NCBI GenBank assembly: GCA_032622095.1
Contig: CP136063.1
Coordinates: forward strand, 38,850,106-38,914,105
Reading direction: 5' to 3'
DNA from: Siphonodentalium dalli
Lineage: Eukaryota; Mollusca; Scaphopoda; Gadilida; Siphonodentaliidae
Length of the DNA stretch: 64,000 bases
Shown here: positions 1 through 64,000 of the stretch, piece by piece
Layout of the letters: every line of letters starts with the position of its first letter
Position numbering within the stretch: position 1 is the stretch's first letter
Position numbers and translations under genes: made by a program
The notes under the pieces: model-generated
The model's input: the letters and a program-made list of their open reading frames with translations, nothing else
Told to the model about the DNA's origin: nothing
The model's database searches: none

Positions 1-411
1 TAGCAAGATGCATGTGGTTTACATTTAACCATCACGACAGGGCTTATCGTATCATTCTGTTAAATTATACAGGCTACAAAGATCTCATTGAGGAAGTTTT
101 GGCCTGATGAGGATGACGGTGCGACATTGCTGGTGGATATCACGTAGCAAGTTGGACTGTGCGTGCGGAAGTATTTCCGATGGTTCCGCGAAAAGTTTAC
201 CGCCATGGAAACCCACAAGATCATAAATATATGGAGGAAATGAAAAAGAAATCTAGAATAGTAAGTGTCCGAACTATTTTCTCTCACACAAGAATATGTT
301 TTTCGACCGTGCGAAAAATTTACAACTACGTTAAGCTATGTCCAAGATATCGAGAAATGTGTAGATCAAAATGAAATAACCTTGTCAAAACATTCCTTAA
401 TATATATTTAA
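1..411. other. Unassigned AT-rich DNA
   Basis: I see no coding region, RNA gene or clear repeat here. The short open frames on both strands have no recognisable domain or splice context. The stretch ends at the TTAA target site of the first MITE. Confidence 0.5.
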
Positions 412-825
412 AGGTACTCAATCCGATCAGGCCCTCATAAATTACTATTTCTTTGGCTTGGGGAATAAAACAAAATTGATTCGAGTCGAGGAACTTACCT
501 ATCAACGCTCAGAGTGATCAGATATCAATTTTAAAGTTTTTTTATTTCTATTGTTTCTGACCCAGAAACACGCCGTCAAATGGATGCTCTCAGTCAAAAT
601 CGTGTTTTAATACACTTGATTGTAGAGTTATCCATCTTCGTCTTTTTGAATCAGTGTTTCTGTGGAAATTATTAGTTCACATCTCGAGAAAAATACAAAC
701 TTCTAAAATTAATATCTAATAACTCCGAGCTTTGATGGATGGGTTCCTCGTCTCGAATCAAATATATTTGATCCCTGAAGCCAAAGCAATGGTAATTTAC
801 AGGTGCTGAATCGGATTGAGTACCT
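412..825. mobile_element. TTAA-target MITE, family A (complete copy)
   Basis: This is a 414-bp non-coding element bounded by TTAA at 408-411 and 826-829. Its terminal inverted repeats read AGGTACTCAATCCGAT at the left and the complement at the right. Subterminal inverted segments (around 478-495 and 745-765) share the motif GATTCGAGTCGAGG. A TTAA target duplication is the hallmark of piggyBac-type transposases, but no transposase is present, so it would have to be mobilised in trans. A second copy sits inside the LINE at 62709-63188 and a degraded one at 45662. The superfamily assignment is inferred from the target site alone. Confidence 0.8.
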
Positions 826-829
826 TTAA

Positions 830-1920
830 CTCAAAAATATGTATGCAAATAACCGAAAACATGTAAAGTAAAAACTGACAAAACGATAGAAAGCTGTGGT
901 GCCCGAAAGTGGCAAAAATGATCATATACATGTGTGGAATGTTTTAGGACCCTTTCTATGTCATACGGTATGTTTTCTGTATTTAAGATGAACCTCGGTG
1001 TCATCCAAGAGGACCCGAACACGTTGACTGGCGCGAAGGCCATCTTAACGAAACTTCAGGGGTACGTGCCGCAAAAGAAGGGACAACCTCTCACAACTAA
1101 CATTTGGTGACGCGCTCAGTTGAGAGGCAGAATGACACCAAGCGGTCCCTGACGACAGCAGCAAACACATGGGAGTGACTGGACGGACCACAGGAGTTCC
1201 ACAAGCGAATGTTGTTAATGCAGGTATAGTGTTAAGCTGTTGTGTATGAGTACACACAATCTCAGTATATGGAACATTCAGGACATATACATATATTTTC
1301 ATATACCTAATATCGCTTCCGATTTCCCCACAACGTTACGGTAGACACGCCCCCTGAGTCAATGTGTTCATAAACTTATGAACGTAACATGTCACTTTCA
1401 ATGTCGTGCATACGTTTATGAGCACATTGATCCCGGAAAGACACGAACGACTGCTTGCCTTTTCAGCCAGTCCGCATTTGGGGAGCAATTTGTTTTGGTT
1501 TGGTCTATAATCAGTTTTGTTACCCCGCACCTAAATCTCATCTTCTCCGATTACACAACCCACGACCTTACAAATATATCATTATGGTAGAACGACGTGT
1601 TGTCAATTTCCTATCATCCACAACCGAAACTTAATTATTAGTTTCAGATATTATCATTCTTGAAATAAGCATGTCTTCATGCATTACAAAGTAAACAAGA
1701 CATTTCGTCATATGTATATACTTTACTGTGAAATTGCGTTTTTCCGCTCTCCGGCAACGGATTCTCACAATGTTTGGTTTTCTAAAATACGACGATTCGA
1801 ACTGTCCTAACTGAACTCCATGCGTTTATATAAAGTAAATAAATACAGGGAAAGACCGAAATCCTAGTTCCTAATTAATTTAAGTATATAAATATAAAAT
1901 AATAAACTGCGGATTCAACA
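830..1920. other. Unassigned DNA
   Basis: Only short open frames without domain signatures are present. I see no convincing exon, tandem repeat or transposon end. Confidence 0.45.
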
Positions 1921-2026
1921 TAGTCATGGGTCTTGACCTCGATAAAAATTCAGCAAACTGCGCATCAACACCTTCAGGTTTCATGCAGTTTGCTGAATTT
2001 TTCTCGCGGTCAAAATCCCACGACCA
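1921..2026. repeat. Short foldback hairpin, about 106 bp
   Basis: The left arm (1921-1961) and right arm (1985-2026) are inverted copies with few mismatches. The best-paired core is AAAATTCAGCAAACTGC and its complement, and the loop is about 23 bp. It is AT-rich and non-coding. It resembles a minimal foldback MITE, but I could not define a target duplication. Confidence 0.6.
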
Positions 2027-2257
2027 CATTGAAGCCCCCGTTCATTTCTTATATGCATACACGAGGTTAGGAGATGATCGGCACTATAATCCACGGGAAA
2101 CATGAATAAAGCAATTCAGCTTCCAGTTGAGAAAATCCAATGCAGATCCTTAATTCACATGGGTGCAAAAATAATTACGAAGTGTTACTAGTATTTTAAA
2201 AACTGACTACCAAAAAATTTCCACATATCTCGATAAGATCAGTTTTTTTGAAGGGTC

Positions 2258-2333
2258 AATGATTATCACACGCGAGCGTTTCGCTGAAGGATACCCCAAG
2301 ATCTGAAGGAAACGCTCGAGTGCGATAATCATT
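2258..2333. repeat. Inverted repeat, about 25-bp arms
   Basis: The segment starts AATGATTATCACACGCGAG and ends with its near-complement around a short loop near 2290-2305. It could form a stable hairpin in RNA or a cruciform. There is no coding context. Confidence 0.6.
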
Positions 2334-2913
2334 CATCTGTGCAAAAAATGTGTGGGTCTATATTTATTACATACCCCAATAACAAATGAGATTGTTAATT
2401 ATACGAAGTTTGTTTTCTCGATGAAATTCATTGTTGTTCAACAATTTGGGCATCACAGGAAAAAGAGAATAGATTATCGTTACATCGCCTGTCTGTATAT
2501 AGCAACGTCATGGCGTAGATTGGCATATTATATACGAAACAAAATTTTATGGATCGCTGTTGGGATTTCTGTCGAAATTGGAATGAACGGGGAAAATATG
2601 TCTTTATGCATGGGCGCAAGACTTTCAGTTAAAAAATATCAAGCAGTTGATAACAAAAACCGAGTACCATTTAGGACACGTTTAGACGAGCGTGACCAAT
2701 TCAACCATTATGAAGTTAGATGAACTAATGGAAACGTTTCAATTGTAGGATACTTATAATACATTTTTTGATGCCGGAACCTCTCACCAGACAGGAACCT
2801 TTTATAATATAAAGAATCGCTTTGGGCAGAATTCAGTATTCTCCAAAGTCAAGGACTGTTTTAATCATGCAGCGGATCTTTTGGACTGCTACATTATTCT
2901 ACTTGTACTCCAG

Positions 2914-3085
2914 ATTCTTGGCATAGAATCTGTCGACGACACACCGACTGATGAGAGCATGTCACTCAACAGCGTATGTGAAATGGTTGTTTCTGCCATA
3001 TGGCAGGAACTCCCACTACTCCATCTCCAGGAACATGACAGCCTTGAAGTAAAAGTTACAACGGCGTCTTGTATTTGCAATACAG
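2914..3085 (+). CDS. Candidate internal exon, unknown protein
   Basis: A 172-bp open segment is preceded by a pyrimidine-containing tract ending in AG (2912-2913) and followed by the donor GTGATT at 3086. In frame it encodes about 57 residues of balanced, coding-like composition, including SVCEMVVSAIWQELPLL and a Cys-rich end (SCICNTG). I recognise no family. The open frame continues past the splice sites on both sides, so exon limits rest only on the AG/GT context. It could be a chance open frame or a transposon remnant. Confidence 0.3.
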
Positions 3086-3219
3086 GTGATTTTAATGTTT
3101 ATATAGAAGCTTTGACATTGGGGCTAAAAATATACGTATACATATGTGTGTCACTATATAACGGATACACTGGAAGCGATGTTAATGTGTGTTGCTTGTT
3201 ATATAAAATGTCCAACTAA

Positions 3220-4189
3220 TTTTGTGTCACAAATGAAACCACCCTTAACAAAAAATTGCCAATGACATATATCGGTATATATCTGACTTATTTAGCGTAT
3301 AGTCTGGAAACACATATGCTAAATTACCCATAAATCAGTCTAGTTTTAGAGAAAAAAATTAGCCACACCATCCAGGGGTGGTGGGATTTTTTCTGGGCAC
3401 GAATGCCGGGTGGGTGGTCGATGGGACCAAAAAAAAAAAAAAATTCCCAAAGAAAAAAAATTTCCTGCAAGTTTTTTTACTGTTTTTGCAATGAGTTTGA
3501 CTTAAAACACATTAGAAAAAGAGAAATAGTGTAATTATAACTGCTAACTGACTAGGTCTAAAAAAAGGGAAAAAAATTATAATTTTTTTTACATCATTTT
3601 TTCAATAAATCAACATCTAATTCTGTAAGCACACTACGAAGTACCTTCACTTCATGTATTTTGTTTAATTTGTTCCATTAACGTTTTCAACAAAATTGTC
3701 TTCATATCTACTTAGTGCGTCAAGTCTATCTTATCTGGATTACTCAAATTACTAAGTTAAAAAGAAGAAAAAACTTTATAGTCTAGAAAGATAATGAACC
3801 AAGCTTTAATATGGTTGCCTTCAAAATAAAGTAAGATGAGTAGAAATCCTGTGTCTGATCGCCGCCTTGCCACAATCAACCATATATTACGACGTCATGA
3901 AGAGATACACACACAGTATATATTTTAATGAAACATTACTGATGAGTATTATAAAGTGACATTCCAAAGCTTCATATCCAGCTGTCGGGGAGCATGTTTA
4001 TGGTCTTATGTTTTAGACTTCAGCGTGTACAGACACATAGTCCACCATGGAGTAAGAATTGGACCTCAGTAGTCACTGCATGGAGTAAACGCCTTAGCCT
4101 AAACTTATTCTTGCTTTTTTCTTCGCCAAAATAGCCTTAGTTGTTGAACGTGACATTAAACACAAGACATTTCCAACTTATTATGGGTG
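3220..4189. other. AT-rich stretch with A-runs
   Basis: It holds poly-A and poly-T tracts (3430-3442, 3585-3592) and no supported gene. A short imperfect G/T-rich patch near 3370-3425 has no clear meaning. Confidence 0.45.
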
Positions 4190-5170
4190 AGGTCAGGAAA
4201 AAATGAAGTTTATTACACTGAATACCAGTGTTTACATTGACATGTAGAATCATTTTGGTCTGAACCAGCAAAAAACATGGCCGACAGCTGCCATCTTTGA
4301 TTTCAAAATAGAATCCATTAGCATGGACTACAGGTCGTACCGTTTGTCCGATCATCATCATGGAAGTTGACATTGACATGTAGATGGGAACGAGTAATTT
4401 TGGAGTGTTTCAGCTGGTCGTTTGGGGAAAAAACCTGGCTGCCATTGGCCTTTTTGTTTTTCTGAATATCACTATTTAAATCTATTAGCACGGGCTACAG
4501 GTCATACCGTTAATCTTATCATTTGGAAATTTGTCCTGGAGGTTGACAAGTAGATGAGAACGAGTCATTTTGGCATCAATGGGCTAAAAAACATGCCCGC
4601 CAGTGGCCATCTTGGATTTCAATATTGAATCCATTAGTATGGGCTACAGGCCATATTTTCAGTCCAATCATTATTAAATTCGTAATGGAGATGGACATAC
4701 AGATTGGAACGTGTAATTATAGAGTCGTTAGGTATAAAAATATGGCTGCCAGTGGCCATCTTTGATTTCAGTACTAAGCTATGTATATCCATTAGCAAGG
4801 GCTACAGGCCATATTTTTGATCCGATCATTATGAAATTTGTCATGGAGATTGACATGTAGTAATTTTGGAGTTTTTCGGTAAAAAAAATATGGCTGCCAT
4901 CAGCCATCTTGGATTTCAATAATATACTACGTAAATCCATTAGCACGCACTACAGGTCGTACCATTGGTCCGATCATTTCGAAATTTTTCATCAAGGTTG
5001 ACATGTAGATGGGAACCGAGTCATTTTGGAGTCGTTCGGTAAAAAAACATGGCCGCCAGCAGCCATCTTTGATTTCAGTATTTTGAATTTTGTCATGAAT
5101 TATGACATTGACATGTAGATCAGAGAGAGTAATTTTGGAGTTCGGCAAAAAACATGGACACTGGCCATTC
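4190..5170. repeat. Diverged satellite, about 153-bp unit, about 6 copies
   Basis: Units recur with starts near 4274, 4432, 4590, 4738, 4890 and 5046, and a truncated copy near 5148. Each contains in order an A-run, ATGGC(C/T)GCCA, GGCCATCTTTGATTTCA, a CATTAGCACGGGCTACAGG block, CCGATCATT and GACATGTAGATGGGAACG. Copies differ by perhaps 15-25% with small indels, so the array is old. It encodes nothing convincing. The ATGGCNGCC core recurs elsewhere in the window. Confidence 0.75.
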
Positions 5171-6139
5171 ATGAAAATAGCCACACAATTTGATGGACCA
5201 CTCTAATAACCACAGAAGAAAAAAGCCACACAAGGTACTTTCTGTTAGAAACAAATAAATAGCCACATATGCCCATTAGCCACACAGCGTATAATAGCCA
5301 CTTAGTGTTATGGACAGCATTTGCCACACAATATACCTATCATTGGTCTGTCCGCCATGACTAAAAATAATCATTGTGCCATTTTCGCAATTATCACAAT
5401 TCCAGAACATATCCAGATTTATATTTCGTTTTGGTGTTCAATTCTGAGAATTTATAATGCCGTTTTGTCAAACTTCCGTCGTCTGTTGTGGGAACTAAAT
5501 TTAGCCTGAAGGAGTGAAGCAAATCATGTTTACGCCAAGTTCATTTTTTTCTCCTTCTTTGTCAGATTTTGGTCCACATTCAAATATATGATATCAAATC
5601 CTTCTCATCAAGTCTTCTAAAGCAACCGTGGAGAGGTGGCTAAACAATATCCTCTCGTTTACCCCACACAAAGATTGTGATTCTAAGGACTTTGAGACGG
5701 TCGTGGAATGGGGGCCTTATTACAACCCTTCCAACGCAAAATTAGTTTAGACACATTTTGTGAAATAGCAGTCCGAGGGGGGGGGGGGGCTTTATATCCC
5801 TGAAAATAAGGATTAATTTGTATTTTTCTGATGTGAAATTGATGTCACGTGGCAGAATGAGGAAGCGCAGGATCGGGAAAAAACGTGCAATCAGTCTACA
5901 AAACAATCGTTTCATCGATGGATGTGATTCTTACGTAAGTAGGCAGTTTTAGTTCAGTGCAAACTAAATAGGAATAAGGTTATCAAATATGATTACTTAA
6001 TGGGACGTATTCAATAAACGTTTGTTAAATTCCACCCTCAACCACCACCTCATTCGTAAATCGGGTTTGAACTTGTGAAATCCCTTGAAATATCTCCTAT
6101 TAAACTTTCACCTCCACGACAGAATACTGAATACAGGAA
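5171..6139. other. Unassigned DNA after the satellite
   Basis: The motif AGCCACA recurs loosely between 5178 and 5330, suggesting remnants of a small tandem repeat. A run of G occurs near 5777-5789. No gene is supported. Confidence 0.4.
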
Positions 6140-6200
6140 AAGTCGGCCCCATGCGAAGTCGGCCCCATTCGAAGACGGCCTCGCACGAATTCGGCCCCAT
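6140..6200. repeat. 16-bp minisatellite, about 4 copies
   Basis: Four adjacent units of the type AAGTCGGCCCCATGCG follow one another with point changes. The array is GC-rich compared with its surroundings. Confidence 0.75.
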
Positions 6201-6622
6201 ATATAACAGAACTATTCTGTATTGATCAAAATCATTATTTATTTTATGATATGAAATATGAAACTGATAACAATAATAATAACAGTAAACAAATTCAAAC
6301 AAACTTTACAAAGTCGTTGTCGGCGATGGGTGCCGACATCTTTGCGATCTTCGTAAGTTCGTAGTAGCTGACTTGTCGTTAAAATCTCAGTCTCTGTCAA
6401 CTTCCGCAGGTTAAAGAATTCTACGCAGCTTCTCTCCCTCACTAGCTGCAGCTGGAGGGGAATTAACTTTGCCTCGGAATACAGAAGCGGCACCAGCACA
6501 TAAAATGGCAAGTTTGAGCTACCCCGCTGGACATAACAAGTGTACACTTAACGGCGTGGTTTGCGTTGCCACCGTGGCAGAACTGCAACTACAAAACAGC
6601 TCCACCGGCTGACTGCATTTGG

Positions 6623-6732
6623 GCCGCGGTGTACTTGCCGTTATGCCGCTGTGTACTTGCCGTTCGACCGCTGTGTAGTTGCCGTTTAGCCGCTGTGTAC
6701 TTGCTGTTCATTGCGGTGTACTTGCCGTTCTT
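6623..6732. repeat. 22-23-bp minisatellite, about 5 copies
   Basis: Five diverged units of the type CCGCTGTGTACTTGCCGTT occur in a row. They do not form a convincing protein frame. Confidence 0.75.
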
Positions 6733-8567
6733 AGAATTATGTTGAAAAAAACATTTCTGTACTACTAGTATATTATGAATGTTTCTCGCACTTGAATCAG
6801 AAAATAGCTTATTATATGAATTACAGTAATCATAATGGTCTCATTTCAAGCAGGATAAGCATAATCCGTTGAACAAAACGATATCTGACAATAACTTATA
6901 AGCCAGGGTTTCCATTAGTAGTTAGTCCTTACTCTCGGGATCTAAATAAACGTACCCATACGCTTATTTTTTCTCCAGTATTTTTATTGTTGTCTACAAA
7001 ACCTCATGGCCAATTTTGCTCACATTCAAGAGTGACTTGAACTTTAGTTGTTAAAATTATATCGAAATGTTAATTGGGGGCCCTTGAGGGGCGGGCAAAA
7101 ATCCCCTTTTCATCAGTGTGTTTGTCAACTTTTGCTCTTTTCTGCAGTTCCATAAAAGTTCAACTGAACAGTAAGCTAGCATTATAAATCCTACAATATA
7201 TTGAACATTCACTTATTTGTTTCAGATATGCACATTTGTGTATGCGAGGATTCAGGGATTGAACACTGCTATTTTCTTTTCGAAATAGACCACTCATTAA
7301 CCATTAACAAAAGGACCATAGCATTGGTGAATATATATTTATTCTCAGTTATTCTTGTTGGGAAATGTGTTATTATAATATATAAGCCCTCATGAAAATC
7401 AAATATGTTTTTCTGAACAAATTTATATGATAATTGTTTTATATATATCTAAATTTTCATTCTCTGGTGGAAATTGGAGATAATTCATGCCGACAGTCAT
7501 CAACCCTTTTATGACTAAATGGATTCTTCCACTTAGTGGAATATGCCAACAAAAAGGGCACCATTGCGCAGAGACGTGTGGCCATATATTTCGAATTGAA
7601 ATTCCATTTGAGTTCTAATACCCACATTGACAATATATCGTAAGCCTCAGATCGTACATAGCACCATAATCGGATATATTTGGGTTAGAAATTTGACCAA
7701 AAGCAGAGTTGACCATCGCCTTAAGGACTATGGCATCTCAAATTTCCAAATTTTGAGAACAAAATTACAACAATTTTTTTTATTAAACATTCTGGTTTTA
7801 GTACCACCAAACAGTAGACAAACATGTTATTACACGCACGAGCTTGTATGTTTGCCAGGGAACTTGCGACCACACTTTTTGCAACGTCATATCACCACTA
7901 TACTCACTGCTAATCCTAACCCTAGCCCAAGACCTAAGCCTAACCCTAGTCCTAGCACTTGTCGCCGATTTGATATTAATTTTAAGTTTGTTGAACCGAC
8001 GACTATGTTGAAATTTTACCGCTAAATATATCTAACCCATTATTGACGATGTATGGTATCAAATTCCCCGACTAACAGTATCAGGGGTCATAACATCATA
8101 CCTGATAATTTTGAATGTTAAAACTATGTATTTCCCCTGAAATATTCACTTTGAAATTGTACCCGAGCACATGTCTACCTTGAAAATGAGGTGACATGAA
8201 CTTATAAGACAAATTTTGAGATGAAATTAATTGATTTGAAATTAGAAATCAACAGTGGTGATGTTATGTCATGTTTATGTACAATTTGCTAAACACAAAA
8301 TGAGGTTTTTATTTTAAAAAATTGGTTGCATATTTTTGGTAAAATTTTGGAAAATTGACATGCCATAAACCCGCCAAAGAAATTTTGGTATGACTTTCAA
8401 CAGGTATGCGTTGGGTAATCCCTTAAACTAGCTATAATACCCAGAACTGGCAATAACAATCAAAACTGGCCACTCAAAACCGTCTGCAAACGTATTGTAT
8501 GCCATTTCCTCAGCTGATTGGGTACCGCTACTTTGCATGAATACATGACAACCCTCCACCGGGACAG
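6733..8567. other. Unassigned DNA
   Basis: No gene is supported. At 7909-7960 there is a short degenerate tract of CCTAACCCTAG-like words. It is too irregular to call an interstitial telomere array. Confidence 0.4.
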
Positions 8568-9718
8568 TAGGGCCCTGCGAATCGGAAATTCGGCAACCGA
8601 ATCTAATCTCAAATCGAATCGGTGTCCGATGTCGACATCGAATCCGAATCGAATCCGGACAAGCACTGGATGGCGAAAATCATAGCTGACTATCGGATAT
8701 CATTCTAATTTTTGTTCACAAGTCTTGTTTGTCATGAAAGCCGAGACATTTTCCAATAAGAAACAAAGAGCCAAGACAGAGTTCACAGTCAAACGTTTGG
8801 CGACAGACATCGTTCAATTTTATGTTAAACCAAAATCGAAACTATATAGCACATAGTATGACACGTGACGTGTACGTCATCCAATCAGTAAGCACAGACC
8901 TTGACATCGAATATAAAATGAATAATTGCTACTGAATAGTGTTTATTAATTTGATAATTCGCCATCGACTATGAATGTATTCCAAGGATTTCAGGACTGA
9001 TGTATGATGTATCATAATCGTTGAGCATGACCCGCCATATCAGTACCCGGATGTCTACTCGTAATAATGCATTCCTTTGATGGAGGTAACTATGTAATAA
9101 TCATGTTCATTTTATCCCTGAATTTAAAAAATACGGCATTACCTGGCTTGATGGTCGGGTCGGAATGTATTTATGTGAGGGACCTTCATAACATGTTATT
9201 ATAGGTGGATCATTGGATATTAACAGTGTGGAGTGATTAAAATGTATTAATGTGCAATGATATACTACATGTATTTAGACCGCAGAGGTCTTGACTTTTG
9301 ACCTGCATATAGTGATTATGGTCACTTATATATTACACTATTGTACCCAAACAAAACACAAGTAATCGCCTATCTAGTCTAGATAAAACTCTAAATTACA
9401 TCACACGCAGCGCCAATCCACATACAGTTGCGTCCCTTTGCTTTGCTTCCCACTTTGGAACGCATAGGAGTGCTTGGTTCGCTGGCAGAGCTTGATGCAG
9501 TGCCGGCGAGATTCTCAGACATGAAAACACGCTACATTGCGGCATTTGGCCCATCAATTAACCTCTATAAATACACAATTTAGTTGCGTGTCCCCATAAA
9601 AGGGAATGAATAGGCCGATTCGAAAATATACGAATCGGTGAACTGATTCTGTATCGATCCCGAATCGGATCGCGTATGTCGACACCGAATCGAATCTTCG
9701 AAGGTTCGCAGGGCACTA
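8568..9718. mobile_element. hAT-like non-autonomous element, TAGGG-family
   Basis: A 1151-bp element starts TAGGGCCCTGCGAA and ends with the complement of TAGTGCCCTGCGAACC. The flanking 8-mers (8560-8567 and 9719-9726) match at 6 of 8 positions, consistent with a decayed hAT 8-bp target duplication. The first and last ~100 bp are dense in CGAATCGG-type motifs on both strands, the subterminal motif arrangement seen in many hAT elements. No transposase domain is readable. The termini match those of the element at 38600-40025, so both belong to one family. Confidence 0.7.
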
Positions 9719-9726
9719 CAGGACAA

Positions 9727-10654
9727 GCCGCCACCCAATCTTTTTTGGTGGCGAGTTGTCCCGGGTAGTAGTGGTGGGGTTTCCTGGGTCGGGATGGGGA
9801 GTTATTTTCAATCAGCCTACGTATGTCTACGGACATCACACCGCGTGGGCTATTTGTGATCTATTTGATATCATTTCACAATTAAGCAACTCACTCCCAG
9901 CTACTTTTAACTACAAATAATTTGGAAGAAGTTATAACGACCCCGCTCAGCGCGCGAGCTCCGCCCCCGCGGGGGAAGATATCCTGGGGGGGAAGATGAC
10001 GTGTTACACCGGTATAAAATATAATTATTTTTGGACTTTTTCGCGAAATACCAATGATTATATGAGTGTATAGATACTGCCAGACGTGTCACTTAATCAG
10101 CACTATAATATCTTAAAAATAAACTTTCTGAGAGCGGCAGCAGAAGGTTAAAATTTCCTTGATGTTCCCAACATATCAGAACTTGATAAAAGCGCTCAGG
10201 ATTTAAAAGTCACACTGAGGATGGGCACTTGTTGGGTAAATTCCAAAGGACATTCGAATATGGGTAGTTGTTGAATTTACAGATAATGGGTAGTTCTGAC
10301 GACGTTACGGTTGTAAATGGGTTAATGCAGATGCATCGTTTCGATTGTCACCACATGTGAACGTTCAATCGCATGATTCTGGGAACATTGAAACATACTA
10401 CATTACATACTACATAAATATCTGAATGGATTCCCACAATCAGTTATAAAAGTATAGCCAATTCTTCATTTGCTTGGATGCTTTTAATAAAATTAACATT
10501 TGAAAGTGTCAATGTCAGTTACTGGAACCTAACTTGATTTAAGTGAATACTTAATTTGAATGTGCGACCTGTAACCACTATTTTTTTTAAAAAGAGGTAA
10601 TTCAAGATGGCCACAAGCAAGGAAATTTGTTGTATGGTCAACTCACCATGTGTA
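9727..10654. other. Unassigned DNA with a GC-rich patch
   Basis: A compact GC-rich palindromic patch lies at about 9940-9980 (core CCCCCGCGGGGG). No coding feature is supported. Confidence 0.4.
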
Positions 10655-11045
10655 TGTTATCATGTGTCTATGTTGTTGTGTGTCTCCAATTTCTGACTGA
10701 TGCCTGTCCTCTATGCTACTTTTTATTTATTTGAGAATCTCTTGGAATCGAGAAATAATAGCAAAATAATTTTGTGTCCATGTTGTTATGTGTCATTGAT
10801 TTCTGACTGGTGTCCATGCTCAGTGTGACTTTTAGTTCAAATTTTCTCATTATAAAAAAAATTATTTTAACAAAAAGTAAGTGTCCATTTTATTGTGCGT
10901 CTTCGATTTCTTACCGATAACTGTATTCGGTGTGACTTAGCATTTGAGAATTCTCAGAATCCAGAAATGGTATTAGAAAAATGCAGATGTGTCCATGTTA
11001 TAATGTATCCTCGGATTTGACTGATGTCCATGCCGTTCTCTGAAC
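10655..11045. repeat. Diverged tandem repeat, about 110-bp unit, 4 copies
   Basis: The anchor TGTGTC(C/T)ATGTT recurs near 10661, 10774, 10880 and 10987. Each time it is followed by a GATTTCTGACTGATG block and a TTGAGAATTCTC-like block. Copies are strongly diverged. Confidence 0.65.
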
Positions 11046-11211
11046 GCATATCATTTTGCTGTATATTCAAGAGGACTTAATCATTATGGAGCGTGATACG
11101 AAATATGTGATATGAATATTGCGAGGTGAGTTCAGTTAGAATAGCTTCACATTTACTGAAATGGTAAAAAAAAGATAAAGTCTATATTATATTTATCTTT
11201 ACTCTCAACAG

Positions 11212-11286
11212 AGGATGGGCCACCTCAAAGCACCAAAGCGGATGACAAGTGTCAACCTGAGAAAGTTCACAGCAACACTCTTACAG
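11212..11286 (+). CDS. Candidate 75-bp internal exon
   Basis: A textbook acceptor (pyrimidine-rich tract then CTCTCAACAG at 11202-11211) precedes an open segment ending ACAG before the donor GTGGGT at 11287. Read with two leading bases, it encodes DGPPQSTKADDKCQPEKV followed by HSNTLTG. The length is a multiple of three, so it could be a cassette exon. The polar, low-hydrophobicity peptide matches no family I recognise. It may belong with the terminal-exon candidate at 16190, but no join can be shown. Confidence 0.4.
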
Positions 11287-11289
11287 GTG

Positions 11290-12309
11290 GGTTGACTGCT
11301 AATATGTGATGAGAATTCATGCAAAGGTGGTGCAGTCGTAATCTACGATCAACAGAAACAATCACGATCACGATCCTTATACATAGAAGGTTGTTGGATT
11401 CGCTGATAGAGGCATTGAAAAGACAAACCTTCTCATATTTTAAAGACTTGAAGGTATAATTTTCTGGAGAATTAGGGGAGGACGAAGGTGGACCGAAAAG
11501 ATAGTTCTTCCGCTAAGAATTGAATGTGTATAAGGTGAAATTACAGTTGGCATATCTGTGGACCACATATCACACTAGTCAGGCATTTGTTGATATCCAT
11601 GTATAGTGCCGATTAAGTTAACGTAAATGATACCTGGAACTGCAGAAAAGTCTGACGCTATACACACCGACGTTATGGTGTAAGATTGCAAATAATACGG
11701 ATGCACTATAGCTATATGCCCCCTAACCATACCGCATTGGTATATTTATTCATGCTCCAACTTCTAAGAAATCTCCGGCTTCTGGGAAACAAAACTGCTT
11801 CAGTGGCGATGACAAAAGATTAATCAAGTCGCCGCAAATATGCATGCATTGAGGATTGAATTTGACCTAATTCCATTAACTGCAGCCGCAGCACAAAATG
11901 AAATCATAGCAATGTCAATGAGGTCACTAAAGAAATGCTCCAGACAGGAGCACGTGCTATCAAAACATCTTTACACCTTTGTTGAACTGTCATGCTGCTT
12001 GTGGTCATTTGTGAGCGTACCAATTAAAGAAGGTGTCATACACTGTTGGGCTTCAATGTTTAATTAAAACAGTTTCTACTCAATTGTTTTGGTGTGATTG
12101 TGCACTGATTAATTATCAGATCGTGATTTTATTTAATTTTTGAAGACACTTTATTTCCCCAAAATTAATGTTGCATTTAATGAATAGAGTTATGCCTCTT
12201 CCCATAGTTCAATATAGATTCGTAAATTGCACTCACAAATATGCATGATATATTGGGAAATCAATTTGATTTTTGTTAGTTTCTAGTTGGCTACATGGAT
12301 GATGGTTGG
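11290..12309. other. Unassigned DNA
   Basis: An open frame at 11840-12067 has no convincing domain or splice context. Nothing else is recognised. Confidence 0.4.
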
Positions 12310-12925
12310 GTGATAACAAACGTTAGTTTTTGTATTATATTACGTTGATGGCATGCATTTCTTATAGGTATTGTAATGAATAAATTACGCATGTGTGCAG
12401 TATTTAGAATAGGGGGAAACTGAACAGTTTTATTCTTCAACATTACTGCATTTTAGATGATGATATAATATCACATAACATTAAATTGACACAATTTAAT
12501 ATAGATTAGGCTCTTCATATACCTATTTATTTTTAAACAAACAAAATTACCGAAAATAAACTGCAACTACCGTACATAACGTGAAACAAACGAAAATAGT
12601 ATTTTTATATTTTTATCGGGAAACATTGGCGTTTTTCTTACCAGTTCTTGGTGGCTATTAACTGATATTTGGTGGGTAGTTAATGATTATTTGTTTAATA
12701 TTACATGTGTGTAATGCATTTCTAACTGATTGATTGGATATATTTTAAAAATAAACATGTATATAGTGAGTTTATTATCAATGGGGGTTGCCGTTCCAGA
12801 CAAGAACTTCGTTTTATTCTTGAACATTTTACAATCGTAGATGATAATATAATATGGAATAACATTAAATTAATATAGATGAAGCTCTTTAGATATTATT
12901 TTTTTTAAAGAAACTAAATTGATGA
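12310..12925. repeat. Two diverged direct copies of a ~260-bp AT-rich unit
   Basis: Segments 12310-12560 and 12660-12920 share, in the same order, a TAATGCATTTCT block, a GTTTTATTCTT(C/G)AACATT block, AGATGATAATATAATAT and TTAATATAGAT. They look like an old tandem duplication and encode nothing recognisable. Confidence 0.55.
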
Positions 12926-13578
12926 TGAAATAGATAGAAAAACGGCTTATGCTTCTTTTTATCGTGATTTCGGCTTTATGCATATTCGGTTAACTGCATA
13001 AGAAAAGCCATGCACCGACGCTATGCAATAAAGCGAAATTGACTGTATTTGGGGCATAATAGGAGGGTGCATCTCCAAACATCCAGAAATATGAGTCAAT
13101 ATGTAGAGAGAGTACAAGTTGTTAAAATACTCCTACTACAGGACACGAGCATCCCATCCAATTACATCGGGAAAGCATTGGATCGGATTACTTCTGGAGG
13201 TAATTTATTTTTTAGCTTATATTGTCATCAGATGTAAGGGCTTTAACCCCTAACCGTCCTGAAAACTGGTTTCCAAAGAGATAAAATGGGGCTCAAAAAG
13301 CCAATTTAAAAATCTTCTCCAGTTCTTAGTAACTCGCTAAATCTTTTCAAACATAGTGTGGTACATTACTATGGCCACAAGATCTCAATTTGTTCATGGC
13401 ATCACACTTGATTGATTTTAATGAGCCGTAAGGCACTTTGTAATTTAACACTGAATCCTATGTGCAATTAACATTTTTGAGGTATTATATGAGCCTTTAG
13501 CGCTTTATGAAGGTTATAAAATTTCATTAAGTTATAAACACAGCAGCTTATTGCCATCAAATTTAAGCGCTGTAGCCC
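12926..13578. other. Unassigned DNA
   Basis: A weak open stretch lies at 13049-13237 (contains LLLQDTSIPSNYIGKAL) but has no clear splice sites. The remainder shows no supported feature. Confidence 0.4.
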
Positions 13579-13582
13579 TTAA

Positions 13583-15953
13583 CACGTTGAGTGCCAATAC
13601 GAGTTATCTCGTAGTTCGCAACTTTCGCAGGTTGCCACTACGAGTTCTCGTAGTTGTTTCCATGTTGTGTAACTGACAAATGGAAGTAGTGGAAAAGGTC
13701 GATACACCACGAACACCCGCCTCGGAACATCAGAACAGTGATTTTATCAAATAGTGTGGCTCCCCCTACATCGTACAACTGAAGTGAGCACCATCAGCAC
13801 ACATTCTACTCAAAATGGTCCAGTTGTGAGTGAATACAGCCGACACTGTCTCAATGAGTTACCACCAGAGGCAGTCGGTGAGTGGGCAATTAGACTGGGT
13901 TGTTGGTATTCAATAGACTGACAATGCATGCGCACGCATGCAGACACAATCAGGGTGTGGGTATTCACAATGTACAAACATGCGAAGGCAGTTTCGGTGA
14001 ATGGTTACATCGTTGTGTTTCAACACATTGAAACTTCACACAACCACCCACACACGTCCCACAGGCCAGCCAAATCTGTTCCCTCCCAATCTTGTGCAAG
14101 TGCATGTACGCATCCAGCGCAAGATAAGCGGATAATCCATGACATTACGCATGTTGATGCTACCATTATCTCAATATTAGGGAACACAGCAGTTGTTTTT
14201 GGAATAAAGTAAATTGAAACAATTATTCCCCAAAGCTACATTTTACCTTCTTCCGAACGTGTTGAGCAATGGAATTACCGTACTTTAGACGTCGCGCAGT
14301 TCATCGAACTGTTCTACATATGTAGCTACGGATAAATAGTATTTTGTAGCATAGAGGTTTAGAGTAATGGGCGACATACTTCCAGACGGATGTATTATAT
14401 GGAATCGTTACATGTAGCACACTCCTGAATGTACAGGAATCTATTTGGCTACTGCTGCGTGGTTGTTATAATTTTATGCTGACAATTCTTCCAAGTTCCA
14501 ATACTATTATTTTTGGGCTGTACTTTGGAACCCTAGCATAGGCCTAAATAAGGCTAAATGAGAGATAACTTACAATGCCCGAAACCAGGGACCAGCCTAG
14601 GCCTGATTTTCAGGGCGAAGTGACTTCTCCCTGTCACAAAAATAGGGCGAAATGCGTTGGCAAAATTGAAATCCGCCCGCACTGTAGTCGCCTATAAAAG
14701 GCTAGATAAAGAAAATAATAGGAGATATGTAATATTTAAATTAAAATGGTAAAACAATGGTTCAAATGTGGAAGCTTTATGTTCAAATCATTACACTAAT
14801 AACTATGAATAATGTCCAAATATGAGAGAATGGTTTTGAAAGAACGGCATTTTTACAACCGCTTATGAATACAAAAAGAAATAAGAATTACGACCGCTTA
14901 TGTATACAAAAAGAAATAAAAATTAGACAATGCTTGTGAATACGAAAAAAATGCTAAAAAAAAAAACGATAGAAATCTTGAACATTTTCACTCATTAAAA
15001 GTCCCTAACATGGGTACTATGTTGCAAAAATGAATTTGTTTTCAAAGCTAATCTGGCCTTTACATAATTTAACAAAGGGGTGATGATCTGATGTAAGGTG
15101 TAGAGTTGTAATCTTCAGGTGTGATAATCTCAAAATCACAAGTCACTGGACACCTGACGATGTATTCACAGCTGTCTGCAATCAACACTCAGGTGTGAAT
15201 GTGCTCCCAAATCGGATTAATACAGCTGTTAATAGTAACTATGGTGTTATCTACGACAGTGTCAGTGGATAACTGGGTTCAATCAATGTTGGCAGTAAAT
15301 AGTGGGTGAATATTTTGCCAATTTTCTTAGGTAAACTTCGGAAATTTCAGGGCGACTTAAACTTCGCCCGGCTGCAAAATTAGGGCGAAGTGAGCAAGAA
15401 TATGGAGACTCCCTCGGCTGGTCCTTGCCCAAAACAACAGAAGATGCATGCTCTTAGTCATTACTGCATGGATGAAATAAACTCATCCTCACAGGAAACA
15501 AGTTCACCCGATTCCACATCGGATTTGCCATCTGTAGGCATGCATGCTCATATATATATACACCGGTAAGTAATTTGCTCCACCGTGCATCAGTCATAAT
15601 ATAACTATACAACGAGCTATAATCACCACAAGGACTCCCACACCTCCATAAATATGCTTACCACCAAAATAACTTGTTTGGGTTACATTCTACTTCATAT
15701 TTGTTGCTCAAATGTGTCCAATTGAGTCTACGAGATAACTCGTAGTTGGCACTGGTGGTGGCAATACCCAAATTCCTTCCACCAGTGCCGGTTATGAGTT
15801 CTCGTAGTACTATCAATTGCCGTTTCTGTCGTCTAAAGTCGCGACGTCATCCAATTTTTACTTCATTGAAGCCAAATTATGGTCTACTAAGGGTATCTTG
15901 CCATGATTTGGCAAACTGGCGAGATTACTAATTGATTTCCGGCACTCAACGTG
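13583..15953. mobile_element. piggyBac-like element, non-autonomous, 2.4 kb
   Basis: The element is bounded by TTAA at 13579-13582 and 15954-15957. With the target site, its termini read TTAACACGTTGAGTGCC at the left and the exact complement at the right, a form typical of piggyBac ends. Subterminal palindromic words built on TACGAGTTATCTCGTA and ACGAGTTCTCGTAG occur near both ends (13600-13650, 15725-15810). No piggyBac transposase (DDD catalytic domain) is readable, so it is a deletion or solo derivative. Its interior holds another candidate inserted element at 14589-15424. Confidence 0.8.
14589..15424. mobile_element. Candidate nested element with GGACCAGCC termini
   Basis: Within the piggyBac-like element, a segment starts GGACCAGCCTAGG and ends with the complement CCTCGGCTGGTCC. 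Inside both ends the phrase AGGGCGAAGTGA recurs in inverted or direct form (near 14612 and 15380). A similar fragment lies at 16015-16095. I could not identify a target duplication, so the limits are tentative. Confidence 0.4.
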
Positions 15954-16014
15954 TTAACACCCCTGGAAAAAGGGTTTAAAGGTTTTATCAAGCTTAGTCG
16001 TTGAAACAGGGCTC

Positions 16015-16095
16015 AGGCTAGACCCTGTGGACAGGGAGAAGTGACTTCTTCAGAGGTCAGGGCGACTTCTGCACAAGGCGAAGTGGGGAGAAATG
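16015..16095. repeat. Fragment related to the 14589-15424 element
   Basis: The segment carries GGCTAGACCCTG and AGGGAGAAGTGACTTCTTC-type sequence similar to the terminal region at 14589-14640. It is probably a truncated second copy. Confidence 0.4.
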
Positions 16096-16189
16096 TTTTG
16101 TTTTTTTAGATCAGGTGAGCGTCCCAACCGCCCTGGCAGCTCTAGTATTATTCACATGCTCAATTTGAATATTTTTCTTATTTATTTAG

Positions 16190-16515
16190 ATGTTGGTCTT
16201 CCTGTTCCTGGTGTGAATGAAAATCAACTCGCTGCTGAAAACACAAACGTGCACGCTGACAAACAAGTGAATGGACACACTTCTGAAAATGAAATGAATG
16301 ACTCAGACCCTTTCGATTTTGAGAGTGAGGATGATCTGGAACACACTCCTCCGAAAAAAGTAAAAAACAATGTTCACAGAGTGAAATGGTGCAAGAAGGA
16401 AGTGAAGGAACTTGAACACTTTTTATCTGAACATCTCAAATGTAAAACCACTCCAGGAAAAAAAGAAGTTATGAGTGCTCGGATAAGCAGAGAAGAGGGT
16501 GGTATTTTACAATGA
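16190..16515 (+). CDS. Candidate terminal exon, acidic/charged protein
   Basis: A strong acceptor (TTTTTCTTATTTATTTAG, AG at 16188-16189) precedes an open frame encoding about 108 residues. It has a Ser/Asp/Glu-rich stretch (DSDPFDFESEDD), a basic PPKKVKN nuclear-signal-like motif, then VKWCKKEVKELEHFLSEHL and TTPGKKE. The latter pattern resembles a short C-terminal module I associate with multi-copy uncharacterised proteins of aquatic animals, but this is a weak recollection. The frame stops at 16515. A frame shifted by one base continues with TTLWQKKISNMNRK to a stop at about 16566, which suggests a one-base insertion near 16500 and a decaying gene. The function is unknown. Confidence 0.5.
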
Positions 16516-16569
16516 AGACATTACCACACTGTGGCAAAAAAAGATATCAAATATGAACCGAAAGTAGAA

Positions 16570-17783
16570 TGTGTTCTTGACACTACCATTATCATTTAAA
16601 TTTTTCAAATATGCAAAATCATCTTCCATTTTCTATTAGTTGCAGTCATTAATTTAATTCAATTAGTCATTAGCATAATTAAGTTAATTAACTGTAAATC
16701 ATGCTCACAAGGCACATCAAACATCCAGAAACGGGAATTTCATCACAAAATAACGGAATACGGCCGCTGTAGTACTGGTATACTAGTCCAGGCACATTAG
16801 GTTTCACAAGAGCAAAAAATCAGGGATCAATAAGAACAGGTTTATGAACATGGCAAAAGTCCCCTAAAATCCGAGTTAAGCTTTTTGAGATATCTTGATT
16901 TTTCGGAGTGGTTCAAATTCTGAAGCATTTCCATCAGGCCATATGGGAATACAGTCATGTGTAGATCAATTAATTCCAAATTCATAATACATTGAGATAC
17001 AGACAAACAATGCTCAGTCGTGAACCATAAATGTAGAATTTATGTCCAAAAATGGCTGCCAAAATGGCCAAAATATAATGAAATTTACATTTTATGCATA
17101 AGGCCAAAATTAAAAAAATCCTAATTTATCATCAGATCCCCCTCCATTTTTTCGGTCCGTCCCAGATTTTTTTATTATGGGTATATCATAACAGGCTTGC
17201 TGAGCGGAAAATGCGCCAAAAAAAGAGCGGAGACAAGGCTTAATGGTAACATGCAAGAGGTTGAAAATAATTAAAGTGTCTTTCACCTCCAGAGGAATCC
17301 CAGAATTTCATATTGTTATTATAAATAATGTATCTTCAAGAATATTGATATGGTAAATTTGTTATTTGGAAATTCGGGATACAAAATAAAAAATATTGCC
17401 CCCTTCGCATTTAAAAAATAAAGTTGATGATAAACTAGGAATTTATTTATTGTGGCCTAATTGAATAGCTAGTCCCATAGGAGTGACAACACACTCAAAA
17501 TATGTAAGGAAGAATGAATGCAAACTATAAAAGAAACATTTTATCAGGGATCTACGAACTATCTCTAATATATCTAGCGAGAGATATAGTGAAAAGCAAG
17601 ATCTCATACAATGGTTAAATCTTTACTTTTTGGCCGCAAAGAAACCGAAGTATAAGGCAATTTTTTCTGCACTATTTATCTTGAATCGTGTGATATGTGT
17701 GTACACTACACTGTAAAATGAAATTTAATAGCGAGGAATTAATTCTGTGACCTTTTCTAGAAGCCGAAATATATGCTCATATA
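16570..17783. other. Unassigned AT-rich DNA
   Basis: No gene is supported. A motif AAAATGGCTGCCAAAATGGCC occurs near 17049-17070, related to motifs in the adjoining foldback element. Confidence 0.4.
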
Positions 17784-20700
17784 GTCGATAAACTCAAATT
17801 TTAGGGTCAACCTAGAAAAAATTCGGACTAAGTTGGTTTTTATACCATTTTGAAGAGGAAGCTCTCCTCTATAACATATCCAAAATCCGCTAAAATCCGC
17901 TTTGAGCATTTTTTGTAATTCAAGATGGCGTCCAAGATGGCTGCCATTTTCATTAAGTCAGTTTGATGCAATTTTTGTGAGAACATCTTGTCATATGTAT
18001 ACACATGTATATATTTTTGTGAAGCTAAGACATAACGCCACCTTTATGTGTCAAAATTGGAACCCCCCGTCCAATGTGGCCGCCAAAATGGCGCCCGGAA
18101 GTGAACATTTTACGTTTTTTAATAATATCTTTAAGATAAGTTTCTGTGGTTTGGAACTGGTTGAGAATTGTGACTTTATTTTGTATTTAGCATGTTAACT
18201 GACCATTGGAGCAACGAAATATGCTGATCGTTTGGTCCATACACCTTCCGATCACTCAAAAATTTGATATTACAAAACGCAGTATAACATTCCACAAAAG
18301 ATCCCCATTGGGTTTCTAGTCATATTTCACCAAGAAGTGGGAAGAACTGTGCAATGTAAGTGATGCATTCTATATCTTATTGATATTCGAACTCAATGGT
18401 ACCAAAATTGTCACTTTGGCTCAAAATGGCCGCCAAAATATGGAAAATGGTAATTATTATCCCAGCGTGCCATGCAACCGCTTACAAGGTGATGCACACA
18501 ATTGACTATTCTGTCTTATATACATTGAATTCCAACATTTCTTATGCACATTGATTAATTTTTACTGTTTACTATTCTGAAATTACCAGAATTATGGGAT
18601 TTCTCTATCACAAACAGCATCAAACTCAGCAAAAAATAACTTTTCATGTTTGGACCATTTTTTAAAAAGTAAAATGGAACTATCTTTGGTATCAAAGGTT
18701 CTTTTTATTTTGATATGCATTAAATGTGTCATAGTGTGGTGTTTTCGACAATATTACTCAAGATGACTTGCAAAATGGCAACAAATTTGGTAAAAAGTTT
18801 ATAATCCGAACATTATTCTCTGCTGTTCCGAAATGGTGGCAAATTGTAACTCATTTGGTTATTAAACATGCTACTTAATCAACTGACAATTAAATCTTAT
18901 ATTCTGGTTGTCCCAGCACCTTATGAAGCACGACAAATTCATTTTAAGTGATGCAGTATGGGTTTTGCCGAACATCTCTTTTGGGATTATGTCTATGTTT
19001 TTAACGCAAACACACCATGTATACTCCTACACCTCACACGATCTGTATACATATTCACTACATACATGAACACAAAGTAACCTCTTGTATACCTATTCGC
19101 CTCACCATAGGCCATACAGTCGTCACTCCATGTATATGGATTTGCATAGCTATATAGCCACTAAAGATATACATATAAACCCTACCGATGACCATACAGT
19201 CACTCCTGGTATACCTGTTCGCTACATCCATGATCATACATCACTTCTTGTATACCTATTTGCCTAACCAGTGGTCATACAGTCTCACTCCCTGTATATA
19301 TATATATATACACATATTTGCGACACCCGTGGCCATATAGCCACTCCAGATATACATATACACCCAACTCAAAACCATAGTCACTCCAGGTATATACATA
19401 TAGATCTCACCAATGGCCTTGCAGCCCTTCTAGATATATCAATGTCCCGTACCGCACACACGAACCTTCATACACTCCAGACTTGCATATACAACTGCAT
19501 ATACGCATAAACCACATTCGTGATCATAGTCACTCCTTGTATATCTATTCACCCCACCATTAATGTTGCCATACTGTCAATCCCTATATACAAATTGGCC
19601 GTGCCATGGCATATAGTCACTCATGATATACATATACACCTCACCCTCGACCACAGCGTCACTCCAGGTGTTTATATATACCTCAGCAATGGCCATACAT
19701 CCCTTCTAGATATACCAATACCCCGCACACACGGCCATTCGTACACTTCAGACTTGCATATACAGCTCAACCGTGACAATTCAGCCACTCGCTGTATACT
19801 TAAACGCCGTCTCCATGAGCATTCAGCTATTCACTGTATGCTTGTACACACCACCAATGGCAATACAATAGGCCATACATATAAACATATACATCCCACC
19901 CATCACTATGAGGTGACGTCACTCTCTATATACACTAGCCGCCAGTGGCCATCAAAGTGTACTCCATGTATGCATATACATTTCAACAATGACCGTGCAG
20001 TCATTCCATGTACACATATACACATTGCCCATAACCATACAACCACACCATATTTATACATACACCCATCCATTACCATACATCCAACATTTGTATACAT
20101 ATACACCCACCCATGACAATACAGCCACCCAATGTACACATGTACAGCCCACCCCTGACCACACAGTCACTCCATATATACATACAGGACAGTGTATAGC
20201 TGCTCTCGTTATGCCCATACACCACTTCAATGACCAGACAGCCACTCACTGTAAACATGTTCACCTCACACTTCACCATATATTCATCTCACCATGGACA
20301 CCCCATCCATGACCACATAGTCACACATTGTATAACTATTCACATCATTCATGAATACAATAGCTACATGTATACCTACTCACCTCGCCTATGACCATAC
20401 AGCCAACAGACACACACTGTATTAAGTTGATTAATGTTGACGCTAATGGGCCAGAATAGCCACAAAATATGATCACTCTCAGTTCCGTTTCAACGTTCTG
20501 TCCATTTCCGTTCACAAGGAAGTTTTTGGCAAAATCCATATTGCATTCCTCAAAATGAATTTGTCATGCCTCGTAGGGTACCGGGACAACCAGAATAGAA
20601 CATTTAGTTGATTAAGTAGCATGCGAGTCACAATTGATTATGCATACATATACACCACGTATATACACATATGTATATGTATATAATAATGTTTACCAAA

Positions 20701-21678
20701 TTTGGTTGCCATTTTGGAAGCCATCTTGAGTAATTTTGTCTAAAACACCTCAGTGTGACACATCATGTAACACATATCAAAACAATAAACATCTTTGTTA
20801 CCAAACATAGTTCCATTTTACTTTTAAACAATGGCTCAAACCTGAACAGCGATTTTTTGCTGATTTTGATTTTGATTTCAGGTTTGTGAACATTCCGAAT
20901 AATTCTGCATCAGACATGTTAGTAGTCAAGCTATATAAGACAGAATTGTCAATTGTGTGCATCACCACATCTTGTAAGCGGTTGCATGGCACGCTGGGAT
21001 AACAATTAACATTTTCCATATTTTGGCGGCCATTTTGGCGGCCATTTTGAGCCAAAGTGACAATTTTGGTACCATTGAGTTCGAATATCAATAAGATATA
21101 GAATGCATCACTTACATTGCACAGTTCTTCCAACTTCTTGATGAAATATGACTAGAAACCCAATGGGGATCTTTTCTAAAATGTTATACCGCGTTTTGTA
21201 AAATCGAATTTTTGAGTGATCGGAAGGGGTGTGGACCCCACGAATAGCATATTTCATTGCTCCAATTGTCAGTTAACATGCTAAATACAAAATAAAGTCA
21301 CAATTCTCAACCAGTTCCAAACCACAGAAACTTATCTTAAAAGATATTAGTAAAAAACTTTAATTCCACTTCCGGTCGCCATTTTGGCGGCCATCATGGA
21401 CGGGGAGTTCCAATTTTGGCACATAAAGGTGGCGTTATGTCTTAGCTTTACAAAAATGTATACATGTGTATACATATGACAATATGTTCTCACTATAATT
21501 GCTTCAAGCTGACTTATAGGAAAATGGCAGCCATCTTGGACGCCATCTTGAATTTCAAAAAATGCTCAAAGCGGATTTTAGCGGATTTTGGATATGTTAT
21601 AGAGGATATATTCCTCTTCAAAATGGTATACAAACCAACTTTGTCCAAATTTTTTCTAGGTCAAACCTTTTATCGACC
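17784..21678. mobile_element. 3.9-kb foldback element with ~1.2-kb inverted arms
   Basis: The left arm (17784-18985) and right arm (20510-21678) are inverted copies along their whole length. Both outer ends carry TCGATAAA and GACCTAGAAAAAAT-like sequence, and both inner ends carry GACAAATTCATTTT. Matching landmarks include the paired AAGATGGC(G/T)CC motifs at 17922-17945 and 21520-21550, and TCAAAATGGCCGCCAAAAT at 18420 and 21035 (inverted). The core between the arms is a minisatellite. No transposase is seen. Long inverted arms around a repetitive middle are typical of Foldback-type elements; that assignment is inferred, and I found no clear target duplication. Confidence 0.75.
18990..20505. 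repeat. 42-bp-period satellite core of the foldback element
   Basis: About 35 diverged units contain a CCATACAGTCACTCC-like half and a TGTATACATATACACC-like half. Around 19689-19860 four consecutive units are exactly 42 bp. Because 42 is a multiple of three, long stop-free frames arise, including a His/Thr/Pro-rich frame at 19520-20116. This is best read as translated repeat, not a gene. Confidence 0.8.
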
Positions 21679-22802
21679 AGACTAATAGCAGTATCACTAA
21701 TGTGACCGTCATCGTTTCTTTTGATATATACACCATCAAACCTTTCAAAATACACTGCTATAGAGCAGTATGAGATATATTCATAGAGTAATGGGTGAAT
21801 TGTGCAGATTATATTATCTGTGTCTTAAAATATTAGTCATAGTTGCCTAAGATTAAGTAATAAAACATAAAATATTTCACCGTTATCACAAGAATGCATG
21901 GTGGTATACTATGAACGCAATTTATCAAAATGCACAGGAGTACAATATACTTAAAAAAGTCTAAACTTGACCAAAATTGCCCACATACTCTGACCGAGAC
22001 TGTTCATACCTGGAAATATATTTGGTTATATTCACCAAGGTCACATATACGCAAAGGGTACTATGTTTTCTGCAACCGCATTACTGTGTGTATCCCTTCC
22101 CCCTAATGTTACACATATCTGCTGAACTAACAACCATAAATAGCAACATTGAGTCAATGTTCAACGCTGACATAACAGCTTTAAATGCTGATCACCTGAC
22201 ATTTTGCACAAGTTCATGTGTGGATTTGGCAAGATATTTTCAAACAACAAAATACGGAAAACTAATATTGTACATTGCATAATAGTATACTCCAGTTGCA
22301 AGTTGCCGACTGAAGTAAGTTTATCAAATTGTCAGCTAAGCAGCAAGAAAATTAGTCGTATATAAAATTACGATGTGCTGTCTACTTGATCTGGTGTGAT
22401 GCAGTTCTAATCTTTTGAAGAGGTGGCGGTTTCTTTGCAATATAATAAGCATTGCAACAAACGTGTATGGTTTATTATCATGTACAGTGCTGAACAATCA
22501 GTAAATGTAACTGCTATTTATACCGCATGGATATGCACTTAAATTTCTGCGTTACATTCAATAATTTATCATCACGCCAAATGAAACTACCATACACTGT
22601 GGCAAAACATTACTTTGGATGTTGCATGCCTGAAACCATTATATTTGGCCCTGACTTTAAACAGAAAACCCGAAATTTGAAAGTCGTAAATCATTGGGTT
22701 TGACTTTCATTGCCATGACAAATAAATCCCCCACATGGATCTGTTTTAATGATCTGTGTACCTTTAAAGATATTTAACAACAGACTTGTATATTGCTAAC
22801 AG
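21679..22802. other. Unassigned DNA
   Basis: The open frame at 21977-22282 lacks domain or splice evidence. No repeat or transposon end was recognised. Confidence 0.4.
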
Positions 22803-23082
22803 TGGTTTCAAAGAGCATCCCAAGACCACTGAATGGGATGTATGGGGCTCGGAGAGCATTCCAAGACCACTGAATGGGATGTATGGGGCTCTGAGAGCAT
22901 CCCAAGACCACTGAATGGGATGTATGGGGCTCAGAGAGCATCCCAAGACCACTGAATGGGATGTATGGAGCCCAGAGAGCATCCCAAGACCAGTGAAAGG
23001 ATGTATGGAGCTCAGGACAGCATTCCACGACCACTGAATAGGATGTATGGGGCTCGGAGAGCATCCAAAGACCACTGAAAGG
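22803..23082. repeat. 41-bp minisatellite, left part (~6.7 units)
   Basis: Units start AGAGCATCCCAAGACCACTG and continue AATGGGATGTATGGGGCTCGG. Successive starts at 22812, 22853, 22894 and 22935 are exactly 41 bp apart. The array is cut at 23082 by a hAT-like element and resumes in phase at 24322. Confidence 0.9.
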
Positions 23083-24321
23083 TAGTGCTGGGATGGTTGG
23101 GGTTTTTTCCTAACCAGTTAACCACGGGCATTAACCTAATCATAACCGGTTAACCGCGACCATCTTTAACCTAAGTACGAGATTGAATACACTGGTCACT
23201 ATAACGGCAAACGCGTCCTGAAAACGTTTATATACATCCGATCACAAACGATGTCTTGGTCGTACAATGCGGCCCCGTTACGCCGATCAAATAGTGGTAA
23301 ATGTGTCGAAATTAATTCAGTTTTGAGCCCAAACAAACTAAAATATAGTATATACTAGTAGTGCGCTAGTATATCTATGTTTACGGGAGTCCTGCATCGC
23401 ATAAACAACGCTTGCTTGCAAAACGTTCAGCGACGAAATATAGTTCCTTCCTCGTGTATATCCCGGACACAATTAGCCCAAAAATGTGCACAACAAGGTA
23501 CTGATTTTACTTAAGGTAGGTATACTGTTGTTTAGTAATGTTTACTAGTGTTTGGGTATAGGTACATGTAGGTATGTATTAATCACAGTGGCTGCACAAT
23601 GTTACTTCAATTATTTAATAAACATTCAAACAAAATTAAATCGTCGTGTTTCATTACACAAGCCCCAGTCAGTGTTTACGAAATAAAGTTATCGAACACA
23701 TCACTAGATATACTCTGAGTTCCCACTCCCAGTAGGCCCATGTGTTTTTTCTAGATGTGCGACTTCATATTGGATGTTGATACAGAATAAACGAATCGCG
23801 TTTGGCAGGCCTTGTATTAAGCCCATTTCTTCTTTATTTTTCGTCATCATCAATTATTACTAAATGTCCCCAAACGTTCGATTTCCGTTTTTGTAGGTCT
23901 TCTGCCATCGCTTTGAGAAGAATTACGGTAATGATAATGGCAAATGGGGGACAGTTTCAAGAAAACAGAAAGACTATTAATGACGTAGTAAATGTCTAGA
24001 CTTGATTGCTTTGATGTATGCCGCGGTGCGCGTGCAACTGGAACGTAATGTAATGCCGCCAAAGGAAATTGGCATTGAATGTGTAGCAAGTGATTCGCAG
24101 ACTGACACAGTGTAGTTGTTGGTTTCATGTCTAGAAATGCAACCCATGATCAAATGGGCTTGTGTTGTGGGGGTATATGAATACGGCAACATTTACACGG
24201 AGTACTACGATGATAGTACGATCGTTATCAATAGTACTATTATTCGGTTGTGGCCTCCTCCATCCGGTTGACACGCGTAACCGAACCGCAACCGGATATC
24301 TGGACAACCGTCCCAGCACAA
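23083..24321. mobile_element. hAT-like element inserted in the 41-bp minisatellite
   Basis: A 1239-bp element begins TAGTGCTGGGATGGTTG and ends with the complement of TTGTGCTGGGACGGTTG. The flanking 8-mers CTGAAAGG (23075-23082) and CTGAATGG (24322-24329) differ at one position and come from the same place in the 41-bp unit, as expected for an 8-bp hAT duplication. Subterminal AACCGGTTAACC-like words occur at both ends. No transposase frame is readable. Confidence 0.8.
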
Positions 24322-24552
24322 CTGAATGGGATGTATGGGGCTCTGAGAGCATCCCAAGACCACTGAATGGGATGTATGGGGCTCTGATAGCATCCCAAGA
24401 CCACTGAATGGGATGTATGGGGCTCGGAGAGCATCCCAAGACCACTGAATGGGATGTATGGGGCTCGGAGAGCATCCCAAGACCACTGAATGGGATGTAT
24501 GGGGCTCGGAGAGCATCCCAAGACCACTGAATGGGATGTATGGGGCTCGGAA
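24322..24552. repeat. 41-bp minisatellite, right part (~5.6 units)
   Basis: This is the same unit as at 22803-23082 and is very homogeneous. Unit starts at 24346 and 24387 confirm the 41-bp period. Apparent minus-strand frames across it are repeat artefacts (a translated SHSVVLGCS motif). Confidence 0.9.
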
Positions 24553-24589
24553 GAAGAACATATCCTTTAACACCTTGATATCATCCAGG

Positions 24590-24695
24590 AGCTACAGTAA
24601 TGCCCAAAGTAAGTGACCATTTAACCACAGCAGAATTATGGGTAATTTTTCATGATTTAGTCGGAAATATGGCTTGTTGACTAGGTGCCACGATT
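24590..24695. repeat. Fragment of the palindrome family at 29684
   Basis: It contains AACCACAGCAGAATTATGGG and GATTTAGTCGGAAATATGGC in the same order as the left arm of the 29684-30014 palindrome. It is a half-arm copy only. Confidence 0.6.
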
Positions 24696-24699
24696 ATTA

Positions 24700-26973
24700 T
24701 GATAATCGATAATCGGTCGTCAATAATAGACTATAATCAATTAATCGTACCTAATATTAATAACATCAGTGGAAGTATACCGTAATATGGCCTATTGCCT
24801 GGGTGCTTGTTAACTCAATAACTGTCGCTAGTCGTTTTGAGACATTGGCTGATGTAATTTTTAAGTTAACAAAGTGCAGCATAAACCACTGTTAATGACT
24901 AACGAGCACAATGTATTGAATACCAGCACAGTTCTCGACGATGTTATGGTTATAATATTTGAGAGTTCATTAGAACGAACGTAGCGATTAATTTCAGTTT
25001 TAGGAATAGTCACATATACAAACAATACAAGAGTAGGAATGAACGATGGACCGCCGGTGGTTCCTAAAGAAAGGAATCAAATGTTATGGAAACTAAGTTT
25101 CATCAAACTTCCAGAGCGTGATTAACAATCACAAACGTGTGCCCCTACCTGCAAATTGCACGACTCAGAACAAGCTAAGTATTTGACAACAGTCTGTTTC
25201 ATTCAGCATTCACCACACGATATGCGATAGCCTTTACATTTGTAATTATACAAACAAAGTACATTCGCAATGCAATTGCAGAGAACATAACTTTGATAAC
25301 CTGATCATATTGATCGTACGTGCAGTATATAGCAGCTATACCATTATAGGGAATAACATAACTGATTAAAATGCCATATATATTGTTCCCTGTTTTTAGA
25401 GAGAATGTCAATCAACTTCCCACTGGTCCAATCAGATTCAAGGGCGAGTGCATTCAATTCATTGAACACGGTGCCAGTCGGCACATTTCAAAGACATATT
25501 GCTACCTTTCAAGAAAGTATATTAAAATATACAACGATGTCGCAATGTGTTCAAATTTGCAGTGCCGCCAATTTGTAGAATATACAACGATCCGACGAGA
25601 AACCATGTCGCATCATCAAATGAACTGCCGACTGTTTGCAACATATCAGTAGTACTCATGTTATTGGAATCTCTTTGGTATGCGATCAAAGGATGTTAAC
25701 ACCTCTGTTGTAGATTGAACTGTGTTATTATTTTGTACACGCCATGCCGTAATGTTTTATTATACAACTTCCAGACAACCAGTTCAATTATACATTGTAA
25801 TTTCAAACATAATGACAATATATGGTTTTATGAATGACAGTGGGCATCAGTCTGCTTGTCAAGGTCGCGAGGTAAACGCGATAACTTTAACAAATGTAAT
25901 CCGATTTTGACCGAATTTGAATAAATACAAAATTTTGAAGGGTGATGCGTTTCCTCCTGCTGAACGACCATTGTCATGGAGAATGCCACATCTGGATGCG
26001 ACCACTAGAGTTGATTATTTACAGAAGATCAGGTCATTTGCTCGTGTGAATGAGAGACATTGTTTCCCCAGCCCAACACTAAAAGTTAATAGGAAGATGA
26101 CTAAATGTGACTTAAACGAAAATACTCCCAACCACCACAACTATATATTGTCACACTCTTGTGATTTTTTTAAAGATGTAATGTGAAATTATCTCATACT
26201 ATTGAAATATGGAAATTTTCTCAGTAATCTTTGCGCCATATACAACTTATCAAATTATGATACCTATTGATGGGAACAAGACATAATAATGGTTCTCATA
26301 TCATTGGTTAGAAAGCCCTATGAATTAAAGCTGGTAATTTTCATGAGATTAATTGTTTTCATCTCATTTTTTTTTAGAAGATAAAGATACTGAATGTTGG
26401 TTGTGGATGTTCTCAGAGAGCTATTAACTCAACATTTCAATATGGAGATTTCAGACTGATTTTGGTTGTCCCCACAGCATGATAAGTGTAAACAATATTA
26501 ATTTGAACAAAGAACAGAACATAACATTGAGAAATATACATATAGAAAAAACATAGTTCAAATGAGGATTGGATAACAAGCCATGAGCCTAGGCTTTTAT
26601 AAAAAATCCTTTCCTCCAGAAATGTTACCCCAAGCGTCAATACAGACAACTACAGGGCAAAGAGGACGGGAATTTTTTAATATTGTTCTGTGTGGTCAAA
26701 TAAATGTTGGAAAGTTAGTTAAGCAAGTAGAGGAATAAGAAAGATGGAGGAGTGATCGAAGGGAGAAGATAATGAAATACGTAGGAAAGATAATGAAGTA
26801 GGTAGGAAAGAAGTGATTAAATGGTGTATACATTAATGCCTCAGTCATAATCAAAATTTTATATTATGGTTTTAAATCATGGTGTTATGTCCAATAGAGA
26901 AACGGAATTTGACCCCAAATACGTCTCTGGACCAGGAGAGATGACACATTAAGCATATATCGTGGGTTCAGAG
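24700..26973. other. Unassigned DNA with weak coding candidates
   Basis: A stretch near 25940-26085 encodes SWRMPHLDATTRVDYLQKI in an open plus-strand frame (25917-26186) and could be an exon fragment, but splice sites are not convincing. An ATTATCGATTAATCG-like palindromic patch lies near 24690-24750. Nothing else is supported. Confidence 0.35.
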
Positions 26974-28151
26974 GAGAGTTTAATATTTCCCGGTTTATTT
27001 TGGAAAACGGAACGGACATTTTTCATCCCTGGATCCGGGAACCGGGAAAACTCCCGGTTTATTTGTTGACATCATATTATGATAGTAACTTACTGCCGAA
27101 TGTCAAAATATATACACAACTTGGTTTAATGCAACATCTCTTTAATTACTTTTAAAACTTACAGTTGAACAATAAAGTAACACGCGAATCTTGCCGCATT
27201 CTTGCGCCATTTAAACAAAAATAAACACATGATTGATTTCACAGTTCATAGTCAAATAGTACTGTAGTTTAGCGTACCGTACCGTTAATGTCATCAATTT
27301 AGCAGCATCAACGAAGACTCGATCACCCTTAAGTGAAAGTTCGTTAAGCAACCGTCTGTTTTACGTAGAAGTTTTGCGATAGAACTTCTGTAAAAACAGA
27401 AGGTTGCTTAAAGAACTGTGACTTAATCGTGACCGAATCTTCATTGAAATTTTGCCAGCACTCGAGAAGCTACGCTCGGACTCCATTTTTGTCGGTTTGC
27501 CTGTTTTCAGGGCTTCATATAGGAAATTTATTTTTCCATCCGCACGTTGTTCGCTTCGTAAAATTTAAATTCTGCAGCGATGTTGGGTGTGGTTCGCTGC
27601 ACGTTTCCACCTGTGCGAGAATCATGTCGTCATCTTAAGCGACCTTCACACAGCTTCGCAAACTCGCAACGTTCGGTGCAACCGTGCAAGGTCTTTTGAA
27701 ATATACAACACTGTCTAGACTCTAGTCTAGATCAAAGAAGTCCCCGACAAACGGAAAAGCCGCGTCAGTAATGCCATCATATCGCAGAATCGCATTGATG
27801 TGTTTGACTTTGACCTCAAACGTCGAGTGAGACAATGTTGTCAATTTCACTGTCTGTTTATATTAGTAACACTATCAATGCCGGCCATTCCAGGGTGCGG
27901 CTGGGTGCCCCAAAAATGTTATAATTACGTGCAGAGTGCAGACTGCAGTTAACTCTAGATATGACGGTAACGAATCTAACGATCAAACGATATACATGAT
28001 TGTGCTTAAAACGTACATATACACACTATTAAATACACTCAAATCGCATCACAATGGACGTTTTACATTTCCCGGTTCCCGGTTTTGAAAATCCGGATTT
28101 CGGGACTTGTCAATTGGAAATCGGGAATTGCCGGTCCCGAATTAAACTCTA
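26974..28151 (-). mobile_element. hAT element with transposase remnant
   Basis: The 1178-bp element is flanked by a perfect 8-bp duplication GTTCAGAG (26966-26973 and 28152-28159). It starts GAGAGTTTAATATTTCCCGG and ends with the complement of TAGAGTTTAATTCGGGA. CCCGGTTT and CCGGGA words are concentrated at both ends. The minus strand carries a recognisable hAT C-terminal dimerisation motif (see 27361-27560). A complete hAT transposase needs roughly 600 residues, so this copy is internally deleted. Confidence 0.85.
27361..27560 (-). pseudogene. hAT transposase C-terminal dimerisation remnant
   Basis: The minus-strand frame ending at the TAA at 27361-27363 encodes SERSFSSAGKISMKIRSRL followed by SNLLFLQKFY. 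This matches the conserved hAT dimerisation pattern (SER-FS-AG, then R-RL and LLFL). Upstream in the same frame lies INFLYEALKTGKP. Before that the frame is closed, while the adjacent frame reads AEFKFYEANN, pointing to a frameshift near 27550. The catalytic and BED zinc-finger regions are not found. It is a dead fragment that supports the hAT assignment of the surrounding element. Confidence 0.75.
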
Positions 28152-28159
28152 GTTCAGAG

Positions 28160-28660
28160 CAACAACCCACCATCTGCAATTTCTTATAAAATCACTTTTT
28201 TGCATTTTTGACATTTAATTGATATCTAGGATATGTGAAAATATTAACATGAAGTCCCATCCACAAGGGGTCAACCTGTGATGCACCAACCAGCCAAGTG
28301 AAAATATTATAAAAACAGGAAGCATAAATCCGTCATCTGCCTGGCTGTTAGATGGCGGGTTCTTACCTCAGTAAATATATTAACTGAGTCATTCCAATAT
28401 CGGAGATTTGTGAAAGTAATCTGTATCGCGTTATCATAATGATGTGATAAGATGCTGCAATAAACCCCACAGTTAGATACTGCTATATTAAATAAATTAG
28501 ATTTTAAAATAAAAGTTTTAATATGGTTCCCACTATATAACTTAATCCAGGAGTGTATCAGATTAATAAAAGATGAAATCAAATTCCTAAATATGTTGGC
28601 TGTTGGCATTTTGTTCAGTAAGTTGGTTCTGTTTCACAAAGTGACATTATCTTGAATACG
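28160..28660. other. Unassigned AT-rich DNA
   Basis: No gene or repeat is supported. The open minus-strand frame at 28307-28609 has AT-driven composition and no domain. Confidence 0.4.
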
Positions 28661-28664
28661 GTAG

Positions 28665-29112
28665 CCCATATAACTCAGTATTGCCGAGACCTGGCCTCAG
28701 ATGCGGCCACCTTTATAACTCCCAGTGAGACCTCGCCTTGGATGCGGCCACCTATATAACTCAGTGAGACCTGGCCTCAGATTTAGACACCCACAAAACT
28801 CATACTGAGACCTTGCCTCAGATATGGAAACCCATATAACTCATACTAAGACCTCGCATCGGACATGGACACCCATATAACTCATACTAAGACCTCGCAT
28901 CGGACATGGACACCCATATAACTCATACTGAGACCTCGCCTCAGATGTGGACACCCATATAACTCATACCGAGACCTGGCCTCAGATGTGGACACCTATA
29001 TAACTCATACTAAGACCTCGCATCGGACATGGACACCAATATAACTTATACTGAGACCTTGCCTCAGATAAGATAACCCATATAACTTATACTGAGACCT
29101 GGCCTCAGATGA
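28665..29112. repeat. Second 41-bp minisatellite, about 11 units
   Basis: Units contain GAGACCTCGCCTCAGATG and CACCCATATAACTCATACT. Spacing between successive GACCT anchors is 41 bp (for example 28850 to 28891). The sequence is unrelated to the 41-bp array at 22803, and variants alternate (CATCGGACATGG versus CCTCAGATGTGG). Confidence 0.85.
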
Positions 29113-29184
29113 TCGTAATATTAATTTCAGCAATTAAATACACAAGGCATTACAACTAATCCATTTTCCTCACTCACTTCATCT

Positions 29185-29400
29185 GAGTCAAGGTCGTCTT
29201 GCAGCATGCTTATCATATATAATCAGATAAGAATGCATCGACCAATATTCCGTATTTCCATCTATGGTCCTCTTGCAGCACAATCACCATATATAGTCTG
29301 ATGAATGTACATGGACCCGGAGTAGTCAGATCGAAGTATTGAGGTCATTTTATAGCACAATCGTCATGTATAATCTGATGATTGCATTTAAACCCCAAAT
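29185..29400. repeat. Diverged ~75-bp tandem repeat, 3 copies
   Basis: Three units carry a GGTC(G/C)TCTTGCAGCA block followed by CATATATAATCTGAT. It follows directly on the 41-bp minisatellite. Confidence 0.6.
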
Positions 29401-29683
29401 TATCCGTAAAAATCTCGAAACATTCATCATGCATGCTATTATATATTACCTGGACAGACTGGCACCATCTGATAACAAAGTCAGTCTAACAAGATAGAGT
29501 TCTCTCTTGGACTATTAGTATACTGGTACCATCTGATAACAAACCAGTCGCAGACTAAATGAATACAGCTATTGTCCAGAACTGAAGATACAACAGCTGA
29601 CAAGAGAGTAAATCATATTTATATTATATTCAGACATTTCAAAATCTAATAGTGTTGAAACAGATTCTTGAGTCGACTAGATG

Positions 29684-30014
29684 AACCCCAAAAGTTGAGT
29701 CGACTTAAGTATAGGAAATAAGCATATACTACACTCTACAGTAATGCCCTAATTAATCGACCCCATAACCACAGCAGAATTAAGGGTAACTTTTCAGGAT
29801 TTAGTCGGAAATATGGCTTATTGCCATTCACCGGAAAGCTCTCTACGAGAGCTTTCCAATGAATGGCAACAAGCCATATTTCCGACTAAATCCTGAAAAG
29901 TTACCCATAATTCTGCTTTGGTTACATGTAAGAGGTCGTTTAATTAGGGCATTACTGTAGAGTGTAGTATATGCTTATTTTCTATACTTAAGTCGACTCA
30001 ACTTCTGGGGTTAT
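29684..30014. repeat. 330-bp near-perfect palindrome (foldback element)
   Basis: Two arms of about 165 bp meet at the self-complementary centre GGAAAGCTCTCTACGAGAGC (29839-29858). Both outer ends carry AACCCCA and GAGTCGACTTAAGTATAG, and the arms include CTACAGTAATGCCCTAATTA and GTCGGAAATATGGC. Divergence is only a few percent. Half-arm relatives lie at 24590 and 38300, so this is a dispersed family. Confidence 0.85.
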
Positions 30015-30471
30015 CTGCTTGATTCGCACTTAATATTACAATAAATAGAATCAATTGGAGACAGTTTGTGGATCACATTCATTCCAAGCACCACTCTGTA
30101 GGCCACTATCTAACAGTTATAAATATAGAACAATTAAGTGTCATTCTCATTTCATAATGAAATATTCAACAAAAAAAATCAATATTAATTGTTATTCCAT
30201 ACCCATTGACGTGAGTCACATGTATTCAACGGAATCCCAGCCATTGAATACATAGTAGTGTATACCTCTAGTGGAATACAAGCCGGAACTATTCTTGTTG
30301 ACGTTGTCGCCGAGAAAGATGACGTACATTACGTCGATCATCCGCTTCCGGTGATCCCCCCATAATTACTGGTTATTTGTCAGACGTAAATCACAATAAA
30401 GGTAGCTATAGTAACAATGAAGGTGACATTCATGGATTGAACTTATCAGACTGAACGGTGTAGAATAAATA

Positions 30472-30632
30472 CAGAACACAACTTGCATCATAATCTCGAA
30501 TCTTTTATCGAACTCGTTGCGGACGGCGCAAAGTTATATTTCGCTCGAGCTACGCTCTCGCGAAATATATCCTTGCGCCACCCGCAACTCATTCGATAAA
30601 AGATTCTCGATTAAGATGCGCGTTGTGTTCTG
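30472..30632. repeat. 161-bp foldback element
   Basis: The ends are CAGAACACAAC and its complement GTTGTGTTCTG. The arms include ATAATCTCGAATCTTTTATC and AACTCGTTGCGG with inverted partners. The GC-rich centre (GCTCGAGCTACGCTCTCGCG) forms a loop. There is no coding content. Confidence 0.75.
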
Positions 30633-31133
30633 TCTATATACAGGTAGAAACGGGCGGGGATTATTTCATACCCAAGAAACTATCTAAAAAAATTAGGTTA
30701 AAGATATATTCCATCTTTAAAGGTAGGGTTAATTTTTCAAAACCATTCAATCGATACATGCACATAAAATACAAACATGATGCAAGAAAAAAATATTTGA
30801 GTAATCGCGTTGGTTAGCAAGTGCATATGGACAGACGGACAGAGCCACTAAGACAGACTGATGGCGGAATCTGATGCCAGCATTATGTGTACCATCATAC
30901 AAAAAAAACTAAACAAAATTTGTTGAAAAGCTGAACAAAGTAATTTGAAGAAATGTTTGGGGGAGCTATTTACAAAACCTGAGGCCTTCATGTGGATTAT
31001 ACCAGTGCATGGTACGGATTTGTTAATGCTTTTAGTTTGAAGAAACTAGTACTTACAAGAAAAACCTGGGATATAGAGGTGTTGCCGGTATCTTGGTTAA
31101 CCCTTTCAGTGCCAGGTCCGATTTTTGTATCAA

Positions 31134-31204
31134 GCCAATGCATTCTCTCATATATATGCTAGTCGACCATAGGTCGCCTCACATATATAAGAGAATGCAT
31201 TGGC
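31134..31204. repeat. Strong subterminal hairpin
   Basis: The arms GCCAATGCATTCTCTCATAT and the near-exact complement surround a ~22-bp loop (GCTAGTCGACC...GGTCGCC). It lies just inside the left end of the piggyBac-like MITE and may be part of its transposition signal, by inference. Confidence 0.7.
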
Positions 31205-31434
31205 CTAACAATTTTTCATCATTTGTTATAATTACTTACAAATTTTAATAATTGTTTCTTATATTCTTTATCTCTTTCAGTGCCCGACTTATTTTGTAGG
31301 TTTAGTGCGAGGGAATGTTACGTTTATCATGGGCATCAAAATTATTACTATGAATACTTGGTGATAGTTTTGAGTTATAACATGCCCCTAAGGTTTTATC
31401 CAGTTTGTTTTTAAATTCGCTATAGGATGCTTAA

Positions 31435-31953
31435 AGATGAATTATCTCTTTAAATAACAAATTTTAAATATTTGCGTGGGTATAAAATAATAGGTATGAA
31501 CTGAAGACCCCTATCCGGAAAAGCTTCTATCAATTAATATTGATTTTATTTCGAATAATCGGGACCGTTTATGTTACTATTTTTAGAACAGACCATTCGG
31601 ATGATACCATTTTGCGATATAGAGCACTGACATGTTCCTACGGCTACGCAACGAAAGTCAAATGTCCCAGATTGGTTGTTTGTATTGTTTTGTTCCACAG
31701 ATAAATGGCGCTAATAAGTATAATTAACGTTTATTTGTGACAAAATTGTTAAATAAAATTTCTGGTCTCTGTTAACAGTAACCACTATTGTTCGTTAGCT
31801 GAAAAAAATACACCTTTTTAGACCAGAAAATATTCGAAATAAAATTAATATTAATCGATAGAAGCATTTCCTGACAAGAGTCTTCGATTCAAATCAAATA
31901 TTTTATATCCCGGTAACTATATACAACATGTTTACAAAGAGATAATCCACCTT
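31435..31953 (-). mobile_element. TTAA MITE family B, inverted copy nested in a piggyBac-like MITE
   Basis: TTAA flanks at 31431-31434 and 31954-31957. The ends are AGATGAATTATCTCTTT and the complement of AGGTGGATTATCTCTTT. The ~519-bp interior is the reverse complement of the copies at 49054 and 50666, with moderate divergence, so this is the oldest full copy here. It is non-coding. Confidence 0.85.
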
Positions 31954-32065
31954 TTAAGCATACCCAAAAAAAATTCAACCCAAAAAAAAAAATCCCAAAT
32001 GTTTGTTTTTGTTTTTGTTTTTTTTTAAGAGCTGATTTTATCAGCCCTGGCACTAAAAGAGTTAA

Positions 32066-32898
32066 TTTACACTGCCATTCACCTATCTGCTTTTTCAAAT
32101 CAGCTCAACGGTGGTAGTTTATGATGGGGGAGGGTGGTTGAGGATGGTGATCAACGATGGTGGTCAATGATGGTGGTCGACTGAGGCGATTTGTCCTGTT
32201 ACTTCCTCCATGTTTGATTTTACCTGCAAATGAATAAAACCTGGGGTTGAATATAGAAAACATTTTTTTTAGGGAAAGCAAAAATTAGAAGCTCAACAGA
32301 AGAGAATGTGAATTATGAAGAAAAACAGAGCCTGTATTGAGTACCCCAGTCTACCACAATATGACCCCCACCCCCATTATTGAAATCGATATGTGATGCC
32401 CACAAGCAGACATGATAAGAGAAGCAGTTTGTCATTTTGTTCCACATTTCATCCCATTCCACAGTATGTCAGTCACGTGATGTTGTGATAATCCATTAAC
32501 TCACCTCTTTTACAAACGGCCCCACGACTCTTTAAAAGTATTTAGATGGGGAGCCAGTAGGGTGTACACGCACTTTACTCCCGACACTTCAGTCAGCTGG
32601 TCAACGATCACTTCCTAAAATGAAAATGTAAGCTCGTCCAAATGTGGATAAAGTACATAAGTACGGATATGCACATACCAATGGCAATCCATATACAACC
32701 CGAGGAAGAAATAATTCTGACATGATGTATATTCGAAACAATTGGAAATTTCACTAAAAATAAAATATTGAACAATAATGGGATGACGTTGCTTATTAGT
32801 CATTCAGCCAACGTACCTCGCCAGTAGCAAATCGTTGGGCAAATTAATTGTGACCTATATCACCAGTATGGGTACTAAATACATGTATGTAGTCCAAC
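32066..32898. other. Unassigned DNA with a GATGGTGGT-rich patch
   Basis: A simple GATGGTGGTCAA-like repeat lies at 32108-32180. No gene is recognised. Confidence 0.4.
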
Positions 32899-33555
32899 TA
32901 GGGTTGATCGCAATTTCAATTCGGTAGTTTTACTGATATAAACCCGGCCTAAATAGTGTGTTATTATATGTAGTTTTATCCTTCCATAGAGGGTTCTTTT
33001 GACGTTACAATAAGAACATGCGATGCTATACCATGAGGGGATTTAAGTCCAGATTATACTAAAAATGTTAGGGCGTCTCCCACCAATACCTATTTATCGG
33101 TGATATCCAGATGGATAAACATTAGCAATTGGAAACAATTGTGAGAGTAACGTTTAAATTTCGTACCGGTAATTGTATGGATGGCAATCATGGTCTAATT
33201 ATTGCATTGTGTACACTAATTTAAGCTGCATATGAGATGACTATAAACACACATCCATCAGCGTACGTGTTGGCACTGCCTTTGTTAAAACTGCTTTTCG
33301 CACTTTGCTGGGTGTCTGGCTGGTTCTCGTTCCTTGTTCATTAACTTACAAGCACGCCTTACATGTCTTTCCTCGGATTATATCAAGCTTCTTTACATTT
33401 GCAGTCGTAAAGCGGACTAAATTAAGAAAATATAGGTTGCGACCACTAGCTTAAGATATACCGACTATTCAAGTACCGGTAATCTAATACCGACTACACG
33501 GTATTAAAAATAAAAACCACGATATGACTAAATACCGAAAAACCGTGAAGCCCTA
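32899..33555. mobile_element. Possible degraded hAT-like element
   Basis: The start TAGGGTTGATCG and the end (complement TAGGGCTTCACGG) resemble hAT termini, and CGGTA/TACCG words cluster at both ends. The flanking 8-mers do not match, so either the limits are wrong or the target duplication has decayed. Confidence 0.3.
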
Positions 33556-33585
33556 CAAACAGACTGAGTAGGCCTAATGTTTCAC

Positions 33586-33768
33586 TGTGAGATTGTGATT
33601 ATTAGATATACAGTATAGAAACAGTCTATAGATTGACAAAAGGTGAAACAGACTATAGTGTGGTGCAAGGGGGGTGAACAACCAAGATGGCCGTTGAAGG
33701 TGAAAGGAAAATAGTGTTTCCAGGTTGTTCATCCATAAGTATTTGATAACCAATCTACCCAAGTTTCA
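33586..33768 (+). repeat. Copia 5' LTR
   Basis: This 183-bp LTR has TG...CA ends. It contains CCAAGATGGCCGTTG, a match to the YY1-type core AAGATGGC, which might act in transcription (inference). It differs from the 3' LTR by one A and one G in homopolymers. Confidence 0.95.
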
Positions 33769-33783
33769 TGGTAGCAGAGCGAG
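33769..33783 (+). promoter_or_regulatory. Primer-binding site, initiator Met-tRNA type
   Basis: TGGTAGCAGAG lies immediately after the 5' LTR. It is complementary to the 3' end of animal initiator Met-tRNA including CCA. Copia elements commonly prime from this tRNA, often from an internal fragment. Here the 3' terminal form is seen. Confidence 0.85.
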
Positions 33784-33790
33784 TGACATT

Positions 33791-34241
33791 ATGGCTACTA
33801 ACTACAAAGTTCCACCTGTATTTGATGAAAATAAATCATATGAACAATGGACCAACGAATTAGAAATTTGGAGGCTTGTGACTGAATTAGATTCAAAAAA
33901 GCAAGCTTTGGCAGTGACACTTTCATTGACTGGTCGTGCGAAGGAAGCAGCCCTCAATATTGCTGCTGCTGACCTTAACAAGGAGACAGGTTTAGCCACC
34001 CTTCTAAATACACTGAATGATGTATTCAAAAAAGACAAGATTGACTGCCTACGAGTGCTACAAAAAGTTTGATAGCTATCGTCGGGAAGACAACATTCCT
34101 ATATCAGAGTTCATTGCAGCCTTCGAAGGCCTCTATGTGAAATCAAAGAAGTATGAAATGACACTGCCTGATGCAGTTCTTGCATTTAAACTGTTGGACA
34201 GTGCAAATTTTTCTCAGCAAGAAAGACAACTGACGCCATAA
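33791..34241 (+). pseudogene. Copia gag, frameshifted and truncated
   Basis: The likely start is the ATG at 33791 (MATNYKVPPVFDENKSYEQW), just after the primer-binding site. The capsid region continues to about 34035, where a frameshift in an A-rich tract moves the frame. The shifted frame continues with FDSYRREDNIPISEFIAAFE and ends LLDSANFSQQERQLTP. This is the usual Ty1/copia gag pattern (W-x-E-W start, LTG-A block, F-Y-K--YEM). The CCHC zinc knuckle that should follow is deleted. The gene cannot produce a full Gag without frameshifting. Confidence 0.85.
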
Positions 34242-34305
34242 CAAATATCTTACAGAGTTACTCACCAAAGTGAAATAAGACACGAAAAGCAAATGGCAAA
34301 CTGCT

Positions 34306-34725
34306 TTGAGCTGGGCAAAAAATGCCCTTTCAAACATTCAAGGATTCAGCCCATTTCAACTTGTTTATGGAATAAACCCAAATTTACCATCAACTCTGAT
34401 TGACAAACCTCCAGCATTGGAAGGTTCAACTGCAAGTTCTGTGATTGGTGAGCATATTGTGTCTCTTCAAACTGCGCGTCGAAAATATATGCAAACTGAG
34501 TGTTCTGAACAAATTCGGCGTGCCTTAAGAAAACAAACCCGTACATTTAACTATAATGAACATTATGTTACAGGAGACAAAGTCTATTACAAACGGCCCA
34601 ACATCGACGAATGGAAAGGACCTGGTATAGTGATTGGACAGGAAAGTGCAGTTGTTTTTGTCAGACATGGTGGATTACTGGTGAGAGTGCATGAAAGTAG
34701 ATTGAAGAAAGAAACTTTTAGATAA
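34306..34725 (+). pseudogene. Copia integrase C-terminal remnant
   Basis: It begins at WAKNALSNIQGFSPFQLVYG, the end of the integrase core domain. It continues through a basic region and VTGDKVYYKRPNIDEWKGPG, the copia-type integrase C-terminal fold, to VRVHESRLKKETFR. The zinc-binding HHCC and D,D,E catalytic region is absent. The junction with gag near 34245-34305 therefore marks a deletion of more than 1 kb compared with ordinary copia elements. A frameshift near 34730 separates it from the downstream linker. Confidence 0.85.
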
Positions 34726-34734
34726 TTCAAACAT

Positions 34735-36634
34735 TTCTTCAAACACAACATGTATAAAGAAACCTGTTGTATCTCCTCTGAATGACAAATTTGATCAGTT
34801 TGATGACTCAGACATTCCTAATTCTCCAATTGATGTCAACGATTCAGAGTTGGAATCAGAAACCAGTCAGGTTTCAACAAATTTCTCATCTGTACATCCT
34901 GATTCTGTACATAAACTTAGATCTGGACAAATATGTGTTGATACTGGTGAAAAAGTCGAAGCCAAAATTCTTGGTCGTGCTGGAAAATCTACTGGAAGAA
35001 ACAAAAATTGGTTCAACATAGAAATTGTTCAACCATCTGCATTGGAATCCTCACAAATATCGATTGACTTAGGGAAAGTGCATAACCTGTTAGAATCTTC
35101 TGGAAATCCTACAGAAAATGATATTAATTCTGTCATTGGTAGTGTGTCTGATAATTATTGCCTCATTACAAGTGACATCTTTGACAAGGCTAAATCTACA
35201 AAGCTAAAAAACTGGATTGAGAACAGTGTATATGAACGTGTTCCTGATACCAATCAGAAATGTGTGTCCACCCGATGGGTACTTTTAAAGAAATTGATGA
35301 AAACAACAGAGTTCCTAAAGCAAGGCTGGTCGCTCGAGGATTCGAGGAAATTGATAAGGACTCTCTGATAAAAGATTCTCCAACATGTTCAAGTGATTCC
35401 CTACGTTTAATACTTTCTATTTTTGCACAAAAACATTGGCAACCAGCATCAATAGACATTAAAGCCGCATTCTTACATGGTTCAGACATCATACGAGATG
35501 TTTATATTCGACCACCTTCTGAGGCCAGTGAAAAACATGTAGTATGGCGTCTACTCAAATGTGTTTATGGACTGACAGATGCATCATATCATTGGTACAT
35601 TAAAGTAAATTAAGTTCTTACAAGTTGTGGGGCAACACGTTCTGTTATTGATCCAGCTGTTTATTACTTTAGAAACAAACAAGGGCTTCAAGGAATTATG
35701 GCTCGTCATGTTGATGATTTTTTGTGGGGAGGATCCAAAGAATTTGAATCTCAAGTAATCGACAAAATTCGTGCAGCATTCAATATCGGACGAGAGTCAA
35801 ATACTTGTTTCAAATACATAGGACTTAACCTTAAATGTTCACCAACTGCATTGAAATTCTCTCAGAAAGATTACATTAACAATCTTTCTACTATAGAACT
35901 ACCTAAATCCAGATTTGTAGAACCCGATTCAGCTCTAACAGACAGTGAATTGGATCTTGTGCGGTCAAAAATTGGTCAAATTCTGTGGGTAGCTAATCAA
36001 ATTTGTCTAGACGTTTCATTCGAAGCTAGTATTCTGGCTAGTGAATTCAAGAAATCCACAGTTAAAACAGTTTTACACATCAATAAAATTATAAAGAAAA
36101 TTAAATCAGAAAATGTCTCTCTAACGTATAAACATCTTGGTTCTGAAGATTCACTACATCTTGGTGTATATAGTGATGCCTCATTGGGAAATTTGGATGA
36201 TGGTGGTTCTCAAGGAGGTTATTTCATTGTTTTATCGGGTGAAAATGGATATTTCGCGCCAGTTTCATGGAAGTCCAAGAGTCCGTCGTGTGGTGCGTAG
36301 TACACTTGCTAGTGAAACATTAGCATTGAACGAGGCTATTGATGCTGCAATTTCTCTTAGCGTGTTATATGAAGAACTGTTCTCATACAAATTACCCATA
36401 AAATGCTTCACGGACAACCAGTCACTTATTGACGCAATTCATTCAGAAAAATCTGTGAATGAAAAGAGACTGCGAAAAGAAATAGCGGTCATCAAAGAAC
36501 TGATTGCATCTAATAAGATATCTTCAGTGACATGGATCGAGACCAAGCAACAACCAGCAGATTGTCTCACAAAACATGGTGCTTCTAGCCTGTTCATTCT
36601 CAGAGCACTAGAGGCTAACAAGATGAATGTATAA
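34735..36634 (+). pseudogene. Copia reverse transcriptase and RNase H, broken
   Basis: An acidic linker (34735-35200) leads to the RT. The frame changes near 35280, then runs through ARLVARGFEE, IDIKAAFLHG and LLKCVYGLTDASYHWY, all copia RT signatures. An in-frame TAA lies at 35611-35613. The catalytic motif appears as HVDD at 35707-35718, whereas copia elements usually have YVDD. RNase H follows with VYSDASLG, and after a frameshift near 36290 with STLASETLAL, FTDNQSL and QPADCLTK. RNase H carboxylates are present. The protein is non-functional as it stands. Confidence 0.9.
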
Positions 36635-36682
36635 TACAGTCAACAAATGTGTATATAGTTTGTACAGTATATATCTATGTTA

Positions 36683-36696
36683 AAAGAAGGGGAGAT
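36683..36696 (+). promoter_or_regulatory. Polypurine tract
   Basis: AAAAGAAGGGGAGAT lies directly before the TG of the 3' LTR, as expected for the plus-strand primer. Confidence 0.8.
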
Positions 36697-36877
36697 TGTG
36701 AGATTGTGATTATTAGATATACAGTATAGAAACAGTCTATAGATTGACAAAGGTGAAACAGACTATAGTGTGGTGCAAGGGGGTGAACAACCAAGATGGC
36801 CGTTGAAGGTGAAAGGAAAATAGTGTTTCCAGGTTGTTCATCCATAAGTATTTGATAACCAATCTACCCAAGTTTCA
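36697..36877 (+). repeat. Copia 3' LTR
   Basis: This 181-bp LTR is identical to the 5' LTR except for two single-base homopolymer deletions. It is followed by the target duplication TTCAC. Confidence 0.95.
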
Positions 36878-36955
36878 TTCACCACACAGCGAGTGGTAAT
36901 TTTATTTGGAATAATGATAAATTATTGAATTTAAAACAGAAACCGAAGTGCATAT

Positions 36956-37134
36956 ATACCCTTAGGGTAGCTAGTCCAACAAGTTAGACTTTCGGATTAA
37001 GAGGAATTTTAATATTTGGACGTTTGCGGACGTCTTAATCCTTCAGAAGGGTTAAGATATTCGTAATTAATGTCCAAATATTAAAATATATCTTAACCCG
37101 AATAGTCTAATTTGTTGGACTACCCTTAGGGTAT
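36956..37134. repeat. 179-bp foldback element with CCCTTAGGG ends
   Basis: Both ends carry ATACCCTTAGGGTAG, itself a palindrome, followed by AGTCCAACAA(G/A)TTAGAC and the inverted partner. The interior TTAATATTTGGAC also pairs. It is non-coding. Confidence 0.75.
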
Positions 37135-37479
37135 AAAGAATATGTACGTTTCCAGAATTGTCAACACTTTCAAATTCTTTATTTTGAGCCGCAACTGTCA
37201 GATTGATTTTATCTATTGTAATATTAACTGTGAATCAAGTAGACAAGACATAGAGCATAGAATATGCTTATTTTCAATAATTAAAATAACTATAAAAAAA
37301 GCAAATTTAAAAGCCGGTTGTGAATATTAGGGACCATTATTGAACGACAGTTATTTTATAGGAAAACAAGGGGTACGCATCTGAGATGCTTTTGTCGAGT
37401 TTTTTGGCAGTCGAACCAAACTTCTGCCAATAAGGTGCACAACCCCCGGGAAAAAAAGTTGGACGGTGGTATATTATTG

Positions 37480-38225
37480 CAATAGACCTATATACCAAAT
37501 ATCAATTGAATCCGTTAATATTTCATTGAGTTATCGCACTAACAGTGATAAAGTTATGATTAAAATAGACAAACTAAGACCCATAATTCCGGAAAAAAAA
37601 TTCGGACAAACCAGGTTTTCGAACTCATCCAAGATATTGTTTAAATCGGTTAATATTTCATCGAGTTAACATGCTAACAGTGATCACATTGCTAAAAATA
37701 GACAAACTAAGACCCATAACTCCGCGAAAAAAATTCGGACAAACCTGATTTTCGAACTCATCCGAGATATTGTTGCAGGAGACTCATATACCAAATATTG
37801 TTGAAATCGGTTAATATTTCATCGAGTTTTCGCGCTAACGGTGATAAAATTGCTAAAAATAGACAAACTAAGACCCATAACTCGCGAAAAAAATTTGGAC
37901 AAACCTGGTTTTCGAACTCATCCGAGATATTGTAGCAAGAGTCTCATATACCAAATATTGTTGAAACTGGTTAATATTTGCATGAGTTATCGCGCTATCG
38001 GTGAAAAACTTAACTATAAACCATCTAAGATGGATAACTCTTGTATAAAAGTTCGGACGTGACCCATTTTCTACAGGCAGTAAATAGTCATTGGGAACAA
38101 CTGCCATACCAAAAATGTTTTGAATCCGTTCACAAATGTCAAAGTTATAAGGCATTCTTTAGGTCCGCCCGCCCGCCGCCCACCCACAACCGTCCCTCGC
38201 CAAACCATAAGTCGAGTTTTTGAAA
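37480..38225. repeat. Tandem ~130-160-bp repeat ending in a GC-rich tail
   Basis: The phrase GACAAACTAAGACCCATAA recurs near 37568, 37701 and 37861. It is followed by AAATTCGGACAAACC and TTCGAACTCATCCGAGATAT, and later TTAATATTTCATCGAGTTA. The last unit runs into CCGCCCGCCCGCCGCCC and a GTCGAGTTTTTGAAAAACTCGAC-type hairpin (38212-38234). The composition is like the dispersed repeat at 51365-51690. Confidence 0.65.
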
Positions 38226-38228
38226 AAC

Positions 38229-38295
38229 TCGACTAAAAATTCCAAATAAAATACTAATTTTCCGGACAGGGGTCTTTGATCCATATTTATTATTT
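38229..38295 (+). repeat. Fragment of MITE family B
   Basis: It matches the right-terminal part of the 520-bp family (AAATAAAATACTAATTTTCC then GGACAGGGGTCTTTGAT). Only about 65 bp is present and no TTAA end is seen. Confidence 0.55.
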
Positions 38296-38299
38296 CATG

Positions 38300-38395
38300 T
38301 ACAGTAATGCTCTAATTAATCGATTTCTTAACCACAGCAGAATTATGGGTAACTTTAGGATTTAGTCAGAAATATGGCTTGTTGCCATTCATCGG
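38300..38395. repeat. Half-arm fragment of the 29684 palindrome family
   Basis: It carries ACAGTAATGCTCTAATTAAT, AACCACAGCAGAATTATGGG and CATTCATCGGAAAGCTC in the order of the left arm. The minisatellite begins where the palindrome centre would be. Confidence 0.65.
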
Positions 38396-38599
38396 AAAGC
38401 TCTTGGGGAGGGTTCTATTTGTAGACGACCATTCAGGCGATACCATACAGCAATGGAGATCTCGGGGAGGGTTCTATTTGTAGACCATTCAGGCGATACC
38501 ATATAGCGATCGAGATCTCGGGGAGGGTTATATTTGTAGACCATTCAGGCATTACCATAGAGCGATGGAGATCTCGGTGAGACTTCTATTTGTACACGA
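38396..38599. repeat. 56-59-bp minisatellite, left part
   Basis: About 3.5 units contain GGGGAGGGTTCTATTTGTAG, ACGACCATTCAGGCGATACC and ATATAGCGATGGAGATCTC. It is cut at 38599 by a hAT element and resumes at 40026. The unit is clearly similar to an internal part of MITE family B (31576-31625). Confidence 0.85.
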
Positions 38600-39301
38600 T
38601 AGGGTCCTGCGAATATTCGATTCGAGATTCGATTCGAAAGTCATATTCGATTCGAATTCGATTCGAAATTTCCAACTCGAAATTTCGAATATACACTGAC
38701 AAAAAAAGTAGGCTGTTTACGGATAAGTACACACGTCGATCTTAGCTGTTTCTGTGCCATATTATTTCCAAAAAGTATGAATATATGCAGCTTATAATAC
38801 TTATTGTACATCGCGAAAGTCCGCATGATATTAAATATAAGTATAGCCAGTAATTAGAGACTATAGGATGACTAAATGCATCTGAATTCTAGATTTGATC
38901 ATGGTAGCCAAAATCTCGGGGATCGCCGATGGACCGACGACGCACGTAAATTATAATAGCGATGAGACTGAGCAACGTTGTGATTTTACTATTTAAGTTT
39001 CATTTCCAAACAGGGGCGACAGGAAGATGGCCTATTTGGCCATGCCGCTCCTGTACAATATAATCATGTTTATATCTGAATATTTCAGTGTCAGCATTGT
39101 GTTTGTAAATATTGTACAAAATAAACAATCAATCAAAAAATGGCTAGTGTTATCCGCCGACTATACGTCTCAGATTCAGCGTTATGTAATATCGCTGAGA
39201 ATGCAAACAACATGTGTTCCCGGCGTCGAAAAGTGCACGTAGGCGGTGTTTACGTTTGATATTGACTTTCAGTTTCGGAGCGCTCATTAAAACTTGACAA
39301 T

Positions 39302-39470
39302 TTGTCGTCCGTTATTCATGTTTATTTTAAACACGATAAAAGCTGCATGATTGCATGCAGTGCTGGAACTTACACGTGTGATGAATGTAACATGGTATGT
39401 AAATCGCACGCGTCTGGGACAACGACCCATCTAAGCATCCAGCACTACATAAACAGGCTACCCTGCGACT
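39302..39470 (+). pseudogene. hAT transposase BED zinc-finger remnant
   Basis: The plus frame encodes SSVIHVYFKHDKSCMIACS, then YTCDECNMVC and THLSIQHYI. This fits the BED pattern: aromatic/hydrophobic VxxxF start, Cys-x2-Cys, and a His-x4-His spacing (T-H-L-S-I-Q-H). BED fingers form the DNA-binding N-terminus of many hAT transposases. No in-frame ATG opens it (the frame begins upstream of 39302) and no catalytic domain follows. It is a remnant that supports the hAT call. Confidence 0.65.
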
Positions 39471-39540
39471 GTTGTTGCATCTACAAGTTTATAACAACGA
39501 TTTGCAATTGTGCATGTACATGCAAACTCTTAAAATTGTG

Positions 39541-39771
39541 CGTGATTTTAATTCCGATAATCCGTTTGGTGGTTATATATTTAATCGTCGTGACGACCGC
39601 ATGGACGTTTTAATATTTTTTTTCTCTCGACAATTCTCAGTTGAAGTTAATAGTATGCGTGATTTTAATTCCGATAATCCGTTTGGTGGTTATATATTTA
39701 ATCGTCGTGACGACCGCATGGACGTTTTAATATTTTTTTTCTCTCGACAATTCTCAGTTGAAGTTAATATT
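39541..39771. repeat. Perfect 117-bp tandem duplication
   Basis: The sequence from 39541 (CGTGATTTTAATTCCGATAA) is repeated from 39658 without visible change over about 113 bp. As 117 is a multiple of three, both copies share a frame. The identity implies a recent duplication inside the hAT element. Confidence 0.85.
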
Positions 39772-39892
39772 ATCAGGAAAGATGGTTGATCGCCACATAA
39801 GTTATGATGAAACTTCATGGAAGTTCATAGAACGTTTCACAAATCGTCTAATCATTGACATTAAATTCCTAATTGAGAATGCAACACACAGG

Positions 39893-39985
39893 TATGATTC
39901 GATTCGATATTCGATTCGATATTCGATTCGATATTCGATTCGATATTCGATTCGATATTCGATTCGATTTCGTCGACTCGATTCG
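39893..39985. repeat. 12-bp subterminal repeat, ATTCGATTCGAT
   Basis: About five exact units of GATATTCGATTC follow one another near the right end of the hAT element, then less regular ATTCGATTCG words. The word is nearly self-complementary (CGAAT/ATTCG) and matches motifs at the left end, so it may have arisen by expansion of transposase-binding sites (inference). Confidence 0.85.
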
Positions 39986-40025
39986 ATATTCGATTCGATC
40001 AAAATCTCCAATTCGCAGGACCCTA

Positions 40026-40408
40026 GTACACGACCAATCAGGCGATCCCATATAGCGATGGAGATCTCGGGGAGGGTTCTATTTGTAGACCATTCAGGCG
40101 ATACCATATAGCGATGGAGATCTCGGGAGGGTTCTATTTGTAGACCATTCAGGCGATACCATATAGCGGTGAAGATCTCTGGGAGGGTTATATTTGTAGA
40201 CCATTCAGGTGATAACATATAGCGATGGAGATCTCGGGGAGGGTTCTATTGTAGACGACCATTCAGGCGATACCATATAGAGATGGAGATCTCGGGGAGA
40301 GTTCTATTTGTAGACGACCATTCAGACGATACCATATAGCAATGGAGATCTCAGGGAGGGTTCTATTTGTAGACCACCATTCAGGCGATACCATATAGCA
40401 ATGGAGAT
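40026..40408. repeat. 56-59-bp minisatellite, right part (~6.5 units)
   Basis: The same unit as at 38396-38599. Length variants come from GTAGACC versus GTAGACGACC. It runs directly into a fragment of MITE family B in the orientation expected if the unit came from that MITE. Confidence 0.85.
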
Positions 40409-40574
40409 CATTAAGCGATAATGAGTCAAATTAACGTTTATTTGTGGCAAAATTACACAATTAAATTTCTGATCTCTGTTAATAGTATTACCACTATTGT
40501 CCGTTAGCTAAACAACCACACGTCTTTAGAACAAAAAATATTCTAAATATAATCAATATTAATCGATAGAAGCA
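40409..40574 (-). repeat. Fragment of MITE family B, inverted
   Basis: It matches the inverted copy at 31435-31953 from AAGCGATAATGAGT through TTAACGTTTATTTGTG and CTGATCTCTGTTAATAG to ATCGATAGAAGCATT, where it is cut by the next foldback element. Confidence 0.75.
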
Positions 40575-40578
40575 TTAA

Positions 40579-41103
40579 GAGGGAGGTCAAGTAAATGATT
40601 TTGAATGGGGATTTCGATACAAATCTGCGGAGCAAAAGTTAAATAGTTGCACATACTTCAGAGTGTGACTAGATGTGGTATTGGAAACAAAAGGTATTTA
40701 TCTGGCGGGTCAGCTTGGAAATTTGGAAACAGGTATTTATTTATCTGGTATAATCAAATTTTGCAATAAATATATTTTTGGGAATTTTTTTCTGAAATTA
40801 AATCACATTTGAAATATCAATACAAAATTAAAAAAATAAAAACACAAATTATGATGGAAAAATTTCCATCATAATTTTGGTGTTTTTATTTTTTTAATTT
40901 TGTATTGATATTTAAAATGTGATTTAATTTCAGAAAAAAAATCCCAAAAATATATTTATTGCAAAATTTGATGATACCAGATAAATAAATACCTGTTGTT
41001 TCCAATACCACATCAGGTCAGTCAGAAGTATGTGCAACTCTAACTTTTGCTCTGCAAATTTGCATGGAAATCCCCATTCAAAATAGGTCACTTGACCTCC
41101 TCC
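40579..41103. mobile_element. 525-bp foldback element with TTAA target sites
   Basis: It is flanked by TTAA at 40575-40578 and 41104-41107. The ends are GAGGGAGGTCAAGT and the complement of GGAGGAGGTCAAGTG. Arms of ~260 bp pair almost throughout (AATATATTTTTGGGA, GAAATTAAATCACAT and others) and meet at GATGGAAAAATTTCCATC near 40862. It is non-coding and could form a very long hairpin. Confidence 0.85.
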
Positions 41104-41107
41104 TTAA

Positions 41108-42211
41108 CATTTTATCAGTGGAAGAGAGATAATTCTAGTTATATCCAAACAATATTATAGTTTTATAATCACATTTATTTTCTACATTTATTTGCCACAC
41201 CAATATAATAGCCTGGTTTACAAACATTTGGGATGTAAAAAGTAGATGCAAGAAAGGGAAACATATAAATTAAATTATGCATCTCTACCACAGTAATTGA
41301 CAAATTACAAAAAATAAATGCAAGTATTTCTTCACATAAAACTGAATAAATAATGAAAAGAAAATGTAAGCAAAAAAAAAAGTCTGACATCAAATATTTT
41401 TCTCGCCACTGACCACATGTTTGATGTTTCATATATTACTCAGCCTGAACAAACTATGTATATGAAACAAGCCACTAATGATTTTAGATGCCAGTCACTC
41501 AGAAAATGAGCTAAAATTAATTGAAATGTAACACAAGATAGCAGGATTTTGTATTTTTATTTGAAAAAATAATGCAAAAAATGACACTAATTTCACAATA
41601 CAAAAAAAACATTTGTGTGAAAATCTCAATATCAATCATTATGTCAGAACAATGGAAATACATTTAAATTAAGAGGGCTTCACCACAACGGTGCTCTATA
41701 AATCAAATGTGATGAGCCAGAGCCCCCAAAAGTAAAAAAAATATAAAAAATTGGTATGGAAAATTCTTTACATTTTTCGAACACGAAAAAATGGCTGGGA
41801 AGCAAAAGTGTCGCCAAAAATAATCACCCCTTGGAGTACATCAGACCTTCCCTTAGGCAATACAGAATATCTATCTATCTATTTGATACTCCATCGTCCT
41901 CAATGTGCTGAGGATTATGTGGAGGTCCAGGTGCTACCACAACCGAGTAACTTTATAACCCTGTGGCGACTCCAGTAGCGTTCTTTAACGGGCATACACC
42001 GAGGCGTGTACACCGGTCAGCCATTAATGTCCGCGCCCGATTGGACAGCGTACTGCACCCACAACAACATACCTGGACAAGTGTTGTAATGGGGGGGGGG
42101 GGGGGGAGTCGGTATTTTGCATTTGGATCTTTATTCACTGATCTCGATTGAGACTTTTCAGCCTGACAAACTTGGTGTCTGACAGTTCTGATTTTGTCAG
42201 AATACCCTGAC
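41108..42211. other. Unassigned DNA
   Basis: No gene is supported. A poly-G run of about 18 lies at 42090-42107. Confidence 0.4.
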
Positions 42212-42278
42212 AAGGTTGCGATCCCCGGTCCGACAGCACGAGAGACCAGTACGCTGCCTCTCGGCCCCTGACTTCCAC
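42212..42278 (-). repeat. Possible tRNA-derived SINE head
   Basis: On the minus strand, GGCCGAGAGGCAGCG followed by TGGTCTCTCGTGCTGTCGGA and GGGGATCGCAACC resembles the A-box/B-box layout of tRNA-derived SINEs. The B-box match is imperfect (8 of 11 positions to GGTTCGAATCC by eye). The downstream sequence (TGTCAGGGTATTCTGACAAA) would be the SINE body. Confidence 0.35.
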
Positions 42279-42439
42279 CGAATATGTGCCAGGGGACCCC
42301 AATCCAAAAGAGGCGATGGCAAATGATAGGAACCGAACCATTGGATTTACGAAGTTGTCAGAGGTTAATATTTTTACTACAGGTGTCCCCCAAAACCTCA
42401 GCTGTGATCCCTTATAAATTACCTTTTTTTGTATCACAA

Positions 42440-43831
42440 ACCAAGTCCAGTTCTGTTTCGGTTCGGCTTCTCACAATCTGATAGTCCAGCAATACCAGAT
42501 ATATATTTCCATTCTGTTATCTTGTCCATAACCAGGTCTGGGAAATGTGAAAAAACAGCTACAATAGCCGATATCAGCTACCCTTGCTGAATTCAGCTAT
42601 ATATTATACTCTCCACCCAGCTAGTTTTATGCATTGCGGCAAAAATGCTCAAAATCGCATCGAAATTAGGTTACCGACTGTACTATCTGTTTTCTCAGAG
42701 AACGATTGTGGAATCATTATCTTCGCAAAGTGTTGCCGAACTTCAGAAAAAAGGATAAAACTTTCATTCATATTAAATAGTATTGACCTATCCAGTTCAT
42801 TCAAGGCCATGCACTCTCTTTGTCAATAGGTATTCGTTAAAAGTTACTTTATTTGAAGTTTTCTTTAGGAAACAGAAGCGTACCATAATTTCCTATCCTG
42901 TCATTTTCGGAATCTGCGAGGAAGTGAATTTGATTGGCTGTTAATAACGTGCATGGAGGTTACATCTCGAGTAAGAGTAATCGTGCGAGTAGTAATTACA
43001 ACTTTCACCAAAAATATGGAAACTCATAGCAGTTTAACAAATCAACGTCCACACTCTGTGCTAAATATCTTTGAAATACCTGAAATAGTGTGGATATTTT
43101 TGTTCCGTATGTGTTATACAACGTGCATTGATGTCACACGCAATTCCATATTGATTATTTTGTTGGCATTTCGTGCGTGTAAGATATCACATTTGCTACA
43201 TGAACACGAGTGAGTACTAAGCAGCTTAATCCGATTTTTGTGAAGAGTACCCGAGTAACGCATTTTTTCAGAGTCATTCGTATCTGTCGGTTCCGACAAC
43301 ATTGGTCCACCTTTTACCAGAGTTTATACTGTCAATTAATTTTGCCAATGATTTATTAATTTATGATTTATTACATAGTAGTCTGCATACACGCGTTCGG
43401 TGGGTAATTATTCAGAATTATATTTCAGGTGGAAAATGAAAGGGGGGGGGGAAGCATTCAGTCTTGACATGTTAACAGAAAAATTTATAAATATACTAAT
43501 GTTAAATATAGTGAACTGTGTTCAAACATTCGTCAATGAATATGTATATAACGATACTACATTAGTGACTGTCATTCCAAAGCTGGCATGTCTGTCGGTC
43601 GAGATGCCATCAGCAGTGCGTACCTCGGAGATCAATTCTGTAGAGCGATACAAAGAAATAACATAAGCTACAATTTTTCTGTAAAAATGAATAGGCCTAT
43701 ACTAATATATACAGATAAAAAAAATTGTAAGACTATTTAATAGAAGATGACCAGGTCATTTACTGGGTTAATGCTATGCCAGTTAAGTTAATTTGGAACA
43801 ATTTGCGATGAAAATCCTTATAATATTTCAG
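42440..43831. other. Unassigned DNA
   Basis: Open frames (42953-43213, 43400-43666) show no domains or good splice pairs. A run of G lies near 43441. Confidence 0.4.
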
Positions 43832-44032
43832 TCAAAACGAAAAGAGTCTGAGATGGTTGAATTCGAGCACCATCAACCGAGAGCGACAAATCCGGGGAAA
43901 AACCTTGAAGGACAGGAAGCCCGGGCAAACAATCAGGCGAACGGGCCAAGGAAGGATGCTGAGCCTACATACAAAACAGACAGTTCAAGGCGGGCACAGT
44001 GTTTAAGCAAGAGGTTGCGCACACTTTTTTAA
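43832..44032 (+). CDS. Candidate exon, charged protein
   Basis: It is preceded by the acceptor-like TTATAATATTTCAG (AG at 43830-43831). The frame encodes SKRKESEMVEFEHHQPRATN, a Gly/Asn/Ala-rich middle (EGQEARANNQANGPRKDAEP) and RRAQCLSKRLRTLF before a stop. The composition is high-complexity and coding-like, but no domain is recognised. It lies on the plus strand inside the territory of the minus-strand gene, with the minus exon 44086-44308 just downstream. It may belong to the PHD gene at 46114, but no phase-matched join was established. Confidence 0.4.
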   Translation, partial: SKRKESEMVEFEHHQPRATNPGKNLEGQEARANNQANGPRKDAEPTYKTDSSRRAQCLSKRLRTLF

Positions 44033-44085
44033 AATGTGCGCATTACTAAATGTAAATTTTGTTGAACATCCATATATATACTCAC

Positions 44086-44308
44086 CAGCGTAGTTAACGT
44101 CACCATCGGTTATGAATCGGCAGCGCAATTCATTTACAGTTCCTTCGAGATAGAGATATAGCTTTACCAACGTCTCCTTTTTGCCACGTTTGGAACGTCC
44201 CCACATCTCAACAAAACGGACATGCTCATTTGTAGCTCCTGCCCGTTTCAATATCTCTATGTGCCCTTCGATCAAAACTGTAATCTCCGCCTTTGTTTTT
44301 GTTGATAT
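44086..44308 (-). CDS. Unknown minus-strand gene, exon 4
   Basis: The exon starts after AG (44309-44310) and ends at CTG before the donor GTGAGTATA. It encodes ISTKTKAEITVLIEGHIEIL, then ATNEHVRFVEMWGRSKRG and LYLYLEGTVNELRCRF, ending DGDVNYAG. The start phase (0) matches the end of exon 3, giving an uninterrupted join FVTQ-ISTK. The exon ends in phase 1, so at least one further exon should lie below 44086; I did not find it. No stops occur within it. I recognise no named domain. Confidence 0.65.
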
Positions 44309-44759
44309 CTTCAGATTTCATCCGATCTTCATAAATGAAATTGTGAAAAAAATGTAGACTCGTTTCAACATGCGATAATTTACTGACAGCCCTATTATCG
44401 TTTGATTTCTGTATTATTATTTATCACTATTCATCCAATTTTCCACGGTTTACTTTTCACCAGTATATCACACATGTACTCTTGATTGTATATTCTCAAA
44501 TTGGAAATGTGAGTACAGAATTATTATATTATTAATATCAGTGGAGTGGATATAAAGGGTCTCCGTTTGGGTTTTATCCTGAAATTTCAAACAGCACCCC
44601 CGCCCCCAATCAGATTTGAACCTAATTGAGGTTAACGAAAATCCTTACCACGCCCGGTATATCCAAGTTTTAACAATTGTATTCAAAGTCGGGGATCATA
44701 TGGACACCCCACCCCCCCCCCCCCCTGTAGCCATGTATGTGCGTAATATTAATATGTAC

Positions 44760-45011
44760 CTGCGTTACAAAGGTTTTTTGCATTGGAGCTGCACGAAAAT
44801 CCCACGTTTTGCCCACACATTCCCAAAACTGGCGTCTGTTCGTGACAGATGTTGTCCACATTGATGCTATCTCATCGTTCAACGATTGACCGCTTATGGA
44901 TATAACTGGTTTGCGAACCTTGAAACGAAATAATTCGCAATGATCGCACATAAATACGCGATTGTAACTTTTCGAAAAATAATAATGCATGTCATATGTC
45001 CCTTTATCAAA
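44760..45011 (-). CDS. Unknown minus-strand gene, exon 3
   Basis: This 252-bp exon (84 codons) is bounded by AAG on the acceptor side and CAG before the donor GTACAT. It encodes FDKGTYDMHYYFSKSYNRVF, CDHCELFRFKVRKPVIS, DEIASMWTTSV and WECVGKTWDFRAAPMQKTFV with no stop. A Cys-x2-Cys pair (MCDHC) suggests possible metal binding but no partner pair is visible. Both ends are phase 0, matching its neighbours. Amino-acid composition is clearly protein-like compared with the surrounding AT-rich DNA. Confidence 0.65.
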
Positions 45012-45242
45012 CTTCACAATATATATAGGAAGGGGGCATGTTAGGTATACAGTAGGTTATAACTCTGAAAATACTCGAGATAATACGGTACAATCTCAAA
45101 TTCTCTACTTAATAATGCAAATTGTATTCATCCAAAAGATGGCGTCCAAAACGGCCAACCTTAACTTTAACTCACAATTACGAATTAGTTGGCAAAATAA
45201 TATTTTAAATACAAGTCAACATAGAGAGACTACTACACATAC

Positions 45243-45380
45243 GTCAGACTCAGTGACATATCCAGCATCGCATAGTATTTTACGCCTATGAAAAATTTCC
45301 TGGCATAGATCAACGTTGCGCAGATTGGAATCCAGTTCGTCCGATCTTCTCCCGATATGTTTTTCGATGTTCTCTCTGAT
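45243..45380 (-). CDS. Unknown minus-strand gene, exon 2
   Basis: The 138-bp exon (46 codons) follows the acceptor TTGGCAG and ends GAC before the donor GTATGT. It encodes IRENIEKHIGRRSDELDSNL and LCQEIFHRRKILCDAGYVTE. Both boundaries are phase 0. Joined to exon 1 it continues DDLDE-IRENIEK, a smooth helical continuation, which supports the model. An alternative upstream acceptor (TTAATAG at 45399) would add six residues. Confidence 0.65.
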
Positions 45381-45455
45381 CTGCCAATAAAACGACATCT
45401 ATTAACAATTGAAATAGTATTCAAAGTTGGGTATACATTTTTATCTCTTGTTCAG

Positions 45456-45570
45456 GTCAACGAAATATGCAATCAGACAGATCTGAATTGCATATCTAGA
45501 AGTAGAGTGCCCCAATGGTGAAAAATACTATTATGCTACCGACAAGATGAAGGTAAAGCATGGACTCGAC
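45456..45570 (+). pseudogene. Candidate decayed exon on the plus strand
   Basis: The acceptor TTATCTCTTGTTCAG (AG at 45454-45455) and a strong donor GTAAGT at 45571 bound a 115-bp segment. One frame reads AYLEVECPNGEKYYYATDKM then KVKHGLD after a single TGA. It lies between minus-strand exons 1 and 2 and may be an upstream exon of the PHD gene. Confidence 0.35.
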
Positions 45571-45661
45571 GTAAGTAAACATAATTTGTCAACTTTATCA
45601 ATTAATTGTTCACATCTACATAAACATCAAACAAATCTAAAATTGTTCTTGTTGGACTTAA

Positions 45662-46060
45662 AGGTAATCAATCCGATTCGACGGTCCCATATCATCAGAT
45701 CCCAACAACAACATTTCTTAAATGTCGCTTCAGTTATCAGAACTGATTATTTGCCCAAAAATAATGCTAACCACAGTCAATTGACTCAATTATAGTATGA
45801 AACTCCCAAAACCTGTTATCTATCTACGTTTTGTTCAATGAAATGTTGCCAGTTGTCAATTATCTGACACAAAAAGCCACTGCATTTTGGACGTATCCAT
45901 CTGCATCCGCTATCTGGTCACATAATTACTTTTCGTAGATAGTTTACTGGGCCACTTAAAATTTAAATAATAGATTTAAAACATTGATATCTTATCACTC
46001 CTAGCATTGATGGGTGGGTTCCTCGACTCTAATCAAATATTTTTTGTGTTTGAACTCTGA
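45662..46060. mobile_element. Degraded copy of TTAA MITE family A
   Basis: After TTAA at 45658-45661 it starts AGGTAATCAATCCGAT. Near 46010-46035 it carries GATGGGTGGGTTCCTCGACT and AATCAAATATTTTT as in the other copies. The right terminal repeat is not recognisable. Confidence 0.6.
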
Positions 46061-46113
46061 ATTCATGCATGATAGATTGACTATAACTATTCATTGTTCC
46101 CTTTACATTTCAG

Positions 46114-46461
46114 AATGCGAGTGTGGTTAGCAATGAATCGTCTGTTGAGACAGGAAGGGGTGTGAATGTCGAACCTGGATGGATGTTCCGTTCCGTCCAC
46201 TAGCACAAATCCTCCATCGCCCATTAATATCAGGACACATGTCAGTCGCAAAACTCAATCATCGGAGGATTTTATATCGAGGGACAGAATATGTGGCGTC
46301 TTGTGGGCCGACAAGACCGAAGAGCAGGAGAACGTGGATTGGATGCGAGAATCCGGACAAAACTTGTAACTATTGGGTACACGCCGCCTGTCAAGGCTTC
46401 CTCTGATGGATCCCCAGAGTGCAAAAGATTTGAACTTACATTTTCTATGTTACGAACACAG
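46114..46461 (+). pseudogene. PHD-finger gene, penultimate exon (frameshifted)
   Basis: The acceptor CCCTTTACATTTCAG (AG at 46112-46113) opens the exon and the donor GTAAAC at 46462 closes it. Three frames together give CGV-C, ADKTEEQENVDW, IGCEN, CNYWVHAACQGF, MDPQSAKDLNLHF and LCYEHR. This is the second half of a PHD zinc finger (Cys-x2-Cys, Trp-x2-Cys, W-H-x2-C, x-F-x-C-x2-H-like ending), a fold that reads histone tails. An extra T splits the first CxxC pair, and shifts occur near 46335 and 46400. It is probably a pseudogene, unless the shifts are sequencing errors. Confidence 0.6.
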
Positions 46462-46511
46462 GTAAACAGTAAAAACATCTCTGATCGGCCGACTCATACC
46501 GCTATACTTAA

Positions 46512-46798
46512 AGTAATTGACCACCAATAACGTGGTGTCACCCCGTTAATATGGCGGTACTGATACCGCTTGTTAACGCGAACAAGTATGTGTGAGTAAA
46601 TACCTCCCCTCAAACAGTTCCATGAAAATCACCGCGGTATTCAACAAAATTAATGCGGTGCCCGCTAAAAGACCGCGGTATCATTATCGCCCAATACCGT
46701 AACTCCACCGCCATGACCGTCTTGATACCACTACCGTTTATTACCGGTATCACCGCGGTCATGACCAGGGTATCACCCGGTTTTTCTGGTCAATTACT
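46512..46798. mobile_element. 287-bp TTAA-type MITE, family C
   Basis: It is flanked by TTAA (46508-46511) and a mutated TTGA (46799-46802). The ends are AGTAATTGACCACC and the complement of AGTAATTGACCAGA. The interior has many inverted words built on ACCGCGGTAT. It sits inside the intron between the two PHD-gene exons (46462-47199). Confidence 0.7.
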
Positions 46799-47199
46799 TT
46801 GAGAATAGCGGTATATTACAGAAGTATTGATAAACGCAAAGTTGAATAAGACAAAATTGAAGAGTACATGTACCTTTAAGATGAGACATCCATCGTAACG
46901 GGGGAGTTTAGTTGCGGTTATCTAATTGTTAGGTACAATAGTTGGCTTATCATTTGTATGTAATTATTTATTATGTGTGGTGTACACTTTATTCTATAAT
47001 TATCCAAAATGGTTTCCACACAAACCCTTTAGATTTCTGTAAATTATGTACACATCCAATTCCTTCACATTTTAATTGGTAATTATAAATTTCCAATGAT
47101 TCGGATGGCGACAAATATGGTCGCGCAATTTAGAATAGCACATGCCAAGTGCGAGTAATGTGTTTAAAATTATGTTAACAAATATTTGTAAATTTTAAG

Positions 47200-47383
47200 G
47201 AAACCTGACATAATAGAAAAGCTACGGACATCAGTTGGAACAGAAAAGATTGCCAGTACAAGAGGATGTGGTAGTGGCCGCGGTCGTGGTGTTAAAAGAG
47301 GTCATGGTATCTCAGCGCTACGAGGACGTGTTGCAAGCAGGGGGAGGGGCAGAGGGAAGGACACAACTGACTTAGTTCAATAA
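47200..47383 (+). CDS. PHD-finger gene, terminal RGG-rich exon
   Basis: The frame opens at KPDIIEKLRTSVGTEKIAST and runs into an Arg/Gly-rich tail (GSGRGRGVKRGHGISALRG, then RVASRGRGRGKDTTDLVQ) ending in TAA at 47381-47383. If spliced from 46461 (…CACAG) to 47200 (GAAACC…), the split codon AG+G restores CYEHR-KPDIIEK in frame. RGG tails commonly bind RNA or mediate protein contacts. The acceptor (AAATTTTAAG) is weak. The minus-strand gene's exon 1 ends only 69 bp beyond, so the two genes converge. Confidence 0.55.
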
Positions 47384-47452
47384 ATAATTATCACTAACGG
47401 ATCATTGTAAATTCCTTCTAAATTTGTAGGGCGATATGCATAATTATCTTAC

Positions 47453-48312
47453 CTCATCAAGGTCGTCAACAGAACGACAAGCCTCTAACCAATGGTCTTC
47501 TGTTGGAAAACCTGGAGGAAGCCATGCCTTCGTTGTCTTGTTCTTTGCCTCGAGAACGAAATCTCCCTCGCCCTTACTTTGATGGCCGGATAGTGATAAG
47601 ACCAGACCTTGGTAGACAAACGCTTCCACCTCCTTTGGCATCATGACTCCAGTTGCTAAATATAGGAAGTATATCTCTCGTTAATTGGGAGCGTTAGATG
47701 AAAAGAATAACAGTGAAAGTTTTGTTAATGCTGCATTGAATATTTTATGGTTGCCTCTTCGCACACCAGCTCGAAATAGTTGGAATCCAAAGAGAAATGT
47801 GAATGTCATATTGAACATAAATGGTAAGTTTGAGTTCTTTGATTGATCAATATAATTGTACAGTCCTGATTCAGACAAAGGTTTGATTTGGCAAAATTTG
47901 AATAATTTATCATATCATCTTTAGTTGCTTCAAACAAAATATTAAGAATTTGCCAACTTTTATGGTGGTCACTGCATTTAAGACAAGTGGATAAAGCCGT
48001 TGCTGACTTAAATCCCAGCATTATGGCAAGGTCTTTGAGAACAATATTCCAAAAAAGTTTTAAAAAGGCTTTCACGAAATTGATTTCAAAGTGTCCCAAG
48101 TCCTGGCATTACAAGAATTGAACCATATTTTCGTTCGTTTGCTTGTGGTTTATAGTCACTGTTGTGGAAATCAGCGTGATGTTGAATAAATGAATCGATA
48201 CCTTTAACAGAGGCATGACATGTTTTACATTTGAAAATTGACTCAATTAATTTATTTGCAATGTTATATGGTGATCCATCACAACCAAGTATGGCCCACT
48301 GCCGCCCACCTT
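47453..48312 (-). pseudogene. Unknown minus-strand gene, large exon 1 with lesions
   Basis: From the acceptor TGTCTGCACAG (48313-48323) the frame reads GGRQWAILGCDGSPYNIANK, KCKTCHASVKGIDSFIQHH and LVMPGLG. After a one-base insertion near 48095 it continues HFEINFVKAFLKLFWNIVL, then CLKCSDHHKSWQI. A second frame change near 47912 leads to SESGLYNYIDQSKN, GVRRGNHKIFNAALTKLSLL, a stop at 47681-47683, then FVYQGLVLSLSGHQSKGEGD, AWLPPGFPTEDHWLEACR and DDLDE before the donor GTAAGA. The pattern (CxxC...H-H finger-like segment, GxGHxExN, DHHKSW, GDFVLEAKN, WLPPG-PTE-HWL) is, as far as I recall, shared by multi-copy uncharacterised invertebrate proteins possibly related to DUF6589. Function unknown; likely a pseudogene. 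Confidence 0.65.
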
Positions 48313-48319
48313 CTGTGCA

Positions 48320-49053
48320 GACAGCATCACGTCCGGTCGTAAGGTCACTTTAATAATTATGTTCACATCCGGTCGTAAGGTCGCTTTAATAATTATGTTC
48401 ATGTCCGGTCATAAGGTCGCTTTAATAATTATGTTCACGTAAGGTCGCTATAATAATTATGTTCACGTCCGGTCGCAAGGTCGCTTTAATAATTATGTTC
48501 ACGTCCGGTCGTAAGGTCACTTAATTATGTTCACATCCCGTCGTAAGATCGCTTTCATAATTATGTTCACGTCCGGTCGTAAGGTCACTTTAATAATTAT
48601 GTTCATATCCGGTCGTAAGGTCGCTTTAATAATTATGTTCACGCAAGGTCGCTATAATAATTATGTTCACATCCGGTCGTAAGGTCGCTTTAATAATTAT
48701 GTTCACGTCCGGTCGTAAGGTCGCTTTCATAATTATGTTCACGTCCGGTCGTAAGGTCGCTTAAATAATTATGTTCACGTCCGGTCATAAGGTCGCTTTA
48801 ATAATTATGTTCACATCCCGTCGTAATATCGCTTTCATAATTATGTTCACATCCGGTCGTAAGGTCACTTTAATAATTATGTTCACGTCCGGTCGTAAGG
48901 TCACTTTAATAATTATGTTCACATCCGGTCGTAAGGTCACTTTAATAATTATGTTCACATCCGGTCGTAAGGTCGCTTTAATAATTATGTTCACTTCCCG
49001 TCGTAAGATCGCTTTCATAATTATGTTCACATCCGGTCATAAGGTCGCTTTAA
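48320..49053. repeat. 36-bp minisatellite, left part (~20 units)
   Basis: Units read TTAATAATTATGTTCACG then TCCGGTCGTAAGGTCGCT, with occasional deletions (for example near 48437 and 48640). Because 36 is a multiple of three, stop-free frames arise on both strands with a 12-residue repeat (MFTSGRKVALII). These are artefacts. The array abuts the acceptor of minus-strand exon 1 and so probably lies in an upstream intron. Confidence 0.9.
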
Positions 49054-49573
49054 AGGTGGATTATCTCTTTGTAAACATGTATTATATAGTTACCGGGGTA
49101 TAAAATATTAGATTTGAATCGAAGACTCCTGTCCGGAAATGCTTCTATCGATTAATATTAATTTTATTTCGAATATTTTCTGGTCTAAAAAGGTGTGTTT
49201 GTTCAGCTAACGAACAATATTGGTTACTGTTAACAGAGACCAGAAATTATATTGTGCAATTTTGTCACAAATAAACGTTAATTATACTCATTATCGCTTA
49301 TATCTGTGGAACAAAACAGTACAAACAACCAATCTGTGACATTTGACATTCGTTGCGTAGCCGTAGGAACAGCCCAGTGCTCTATATCGCAATACGGTCT
49401 CATCCGAATGGTCGGTTCTAAAAATAGTAACATAAATGGGCCCGATTTAATATTCGAAATAAAATCAATATTAATTGATAGAAGCTTTTCCGGACATAGG
49501 TCTTCAGTTCATATCTATTATTTTATACCCACGCAACTATTTAAAATTTGTTATTTAAAGAGATAATCCATCT
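49054..49573 (+). mobile_element. TTAA MITE family B inserted in the 36-bp minisatellite
   Basis: The 520-bp element is flanked by TTAA (49050-49053 and 49574-49577). Its ends are AGGTGGATTATCTCTTT and the complement of AGATGGATTATCTCTTT. The minisatellite unit GCTTTAATAATTATG is restored exactly if the element and one TTAA are removed, so the insertion limits are certain. It is non-coding and nearly identical to 50666-51183. Confidence 0.95.
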
Positions 49574-49785
49574 TTAATAATTATGTTCACATCCGGTCGT
49601 AAGGTCGCTTTAATAATTATGTTCACGTCCGGTCGTAAGGTCGCTTTAATAATTATGTTCACGTCCGGTCGTAAGGTCGCTTTAATAATTATGTTCACGT
49701 CCGGTCGTAAGGTCGCTTTCATAATTATGTTCATGTCCGGTCGTAAGGTCCCTTTAATAATTATGTTCACGTCCAGTCCACAGGG
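49574..49785. repeat. 36-bp minisatellite, right part (~6 units)
   Basis: The same unit as the left part, resumed in phase after the MITE, and very homogeneous (ACGTCCGGTCGTAAGGTCGC). Confidence 0.9.
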
Positions 49786-49789
49786 ACTT

Positions 49790-50665
49790 TGTAGAAAAAA
49801 TATTTATAAAATATACATGTACATTTAACAAAACGGAAAGGGGCGACACCTTCTGGCACCCAAAAACCACTGTAGCATTGAATTAGGACTCACTACACAG
49901 ATTTTGGTCGTGTAAACGGAAATATCGTGTATATTTCGACTAACAAATGTGACAGAAGCTTTTCTTACCTTGTTAGATCATCAGAATATCCGTTTAAACG
50001 TGTTTTACAACTTTGAGGTGGGATAAAATTACAGTGGGTGACCATCAACATGCAGGGGAAATAACTCAATCTATCATACCACAATTGGTCTCTCAGAATA
50101 GGTCCCTCTATAAGGCGGTGTATAAAAGAAATGGTAACATTTCAACCTGGCAAATCAAGACTATCTTATATCATGTTCAACATAACAATTTTAACATTTA
50201 CAAGTATGCTACCGGTACGTAATTTAACGAGACCAATATTTCAGTAGTTTACACATTGTGAATGGAGTGTTCGTTACACAAAGGAAGGACCTCACAACAG
50301 AACAGAATAGAACTGTAACATTTGAATGTTCATATATATTTTTCTGTTGTATGTTATTTCATTATCATAATAAAACATTTTAAGTTGTACTTAAAGTGTA
50401 TATTAGGATATCATTGCTCTAGTTTATATTATATTTTGATTTCAACGTTTTGTAACTTTTGTTATACTATATAATATTCTTACGTATTTGATTTTCTTCC
50501 CAAAAACATAATTATAAAAAATGACACATGTAGGCCTACATGTGTATGCATAGAAGACTAGAAGGGAGGAAGATGATTTGAGAACAAGCATCAGATGCTT
50601 ATATAGAGCCATCTCTTCAGAAAAAAAACAGATTACATATAGTCAGAAGTGGAAGAGTAGATTAA
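49790..50665. other. Unassigned AT-rich DNA
   Basis: No gene is supported. The frame at 50013-50222 has no recognisable domain. A palindromic ACATGTAGGCCTACATGT lies at 50526-50543. Confidence 0.4.
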
Positions 50666-51183
50666 AGGTGGATTATCTCTTTGTAAACATGTATTATATA
50701 GTTACCGGGGTATAAAATATTAGATTTGAATCGAAGACTCCTGTCCGGAAATGCTTCTATCGATTAATATTAATTTTATTTCGAATATTTTCTGGTCTAA
50801 AAAGGTGTGTTTGTTCAGCTAACGAACAATGGTGGTTACTGTTAACAGACCAGAAATTATATTGTGCAATTTTGTCACAAATAGATGTTAATTATACTCG
50901 TTATCGCTTATATCGTTGGAACAAAACAATACAAACAACCAATCTGTGACATTTGACATTCGTTGCGTAGCCGTGGGAACAGCCCAGTGCTCTATATCGC
51001 AATAAGGTCTCATCCGAATGGTCGGTTCTAAAAATAGTAACATAAATGGGCCCGATTTTATATTCGAAATAAAATCAATATTAATTGATAGAAGCTTTTC
51101 CGGACATAGGTCTTCAGTTCATATCTATTATTTTATACCCACGGAACTATTTAAAATTTGTTATTTAAAGAGATAATCCATCT
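50666..51183 (+). mobile_element. TTAA MITE family B, second near-identical copy
   Basis: It is flanked by TTAA (50662-50665 and 51184-51187). It differs from the 49054 copy by a handful of substitutions and a 2-bp deletion, implying recent activity of an unseen transposase source. Confidence 0.95.
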
Positions 51184-51364
51184 TTAAGTAAAAGAGATAA
51201 AGAGCATGATGAGAAGATTAATGAACTAATGGATTACAGTTGGGTAGAACAAAGGAAAAAAACCAAAACAATTAGCACATATTTACAATGATCACTTATG
51301 TTATGCATGATATTGTGTTACATATGAAAAATTAAAACATTATGTAGAGTGGATTCACCACTAT

Positions 51365-51690
51365 GGCAATACCTTTGTAAAAAAACGGGTTTTGCAAATA
51401 AACAATCCAAAATCAAGTTATCATCTGGAAACCAACAAAAGTAGCAGAAAACCTGAATTTTCTAAGTCCAAAAAAGGGGCGTAACTCAGGAAAAAATGGG
51501 CGGACGAAACCGCAGTTATGGGGAAATCTTGTCCCCCCCGGCTGGTCTATTAGCATACCAATGATCAACTGAATTGAGTTGGCAAAACCAAAGTTATGAG
51601 TTGAAACGTTCGTACGGACGGAAGGACGGACGGACGGAGGGCTCCACTATATACCCCCAAATCTCCATCGGAGATCGGGGGCATAATAAA
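51365..51690. repeat. Dispersed repeat with GGAC tail and GGGGGCATAA end
   Basis: It contains GGGGCGTAACTCAGGAAAAA, CAAAGTTATGAGTTGAAACG, then ACGGACGGAAGGACGGACGG and ends ATCGGGGGCATAATAAA. This layout resembles an abundant interspersed repeat I know from bivalve and other mollusc genomes. It supports, but does not prove, a molluscan or lophotrochozoan origin. Confidence 0.55.
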
Positions 51691-53262
51691 TAGTTTAACT
51701 CAAGCCTAAATTGAGTTATTTAAGTTTTAAATTCCAACTAAATCGGTAAATCCCGTGTCCTGATTTTTTCAATATTCAATCATCGTAGTAAACAACGTTT
51801 AGAACGACTAACGAAATTTGGGGAATACGAAAACCCAGAATACGTCCCCCTTTCGCTCACAATATTACACAAACCCTCCGACTTCCCTTCGAAATATTTA
51901 TTACAAGAGAATTCACCAAATGAATCGACGACTGATCAGGACCATCATCAGGTGATAGATCGATATGAATGCCAGTTACCACTGCGATTGGTTAAAACCA
52001 AATTGTATAGAATTAGGGCTTCAACCCGCCCAACAATACATGGTGTCCTTGCTTGGCCGAATTCCAAAAGTTATGTACTACAAGCGTTTGGACTTTGCTA
52101 AAAGACTGAACCTGATTGTCAAATTTGTCTCGACGGTAAACCACATTTCCAGTTGTCAAGCGACGCAAGTGTCATCGGGAATAGCATATATATTTACTCA
52201 ACATAGTTGAACATATCGAGTTAGAAAAGGATACTATAGTATAGAACACTTAGTTTTGGCATAGACGAGATAATGGTTTTATTAATTACCAGAATTTGTC
52301 AAGTCACCAGAACGAAATTGTCCGAATAGCGGAATTTAACCAGTGAATTTACTTTTCATTCCGAATATTGATCGAGCATGAGGTTGTCACTGGTTGAGTG
52401 GTTGTGTATCGGGTATGTTATTCCCCCCGACGTCAACTTGTCAAAATTAATGACAATGATGTGATTCTAGCGAACAGTGAGAAATTGTTCAGTTTCTTGT
52501 ATCTGTTTAAAAAAAAAACGCGATTATATCGTTAACAGCGGTTTTAATTTCCAAAAATAGCGGTTTTTATTTTCGTTAATATCGTCCAGCCCTACCCATC
52601 AGCTTACCGATACTTCAATATTTGGAAAAAAAATTCGAACGCATCATCGGCATTCGGCACTGGAATATTAGCCCACCTATAGAGAATCAACACTTTCAAT
52701 AAATTTCAACATGCTTATAATATCGTATCTTTTTGAAGTATTTACGATTAGTTTCCACGACGATGTAAATTTAATCAGTTTCCAAATAATTTTTTTTTTA
52801 ATTAAATGGCAATACGAAACGCTCCTTCTTTCTACCATATAAGGCAATAATAAACAAGTCACAAAGCTGCATATAACTCCAACTTAAATGTGGGTAAATG
52901 CGCCAAGAAAACTGATCGAGTGTAAAATAAGTGTTAAGATACACATATACTAATACATCGTCGCCTTGTCTTGCGTCATCCTTATATTAGACAAATACTA
53001 TTTTCCTCCTGGCAAAAAAAAAACCTTTAAGGCCGCCTGTCTTTTTACAAAGATTGCTGATCGCAAGCCCAGATAAAGGACGAGGGGAGTTTAAACAAGT
53101 CGATAGTACTAGTCGTGATAGAAATTATTAGTCTTCTCGCGAACAAAGCAATTCAATTATTACCTATCGCTGATTAACCAAGCAGTAGGCCTACCTGTAA
53201 ATGACGAAATACCAAGCTGAAGTTTTCGCGATCGCCGCACTGTTTTACGCTCACCTAGTTCC
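51691..53262. other. Unassigned DNA with a solo hAT-like end
   Basis: Near 52550-52598 the sequence TATCGTCCAGCCCTA resembles a hAT right end, but no left end was found. No gene is recognised. Confidence 0.35.
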
Positions 53263-53266
53263 ATAA

Positions 53267-53716
53267 GGTTAGAAGGAACTAAATAAGTAGAATTACGTCC
53301 CTTTCGTTTTTACAGGGTATCTCGAATACGAGTTTAAAAAATTCTGGCGCGCGATTGGCGTATAATATGTCAAATAATTTTTCAAATTCAAGAAATATAA
53401 TACCCATAGCATGTAAAAACGTGGGCGTTTCCTAGTCTGAAATGCGTTCGTGTCCAAACAATGGCGGGATATTGAGGCTGTGTATTGGCTTTCGTCAGAC
53501 TGTCAAATTCTGTGCAAAAAGTGGGGTAGTGTGGAAAACATATGCTGGTTTTTTAAAAAGGCGTGGCTCGAAAGGTACTCCTATGTGCGAACAGATTCCG
53601 AAAGGGTTGGTCTTTACGAACGCATGCATCGTGCACTTCGGAACTCGAAAATTTAGCGTGGGCGTGGTCAAACGTTAACACTGTGGCCTATGGAAAACAT
53701 TTAGTTCCTTCTAACC
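53267..53716. mobile_element. E module, copy 1
   Basis: The terminal inverted repeats are 18 bp and perfect: GGTTAGAAGGAACTAAAT and its complement. The 450-bp interior has open frames that repeat in each copy but match no domain. Inner E copies are flanked by TAA on both sides, whereas the outermost flanks are ATAA. Confidence 0.85.
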
Positions 53717-54608
53717 TAAAGCAGAAAAATCGAATTTTTCGTATTTCGGCTTATGATGGACAAAGGTGGTGAAAAATCACATAATTGTGATCTGATTTGC
53801 GAAGCATACATAGTTAGACATTACATTACGCCAGAATTTGGATTTTATTGCCATTTTTCAGGAAGTGGGGAATATTTGCACCTAATAACCTTAGTGAGAT
53901 TTTCATTTATTTATCGTTATTCTGTATCTGGTGTGCCACTTTAAGAGAGAAATAACCTCACATCGATATCTTTATCTATTTGTGGACATCTGACCATCAG
54001 CATAAACTTGATGTCTCGAGTATTTTTAACCATGCAGCTGCCAACTTGTCGACCACTTGGAAATTCCTATCTTCCTGATGCAAGGGGGGTGGGGGTGTAA
54101 AAATCTAACTATTTATTCAGAAACCCGGACAATTTTGGTCAACTAAGCATATCATCTGAAACATGATTTGCACGTATTGTCTATGCCGCTATATACATGC
54201 GCTTCATGCCCATTAAAGGCACCTTCTGTTATTTTAATTACCAAATTTTACCAAAATTTCCACATATTTTAAGAATTTTCCCAAATATGGCAAATCTCGG
54301 CATGAGATGACCCCGAGACACCCATAATTTTTTATGTTGAACTGCAGACAGTACTGATCAATTCCCAACTATTAATTCTTTTATTTAGGAAGGGACGTTC
54401 CCATCATTGGCAACGACATGGACAAATTTCCACCAAAATTTCCCCAGTAGATCAACCATCTTCAGATACAGTGGGGTTAAAATAACCATGATTGCTGGGG
54501 AACGAGAACAAAGAAATGTGTAAAATCAGTTTTATTTAGCATAGATATGACACAGCTTCACGCAGAGGTAGTAGGAATTACATAGGGTCATGTTTGCACA
54601 TCTCTTAA

Positions 54609-55058
54609 GGTTAGAAGGAACTAAATAAGTAGAATTACGTCCCTTTCGTTTTTACAGGGTATCTCGAATACGAGTTTAAAAAATTCTGGCGCGCGATTGG
54701 CGTATAATATGTCAAATAATTTTTCAAATTCAAGAAATATAATACCCATAGCATGTAAAAACGTGGGCGTTTCCTAGTCTGAAATGCGTTCGTGTCCAAA
54801 CAATGGCGGGATATTGAGGCTGTGTATTGGCTTTCGTCAGACTGTCAAATTCTGTGCAAAAAGTGGGGTAGTGTGGAAAACATATGCTGGTTTTTTAAAA
54901 AGGCGTGGCTCGAAAGGTACTCCTATGTGCGAACAGATTCCGAAAGGGTTGGTCTTTACGAACGCATGCATCGTGCACTTCGGAACTCGAAAATTTAGCG
55001 TGGGCGTGGTCAAACGTTAACACTGTGGCCTATGGAAAACATTTAGTTCCTTCTAACC
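54609..55058. mobile_element. E module, copy 2
   Basis: It appears identical to copy 1. The left flank is CTCTTAA and the right flank TAAAGCAG, so a TAA duplication from an ancestral insertion into L sequence is plausible. Confidence 0.85.
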
Positions 55059-55949
55059 TAAAGCAGAAAAATCGAATTTTTCGTATTTCGGCTTATGATG
55101 GACAAAGGTGGTGAAAAATCACATAATTGTGATCTGATTTGCGAAGCATACATAGTTAGACATTACATTACGCCAGAATTTGGATTTTATTGCCATTTTT
55201 CAGGAAGTGGGGAATATTTGCACCTAATAACCTTAGTGAGATTTTCATTTATTTATCGTTATTCTGTATCTGGTGTGCCACTTTAAGAGAGAAATAACCT
55301 CACATCGATATCTTTATCTATTTGTGGACATCTGACCATCAGCATAAACTTGATGTCTCGAGTATTTTTAACCATGCAGCTGCCAACTTGTCGACCACTT
55401 GGAAATTCCTATCTTCCTGATGCAAGGGGGGTGGGGTGTAAAAATCTAACTATTTATTCAGAAACCCGGACAATTTTGGTCAACTAAGCATATCATCTGA
55501 AACATGATTTGCACGTATTGTCTATGCCGCTATATACATGCGCTTCATGCCCATTAAAGGCACCTTCTGTTATTTTAATTACCAAATTTTACCAAAATTT
55601 CCACATATTTTAAGAATTTTCCCAAATATGGCAAATCTCGGCATGAGATGACCCCGAGACACCCATAATTTTTTATGTTGAACTGCAGACAGTACTGATC
55701 AATTCCCAACTATTAATTCTTTTATTTAGGAAGGGACGTTCCCATCATTGGCAACGACATGGACAAATTTCCACCAAAATTTCCCCAGTAGATCAACCAT
55801 CTTCAGATACAGTGGGGTTAAAATAACCATGATTGCTGGGGAACGAGAACAAAGAAATGTGTAAAATCAGTTTTATTTAGCATAGATATGACACAGCTTC
55901 ACGCAGAGGTAGTAGGAATTACATAGGGTCATGTTTGCACATCTCTTAA

Positions 55950-56399
55950 GGTTAGAAGGAACTAAATAAGTAGAATTACGTCCCTTTCGTTTTTACAGGG
56001 TATCTCGAATACGAGTTTAAAAAATTCTGGCGCGCGATTGGCGTATAATATGTCAAATAATTTTTCAAATTCAAGAAATATAATACCCATAGCATGTAAA
56101 AACGTGGGCGTTTCCTAGTCTGAAATGCGTTCGTGTCCAAACAATGGCGGGATATTGAGGCTGTGTATTGGCTTTCGTCAGACTGTCAAATTCTGTGCAA
56201 AAAGTGGGGTAGTGTGGAAAACATATGCTGGTTTTTTAAAAAGGCGTGGCTCGAAAGGTACTCCTATGTGCGAACAGATTCCGAAAGGGTTGGTCTTTAC
56301 GAACGCATGCATCGTGCACTTCGGAACTCGAAAATTTAGCGTGGGCGTGGTCAAACGTTAACACTGTGGCCTATGGAAAACATTTAGTTCCTTCTAACC
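55950..56399. mobile_element. E module, copy 3
   Basis: It appears identical to copies 1 and 2. Its right flank is the unique sequence ATAATATGAACTCGG, not L. Confidence 0.85.
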
Positions 56400-56403
56400 A
56401 TAA

Positions 56404-58486
56404 TATGAACTCGGTATTTTTAGCATCAGGATGCATACCGAGTTTCATTTCTTAGGGTCTAATCGTGTGATCCATCAAATTGATCAATGAAATTTTCTAA
56501 ATACAACTTTCTAGATTATTGAGTCATATTACCGTTTGATATGTATCTTCCATTTATCGTTGGCTGGTGGGTAGTTGACAATACTTTCATTTATTGAACA
56601 TTTACAGCGTTTTCTTGTTTCCAATACACATCACGTTTTCTCATTTTTTGTACGATTTCAAAACTATAGCCGGAATGCGGAACGAACCAGGTGTTATTTT
56701 CCGGCTATCGAATCGGATAAAATTGTGGAATGTTGAGTTCTTTGACCAACCCATCATATCGATAGAACAGTAGCGCCAATTGATGCCGACGACGTGGTTC
56801 TTTTATTGTGTTTTAATTGACAGTTTATTTACTGTTTTCTGCATTGTATATTTATGTGGAAAAGGTCGACATAATTAAGTTTTTGGTATAATTGATAAAT
56901 TGACAAAGTTCCCACACTACCTGTATGCTTGCATGGGGCTCCATTAAGGCCAGGGCTGGCATTCTCAAGGAGGGCTGGTGGGCTGCCCGCCTACAGCCCA
57001 CGCAAAATTATTTGAGGAGGGCTATTAGCAAAAAAAAGTTTAGTTTACGTTCCAGAAAAACCCTGGCAATATATACGATTTAATATTTCGTTGCATTCAA
57101 AAGATTTCTTCAAAATGTGTTTGATTCTGTTACTGTGCCTTTTTACGGAATCAGTCCATAATCCATTTGAGTCAAAGATGACTCAAAGGAACTCAATTTC
57201 AATTTTCCAAACTCAATTTCAGAAGTTGAACTTGCGTTTAATAACACCTGCAATGTCCCGCATAAATTGTTGACGTGATGACGTGATTTGCTCTGCCCAT
57301 GACAGCACATACAAATCCCGCCCATAGAGCACTCTGATTGGTTCGGATGGTTCCATCAAACAAGTTAGTCGCCCCATCTTCAGTCATCGTATACCAGTAC
57401 CAGTACGTCAATCAATTTGAATCAAGGGCACTTTAAACATGCACGCACTTTAATTTTGTCAGCACGTGATGTTTCTAAAATGGCCTAACGAGGAATAGCG
57501 AGTATTAAACGACTACGGCGACTTTAATGCAAACTGGTCAAGTGTGACTCGTCTATTTATATAAACACTGTGATTTTTAGTTTACTGTGTCATCTGTCAA
57601 CACGTGGCTTATTAGAGATTCCTACTCGATGACATCAAATACATGCAAATAATCGTTTGATATTACTGCCCGGCACCCGCCTTGGGAAGATAATAACCAT
57701 GTGACAAGTTACTGTCGCACGTGGCGCGGAATTAATTTCACACCCACGTGAATACATGCACGGCACTTATGATACATCAGTCTGATTCGTCATAGGAAGA
57801 TTCCATTTTCAAGCTAACACCAGGGGTGTCAGTTAGGCTATTTGCTTTCAACATATGCTACTCGGCACTCGCAAGTAATTTTAATTGTATAGGTTATGTT
57901 TTAACTTTAATTATTATAAGCATACGGAACTATACGGTACCTTTTGAAATGTTTATTTGGGTCATGAGAGAACCAGCAGTCTCCTGTCGATGTTGTCATC
58001 ATTGTATATCACGTATGTGATTGGGGAGGGGGGGGCTGACCCGTACATAAGGCAGTTGCTATTTTAAAAAGAAATTCCCGTCATTTATTTAATATTAAAG
58101 CCGGAATTGGTGTAACAACGTTCACAAAGGACGCGACATGTATCGGTTGACAATATCGGTCAGGAGACTAAATTTTGTCGATACCGATATCTTGCCGACA
58201 TCACATATGTCGTCCCGATCGGATAGCCGATGCCAATAATCGGTACAACACTATCTTTCGGTATTGATAAGAACAATATGAATGAGCCCGACATAGACAA
58301 TTTTAATCCTAAAACAAGAACTAAAACACGTAAGAATTGCAATTAATGTCATTATGACAGTAGTATATCAGCGGAGCGATGGGAGATAACTCTGCCCGGA
58401 GGCAAATCTAGGGACCTACTGCATAACGCGTCACCGAAACGGTGGCTATTAAATGCCCCGTTGTCAAGTGGCAAGTGTGTGAATAT
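56404..58486. other. Unassigned DNA
   Basis: A short hairpin ACTCGGTAT...ATACCGAGT occurs at 56410-56445. ATCGGTATCGG-like words cluster at 58140-58255. No gene is recognised. Confidence 0.4.
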
Positions 58487-59051
58487 CACGGGGGGGGGGG
58501 AGAACTGCGACGTGAGGATCGGTGGCATTCCGATAAAGAGACGGTGGAAATCCGATGAACGATCGAGACGGTTCGCTTTCGGCGACAAACGAGATTTTCT
58601 TCATGTTTGGACATTCAAACGGAATTTCCGTGACAAATCAGGTTTCATATCATCATATCGTTATTTTAGTTACTAATATCCATAAAAATCTAGACGCTAT
58701 GCAGTGAGTAAAACCAAAAAAAAAAAGCCAATTAAAAGTCACGCGACGGTTCGTTTTCCGATAAAAACGAACCGTCGCGTGTCTTTTATCGGAAAACGAA
58801 CCGTCGCGTGACTTTTAAATGGCTATTCTCTTGGTTTTAGTCACTGTATCGTCTAGATTTTGATGGATATTAGTAACTTAAATAACGATATGATGATATG
58901 AAACCTGATTTGTCACGGCAATTCCGTTTGAATGCCCAAACACGAAGAAAATCTCGCTTGTCGCCGAAAGCGAACCGTCTCGTTTATCGGATTTCCACCG
59001 TCTCTTTATCGGAATGCCACCGATCCTCACGTCGCAGTTCTCCCCCCCGTG
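58487..59051. repeat. 565-bp palindrome (foldback element)
   Basis: The ends are CACGGGGGG...GAGAACTGCGACGTGAGG and the inverted partner. Arms of ~280 bp pair with few mismatches (for example GGTGGCATTCCGATAAAGAG; ATATCATCATATCGTTATTT). The centre (58730-58820) has three copies of the CGCGACGGTTCGTTTT motif in alternating orientation. It is non-coding; frames through it are mirror images. Confidence 0.85.
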
Positions 59052-59338
59052 AATGATGGCCGTGTGCGAGAACAACGAAGACTGAGTACAGATGTTTTAT
59101 ACTTTTATGTTTCAATAACGTGTATATACTGCCGGTACGGACTACCTCACACATTTTTTCATTTCCATAATTTGCAGAACTATTTTTTAAAGGAAAAAAT
59201 ACACACAAAACCACATAACGTCTAATAAGATGAATCAATATTGAGTAGTTATGTCTGCCAGATTATTGAAAACGTGATCGAATGTTATTTTGGTCCGTTA
59301 CGTGATAAAAAAAAAAATAGTCATTCAAAGGCTGCCAA

Positions 59339-59363
59339 AAAATAAATAAATAAATAAATAAAT
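59339..59363. repeat. (AAAT)n microsatellite
   Basis: About six units of AAAT follow an A-run. Confidence 0.85.
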
Positions 59364-59656
59364 ATGCAATGAAAAATGTATTTATTTACTCGCTGACAGT
59401 CTTGCAGATTTCAGGCTCTATATCCCGAATGCCTCAACTGACGGAGCTGCACGATACGTCCCTTGAAAGGAGATATGCTCAGCTACGCCATGGTTTACAA
59501 GTCGGATCTGTGCATGCGCGTTTAAACAAATCACCCACCCCTCACCCCCTTCCCCGATGAAAATTCTGCCAAGATGGAACTTATAATCCGTAGTGTTTTA
59601 AACATGTACACCAATAATTAAATTATGAGTTTTTCACACAGTAGAGCATGCTTTAA

Positions 59657-59760
59657 ACGAGATGTTCTGGGCGACGTACGTCGCCGGCAAATGGTTGGCG
59701 CTTTTCGGGTGACGTATATATGTATATAAACGACATTATACGTCACCGGCACTGAATGAG
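59657..59760. mobile_element. Miniature piggyBac-like MITE, 104 bp
   Basis: TTAA lies at 59653-59656 and 59761-59764. The right end with the target reads, in complement, TTAACTCATTCAGTGCCGG, much like the other piggyBac-type ends here. The left end (ACGAGATGTTCTGGGCGACG) is a diverged partner. GACGTA/TACGTC words pair internally. Confidence 0.5.
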
Positions 59761-59764
59761 TTAA

Positions 59765-61075
59765 AATGGTCTGTTGCAGTGACCAAGAACTTTTGCAAAG
59801 CATATATCTGTTTCACAAATTTATGCATGCCGTGTATGTATAAAACACTTTGCTTTAATAAGCATATCAATATGCCCTAACCATGGGTTAATATGCTACA
59901 ATACGCATTCCCGCGTTCAGGCGTTGACGTCAAAGAAAATTACAAACTAAATATGACGGAGTATATCACACAAAGACTGAATCAAGTTATGACACTCGTG
60001 TTTACCGGTGTTCGTTTCGTATCCGACTGAGCCGCATTTGACCCGTATTCCTGAAATTGTAACAACAGCAGTTTCACGTGCTTAAATTAGTCTGATGTAA
60101 ACACAAATTATGCTTCGATAAATACCTTCTTAATTGCGAATTAAAGTGTGTGTGTGCTGTTTAGAACAATATATTTGCACGATTACATGTATTCTCTATC
60201 GATCAGGGTAAGACTCCGTTACGAATTGTTTGAATTTTGCGATATATTTGGGTGTTTATTTCAGGGTGTCAGCGTTGTAAAATATCTAGGCCACAGTCAA
60301 TTTGACTGTGGAATCGGGTTTGTTTACACTTTTCGATGTTTGTTATTTCGCTCTCAAAAACATATAAGTCGGCCAATCGGCTTGATCTTTGTATATATAC
60401 GACTATACGTATTAGTTGACAAGTTTACCCCATTTGTTTCGTCCAACTCAGGTCAAAGGCATAAAATTTCATCTTTCCAATATCCAAATACATTATGGAG
60501 AATGCATTTTGGTGTTAAGAAACTAAACGGAAACCAGAGCTTTGCTCGTTAAATAAAACTTAAGGTGTTTTCGTTTAGTTTACTGAACTAACGCTCACCA
60601 TGTCATCAAAACTCAAATAAAATCATATCATGTTGCATTATTATGGTTTATTTCTTCACCAAACACCACAAAACATGCTTTAAGTGTCATTTTCCGCCTT
60701 AGTTTTCTTCAGCTTGGTTCTGCTTGGTATTTCGACGTTCCGATTCTAAAACCTGAAAACTAGTCACACACAGCAGATACTTCCATTGCACGCTCGTACT
60801 GAAATTAGACTTCAATATTTTCACCAAAACATGCACTGATGAAGTTTGAGACATTAAGATAAATCTTTTGGAAGAAAAAAATAACCAATTTGTATCTAGA
60901 ATATGGTATGATATGAGTTTCACTATCAAATTGAATGGAATACAATGACAAACAAAACTCATTTACCAAGGTTAACATGCCGTCGATCAGAAATCACGTG
61001 GTAGAGAAAATACAAAACTGTAATAGGGATTTTGCGATATGACTGAAACGAACCACCACCCAGTGACAAATTCGC
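59765..61075. other. Unassigned DNA
   Basis: The longest frame (60148-60552) has AT-driven hydrophobic composition and no domain. A 21-bp palindrome CCACAGTCAATTTGACTGTG(G) lies at 60291-60311. No gene is called. Confidence 0.4.
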
Positions 61076-61155
61076 GGAATTGTATCTGTATCTGTATCTG
61101 TAGTTGTTACGTCCTAGTGACCAAAGCTGGCTTTTACAGGACGGTGTGAGGAGCG

Positions 61156-62704
61156 CTATTTTTGTTCTCCCAGAGCCGCCTTGAATGTTTCTAGGTCGGC
61201 GGCATTGACTGTGCTGTTGTCCAGTTTGTTCCAGTCAAGTAGGCCTACAGTCCTCGGGAAGAAGGAATATCTGTATTGGTCTGTGTTTGTGTGAATTGGT
61301 TCGTAGGCACTTTCGTTATTTGTGGTTAGTTTCTCCACGATGTTGTCACTAACAAAGTCCTTGAATTTTGTGGGTTTCTTTTTCCTCTTTGGTCGGTAGT
61401 TTCTTAGGTAGTGTTCGGAGTTGATACCCGGGGCTGATCCCTTTACCACTTTGTAAAATAGTGTCAGTCTCTGTTCCTTTCTTCTTGCTTCTAGGGATGG
61501 TAGTTGAAGTTCACTTAGCATTGATGTTACACAGCCTTTCTCTCTCGTTCGGTAGTCCTGTTTTATAAATCTTGCTCCTTTGCGTTGCACCTTCTCCAGC
61601 TTTGTCTTGTCCTTTTCATAGTGAGGATCCCAGATTGTTGCTGCATACTCTAGCTGAGGGCGGACTAATGCTATGTATGCCGTTTTTCTAAGATCCATTT
61701 GGCAGTACCTGAGATTACGCCGAAGGAAGCCGAGGGTGGAGTTTGCCTTCTTCGTGGTGGACTCGATGTGGTGATGCCACTGCATGTCATTGGAGAATTG
61801 GACGCCAAGGTACGGGTTGTTTGTGACTTCTTGGAGTATCTGCCCTGCCAGTTGGTAAAATCTTTGTGTCTTCTGCTTTAGGCTCATAATGTAGCACTTA
61901 GTTGGATTAAAGCGCACCCCCCATTTGGTGGCCCATTGTTCCAGTTTGCGTAGGTCTTGTTGCAATACTTCGTGGTCTTTGTAGGTGTTTATCTGGCGGT
62001 ACAGGAGGCAGTCATCTGCGAATAGGCGGACTTGTGATGTTACTGTGTCCGGTAGGTCATTTATGTGACAGAGAAAGAGCAGCGGTCCCAATACTTATCC
62101 CTGTGGTACTCCTGATAGCACGTCAACTTCTTCTGAGTAGTATCCCTCGGACCCTCGAGTGCAACTCTCATCTTTCTTTCTTTCTTTCAGAAAGGATGCT
62201 AGCCATCTGTTGACCGGGCCTGTGATACCGTAGTGATTTAGTTTGGTCAATAGGCTGTCATGTGGCACAGTGTCGAAAGCTTTGGAGAAATCAAGGATGG
62301 CCACGTCGATCTGCTTCTTGTTGTCAAATGATTGTAAGATGTCTTGTGTTGTCACTGCTAGTTGTGTTTCGCAGGAATACCCCCTTCGAAAGCCATGGTT
62401 TAGCTTTGTTAGTATTTTGTGCTTCTCGGAGCCTTCTCCAGATGTTCATGGATATGGCGGCATATGAGGTGTTCTAGTAGCTTGCACGGTACTGATGTTA
62501 GGGACACAGGACGATAGTTTTCCGCTTGATATCGGTCTCCTTTTTTGTAGACTGAGGCTATGTTGGCGCTGCGCCAGTCCCTTGGCAATGTGCCTGTGTC
62601 TAATGATAGTTGGAATATGAGCCTGAAGGCAGGTGCCAGTTGTTTTGCGTACTTCTTTAGGATGGAGTTTGGGATACCGTCTGGGCCAGAGGCTTTGGAT
62701 GGGT
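61156..62704 (-). pseudogene. LINE reverse transcriptase, broken
   Basis: Reading leftwards from 62704: NPSKASGPDGIPNSILKK, LPRDWRSANIASVYKKGDR and NYRPVSLTSVPCKLLEHLI. Near 62435 an 11-bp GCTCC-containing insertion between GAGAAG repeats shifts the frame. The frame then gives LNHGFRRGYSCETQLAV, IDVAILDFSKAFDTVPHD and VLSGVPQG. A TAA at 62092-62094 replaces the usual Ser of the GxPQGS motif. After it come VLGPLLFLCHINDLPD and the catalytic FADDCLLYRQ, then the C-terminal FLRRNLRYC, EYAATIWDPH and GLLDWNKLDN segments typical of this clade. The catalytic aspartates are intact, so only the stop and the insertion (plus the MITE) disable it. Confidence 0.9.
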
Positions 62705-62708
62705 TTAA

Positions 62709-63188
62709 AGGTACTCAACCCGATAAAACTCCTCTCAATTACTATTTCAATGGCTTCGGGGGTCAAAAATATTTGATTCGAGTCGAGGAAGTGACCCATC
62801 AAAGCTCAGATTTGTTAGATATCGATTTTAGAAATCTATTATTTTTCATTATCGGGAATTCTTTCTGGCCCAGAAGACAATCAAAAATTCGTTATTATTA
62901 CCCACTTGATTATAGAGTTATCCATCCTTGTCTGTTTGAATAGAATTATGGCGTAAAATCTCGAGCAGGTTACCAAATTGACGGCAGTTATCAGTACTCA
63001 TCTCGAGAACATAAGAATTTTCAAAAATCAATATCTAATAACTCTGAGCTTTGTTTGATGGGTTCCTCGACTCGAATCAAATATTTTTTACCCCCAAAGC
63101 CAAAGAAATAGTAATATAGGACCCTCTGATCGGATTGTTGTTGTTGGAATCTGTTGAGATGGGGACCCTCTTTACGGGTTGAGTACCT
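62709..63188. mobile_element. TTAA MITE family A inside the LINE
   Basis: TTAA lies at 62705-62708 and 63189-63192. The ends are AGGTACTCAACCCG and its complement. Removing the 480-bp element and one TTAA restores the LINE frame exactly (LLKRL-NPSKASGPDG), so the excision-precise limits are certain. Near the right end (63128-63175) it carries an extra segment absent from the 412-825 copy. Confidence 0.95.
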
Positions 63189-63192
63189 TTAA

Positions 63193-64000
63193 CCTCTTCA
63201 GCAGGGCTTCGACGCCATTCACTGTCACTGTCAGTTTGCCGATGTTTTCGCATTTGGGTGGAAGGTCAGGAAGTGGTGGTTGGTTCTTGGTGAATACTGA
63301 CTGGAACTGCTTTACCAGAATTTCTGCTTTGCCTTTTAGGTCGTCAATCAGCTTGCCTTGCGATTTCAACGGCGACACTCCGATGTTATCTTGTTTTCTG
63401 CTCTTGATGTATATCCAGAATGGTTTCGTCGTCTTTTGTTCTAAACCTTCTTTAATCTTAGCGTTGATGTAATCCCACTCAGCCTTCCTCATTTCCCTTT
63501 TACATTCTTTCTGCATGGCTCGATAGTTGGTCCAGTTGTTGTTCTTCTTTGCCTGTGTATATAGGCGCTGTTTCTTTCGTAGCAATTTCTTGATCTTATA
63601 GTTTACCCATGGAGTGTTCTGCTTTGGTGATATCAGCTTAGAGGGTATGTGTTGGTCCATAGATCTATGTATGCCCTCCTTCAGATGTTTCCACATATCC
63701 TCCACGGTTGCACCAATTAGTGTACGTAGGCCTTCTCCCAGTATTTGCAGATCCAGTCCAAGTTGTGTCCAGTCTGCTTTTTTATATAGATAGCACTTCC
63801 TCGGTTTTGAATGTTGGTATCTGGGCTTCATGTCGATGTCAGTAATGACTTTGGCGTGGTCAGAGATGCCTGGTATGCTGGTTGATGATTTTACCAGTGA
63901 TGCATTGTTGGTGAAGACCAGGTCTAGCAAGTTCTTTCCCCGCGTTGGTTGTTCGTGGATTTGTTTTAGCCCTTTTTCTGACATGATTTCTAGTAGATGA
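63193..64000 (-). CDS. LINE endonuclease end and linker, partial
   Basis: The frame is open from the window edge to the MITE insertion. It begins HLLEIMSEKGLKQIHEQPTR, continues LLDLVFTNNASLV and IPGISDHAKV, the end of the APE endonuclease with its catalytic SDH. A basic linker follows (WVNYKIKKLLRKKQRLYTQA; WDYINAKIKEGLEQKTTKPF) and leads to the reverse transcriptase. No stop or frameshift is seen within it. The protein's start lies outside the window, so the ATG at 63984 is internal. Confidence 0.85.

Follow-up and report, generated by a model that had tools for sequence, protein, structure and literature searches.

According to the main text of Kojima and Bao (2022; Mob DNA 13:24, PMC9587614), KolobokP elements are organised as LTDR-INT-LTDR, with long terminal direct repeats (LTDRs) of ~450 or ~660 bp, each with its own terminal inverted repeat (TIR) of 11–18 bp and RR...YY ends. 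Target-site duplications (TSDs) of 3–4 or 4–5 bp lie outside the whole unit. The same text describes solo LTDRs, multimers of the form (LTDR-INT)n-LTDR whose outermost ends carry TSDs, and LTDR-(INT)n-LTDR forms with 3–4 bp lost at INT-INT, and it gives sizes of 1,738–3,261 bp for non-autonomous families in oyster. Unequal exchange, nuclease-induced exchange and circle integration are listed there as amplification routes. Two other systems show a partial likeness. Bacterial composite transposons also have two short mobile elements in direct orientation that move the DNA between them. Xenopus miDNA4, a MITE with satellite cargo, combines a short TIR element with a spreading tandem repeat; in the parts of PMC12628747 and PMC9659126 that describe it, however, the repeat lies inside one TIR element, whereas in the present case each boundary of the repeat unit is occupied by a complete TIR element.

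The repeat analysed here, in which a 450-bp element (E) alternates with a longer sequence (L), is very probably a non-autonomous KolobokP DNA transposon in the form of a multimer, (LTDR-INT)2-LTDR, with E as the LTDR and L as the INT. It is a new family within the published KolobokP architecture. With the elements described in that main text it shares an LTDR of ~450 bp with its own TIR, TSDs, solo copies, multimers and the loss of bases at INT-INT junctions, and its single E-L-E unit, at 1,791 bp, falls within the oyster range. A complete relative in the genome, described below, also shares a transposase and a His-Me nuclease with KolobokP. It differs in the interior of L, which has no match to the INT of its relatives, and in an 88-kb multimer and INT-only arrays.

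Repeat anatomy in the window

The window, i.e. the whole stretch of 64,000 nucleotides that was analysed, is C3:38850106-38914105 of a 2.23-Gb genome in 9 contigs. All three E of the composite are 450 bp long and identical, each with a perfect 18-bp TIR and GG...CC ends, and one base in a G run is the single difference between L1 and L2 (Table 1). ATAA stands outside both outer E and TAA on both sides of the inner E. The period of 1342/1341 bp is outside the range of TRF, for which the longest period was 500. A sequence-only reading had given this anatomy exactly, with three 450-bp TIR elements E and two L of ~892 bp at near-total identity, the two periods and both pairs of flanks. Its description of the locus as a eukaryotic analogue of a composite transposon was also borne out, this being the architecture in the main text on KolobokP.

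Table 1. Features of the composite E(450)-L(892)-E-L(891)-E at window 53267-56399
Feature	Window position	Strand	Remarks
Left target-site duplication ATAA	53263..53266	.	With the flanks joined by one ATAA, 38 other places match across the junction
LTDR 1 (E1), 450 bp	53267..53716	+	TIRs 53267-53284 and 53699-53716
INT 1 (L1), 892 bp	53717..54608	+	Start TAAAGCAG, end CTCTTAA
LTDR 2 (E2), identical to E1	54609..55058	+	
INT 2 (L2), 891 bp, G run one base shorter	55059..55949	+	
LTDR 3 (E3), identical to E1	55950..56399	+	
Right target-site duplication ATAA	56400..56403	.	Flank comparison and joined-flank search

In a mechanical listing of ORFs of at least 50 aa, the longest ORF starting inside L1 has 63 aa and the longest inside E has 78 aa. 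The window copy has no long ORF and would therefore be non-autonomous. This also marks the difference from bacterial composite transposons, in which the transposase lies in the flanking element: E has no ORF above 78 aa, and the likely transposase gene is found in the INT of other elements. Rfam gave no match within the window at family cut-offs, and below the cut-offs nothing credible inside E or L, the two L matches having an E-value of 0.76.

The window also holds other repeats and a ribozyme-like match. A match resembling a type-P1 twister ribozyme (window 53024-53090, + strand; 50.9 bits against a family cut-off of 67.2, E-value 1.3e-9) ends 176 bases before the insertion and is unlisted at the family cut-off. 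Arrays of 36-bp units at window 48327-49053 and 49572-49778, ~500 bases apart, have units that look alike, as do the 41-bp tandem arrays at 22812-23079 and 24321-24551, the second of which is 98% uniform.

Dispersed copies, target sites and gene-bearing relatives

Genome-wide, the 5' end of E occurs 889 times at up to 2 mismatches, the E-L junction 356 times, and an L-L junction without E 175 times (at up to 2 mismatches to a junction short of 3 bp); the reversed-pattern control gave 0 for each. The recurrence of E and of the E-L and L-L junctions is far from chance. Positions were inspected among the first 100 listed per pattern. Among these matches, E-L units are scattered over separate sites and also form long arrays, on several chromosomes. 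On C1, the exact 5' end of E has 98 listed matches: a single long array accounts for 66 of them, composites for 16, and solo or partial E for the other 16. The sequence-only reading had named a restriction of L to this locus as evidence against itself, but L was found elsewhere, as were the E-L and L-L junctions. Compared with L-E-L, the L-L junctions are short of 3 bp, or of 4 bp at loci L030 and L038. They are probably better read as the product of LTDR loss, as in KolobokP, than as remnants of a pre-existing L satellite; an initial reading of E as an ordinary MITE trapped in such a satellite was dropped once the match to KolobokP was recognised.

Next, the outer flanks of 21 E...E loci were read at both ends. 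These loci were the best or first listed matches and no random sample. An exact 4-bp outer duplication is present in 16 of the 21, while shuffled pairing of right and left flanks gave a mean of 1.23 exact pairs and a maximum of 7 in 10,000. The 16 duplications are ATAA (window), AAGC, TGCA, TTGA, TTAA, TGGA, TATA, TATT, TCGT, ACAT, TGGT, ACAA, TGCT, TATA, TATA (nine E, 11.2 kb) and TGGT (the 88-kb array). Units with such duplications at separate sites include E-L-E, E-L-E-L-E and E-L-L-E, and the multimers include forms with 2, 4 and 8 L besides the 88-kb one. The inserted units thus evidently end in the outermost TIRs of two E, hold L between these, and sit at separate sites with 4-bp duplications. 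Solo E with both ends complete carry an exact 4-bp TSD in 6 of 12 cases (L007, L009, L018, L022, L026 and L064) and none in the other six.

The five inexact loci vary in kind. At L021 the 5' side shows AA in addition to AGCA, and at L034 the 3' side shows TA in addition to TTTT; these AA and TA are the L bases that adjoin E inside arrays (...TTAA|E|TAAAG...). The two L-like extra bases, found in only these two cases, hint that units may have been excised from arrays. L039 has TTGCA on both sides, i.e. five bases or four plus T, and the TTGC(A) of L042 is accompanied by two or three further bases, which do not match L. L050, with TTCT versus TTCC, is the oldest locus (E 94–96%). Several loci were excluded from the 21: L056 as an inverted duplicate of L020; C2:74.28-74.33 Mb (L045, L068, L069), whose left edge is a truncated L without E and whose right edge is E; C8:12.54, C8:13.34 and C3:65.4 Mb, with an edge in N or not reached; and the L arrays at C6:123.9, C8:37.2 and C8:46.5 Mb, whose left edge is truncated, falls in N or lies beyond the part that was read. 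L020 and L056 (C1:168.967 and 168.977 Mb) are inverted copies of one E-L locus, ~10 kb apart, with a common outer flank.

The window flanks, joined with one ATAA, were used to search for the empty site, and 40 of 503 candidates were scored. Two of these are the window's own halves; the other 38 lie elsewhere and cross the junction at 94–100% identity. As assessed from match coordinates and identity, they extend just 11–17 bases into the left flank because the repeat of the right flank begins there. Judging from these matches, the E-L-E-L-E unit sits in another dispersed repeat, with exact ends and ATAA apparently duplicated. The host repeat starts ~11 bases left of the insertion (window 53256-53266) and resumes beyond it to at least 56509.

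Relatives with genes were sought through the PF05551 nuclease family. Of 390 candidates in the genome, 150 were scored, and several are in tandem at 4.0–4.9 kb; 14 control genomes gave no match to PF05551. LTDRs were scanned 5' of the nuclease at 47 of these places, in ~3.3 kb at 12 and in ~1.3 kb at 35; a further piece, L117, duplicates L077. At three of the 47 (on C7, C4 and C6), the nuclease adjoins an LTDR with the E-type TIR, of 450, 450 and 448 bp respectively, the C4 LTDR having one mismatch at one TIR end. Other nuclease places have LTDRs of 450–453 bp with other TIRs, one has an LTDR of ~650 bp, and at 24 of the 47 the simple scan found no TIR pair. At L081 (C2:178.17-178.21 Mb), C8:164.87-164.90 and C6:79.18 Mb, nuclease matches spaced regularly by 4.0–4.5 kb suggest long autonomous KolobokP multimers.

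The C7 relative is complete (C7:31085691-31090618, 4,928 bp). Its LTDRs of 450 and 449 bp are 99.3% identical, its TSD is TGCA/TGCA, it has the same 18-bp TIR, and its INT runs from TAAAGCA to TCTTAA, with ends as in L. A 623-aa ORF matches PF20700 (Mutator-like transposase, 5.4e-43), a Pfam name that is Mutator-like and not Kolobok. Its motifs follow the order D, CCHC, D, DTTH, second zinc finger and E, as given for KolobokP in the main text of PMC9587614. A 139-aa ORF matches PF05551 (1.7e-11) and the solved I-PpoI structure (best E-value 3.3e-5). The two ORFs are predicted to encode a DDE-type transposase and an I-PpoI-like His-Me nuclease, respectively. The C4 copy has the TSD GTTA/GTTA and a broken transposase frame, and the C6 piece has one LTDR and no transposase-length ORF. 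L and the INT of these relatives gave no match, agreeing at the ends only. Along their whole length, the three LTDRs are just 60% identical to E, so that the C7 element is no more than a candidate helper. Four E whose interior is foreign (L061-L064, 6 kb each) were rejected as autonomous partners: three are without a second TIR, and the fourth is an E with an insertion of ~0.8 kb. For the transposase, the comparison with KolobokP covered the motif order given in the published main text.

Origin of the multimer and competing explanations

In trees of 76 E copies and 42 L copies, most loci cluster by locus, and both trees give the same two large subfamilies with L050 as an older outlier. As exceptions, L030 is split in the E tree and L010, L028 and L043 each take in solo E from elsewhere, and L065 is split in the L tree. 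E and L distances were compared over 18 of the 21 loci (omitting L020, the nine-E C4 array and the C1 array) and are correlated, with a Mantel r of 0.69 and none of 9,999 permutations as high. Within the subfamilies the correlation is weak (r of 0.45 and 0.27; 1,234 and 1,531 of 9,999 permutations as high), so that it rests on the split between the subfamilies. That E and L moved together is argued because E-L-E, E-L-E-L-E and E-L-L-E recur with 4-bp duplications at the outermost E. At seven of the eight loci with at least two L (the window, L028, L030, L041, L042, L052 and L055; the exception is the nine-E C4 array), at least one allele absent from the other sampled loci is common to all E or to all L; the window has one such allele in E and one in L. 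Private shared alleles are as expected if arrays grew in place, and arrays inserted ready made would look alike.

We propose that a KolobokP-type transposase, acting in trans, would recognise the outermost TIR pair and move E-L-E. Insertion at the window site would have duplicated ATAA inside another repeat, and one L may then have become two through unequal exchange, perhaps nuclease-induced, among the directly repeated E. The multimer could instead have been inserted ready made.

The sequence-only reading had proposed another history, in which a solo E stood at ATAA, a second E had entered L elsewhere, and an extrachromosomal E-L circle was integrated by homologous recombination and then amplified. 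This would give the same final structure with the TSD unchanged, and circle integration is a possible route in the main text of PMC9587614. Integration of a circle into a resident E should leave a first and a last E that differ as resident and circle did. At six of the same 18 loci no substitution separates the first from the last E; the number is 1 at five loci, 2–4 at five, 7 at one locus and 20 at another, i.e. 0–4 at 16 of the 18, yet among the solo or partial E of C1, 12 of the 16 are 78–93% identical to the window E. The four closer ones are L007, L011 (with an internal deletion), L023 and L024 (only 132 bp). Among the 46 first-to-last differences, 30 are private to their locus and 16 are alleles also seen at other sampled loci, which makes the KolobokP reading slightly less and the circle slightly more likely. 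One E site varies between two common alleles in several loci, and some exchange among copies is therefore possible. The extra bases at two loci that match the flank of L in a donor are unexpected for a resident E, a weak point at two cases of two bases. The 14 E-TAAA-E junctions in one array, on the other hand, are readable as traces of circles. Taken as a whole, the circle history is improbable. A circle is not needed for dispersal, as the units carry TSDs at their outermost ends (16 of 21). For the amplification step, a circle that joined an E within an E-L-E already in place is a possible route, and the sequence-only interpretation as a whole is partly supported. As routes to copy number, unequal exchange, nuclease-induced exchange and circle integration are indistinguishable here; amplification by exchange between E repeats is likelier than a circle.

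Two further explanations concern the nature of the repeat itself. Near-identical tandem copies, in a structure known from the assembly alone, might be an artefact, with one L at the true locus or copies collapsed or multiplied by the assembler. This is highly unlikely given the one-base difference between L1 and L2, the presence at separate sites of loci with two, three, five and nine E, each with a TSD of its own, and the multimers described for KolobokP in the main text of PMC9587614. A miniature LTR retrotransposon (TRIM), with E as the LTR, L as the internal region and multimers formed by LTR recombination, would likewise show direct repeats at its ends, solo copies of these, multimers and a short TSD. 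Such an origin is scarcely credible, as E ends in GG...CC with an 18-bp TIR and not in TG...CA, L-L arrays without E exist, and the complete relative with the same TIR encodes a transposase ORF and a His-Me nuclease ORF.

Long arrays and a possible satellite link

At C1:195.94-196.03 Mb, an 88-kb array with at least 66 E contains L-L junctions as well as the E-TAAA-E junctions mentioned above, and is bounded by E and TGGT on both sides. Among the matches listed, L-only stretches with an 888-bp period are found on C8 and C6. In the main text of Kojima and Bao (2022; PMC9587614), taken apart from its supplements, the word 'satellite' is absent. The duplication-bounded 88-kb array and the 888-bp L-only arrays go beyond what that text describes.

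In this genome the family seems to transpose to new sites and also to expand into long arrays. KolobokP multimers may be a two-way source of satellites, a possibility for and against which we see about equal weight: a unit would jump with a TSD, exchange between LTDRs would build a long array, LTDR loss would leave an 888-bp INT satellite, and excised units would seed new loci, where they may carry two array bases on one side.

The architecture is already published, and the gain here lies in the scale, the satellite link and the possible traces of donor flanks. The outer TSDs at separate loci and the empty site are sequence evidence that, in an animal-type element, a pair of short non-coding TIR elements carries the intervening DNA along as a single unit. 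The birth and dispersal of satellites is an old question, and this genome holds copies from the monomer to the long array, so that donor, jump and growth might be followed within one family.
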